Below, piece after piece: positions 1-13,030 of a stretch of 13,030 nt of DNA; position 1 is the stretch's first letter; the number at the start of each line of letters is the position of its first letter. Origin of the DNA: Flavobacteriaceae bacterium (lineage in GTDB: Bacteria > Bacteroidota > Bacteroidia > Flavobacteriales > Flavobacteriaceae); the NCBI GenBank assembly GCA_023301205.1, contig JALZVC010000202.1:1-13030 (forward strand), read 5' to 3'. The position numbers and the translations under genes are program-made. Under the pieces are notes generated by a model. The model was not told the DNA's origin, did not search any database, and worked only from the letters and a program-made list of their open reading frames with translations.

Positions 1-1227
1 AGCTTCGCCTATAGTTAATCTAGGGTTTAAGGATGAAAAAGGATCTTGAAATATAAGTTGGATTTCTTTGCGCAACATCCTAGTTTGAGATCGGGATAGT
101 TTTGTGATGTCATTACCTCTGTATAGTATGGTTCCTGATGTAGCATTGTCCAATTGTAAAATAACCTTACCTAAAGTAGATTTACCACAGCCAGATTCTC
201 CTACGAGCCCAACAGTTTCTCCTTCATAGGCATTAAAACTCACATCATTTACTGCTTTAAACGCTGTTTTTTCACTAAAAATACCTGCTTTGCCATAATA
301 GATTTTCTCAATATTCTGTACAGATAATATAGGCGCACTCGTATACAATTTTTTATGCCTGGTGCTACGGTCTTGATTGCTTACTACTTTTGGCTTAAAC
401 GAACCATTGGCAATTGCGGCAATTGTAGGTAATTTTTCTAAACGTTCCTCTAATTTGGGTCTAGAAGCTAAAAGTGCTTTTGTATAGTCTGCTTGAGGTG
501 CGTGAAAAATCTGTTTTACCGTGCCTTGTTCTACAATATCGCCTTGATACATGACCAGCACGCGGTCTACAACCTCACTCACTAAACTGAGGTCATGCGA
601 GATAAAAAGAAGGCTCATCTTCGTTTCTTGTTGTAACTCTTTGAGCAATTCTAAAATTTCTTTTTGTACAGTAACATCAAGCGCTGTAGTAGGCTCATCT
701 GCAATTAATAGCTTTGGTTTACAGGCAATCGCCATCGCAATCATAACACGCTGCATTTGTCCGCCACTTATTTGATGCGGATATCGGTCATATAGCTCAT
801 TAGGATTAGGGAGTTTTACCTTTTTAAACAGGGAAAGCACCTCTTTTTTAATCGCACTTTTAGAGAGGGAGGTGTGTGTTTGTAACATTTCGGTAACTTG
901 AGTACCACAAGTTAAAGATGGGTTTAGAGCACTCATAGGCTCTTGAAAAATCATAGCAATCTCACTGCCCCTTAATTTTCTTGCTTCGGAAATTTTAAGT
1001 GTGGAGAGATCGGTTCCATTAAAGAGAACTTCTCCCTCAATGTGGGTGTTTTTTTTAGGTAATAAGCCCATAATTGCCAAAGAGGTAACTGATTTTCCAG
1101 ATCCAGATTCGCCCACGATACCCACAATCTCATTTTCTGCAATCTCAAAAGATATGTTATGTACTACAGTAACGGGTGCTTTGGCATTTCCGAAGGAAAT
1201 AGATAAATTTTTTAATTCTAATAACAT
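1..1227 (-). CDS. Peptide ABC transporter ATP-binding protein with two fused ATPase domains (partial, C-terminus outside window)
   Basis: The frame is open from an ATG at 1227 to the window edge, giving 409 residues without a stop. The product is a fused pair of nucleotide-binding domains of the dipeptide/oligopeptide (DppD-DppF-like) importer type, which would sit on the cytoplasmic face and drive uptake by ATP hydrolysis. Domain 1 shows Walker A GESGSGKS (39-46), Q-loop Q95, signature ISGGQMQR (153-160), Walker B LLIADE (173-178) and switch His 211. A linker of about 60 residues follows. Domain 2 shows Walker A GESGCGKS (343-350) and Q-loop Q394, then is cut off. Proteins of this kind usually have about 540-570 residues, so roughly 150 are missing, including the second signature and Walker B. 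The substrate cannot be told from the ATPase alone; no permease or binding-protein gene is visible. No clear TAnnTTTG promoter was found upstream. Confidence 0.93.
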   Translation of the reverse strand, partial: MLLELKNLSISFGNAKAPVTVVHNISFEIAENEIVGIVGESGSGKSVTSLAIMGLLPKKNTHIEGEVLFNGTDLSTLKISEARKLRGSEIAMIFQEPMSALNPSLTCGTQVTEMLQTHTSLSKSAIKKEVLSLFKKVKLPNPNELYDRYPHQISGGQMQRVMIAMAIACKPKLLIADEPTTALDVTVQKEILELLKELQQETKMSLLFISHDLSLVSEVVDRVLVMYQGDIVEQGTVKQIFHAPQADYTKALLASRPKLEERLEKLPTIAAIANGSFKPKVVSNQDRSTRHKKLYTSAPILSVQNIEKIYYGKAGIFSEKTAFKAVNDVSFNAYEGETVGLVGESGCGKSTLGKVILQLDNATSGTILYRGNDITKLSRSQTRMLRKEIQLIFQDPFSSLNPRLTIGEA

Positions 1228-1409
1228 TGGGTTAAGCTTGGCTTTATTTAATGACAAAAAAATCTAAATAGTGAAGTTATAAAAAGCAGGGCTATTGATA
1301 CAATTTTCAGACTTCTTTATTTACATACTATAAAATGGATAAGAAACAGGTTATTGTCAGTTTTTATAAGAATTAGTGGTATTATCGCCATTTATAGCTT
1401 CAAAACACC

Positions 1410-1437
1410 AAATTTTGACGAAAAAACGTTAAAATTT
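1410..1437 (-). terminator. Hairpin just downstream of the exonuclease gene, possible terminator
   Basis: Arms of 11 bases (1410-1420 and 1427-1437) surround a 6-base A/T loop, with one mismatch, 14 bases beyond the exonuclease stop codon. The only mismatch would be a G-U pair in plus-strand RNA but A-C in minus-strand RNA, and no clean U-tract follows on the minus strand, so a terminator role is uncertain. The rest of the gap 1228-1451 shows nothing I can name. Confidence 0.3.
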
Positions 1438-1451
1438 ATAGCGGCTAGTGT

Positions 1452-2165
1452 TTAAACACTTACTATTTCGTTTGCTATAAGGATCGGCTCGTTACGTAAT
1501 CGAAGAATTATTTGAGCCACTGTAATGGTATCTTTCTCGCAATAGGTACTAATTCTCTCAATATCATTTTCTTCATAATATACATCGCGCACTTCGCTGC
1601 CATCTATATCATCTTTAGGCGAAGGGATGCCTAAAACATGCGCCATCAACTTCAAAGAAGTAAACGTCTTATAGTCACCAAATTTCCATAGTTCTAAGGT
1701 GTCTAGATGAGGTACTTCCCAAGGTTTTTTTCCGAAGAGATTGAGTTTAAACGGTAAATCTATCCCGTGAATAACCATTCGTCTAGCGATATAAGGAAAA
1801 TCAAATTCTTTGCCATTATGTGCGCACAACACATGGGGTGTTTTATTAAAATGAGTTTCTAAAAGATTTTTAAAGTCTTTAAGTAAGGTAGTTTCTTCTC
1901 CGTGAAAAGAGGTTACTCTAAATTGTCGTTCCTCTCCCACTATTTTGAAATACCCAACCGAGATACAAACAATAGTGCCAAATTCTGCCCAAATGCCTGC
2001 ACGGTCATAAAATTCTTCTGGTGTAAAGTCATCTTTACGCTGGTATTTTGTTTTTCCTTCCCAAAGCATTTTTGTTGTTTCATCAAGTTCGTCGTAGTGC
2101 GCAAATTGCGGTACGGTCTCTATATCTAGAAACAAGATGTGTTCTAAGTTGAGTCTTTTTAGCAT
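1452..2165 (-). CDS. Predicted 3'-5' exonuclease, DnaQ-like fold (PolB-exonuclease-like family)
   Basis: A 237-residue protein resembling the stand-alone 3'-5' exonucleases related to the proofreading domain of family B DNA polymerases (DNA_pol_B_exo2 type). The three exonuclease motifs are visible: Exo I FLDIETVP with D14 and E16, Exo II HNGKEFDFPYI with N117 and D122, and Exo III YCEKD with Y208 and D212. These acidic residues bind the two catalytic metals in the family. There is no polymerase domain, signal peptide or membrane segment, so it should be a cytoplasmic nuclease; its substrate is unknown. I chose the ATG at 2165 because the protein then starts close to the fold; a TTG at 2177 would add four residues. 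It lies 39 bases downstream of the alkyltransferase gene on the same strand, so the two are probably cotranscribed and suggest a small DNA-repair unit. Confidence 0.85.
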   Translation of the reverse strand: MLKRLNLEHILFLDIETVPQFAHYDELDETTKMLWEGKTKYQRKDDFTPEEFYDRAGIWAEFGTIVCISVGYFKIVGEERQFRVTSFHGEETTLLKDFKNLLETHFNKTPHVLCAHNGKEFDFPYIARRMVIHGIDLPFKLNLFGKKPWEVPHLDTLELWKFGDYKTFTSLKLMAHVLGIPSPKDDIDGSEVRDVYYEENDIERISTYCEKDTITVAQIILRLRNEPILIANEIVSV

Positions 2166-2204
2166 AGTAAATTGCAATGTTCTATTGTCTAATGTACAAA
2201 AAAT

Positions 2205-2681
2205 TTAAAATAAGGTACCCTGAGTAACAGGACTCTCAAGTTCTAACAACCATTTTTTACGATGCAATCCTCCTGCATAGCCCGTTAATGAGCCATTACT
2301 GCCTATCACCCGATGACATGGAATCACAATAGAAATTGGGTTTTTCCCATTTGCACTGGCCGCTGCGCGTATTACTTTTGGGTCCCCCAGTTCGTTAGCC
2401 ATTTTTTGGTAGCTTACTGTTTTTCCATACGGTATGGTCTGTAATTGTTTCCATACTTTTTTCTGAAATGTGGTGCCTTCAGGGGCAAGCTTCACATCAA
2501 ATTGCGTTCTTTCTCTTTTAAAGTATTGTTTTAATTGAGTAACGATGGGTATTAAGCTAGCAGGAATTTCCGTCGTTAAAATTTCTGAAGGAGTATCAAG
2601 ATACTCTATAGAACAAATGCAATCTCCCGCTCCTTTAATCTCGAGATTACCGATGTCTGTTTGTAAAATATATGATTCCAT
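2205..2681 (-). CDS. ogt: Methylated-DNA--[protein]-cysteine S-methyltransferase (O6-alkylguanine-DNA alkyltransferase)
   Basis: A 158-residue suicide DNA-repair protein that transfers alkyl groups from O6-alkylguanine (and O4-alkylthymine) to its own cysteine. The active-site motif IPCHRVIG is at 120-127 with acceptor Cys122, followed by GYAGGLHRKKWLLELE near the C-terminus. The helix-turn-helix part, from TFQKKVWKQL through PYGKTVSYQKMA to the arginine-finger stretch RAAASANGKNP (105-115), is complete. Residues 1-65 form the usual variable N-terminal domain. It has no Ada-type metal-binding or AraC domain, so it is the simple Ogt/MGMT form of typical length. ATG at 2681 is preferred over an in-frame TTG at 2687. 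It is divergent from the hybrid kinase gene and 39 bases upstream of the exonuclease gene. Confidence 0.95.
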   Translation of the reverse strand: MESYILQTDIGNLEIKGAGDCICSIEYLDTPSEILTTEIPASLIPIVTQLKQYFKRERTQFDVKLAPEGTTFQKKVWKQLQTIPYGKTVSYQKMANELGDPKVIRAAASANGKNPISIVIPCHRVIGSNGSLTGYAGGLHRKKWLLELESPVTQGTLF

Positions 2682-2694
2682 CTTCAAATATAAG

Positions 2695-2720
2695 CAAACC
2701 TAAACTACGATTAAGCGCAA
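2695..2720 (-). promoter_or_regulatory. Candidate Bacteroidota-type promoter for ogt
   Basis: On the minus strand the -7 element TAGGTTTG (2702-2695) matches TAnnTTTG exactly and ends 13 bases before the ogt ATG. A TTTG lies upstream, with its TTG at 2720-2718, but the spacing of 15 bases is shorter than the usual 17-23. The -7 match is good; the -33 assignment is weak. Confidence 0.4.
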
Positions 2721-2736
2721 AGAATAAGTACAAATC

Positions 2737-2766
2737 TTGTCATAATGAGTTAATTTATTAAGTTTG
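2737..2766 (+). promoter_or_regulatory. Bacteroidota-type promoter for the hybrid kinase gene
   Basis: TTG at 2737-2739, a 19-base spacer and TAAGTTTG at 2759-2766 match the Bacteroidota sigma-factor consensus TTG-N17-23-TAnnTTTG completely. The kinase ATG is 20 bases after the -7 element, which leaves only a very short leader. It shares the 105-base gap with the divergent ogt promoter. Confidence 0.6.
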
Positions 2767-2786
2767 TTCCGATTAAGTTATGATTT

Positions 2787-5012
2787 ATGAAATTCCCTAT
2801 TAAGTTAGTATTATTTACATTAGCTATTTTTTCTTTTGTTGAGCAAGGTTTTACTCAAGATCTGGGTATTTCTATAGACAGCCTTCAACAACTTGTAAAA
2901 AAAACGGCTGATCAACAGTATGCTTATGATTATAAAGGAGCTATCACTTCAGCTTCATTAATTGAAAAGGAAGCGCTTAAAATTAAGAATTATAAGTATG
3001 CCTGTGCAGGTAATGTGCGTTTAGGCTCTATTTACTTAGCCATGCGGGATTCTACTAATAGTAATGCGTATTACCAAAAAGCACTAGAATATGCGCTTCT
3101 TAGCAAAAACGACACTGTAATTAGTGGTGTATATAACGATATTGGGAATTCCTATATGGAACTGGGTGGTGATCTGCAAGCGGCCAGAGATAGTTTTGAA
3201 AAAGCCATTGAACTTAGCAAAAGTATAGGTCAGAATAATCCGGAAAGGATTGCTCCTTTAATGAATATTGCTTGGGTTTTTATAGACCTTGAACAACCAT
3301 TAAAGGCCTTACCTTATTTAAATGACTCAAGAGAAATCATTGAGTCAGACGCTAAGTTACATGTCTTATATAGTATAACCCTCGATATACTGAGGGGAAG
3401 GTATCATATGCTTAGAAAGAAAAATGAACGATCTATAGGAGTTTTAAAAGGTGCATTAGAAAGAGCACATAATGGTGGATTTTTACAACAAGAGCTAGAG
3501 GCACAGAGTTATTTATCTCAAGTATATGAACAAAGTGGAGATTTAAATGCAGCTATAAATAGCTTAAAAGCAGTAAAAGAACTAGATGCAAACTATAACG
3601 CCATTATTAGGGCGCAACAGTTTCAGCAAGAAAGCGCAAAATTAAAACTAAAAGAGTACGAAGAAAGCCTTATTCTAGCAAAGTCTGAGCAATCCATATC
3701 TGATGAGTTGGCCGTAAAGTCGGAGCAAAAAACAAATATTTTATCGATCGCTACCATCATTTGTTTTGTTGCATTTATAACAGCCTTTCTACTCTATATA
3801 AGTAGGAGAAAAATCACAAAAAAGTTAAACGAAAATAATGTGCAATTAGTTCTGGCAAAAGAAGAAGCAGAGCGTTTGTCAAAATTAAAAACGCAATTCT
3901 TTTCTACCGTAAGTCATGAGCTTAGAACCCCTTTATATGGGGTGATAGGATTATCTTCCATCTTATTAGAAGATGAAAAATTAAATAGTCATAAAGATGA
4001 TTTAAAATCACTTAAATTTTCTGCAGATTACTTGCTTGCATTAATTAACGATGTACTTACACTAAACAAAGCTGATGCAAACGGCATGAAGCTTGAGAAA
4101 GCACCATTTAATCTGGAAAAATTAATAAAAAACATCACAAATTCTTTTGCATTTAGTTTACAACAAAACAACAATAAAATTCAAGTTAGAATTGATCCAG
4201 ACCTACCCAAACGATTGATAGGAGATTCTATTAAGTTGTCTCAAATATTAATGAATTTAGTAGGTAATGCAGTTAAATTTAATGAAAATGGAACTATAGA
4301 AATTGTGATCAAATCTTTAGGTAAATCTGGCAACGGACAGTACCAAACACAATTTTTTATTAAGGATAATGGTATAGGGATTCCGCTAGAAAAACAACAA
4401 TCTATTTTTGAAGAGTTTTCTCAAATTGAAAGTAACAACTATAACTATCAAGGCACTGGATTAGGACTTCCTATTGTGAAAAAATTATTATCTGTTTATG
4501 ATAGCGCTATAGAACTAAAAAGTTCTCCAGGCAACGGGGCTATATTTTCTTTTAAAATCCAATTAGAAGAAAATTTGGCTGCAACGAAAGAGGATGAACC
4601 TGTTGTTGATCTCATTGAATCAACTGGTTCTGTCTTTGAGAATATGCATATATTAATTGTTGATGATAATAAGATTAATCAAAAAGTCACACAACGTGTT
4701 TTAGAAAGACGCCATTTTAGAACAACGCTCGCAGATGATGGTTTGCAGGCCATAGAACAAGTGCAAAAACAACGATTTAATTTAATATTAATGGATATCC
4801 ATATGCCTATAATGGGAGGTATAGAAGCAACTATAAAAATTAGGGATTACAATAAAACGACACCTATTATTGCACTTACGGCAGTAGAAATTGAAGAGGC
4901 TCGAGGTCAAATAATAGAAGCCGGAATGAATGATATCATTTTAAAACCCTATGATGTAGCACAATTTTTGACTACGATTTTACGCCATTTAAGTATAGTT
5001 CAAGAAGTCTAG
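2787..5012 (+). CDS. Hybrid sensor histidine kinase/response regulator with N-terminal TPR sensor region
   Basis: A 741-residue inner-membrane sensor. Residues 1-24 are a signal peptide. Residues 25-315 are helical and contain TPR-like units (for example around 76-105, 115-146 and 235-262), predicted to lie in the periplasm. One membrane segment (317-338) leads to a coiled coil (341-370). The HisKA domain carries FFSTVSHELRTPLYG with phospho-acceptor His377. The ATPase domain shows the N box around LVGNAVKF (N494), G1 DNGIGIP (527-533) and G2 GTGLGLP (556-562). A C-terminal receiver (about 620-738) has acidic pair D626/D627, phospho-acceptor Asp670, T698 and K720. All catalytic residues are present. 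There is no DNA-binding domain and no cognate regulator nearby, so its output target is unknown. The start is supported by the promoter at 2737-2766. The stimulus cannot be inferred from the sequence. Confidence 0.95.
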   Translation: MKFPIKLVLFTLAIFSFVEQGFTQDLGISIDSLQQLVKKTADQQYAYDYKGAITSASLIEKEALKIKNYKYACAGNVRLGSIYLAMRDSTNSNAYYQKALEYALLSKNDTVISGVYNDIGNSYMELGGDLQAARDSFEKAIELSKSIGQNNPERIAPLMNIAWVFIDLEQPLKALPYLNDSREIIESDAKLHVLYSITLDILRGRYHMLRKKNERSIGVLKGALERAHNGGFLQQELEAQSYLSQVYEQSGDLNAAINSLKAVKELDANYNAIIRAQQFQQESAKLKLKEYEESLILAKSEQSISDELAVKSEQKTNILSIATIICFVAFITAFLLYISRRKITKKLNENNVQLVLAKEEAERLSKLKTQFFSTVSHELRTPLYGVIGLSSILLEDEKLNSHKDDLKSLKFSADYLLALINDVLTLNKADANGMKLEKAPFNLEKLIKNITNSFAFSLQQNNNKIQVRIDPDLPKRLIGDSIKLSQILMNLVGNAVKFNENGTIEIVIKSLGKSGNGQYQTQFFIKDNGIGIPLEKQQSIFEEFSQIESNNYNYQGTGLGLPIVKKLLSVYDSAIELKSSPGNGAIFSFKIQLEENLAATKEDEPVVDLIESTGSVFENMHILIVDDNKINQKVTQRVLERRHFRTTLADDGLQAIEQVQKQRFNLILMDIHMPIMGGIEATIKIRDYNKTTPIIALTAVEIEEARGQIIEAGMNDIILKPYDVAQFLTTILRHLSIVQEV

Positions 5013-6116
5013 CTACTCCTTTTTTTCTTTTACGTTATCTACAGCAAGACCATTGCGTTTTGCACGGCGTTCCCAGTTTTTACGGGCTTGAATTTGCATA
5101 TCCTCGACGGCATCGCTTTCATCCATAATTTCTAGACCCAATAAGGTTTCAATAATATCTTCCATAGTCACCACCCCAATGGTGTTACCAAACTCATCGA
5201 CAACAAGTGACATATGCGTACGTTTCTCTATAAAAGTGTCAAACATTTCTGGAATAGGCTTATCTGCATTTACCACAGAAATTTCGCGTTTTAAATCTGC
5301 TAAAGTCTTAGCACCATTAGACTCAACAATTTCTTCGAGAATTTGATCTTTAAGCACAAAACCCGTAATGTTGTGTGCTTGCCCTTGGTAAATAGGGATT
5401 CTAGAAAACTGTAAATTTTTATTATTCTCATAAAATTTTTGAAGCGAACTATTCTCATCTGCCGAGATAACTACAGGAAAAGGAGTCATTACATTTTTGG
5501 CCAACACCGATTTAAAAGCTAAAAGATTTTTTATCACAGCACTTTCATTCTCTTCAAAAACACCTTCCATTTCTGCGGCTTCTGTGATCGCAAGAAACTC
5601 TTCTCTACTCATAGTACTCACGTGAGCAGATTTACCAATAAGTTTTGTGGTAAGCTTTAACAACCAGATAATACCTGTATATTTCAGCGGGAATATAATT
5701 ATTTTGAGCGATTTAGCTGTAAAATTACCTAAGCTCTTCCAGTAGGTTGCGCCTATGGTTTTTGGGATAATTTCTGAAAGTATTAAAATCAACAAGGTCA
5801 TTATTGCCGAAACTATACCTACAAAATTAATACCTAGAATACTAAAATCCCATCCACCTTCTATGGCCATTTTCCCAGCCTGATTACCCACTAATATTGC
5901 ACCTACAGTATGTGCAATTGTATTTATGGTTAGTATCGCAATTAGCGGTTGATCAATGTCTTTTTTAATCTCTTCTAGTGAAGTCGCATATCCTTTACCT
6001 TCACTTTTTTTCATTTTAATAAAAGTAGGTGTGAAGCTTAATAGTGCCGCTTCAAGTATAGAACAGAGAAAAGAGAAAAATATAGATAGTAGCGCGAATG
6101 ATATTAATAATCCCAT
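5013..6116 (-). CDS. CNNM/DUF21 transporter-family protein with CBS pair
   Basis: A 367-residue membrane protein of the CNNM (CorB/C, HlyC-related) family, whose studied members move or sense magnesium and other cations. The DUF21 domain has hydrophobic segments at about 2-26, 57-77, 97-118 and 138-159, with the conserved SEIIPKT at 114-120. A cytoplasmic CBS pair follows: repeat 1 about 205-262 with MTPFPVVI, repeat 2 about 278-332 with MSLVVDEFGNTIGVVTMED. The C-terminal CorC_HlyC domain found in many relatives is absent; the protein ends in a charged tail (340-367). ATG at 6116 is chosen because it starts directly in the first membrane segment; a TTG at 6134 would add six residues. Its stop codon directly abuts that of the convergent kinase gene. 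The specific ion cannot be read from sequence. Confidence 0.9.
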   Translation of the reverse strand: MGLLISFALLSIFFSFLCSILEAALLSFTPTFIKMKKSEGKGYATSLEEIKKDIDQPLIAILTINTIAHTVGAILVGNQAGKMAIEGGWDFSILGINFVGIVSAIMTLLILILSEIIPKTIGATYWKSLGNFTAKSLKIIIFPLKYTGIIWLLKLTTKLIGKSAHVSTMSREEFLAITEAAEMEGVFEENESAVIKNLLAFKSVLAKNVMTPFPVVISADENSSLQKFYENNKNLQFSRIPIYQGQAHNITGFVLKDQILEEIVESNGAKTLADLKREISVVNADKPIPEMFDTFIEKRTHMSLVVDEFGNTIGVVTMEDIIETLLGLEIMDESDAVEDMQIQARKNWERRAKRNGLAVDNVKEKKE

Positions 6117-6186
6117 AGTTAGATTTTTTTGCAAGGTAAGATTTTACAAAACAATGTGATATTATAGAGGTTTTAAAATATTAACA

Positions 6187-6209
6187 GTCACCCTTAGCTT
6201 GTCGAAGGG
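6187..6209. repeat. Short interspersed palindromic repeat, copy A
   Basis: A 23-base motif reading GTCACCCTTAGC...GTCGAAGGG on the plus strand, with perfect 5-base outer arms CCCTT (6191-6195) and AAGGG (6205-6209). From memory, near-identical motifs are scattered through intergenic regions of Flavobacteriaceae. A related copy in the same orientation lies at 7054-7076 on the other side of the ORFan gene. Confidence 0.55.
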
Positions 6210-6212
6210 AAA

Positions 6213-6343
6213 CAATAGCGTTGTTGTATAAGAATAGTAGGGTAGAAAACAGCCGCTAACCATTCGGATGAACACAAGACAAATTTAAAAATTTGGCGAC
6301 CTTGCAAAAGTGCCTTTGCAATTGGGTTAACCACTCATTGCCC
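6213..6343 (-). repeat. Structured repeat block with nested inverted repeats, 3' of the ORFan gene
   Basis: The 295-base gap 6117-6411 contains no gene. This part is dense in dyad symmetry: CAAATTT/AAATTTG (6280-6286, 6289-6295) with a 2-base loop; TTGCAAA/TTTGCAA (6302-6308, 6315-6321) with a 6-base loop; the palindrome GGTTAACC (6325-6332), enclosed by GCAAT/ATTGC (6318-6322, 6337-6341). On the minus strand the block ends in TACAACAACG (6222-6213). I believe similar blocks occur next to ORFans in other Flavobacteriaceae, but that is recollection only. It could be a transcribed structure at the 3' end of the ORFan transcript, a recombination site, or the remnant of a non-autonomous element. 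The bases 6344-6411 show nothing further. Confidence 0.45.
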
Positions 6344-6411
6344 TATTATTTTTTATACGTCTTACAAATAGTTGCTTCTACGTTTGAATTTAAGAAACTG
6401 AATTATAATAT

Positions 6412-6975
6412 TTACTCAGAATTTAAGCCACAAGTCAAATTGAACTCTCCTATTATTAACGTCAAATTACTTTTTCTCAGATATTCATCTTTATCAATTT
6501 TCTGTATTAGTGTTGGACAATTGTTAAAAAAATCGAATAATTTGTGCTTATTTTTAATTTTTCCAAAACGATTAGTTTCGATATAAGTAAATTGTTTTTC
6601 GTTCTTTCTGCGAATGAAATAGACAAAAATAGATGAAGAGTCATGTGATATTATTTCTTGTCTATAAAGCTCCAAGCTTCCTAATAAAACTTGTTCCATA
6701 AAAATTAAATTCCGTCCATCCTTTACTGGCATAAATCTCATTTTCCTTGTGCTTCCAGATTTTAGATGAATATCTATCGAATCAACTAACTTTAGTTTAA
6801 CAATTTTTAATCTTCTTCCAACTTTATTATAATATACATCCCTAAATTTTCTATAAGTTCCGTTTGTTTTACTAATTGTCTCACCTGATTTTAAATATAT
6901 TGTACAAGGCTCATTAATTTGTGAGATAGACATTATTGGTATAATTAAGAATAATAGTATGACGCATAGTTTCAT
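6412..6975 (-). CDS. Hypothetical secreted protein (ORFan), AT-rich
   Basis: A 187-residue protein I do not recognise. Residues 1-18 (MKLCVILLFLIIPIMSIS) form a signal peptide, so it is probably exported to the periplasm or cell surface. No lipoprotein cysteine follows the cleavage region. The mature part is rich in lysine, isoleucine and aromatic residues and seems to form beta strands, including the similar pieces IYLKSGETISK (26-36) and IHLKSGSTRKM (69-79), which may be an internal repeat. Cysteines are few (C4, C24, C153, C182). Base composition is visibly more AT-rich than in the neighbouring genes. The ATG at 6975 follows a TATCTTTG element. The gene stands alone between repeat copies at 6187-6209 and 7054-7076, which suggests insertion as an accessory unit. 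Confidence 0.7.
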   Translation of the reverse strand: MKLCVILLFLIIPIMSISQINEPCTIYLKSGETISKTNGTYRKFRDVYYNKVGRRLKIVKLKLVDSIDIHLKSGSTRKMRFMPVKDGRNLIFMEQVLLGSLELYRQEIISHDSSSIFVYFIRRKNEKQFTYIETNRFGKIKNKHKLFDFFNNCPTLIQKIDKDEYLRKSNLTLIIGEFNLTCGLNSE

Positions 6976-7000
6976 TATCGTTTTTTTTAATTATTTGTAA

Positions 7001-7008
7001 CAAAGATA
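7001..7008 (-). promoter_or_regulatory. Candidate -7 element for the ORFan gene
   Basis: TATCTTTG on the minus strand (7008-7001) matches TAnnTTTG exactly and ends 25 bases before the ATG at 6975. No good TTG sits 17-23 bases upstream; the nearest approximation is TGTG at the right distance. The gene thus seems to carry its own promoter. Confidence 0.4.
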
Positions 7009-7053
7009 TAAAGATTAGTTACGCTCACAGCCTACAACGAAGCTCCCGCCTAA

Positions 7054-7076
7054 GGTCGCTGAGCGAAGTCGAAGTG
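7054..7076. repeat. Short interspersed palindromic repeat, copy B, directly after the DinB-like stop codon
   Basis: A 23-base motif GGTCGCTGAGC...GTCGAAGTG on the plus strand, in the same orientation as the relative at 6187-6209 (shared GTC, AGC and GTCGAAG core). It contains the small hairpin CGCT-G-AGCG (7057-7065). It begins at the base next to the stop codon of the DinB-like gene, so it could help end that transcript. Confidence 0.5.
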
Positions 7077-7589
7077 TTACCAGCCCACAAAACTAGGTGG
7101 TTCAACTTCTTTTAGATTCAAATACACAATCAATTGTCCTCTATGATGCGACACGTGGTCTTGTAATAAATTAAGTATTTGTATTTTACTCTTAGGTCCG
7201 GCAAAGAATTTAACCGTTTCTGAGAGTTCCTCAACTGGGGTTTGTTCAATAATAGCATAAGCGCTTTCAAATGCTTTTTTCAGTTCTTGTATCGTTTCTT
7301 CTTTGGTTTTTGGTTGTGCTGTAGTGCTTCTATCAAAATCCTTATCAGTAAAATACGAGTTGCTTAACCAATCCATATTACCTTTTATATGTAACAATTG
7401 TTCTTTAAAAGTCATCTGTCGCTCTGTTGGCTCAAAATCATAATATTCCTCTGGCATCGCTTCTGCAATACCAATTAGGTACTCTTTAGAGTTTTCCCAT
7501 TTTTCTAACCAAGCTGTTTTTATTGTAGTTTGTTGCGCCATAGTTTTTGCTGAAATGCTCATAACAAGCATAAGTATTAAATATTTCAT
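7077..7589 (-). CDS. DinB-like (four-helix bundle) putative metalloprotein with signal peptide
   Basis: A 170-residue protein of the DinB/YfiT superfamily. The helical bundle shows the usual landmarks: FKEQLLHIKGNMDWL with candidate metal ligand His67, and DHVSHHRGQLIVYLN with His145 and His149, which in the family complete a three-histidine site for zinc or nickel. The end PSFVGW is complete. Functions in the superfamily include thiol transferases and hydrolases, so the reaction here is unknown; despite the name there is no relation to DinB DNA polymerase IV. Residues 1-19 (ending AKTMAQ) look like a signal peptide, which would place it in the periplasm. It is 77 bases downstream of the TlpA-like gene on the same strand and is probably the last gene of the heme cluster transcript. 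Confidence 0.85.
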   Translation of the reverse strand: MKYLILMLVMSISAKTMAQQTTIKTAWLEKWENSKEYLIGIAEAMPEEYYDFEPTERQMTFKEQLLHIKGNMDWLSNSYFTDKDFDRSTTAQPKTKEETIQELKKAFESAYAIIEQTPVEELSETVKFFAGPKSKIQILNLLQDHVSHHRGQLIVYLNLKEVEPPSFVGW

Positions 7590-7666
7590 ATTTCCGGAGT
7601 TAATAATTTGAGTGTGAACTTTTCTATTTTTTATTTAAAAATCTGCGAGCCACATTTTTACAATCG

Positions 7667-8368
7667 TTAATTTAAAGCTGCTTCGATAGCTGCTTCAATT
7701 TGTGTTCCAATTCCAGTCATTCCTCCAGAGATGTATTCTTGTATTGAGCCATCTCTTTTTATAATCACATTTGTAGGATAAGCACCTCGTGTAATTTTTT
7801 GGCTAAACGAACCTTCTTGACCAACAATGGGATACTTTAAATTGTATTTATTTTGAAATTTCACAATTTTTTCTTCTTTTTCAAAAGTGATTGCTGCAAA
7901 AACAATGTTGTCATTGTTTTTGTATTTTTCATAGACTTCATTAAGCTCAGGAATTTCTGCAATACACGGTGGGCAACTGGCAAACCAGAAGTTAAACACC
8001 ACGACCTTACCTTTAGTATTGTCTGTTTTAATAACGTTACCATCTCGGTCAATAAAATTATAATACGGTACGGTATTACCATTAAATTTCTTTTCTTCTT
8101 GAGATTGCATAGCAACCATTGTGCTTTGTTCTGCTTCGGAAAGCTTTATTAATTGAATGTATTGCTCCCCGTTGGCATCTGCTTTAGGCTCAATAGTCCA
8201 TTCTTTGCTGTCCATCAAGCTCATAAAAACATTGAACGCTACTTTGTTACCTTGTGGGTCTTTAATAATAGTTTGACTATTAATCTGGATGGGTTGCGGC
8301 TCTCCTTGTGCCATAACTGCCGAAGAAAAGCCTATGATAAATAGTAATGCAAAAAAGTAATGTTTCAT
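7667..8368 (-). CDS. Secreted thioredoxin-family protein (TlpA/ResA-like)
   Basis: A 233-residue periplasmic thiol-disulfide protein. Residues 1-20 are a signal peptide ending in AVMA-Q. Residues 22-118 form an N-terminal region without a known function, part of which (PYYNFIDRDGNVI, 101-113) leads into the redoxin fold. The thioredoxin domain (about 119-230) has the active site WFASCPPC with Cys132 and Cys135, and the cis-proline Pro198 in GAYPTN. TlpA/ResA relatives reduce periplasmic disulfides, for instance in apocytochrome c maturation, which would fit the neighbouring heme genes; that link is inference. It starts 11 bases after the hemB stop codon on the same strand, so the two are almost certainly cotranscribed. 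Confidence 0.92.
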   Translation of the reverse strand: MKHYFFALLFIIGFSSAVMAQGEPQPIQINSQTIIKDPQGNKVAFNVFMSLMDSKEWTIEPKADANGEQYIQLIKLSEAEQSTMVAMQSQEEKKFNGNTVPYYNFIDRDGNVIKTDNTKGKVVVFNFWFASCPPCIAEIPELNEVYEKYKNNDNIVFAAITFEKEEKIVKFQNKYNLKYPIVGQEGSFSQKITRGAYPTNVIIKRDGSIQEYISGGMTGIGTQIEAAIEAALN

Positions 8369-8379
8369 AATTAATTTAG

Positions 8380-9366
8380 TTAAGATAATAATTTTACTAC
8401 ATCTTTTGCAAAATAACTCACAATCATGGTAGCACCTGCTCTCTTGATACTCAAAATCTGTTCCATCATTACGGCATCGTGATCTAACCAGCCTTTCTCT
8501 GCCGCTGCTTTTAACATGGCATACTCGCCACTTACTTGATATACTGCTACAGGTACATCAACAATCTCGCTTATATCTCTAACAATGTCTAGATAACAAA
8601 GTCCTGGCTTTACCATCACAATGTCTGCACCTTCGTCGATATCCATGAGGGTTTCTTTCACGGCTTCTGCTCTATTAGCAGGATCCATCTGGTAGGTTTT
8701 TTTGTCTTTAGGTATGTTTTTTAAAGCTACAGGAGCGCTATCTAATGCGTCTCTAAAAGGGCCATAAAATGCAGAGGCATATTTAGCACTGTAACTCATA
8801 ATGCCTGTGTTATAAAAACCTTCTGCTTCAAGTAGGGTACGCATAGTAAGAATACGGCCGTCCATCATATCGCTAGGTGCTACAATATCTGCTCCTGCTT
8901 GTGCGTGGCTTAGTCCCATTTTTGCAAGAAAATCATTGGTTGGGTCATTGACAACCTCGCCGTTTGCAATAATCCCATCGTGACCATATTGCGAATATGG
9001 ATCTAAAGCTACATCTGTCATTACTACCATTTCTGGGCAGCAATCTTTAACTGTTTTTATAGCACGTTGCATTAAGCCGTCTGGATTTAGGGCTTCTTTA
9101 CCTGCATTGTCTTTCAAGTTATCTGGCACTTTTACAAAAAGCAGGACGCTTTTTAATCCCATAGCCCATAGTTCTTTTATTTCTGCGGAAAGCAAATCGA
9201 GACTAAAACGATAATAATTAGGCATCGATGCAATTTCTTCTTTCACGCCCTTTCCTTCCACGATAAATAGCGGTACAATAAAATCGTTAGGACTAACACT
9301 TGTCTCTCTAACGAGGCTTCTCATTGCTGCTGTGGTTCTTAATCTTCTGTTTCTTCTTAGTATCAT
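8380..9366 (-). CDS. hemB: Delta-aminolevulinic acid dehydratase (porphobilinogen synthase)
   Basis: A 328-residue cytoplasmic enzyme that condenses two 5-aminolevulinate molecules into porphobilinogen, an early common step of heme synthesis. Full length for the family. Both active-site lysines are present: Lys195 in SYSAKYASAFYGP and the Schiff-base Lys253 in MVKPG. The metal-site segment reads DVALDPYSQYGHDG (119-131), so the three cysteines that bind catalytic zinc in other HemB proteins are replaced by Ala120, Asp122 and Asp130. This marks the zinc-independent, magnesium-stimulated type as in Pseudomonas. The N-terminal arm (RRNRRLRTTAAMRSLVRET) needed for octamer assembly is intact. It lies 10 bases downstream of the YchJ-like gene and 11 bases upstream of the TlpA-like gene. 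Confidence 0.97.
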   Translation of the reverse strand: MILRRNRRLRTTAAMRSLVRETSVSPNDFIVPLFIVEGKGVKEEIASMPNYYRFSLDLLSAEIKELWAMGLKSVLLFVKVPDNLKDNAGKEALNPDGLMQRAIKTVKDCCPEMVVMTDVALDPYSQYGHDGIIANGEVVNDPTNDFLAKMGLSHAQAGADIVAPSDMMDGRILTMRTLLEAEGFYNTGIMSYSAKYASAFYGPFRDALDSAPVALKNIPKDKKTYQMDPANRAEAVKETLMDIDEGADIVMVKPGLCYLDIVRDISEIVDVPVAVYQVSGEYAMLKAAAEKGWLDHDAVMMEQILSIKRAGATMIVSYFAKDVVKLLS

Positions 9367-9376
9367 AGGCTAGTAT

Positions 9377-9763
9377 TTAGTCTGAAATATTAAAATCGTT
9401 ATTGGGTAAACCTAAGTAAAACCAACGGTTATTTTCTTTTACAAATTTAGAATTTTCACAAATAACATCTGTAACACCATTTTCAAAAAAGTAGGCGTTA
9501 AAACTTACGGTGTCTATAGTAGACTCTAATACTTCTAATTTTAGCCATTGCACAGATTTTGCCCACTTTACAATCGCTTTTTTGTCTTTTAAACGACGTG
9601 TACTTCTGTGGTGTGTTTGCATTAGATAATCGCCATTAGCTAAAACAAAAGCAGAGTAACGTGAGCGCATTAATTGCGCTGCTGTTTTAGTTTTACCTCC
9701 ATTTTTGTGGTAGACAGCACAGCAATTTTCATAGGTGTTATTTTCCCCGCAGTAGCAATTCAT
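9377..9763 (-). CDS. YchJ-family protein with N-terminal SEC-C motif
   Basis: A 128-residue protein of the YchJ (UPF0225) family. The N-terminal zinc-binding SEC-C motif is MNCYCGENNTYENCC with Cys3, Cys5, Cys14 and Cys15. The rest is an NTF2-like domain with the family signature AAQLMRSRYSAFVLAN (28-43) and YLMQTHHRSTRR (47-58). The C-terminal SEC-C motif present in E. coli YchJ is absent, and the protein is correspondingly shorter. The function of the family is not established. Only one base separates the hemF stop codon from its ATG (TAACATG), so translation is likely coupled to hemF. Confidence 0.9.
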   Translation of the reverse strand: MNCYCGENNTYENCCAVYHKNGGKTKTAAQLMRSRYSAFVLANGDYLMQTHHRSTRRLKDKKAIVKWAKSVQWLKLEVLESTIDTVSFNAYFFENGVTDVICENSKFVKENNRWFYLGLPNNDFNISD

Positions 9764-9764
9764 G

Positions 9765-11264
9765 TTAAACCCAATCTTTAGGCTCCATTAACACTTTTAA
9801 TAGCTTTTCTTCTTCACTGTCAGCTTCTGGTTTATGGTTATAAACCCACTGCACTTTTGGCGGCAAGCTCATTAAAATACTCTCAATGCGGCCATTGGTT
9901 TTTAATCCAAACAAGGTTCCTTTATCGTGTACAAGGTTAAACTCCACATAGCGTCCACGACGTATTTCTTGCCAGTCTTTTTGTGCTTTGGTAAAAGGTA
10001 GATTCATTCTTTTTTCTGCAATAGGGACGTAACCTTCTAAGAAGCTATTTCCTATTTCGGTTACAAAATTAAACCAATCTTGCATTTTCATCTCTTCTGT
10101 AACTTTACAGTAATCAAAAAAGAGTCCTCCAATACCACGAGCTTCATTGCGGTGCGGATTATAAAAATACTCGTCACAACGCGCCTTGTATTTTGGGTAA
10201 AACGCTGGGTTGTGTTTATCGCAAGCCGTTTTACAGATCTGATGAAAATGTCTCGCATCTTCTTCAAAAAGATAATAGGGAGTCAAATCTTGACCACCGC
10301 CAAACCATTGATCTACGATTTCGCCTTCTTGATTGTACATCTCAAAATAACGCCAGTTTGCATGCACTGTAGGCACCATTGGGTTTACAGGATGTAAAAC
10401 CAAACTTAAACCACACGCAAAAAAGTTAGCGTCTTTAACGCCAAAATACTGCTGCATACTCTCCGGTAATTTACCGTGTACTTCACTAATGTTTACGCCT
10501 CCTTTTTCAAAGACAGCGCCGTTTTCAATCACGCGCGTTCTACCGCCGCCGCCTTCTGGGCGATCCCAAAGATCTTCTTGAAATGTTGCTTTGCCGTCTA
10601 CTGCTTCTAGGCGAGAAGTGATTGTGTCTTGGAGATTGCGTATGTATGTTATAAACTGTTCTTTACATTTAATATCCTGTTTTAGACCTACAAGAAGGTC
10701 TGCGACAACGCCTTGTAGGTCTATGCCTAGGTCATCCTTATTAACTCCTACTTGTTTACTAGTAACTAATTTCATATTATCAATAGAATCAAATAATGTA
10801 AACGCTAGATCCTTATTCAATAAAAAAGAATCAGGTTGAGAGTCGCTTAAATAATGTCTGTACGATGAAAATCTTTCATGCTCTTTATTAACTTTTGGGT
10901 TGTTATGAATATAGCTAAACAAATTCGTGAAATATTTTTCATCTTCAATTAGTTTTCGCTTGTAATGCTTCTCAAATAAACTCCCAGTTCTATTTTCTTG
11001 AATATTAAAAGCTTTTGCATACGCATTAAATAAATTTGAAAAACCTTGAGTCACTCCTTTTTCGTCTGCAATTATTTCAACTAAAAAATGGTAATGGTTG
11101 TCCATTAAACAGAAGGCTAAAACAGAGATTTTATCTTTTAAATATTTATCAAAAAGACTTAAAAAGTATCTTTTATTCTCTTCCGATTTAAAAATAGGTG
11201 CACCATTAATACCACGATTATAGATATGATAATGATTGTTTTTGTCTATTTTTTCTAACTTCAT
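9765..11264 (-). CDS. hemF: Oxygen-dependent coproporphyrinogen III oxidase fused in frame to an N-terminal RAYT (HUH/Y1) transposase domain
   Basis: A 499-codon frame with two unrelated parts. Residues 1-140 are a REP-associated tyrosine transposase of the IS200-like Y1 superfamily: HYHIYNRGINGAPIF (11-25), the HUH pair in MDNHYHFLVE (His57, His59), RTGSLFEKHYKRK (92-104) and the likely nucleophile Tyr118 in YIHNNPKV; these look intact. Residues 141-199 are a linker, of which 182-194 are encoded by a REP palindrome. Residues 201-499 are complete HemF, which converts coproporphyrinogen III to protoporphyrinogen IX with O2: RPEGGGGRTRV (236-245), HANWRYFE (301-308), WFGGGQDLTPYY (320-331), RGIGGLFFDY (376-385) and RRGRYVEFNLVHD (435-447). 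No in-frame ATG, GTG or TTG lies at the normal HemF start; the nearest is Met164 (10775), which would give 336 residues. See findings for the base at 10665. HemF identity is very sure; the fused product is uncertain. Confidence 0.9.
   Translation of the reverse strand: MKLEKIDKNNHYHIYNRGINGAPIFKSEENKRYFLSLFDKYLKDKISVLAFCLMDNHYHFLVEIIADEKGVTQGFSNLFNAYAKAFNIQENRTGSLFEKHYKRKLIEDEKYFTNLFSYIHNNPKVNKEHERFSSYRHYLSDSQPDSFLLNKDLAFTLFDSIDNMKLVTSKQVGVNKDDLGIDLQGVVADLLVGLKQDIKCKEQFITYIRNLQDTITSRLEAVDGKATFQEDLWDRPEGGGGRTRVIENGAVFEKGGVNISEVHGKLPESMQQYFGVKDANFFACGLSLVLHPVNPMVPTVHANWRYFEMYNQEGEIVDQWFGGGQDLTPYYLFEEDARHFHQICKTACDKHNPAFYPKYKARCDEYFYNPHRNEARGIGGLFFDYCKVTEEMKMQDWFNFVTEIGNSFLEGYVPIAEKRMNLPFTKAQKDWQEIRRGRYVEFNLVHDKGTLFGLKTNGRIESILMSLPPKVQWVYNHKPEADSEEEKLLKVLMEPKDWV
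10684..10722. repeat. REP-like palindrome inside the fused reading frame
   Basis: Perfect 11-base arms AGACCTACAAG (10684-10694) and CTTGTAGGTCT (10712-10722) enclose 17 bases. A competing inner hairpin AGACCT/AGGTCT (10684-10689, 10696-10701) is also perfect. It lies between the transposase and HemF parts and encodes residues 182-194 of the fusion. Its left half matches 11282-11299 at 16 of 18 bases, so it is one of a pair flanking the transposase. Confidence 0.75.
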
Positions 11265-11283
11265 TTTTTGGTTTTTTTGTTAT

Positions 11284-11357
11284 ACCTACAAGGAGGTCTC
11301 CTTTGTCTACAACACCTTGCAAGATAATCGTACCTCGGGAAGACCTTGCAGGATAAT
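11284..11357. repeat. REP-like element upstream of the transposase part, with an internal direct repeat
   Basis: This fills most of the 95-base gap between the GNAT gene and the transposase start. ACCTACAAGGAGGTCT (11284-11299) corresponds to the left half of the copy at 10684, and 11309-11323 matches its right half at 12 of 15 bases. A direct repeat follows: ACCTTGCAAGATAAT (11314-11328) and ACCTTGCAGGATAAT (11343-11357), 14 of 15 bases the same. ACCTACAAGG can also pair with CCTTGCAGG (11344-11352). The layout resembles a BIME, a composite of REP units. Confidence 0.65.
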
Positions 11358-11359
11358 AG

Positions 11360-11887
11360 TTATTGTTTTCTTAATTCATATAATTCCATATCCATCGGTT
11401 TACTGTTGGGTGGTGTATATTCGTTTTTTAAGGTTTTGATAAATTTAAAACCACTATGTTGTGCCACTTTAATACTAGGGATATTAGTGTGATGCACAAT
11501 AATTTTAAGTAATTCTAAATCGTGATTTGCAAAAGCAAATGCAGAGAGCTCACTTACAGCTTGTGTCATCCAGCCTTTCCTCCCATAATTTGCATCAATA
11601 CAATAGGCAAATTCGCCTTCTTTTTTGTCCCAATCCAGTTCTTTAATATATACGAGACCGATAACTTGTGTCGTTACCTTTAGTGAAAACAAGAACTGTT
11701 TTTTAGTTTTTATGTCTTCGGAAATGTTAGCTATAAAATCCCTTGAGTCTTCTGCGTTTCTATTTGCTGCGAGGGTACCGGGAAAATAGTTTTGGAGAGC
11801 TTCGGCATTTTTGTTCATTAAACTAGTAATTCCATTTGCATCGTCTGCCTTAACCCAATCGATATTAAAGCCGTCACACTGTATCAT
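11360..11887 (-). CDS. GNAT-family N-acetyltransferase (RimJ/RimL-like)
   Basis: A 175-residue cytoplasmic acetyltransferase of the Acetyltransf_3 type. The acetyl-CoA binding loop is in YGRKGWMTQAV (101-111), and the NIPSIKVAQHSGFKFIKTLK stretch (135-154) is the usual end of the fold. Strand-forming segments FLFSLKV and QVIGLVYIKEL precede it. The family includes ribosomal-protein N-terminal acetylases and small-molecule acetylases, so the substrate is open. Its ATG overlaps the TGA of the EI24 gene by four bases (ATGA), so translation is coupled. The REP block and the transposase-hemF frame follow downstream. Confidence 0.92.
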   Translation of the reverse strand: MIQCDGFNIDWVKADDANGITSLMNKNAEALQNYFPGTLAANRNAEDSRDFIANISEDIKTKKQFLFSLKVTTQVIGLVYIKELDWDKKEGEFAYCIDANYGRKGWMTQAVSELSAFAFANHDLELLKIIVHHTNIPSIKVAQHSGFKFIKTLKNEYTPPNSKPMDMELYELRKQ

Positions 11888-12663
11888 GCCTCTAAAATTT
11901 CCGAAGCTGAATTCTCCAGGTTTAATTTTTCAGAATCTTTTATAATCTTAACCGTTTCTGCAGTTGAAGCCGTTACCGAAAGGGGTAAAACTAGAATTAT
12001 ACCAATGACTGGAATAAATAGCATCGCCATAAAGAGAATACCGTTTCCTATTGCAATACCGCTATGCGAGCGCACAAATTTTACACTCTCATCATATTTA
12101 AAATGGCGCTCTAGTGTGAAATCCATATTACCAAAACCTGCATAATAAGACTGTACTAAAAAGATACCTATCGTTGCAAAAATATTTACCACGGGGATAA
12201 AGCTGAGTATTAGTAAGGGGATTGTAAAAAGCAATTCGAACAGTAAATTACGAACGTTTATGCGTACGCCACGCCACAACTGCTCTGAGTTTGTTGTATC
12301 TCTATGTATGTGATTTGCACCTAATAAATGTTTTTCTATTTTTTCTGAAACGGGACTCATAAATGGCGCACTTAATGCCATCACAATGTGCTTATAAAAA
12401 ATAAGACCGATTGCAAGAATAACAATTGCACCTAGCACTTCACCTATGGCATGAAAGGTCTCTGATCCCCATTCCCAGAACCAAATCTTGTCAAGTAAAT
12501 TAGCCACATTGTCACTAAGGCTCCAAGCTAAAAATCCAATAATAGCAGCCGTTAAAAAACTAATAAGTACAGGAACGCCAAAATATTTCCAGAGCTTTAA
12601 TTGGCTGATCAACTTAAAAGTGCCGCCGTACGCTTTTATTGCTTTATAGATGTTTTTTATCAC
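11884..12663 (-). CDS. EI24 domain-containing (CysZ-like) integral membrane protein
   Basis: A 259-residue membrane protein with hydrophobic segments at about 28-48, 71-97, 140-172 (probably a hairpin) and 203-231. The stretch MALSAPFMSPVSEKIEKHLLG (95-115) is a typical EI24/CysZ landmark. CysZ proteins are sulfate transporters, but flavobacterial relatives of this kind have no proven substrate and no cysteine genes are seen here. Eleven bases separate it from the DUF6973-like gene upstream, and it overlaps the GNAT gene by four bases, so it belongs to the same transcript. Its place in a heme gene cluster is suggestive but does not prove a role there. Confidence 0.88.
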   Translation of the reverse strand: MIKNIYKAIKAYGGTFKLISQLKLWKYFGVPVLISFLTAAIIGFLAWSLSDNVANLLDKIWFWEWGSETFHAIGEVLGAIVILAIGLIFYKHIVMALSAPFMSPVSEKIEKHLLGANHIHRDTTNSEQLWRGVRINVRNLLFELLFTIPLLILSFIPVVNIFATIGIFLVQSYYAGFGNMDFTLERHFKYDESVKFVRSHSGIAIGNGILFMAMLFIPVIGIILVLPLSVTASTAETVKIIKDSEKLNLENSASEILEA

Positions 12664-12674
12664 CTTAATTCAAT

Positions 12675-13030
12675 TTAGTCTTCAATAAAGATCATTTTAT
12701 GTCTAAAATGTTCAATTTCTTGAATTTTGTCAAATTTTTGAGCGTTTTTCACATTTTTTAATAAAAAACTGACCATTTCTTCTTCAGAAGTGTCTAAAAG
12801 ATTCAAAAAATGAATTCGACCTACAGCATTATTGTGCAAATCCATCGCTTTATCTAAGGGCTTGTTTTGGGTCACTTTTTCATAGTAATCTGTGATATTT
12901 TGTGCCCAAAACACACTTTTTTGCTTGTTTTTTGTTCTTTTGTACGAATAACTACAAATTAATACATTCCACAATACATGTCTAAATGCATTGGCTGCAT
13001 TGCTCTTGTGATGTGAGTTTCCAAAATGGT
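12675..13030 (-). CDS. DUF6973-like protein (partial, N-terminus outside window)
   Basis: The frame stays open through the right edge of the window, giving about 118 C-terminal residues, so the gene begins upstream of what is shown. It would be wrong to start it at the TTG at 12974, because the conserved part continues before it: NSHHKSNAANAFRHVLWN is encoded by about 12965-13018, followed by a helical region and MDLHNNAVGR about 30-50 residues from the start of the C-terminal third. The NAFRH and DLHNNAVG motifs resemble DUF6973-type domains, with conserved His, Asn and Asp suggesting a catalytic or metal site; the function is unknown. There is no membrane segment in the visible part. It ends 11 bases before the EI24 gene and is likely in the same operon. 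Confidence 0.72.
   Translation of the reverse strand, partial: HFGNSHHKSNAANAFRHVLWNVLICSYSYKRTKNKQKSVFWAQNITDYYEKVTQNKPLDKAMDLHNNAVGRIHFLNLLDTSEEEMVSFLLKNVKNAQKFDKIQEIEHFRHKMIFIED

Follow-up and report, generated by a model that had tools for sequence, protein, structure and literature searches.

The window (the whole stretch of DNA analysed, 13,030 nt long) carries on its minus strand a single open reading frame that joins a RAYT (TnpAREP) transposase domain to HemF, the oxygen-dependent coproporphyrinogen III oxidase, by way of a REP palindrome. The features of the locus are the following.

8380..9366, minus strand: downstream heme gene, presumably hemB (open reading frame list, synteny)
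9765..11264, minus strand: RAYT-REP-HemF fusion frame of 499 codons with an ATG start (open reading frame list, Pfam)
9765..10664, minus strand: HemF, oxygen-dependent coproporphyrinogen III oxidase, residues 201-499 and the stop codon (Pfam, NCBIfam)
10665..10754, minus strand: linker, residues 171-200 (AlphaFold2, pLDDT below 50 at residues 182-198)
10666..10668, minus strand: native hemF ATG, out of frame (comparison with Patiriisocius marinus, locus L031)
10683..10723, minus strand: right-hand REP palindrome, read in frame as DLQGVVADLLVGL (DLQG...LLVGL) (palindrome search)
10755..11264, minus strand: RAYT / TnpAREP domain, residues 1-170, with His57 and His59 of the HUH motif and Tyr118 (Pfam Y1_Tnp, structure match 4er8)
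11281..11352, minus strand: left-hand REP region, 5' of the RAYT start (repeat comparison, outer limit set by eye)
11360..11887, minus strand: acetyltransferase-like gene, the upstream neighbour of hemF, presumed to be a 'GNAT', as the Pfam domains found in its P0121 relative suggest (open reading frame list, synteny)
11884..12663, minus strand: conserved neighbour, presumably 'EI24' (synteny)

From its ATG to its stop codon the fusion frame contains zero internal stops, and the plus-strand reading of the same positions is riddled with them. In the encoded protein Pfam places Y1_Tnp at residues 9-122 (25.6 bits against a cut-off of 23) and Coprogen_oxidas at residues 205-498 (445 bits), and the NCBIfam equivalog model for HemF scores 421.5 bits against a cut-off of 297. 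The sole RAYT-type NCBIfam model matched is REP_Tyr_transpos, whose 40.4 bits lie under its curated cut-off of 80. AlphaFold2, supplied with an alignment of the window protein and 79 database proteins out of 139 fused ones collected, models the RAYT domain (about residues 1-170) and most of HemF confidently; besides the linker, residues 449-458 have pLDDT below 50. When this model was used in a fold search, HemF structures came out on top, and the best transposase in the PDB was 4er8, a RAYT with a REP hairpin. An earlier note made from the sequence alone had reported an uninterrupted 499-codon RAYT-HemF frame with His57, His59 and Tyr118 in its transposase part; the frame is borne out, on the minus strand, by the open reading frames, Pfam and NCBIfam, and all three residues are present. 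Judged by sequence, the enzyme part resembles an ordinary HemF in having a complete catalytic domain above curated cut-offs, but differs from one in its approximately 200 additional N-terminal residues and in lacking an in-frame start of its own.

The RAYT gene of the window is flanked by two inverted REPs. The right-hand one has 12-nt arms (10683-10694 and 10712-10723) that are 100% complementary and enclose a spacer of 17 nt. The left-hand one is related to it in both orientations, as positions 11280-11299 are 90% identical to 10682-10701, and positions 11281-11300 are 80% complementary to 10704-10723. Such a REP-flanked gene is the layout given for RAYT / TnpAREP in PMC2817692. Most of the 43 fused loci that we inspected by eye, without scoring, have REP-like palindromes on both sides. 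As for the GT[AG]G tetranucleotide at the foot of RAYT-associated REPs, the REP of the window (CTTGTAGGTCT) contains a GTAG, which by eye is absent from the same place in the GTCAGG and GCTAGG types of its relatives. The earlier note had overlooked that a translated REP palindrome forms part of the linker. The REP-RAYT-REP cassette sits between the GNAT-like gene and hemF, with hemB further downstream, and in many relatives the GNAT gene ends a few to about 15 nt from an empty hemF start. A small Cys-rich frame, presumably of YchJ/SEC-C type by its look, lies between hemF and hemB on the minus strand (9377-9763).

Comparison with Patiriisocius marinus (ATTAAATGAAAGAACAG) reveals an additional T in the window (ATTAAATGTAAAGAACAG) at position 10665, with the result that the native hemF ATG reads ATG TAA and HemF enters the RAYT frame. 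The normal HemF start offers no in-frame ATG, GTG or TTG, as had been noted before, and the nearest such codon is Met164, inside the RAYT part, at a position where many relatives by eye have F. The earlier conclusion that an in-frame HemF needs either the fusion or Met164 holds, but it missed that the native ATG survives out of frame. Were the T at 10665 absent, the RAYT frame would close on a TGA that overlaps the hemF ATG, as it does in genome G359 (locus L123). We infer that the fusion in the window may have passed through an ATGA-overlap intermediate of this kind.

The window comes from an incomplete assembly (298 contigs, 59.8% complete), and in the protein database its fusion protein has a single member sequence, placed on two contigs of which the longer measures 43,271 bases. 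An assembly or sequencing artefact, for which this fragmentation might speak, has a negligible probability in our estimation, as the same architecture occurs in many genomes, some of them single-contig, and the window protein itself occurs on two contigs. The lone extra T could still be an error, and the fusion in the window would then be an ATGA overlap. In a whole-protein search, the best 120 of 8000 scored proteins include the window's own, and the other 119 cover 98-100% of the fusion at 57-73% identity. When only the RAYT part was compared with proteins 274-873 residues long, 96 matched, and 90 of these, the window's own included, carry PF01218 (HemF). The occurrence of both domains in one protein, for which the earlier note had proposed a homologue search, extends over nearly the full span of the fusion in 17 of 397 Flavobacteriaceae family genomes (own included) and is found in 26 of the 68 genomes of genus g176. 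A RAYT-only search of the same 397 genomes gave no further strong match in a frame of fusion size, and weak matches in long frames in G256 and G278. Three of seven genomes of genus g187 are fused (the hemF of G496 is cut by a contig end), as is Aequorivita viscosa (one of 21 loci), and none of the window's nine other congeners with a HemF match is. Single-contig genomes with the fusion include G189, G377, G280, G200 and G157 in the family set and G459 in g176. Recurrence on this scale indicates that the fusion is more than chance and leads us to reject a one-off chimera or misassembly. The chimera, regarded as unusual in the earlier note, is a genuine in-frame RAYT-HemF; it is no isolated oddity, as it recurs across Flavobacteriaceae.

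Some of these proteins bear the JGI name 'coproporphyrinogen III oxidase/REP element-mobilizing transposase RayT', and annotation pipelines thus recognise the fusion. Searches of open-licence PMC papers brought up none on a RAYT-HemF fusion. A survey of TnpAREP proteins discarded a few unexpectedly long ones as fusions or annotation errors, according to PMC6006769.

The native hemF start codon is lost in 24 of 43 fused loci and kept in the other 19; this count omits L050 (partial), L092, L020 and L003, which duplicate L001, L091 and L031, as well as L033 and L077, whose HemF is that of L005 and L036. At the 24 lost starts we find ATC (10), ATA (5), GTC (2), GTT (2), and GTA, TGT, CTC, TTT and ACC once each. 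As a lost start codon can travel with the cassette, the 24 losses are not independent. Among the fused proteins in register, 67 of 154 have Met at the native hemF start (157 were checked, 154 aligned well, and loci and database entries overlap). Of 104 unfused hemF loci, 103 have a start codon at most 6 codons away, and the one exception, L186, carries an in-frame REP-like remnant.

These counts bear on whether the fusion exists on paper only, with HemF initiated internally (at Met164 in the window) or severed from RAYT after translation. In 23 of the 24 loci without the native start, the closest in-frame ATG, GTG or TTG lies 21-95 codons upstream, at varying places (in L063, the remaining one, a GTG is 3 codons away), and the next ATG is at least 137 codons off in 14 of the 24; Met164, moreover, is placed inside the RAYT part and by eye is often replaced by F. 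The retention of the native start in 19 of the 43 loci, the predicted disorder of the linker, and the RAYT frames of L123 and L124, which end at or just before the hemF start, are what such a reading would lead one to expect, and overall we consider it unlikely. On sequence grounds, one RAYT-HemF polypeptide would be made in cells.

Several loci have an intermediate appearance. In L123 (G359) the RAYT frame reads through the REP and ends at the hemF start as an ATGA overlap, and in L124 (G194) it reads through the REP to a stop 5 nt before the hemF ATG; both are possible pre-fusion steps. REP-like remnants before hemF in L170, L179, L186 and L176 are possible scars of lost fusions. Of these, the unfused L170 and L179 combine a REP remnant with ATC at the old hemF start and, 6 codons before it, a new ATG, a layout such as a past fusion would leave.

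We ranked the RAYTs of the 397 genomes by similarity to that of the window. Each of the 26 top RAYTs (E up to 2.2e-40) is located upstream of hemF and on the same strand, at distances from fused to about 2.7 kb (17 fused and 9 not), and those ranked 27-31 have no hemF within 2.5-3.5 kb. In g176, no RAYT was detected upstream of hemF at E 0.01 in 40 unfused loci (mostly 1.8 kb examined, much less for L189); these represent 40 of the 42 unfused genomes, G369 being covered as L087 and G469, whose hemF is cut by the contig end, being omitted. On the RAYT tree the hemF-linked RAYTs cluster, with 25 changes of state compared with 88 in shuffles; the tree omits five database fusions missed by the first motif, which were included in later comparisons. 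Monophyly of the hemF-linked RAYTs is unsupported (12 of the 25 changes are forced), in part owing to database 'standalone' RAYTs of which some adjoin hemF or are partial; the 'standalone' entries P0150, P0198 and P0257 have the same first 150 residues as L083, L088 and L069. For 156 hemF-linked RAYTs, RAYT and HemF distances correlate with r 0.40, a value reached in 0 of 500 permutations, with conflicts in both directions. The window and P0003 share 77% identity in RAYT and in HemF alike.

The clustering and the correlation of distances speak for a single ancient fusion followed by vertical descent and many losses, as does the description of RAYT as a single-copy, vertically inherited, domesticated gene in PMC8049555. 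On a HemF tree of 86 loci (built without L050, L092, L020, L003, L033 and L077) the fused state changes at least 13 times, with 9 changes forced by well-supported branches ('fused'), and on the HemF tree of g176 it again changes at least 13 times, with 7 forced ('unfused'). The g176 RAYTs fall into types A and B, initially defined from their likeness to the window and from their REPs, which are 64-100% identical to their own reference and 49-60% to the other; among the 26 fused g176 loci the type switches at least 8 times. HemF proteins that are nearly the same may have unlike RAYTs in front of them (L141 and L151, and likewise L138 and L154, with HemF 98.3% and RAYT 54% identical; P0006 and P0084, with HemF 94% and RAYT 57% identical). 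Insertions occupy the same point before hemF and are patchily present among close relatives; L146 (fused) and L182 (empty) are separated by a HemF distance of only 0.014. The empty sites in close relatives of fused species are clean and have a start codon, and flanks match up to the cassette on either side in L146/L182 (aligned) and L133/L178 (read side by side).

Synonymous divergence (dS) bears on the age of the cassette. Between L134 and L137 it is 0.74 for EI24, 0.51 for GNAT, 0.03 for RAYT and 0.88 for HemF, and between L150 and L153 it is 2.83, 1.31, 0.29 and 0.85, respectively, with a step in similarity on both sides. The cassette is younger than both of its flanks in such pairs, and RAYT dS far under the HemF dS of the same frame contradicts vertical inheritance of RAYT in several pairs, for which a single ancient, vertically inherited fusion is rejected. 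Taken together with the clean empty sites and the near-identical HemFs behind unlike RAYTs (as in P0006/P0084), this makes that scenario very improbable in general. Movement of the cassette as a unit between species, into the same position, is supported for some pairs by these sequence comparisons.

How the cassette moves is less certain. It is possible, and we regard it as a serious though somewhat less probable account, that RAYT does not transpose itself, and that DNA uptake and homologous recombination at conserved flanks copy hemF alleles with or without RAYT. The tract shared by L144 and L147 extends into GNAT, and in L135 and L136 a diverged HemF stands beside a nearly identical left flank, both as recombination would produce. 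The young cassettes of L134 and L137 are, furthermore, already start-less (ATA and ATC), indicating that the first hemF bases travelled along. According to PMC6006769, the distribution of TnpAREP is patchy, horizontal transfers and loss are favoured, and autonomous mobility is without formal evidence. On the other hand, the tract shared by L134 and L137 runs from the left REP, before which the sequences are unlike, to the first tens of bases of hemF, so that its breaks fall at the REP and close to the hemF start, and L150/L153 has its steps on both sides. Passive spread alone also leaves the unlike RAYTs beside near-identical hemF genes (L141/L151) unexplained, although repeated allele exchange could explain them. 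Upstream of its fused RAYT, L145 (G448) retains what is left of another RAYT N-terminus, as would be expected had one cassette taken the place of an older one.

Of 141 fused RAYTs, 139 retain the catalytic residues H57, H59 and Y118 together, as do 117 of 117 standalone RAYTs in the same alignment. The RAYTs with an altered residue, L065 (G166) with Q57 and P0002 with D118, are probably inactive, and they indicate that HemF does not need RAYT catalysis. In the pairs listed with RAYT dS of at least 0.29, dN/dS is 0.075-0.34 for RAYT, mostly near 0.1, and 0.03-0.1 for HemF; in the closest pairs it reaches 0.5 for RAYT, from few changes. This purifying selection may in part just keep the front of the fusion foldable. 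Since HemF keeps the fusion frame open, the openness of RAYT is no evidence of RAYT function.

REPs are dispersed in fused genomes, as counted in genus g176 only. The median number per genome is 13 in fused (n=26) and 1 in unfused genomes (n=42; p 5e-11), and the contrast persists after subtraction of 4 locus REPs per fused genome (p 1.7e-8). The excess is found in both halves of the g176 tree (18 fused against 7, p 0.0015; 8 against 33, p 0.012), uncorrected for relatedness, and REP counts track the tree. In six phylogenetically independent pairs on well-supported branches the association between REPs and fusion is not significant (same direction 1.8, opposite 0.1 on average), and spreading of REPs by fused RAYTs is for this reason kept as suggestive. 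REP type and RAYT type match only moderately, and the counts include the locus's own REPs. Higher REPIN numbers are described for E. coli genomes with a RAYT gene in PMC8049555. Fused RAYTs may still act on REPs. A role in anti-phage defence was considered and dropped, as PADLOC gave no match.

We consider it probable that these loci reflect a REP-RAYT-REP cassette tied to hemF that is read through its 3' REP into the enzyme, after which the hemF start decays, and that passes between species. A cassette of the hemF-tied lineage would occupy the short gap before hemF, and its RAYT frame, if stop-free, would cross the 3' REP, translated as a flexible linker, and continue into hemF, so that ribosomes starting from the RAYT ATG would make a RAYT-HemF protein. 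With this path in place, hemF's own start would be free to decay, or might be lost in one step, as with the extra T in the window. Once the start is gone, a host that drops RAYT would lose HemF as well, unless a new start arises, and the cassette could pass as a unit into the same hemF position of another species. Dependence of HemF on the cassette may be what keeps RAYT in place. A strict addiction reading is weakened by the finding of full-length oxygen-independent HemN above cut-off in 7 of 7 fused genomes tested (1-2 contigs), which also calls into question the term 'essential' that the earlier note applied to HemF; the window's own incomplete assembly has HemN matches below cut-off only.

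A more specific version, which we put forward tentatively and consider somewhat doubtful, is a homing RAYT: a lineage of single-strand HUH transposases that would recognise the hemF start, insert there with its REPs, capture translation by read-through of the REP and become hard to lose as the start decays. Homing elements include inteins and homing endonuclease genes. With them the hemF RAYT shares a fixed position at a conserved gene, a patchy distribution among relatives, an age below that of its flanks in some pairs and a reading frame in common with a host protein. It differs from them in having neither an endonuclease with a known hemF target nor splicing, and cleavage of a target is hypothetical.

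Other likenesses are to known REP-associated systems. With REPtrons, as presented in PMC2817692 and PMC6006769, the locus shares the HUH-Y1 domain, a single gene between REPs, REPs elsewhere in the genome (g176 only) and the match to 4er8, whereas the hemF RAYT is bound to one locus, is translated through its 3' REP into an enzyme and, in some pairs, is transferred between species as a cassette. TnpAREP genes of subclass 2.4 contain REPs with the frame intact and are present in Bacteroidetes, according to PMC6006769, and thus also translate REP DNA in frame. In that subclass the HUH and Tyr motifs generally enclose the REP, while in the hemF RAYT it lies past the catalytic core and links it to the enzyme.

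The chimera is real and recurs among marine flavobacteria; the kind of element is known, but its setting is new and its dynamics are unexpected. It suggests that a mobile gene may raise the cost of its own loss when a metabolic enzyme comes to rely on it for a start codon. In the literature, RAYTs are portrayed as domesticated single-copy genes without proven mobility of their own. The hemF sites of related species may be empty, occupied by one cassette or another, or scar-like, and such natural sets make movement, target choice and loss of RAYT testable.

RAYTs with other partners were also observed. Among the six matches of the RAYT-part search that remain beside the HemF fusions, two are RAYT-GNAT proteins and another starts with a formyltransferase domain. 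In P0121 (371 aa) and P0137 (394 aa) RAYT is joined through a REP-like linker to a GNAT acetyltransferase, and P0126 (416 aa), P0123 (322 aa) and P0145 (426 aa) are RAYTs with REP-like tails or unrelated partners, the formyltransferase protein being one of them. The GNAT part of P0121 resembles, by eye, the gene adjoining hemF in the window.
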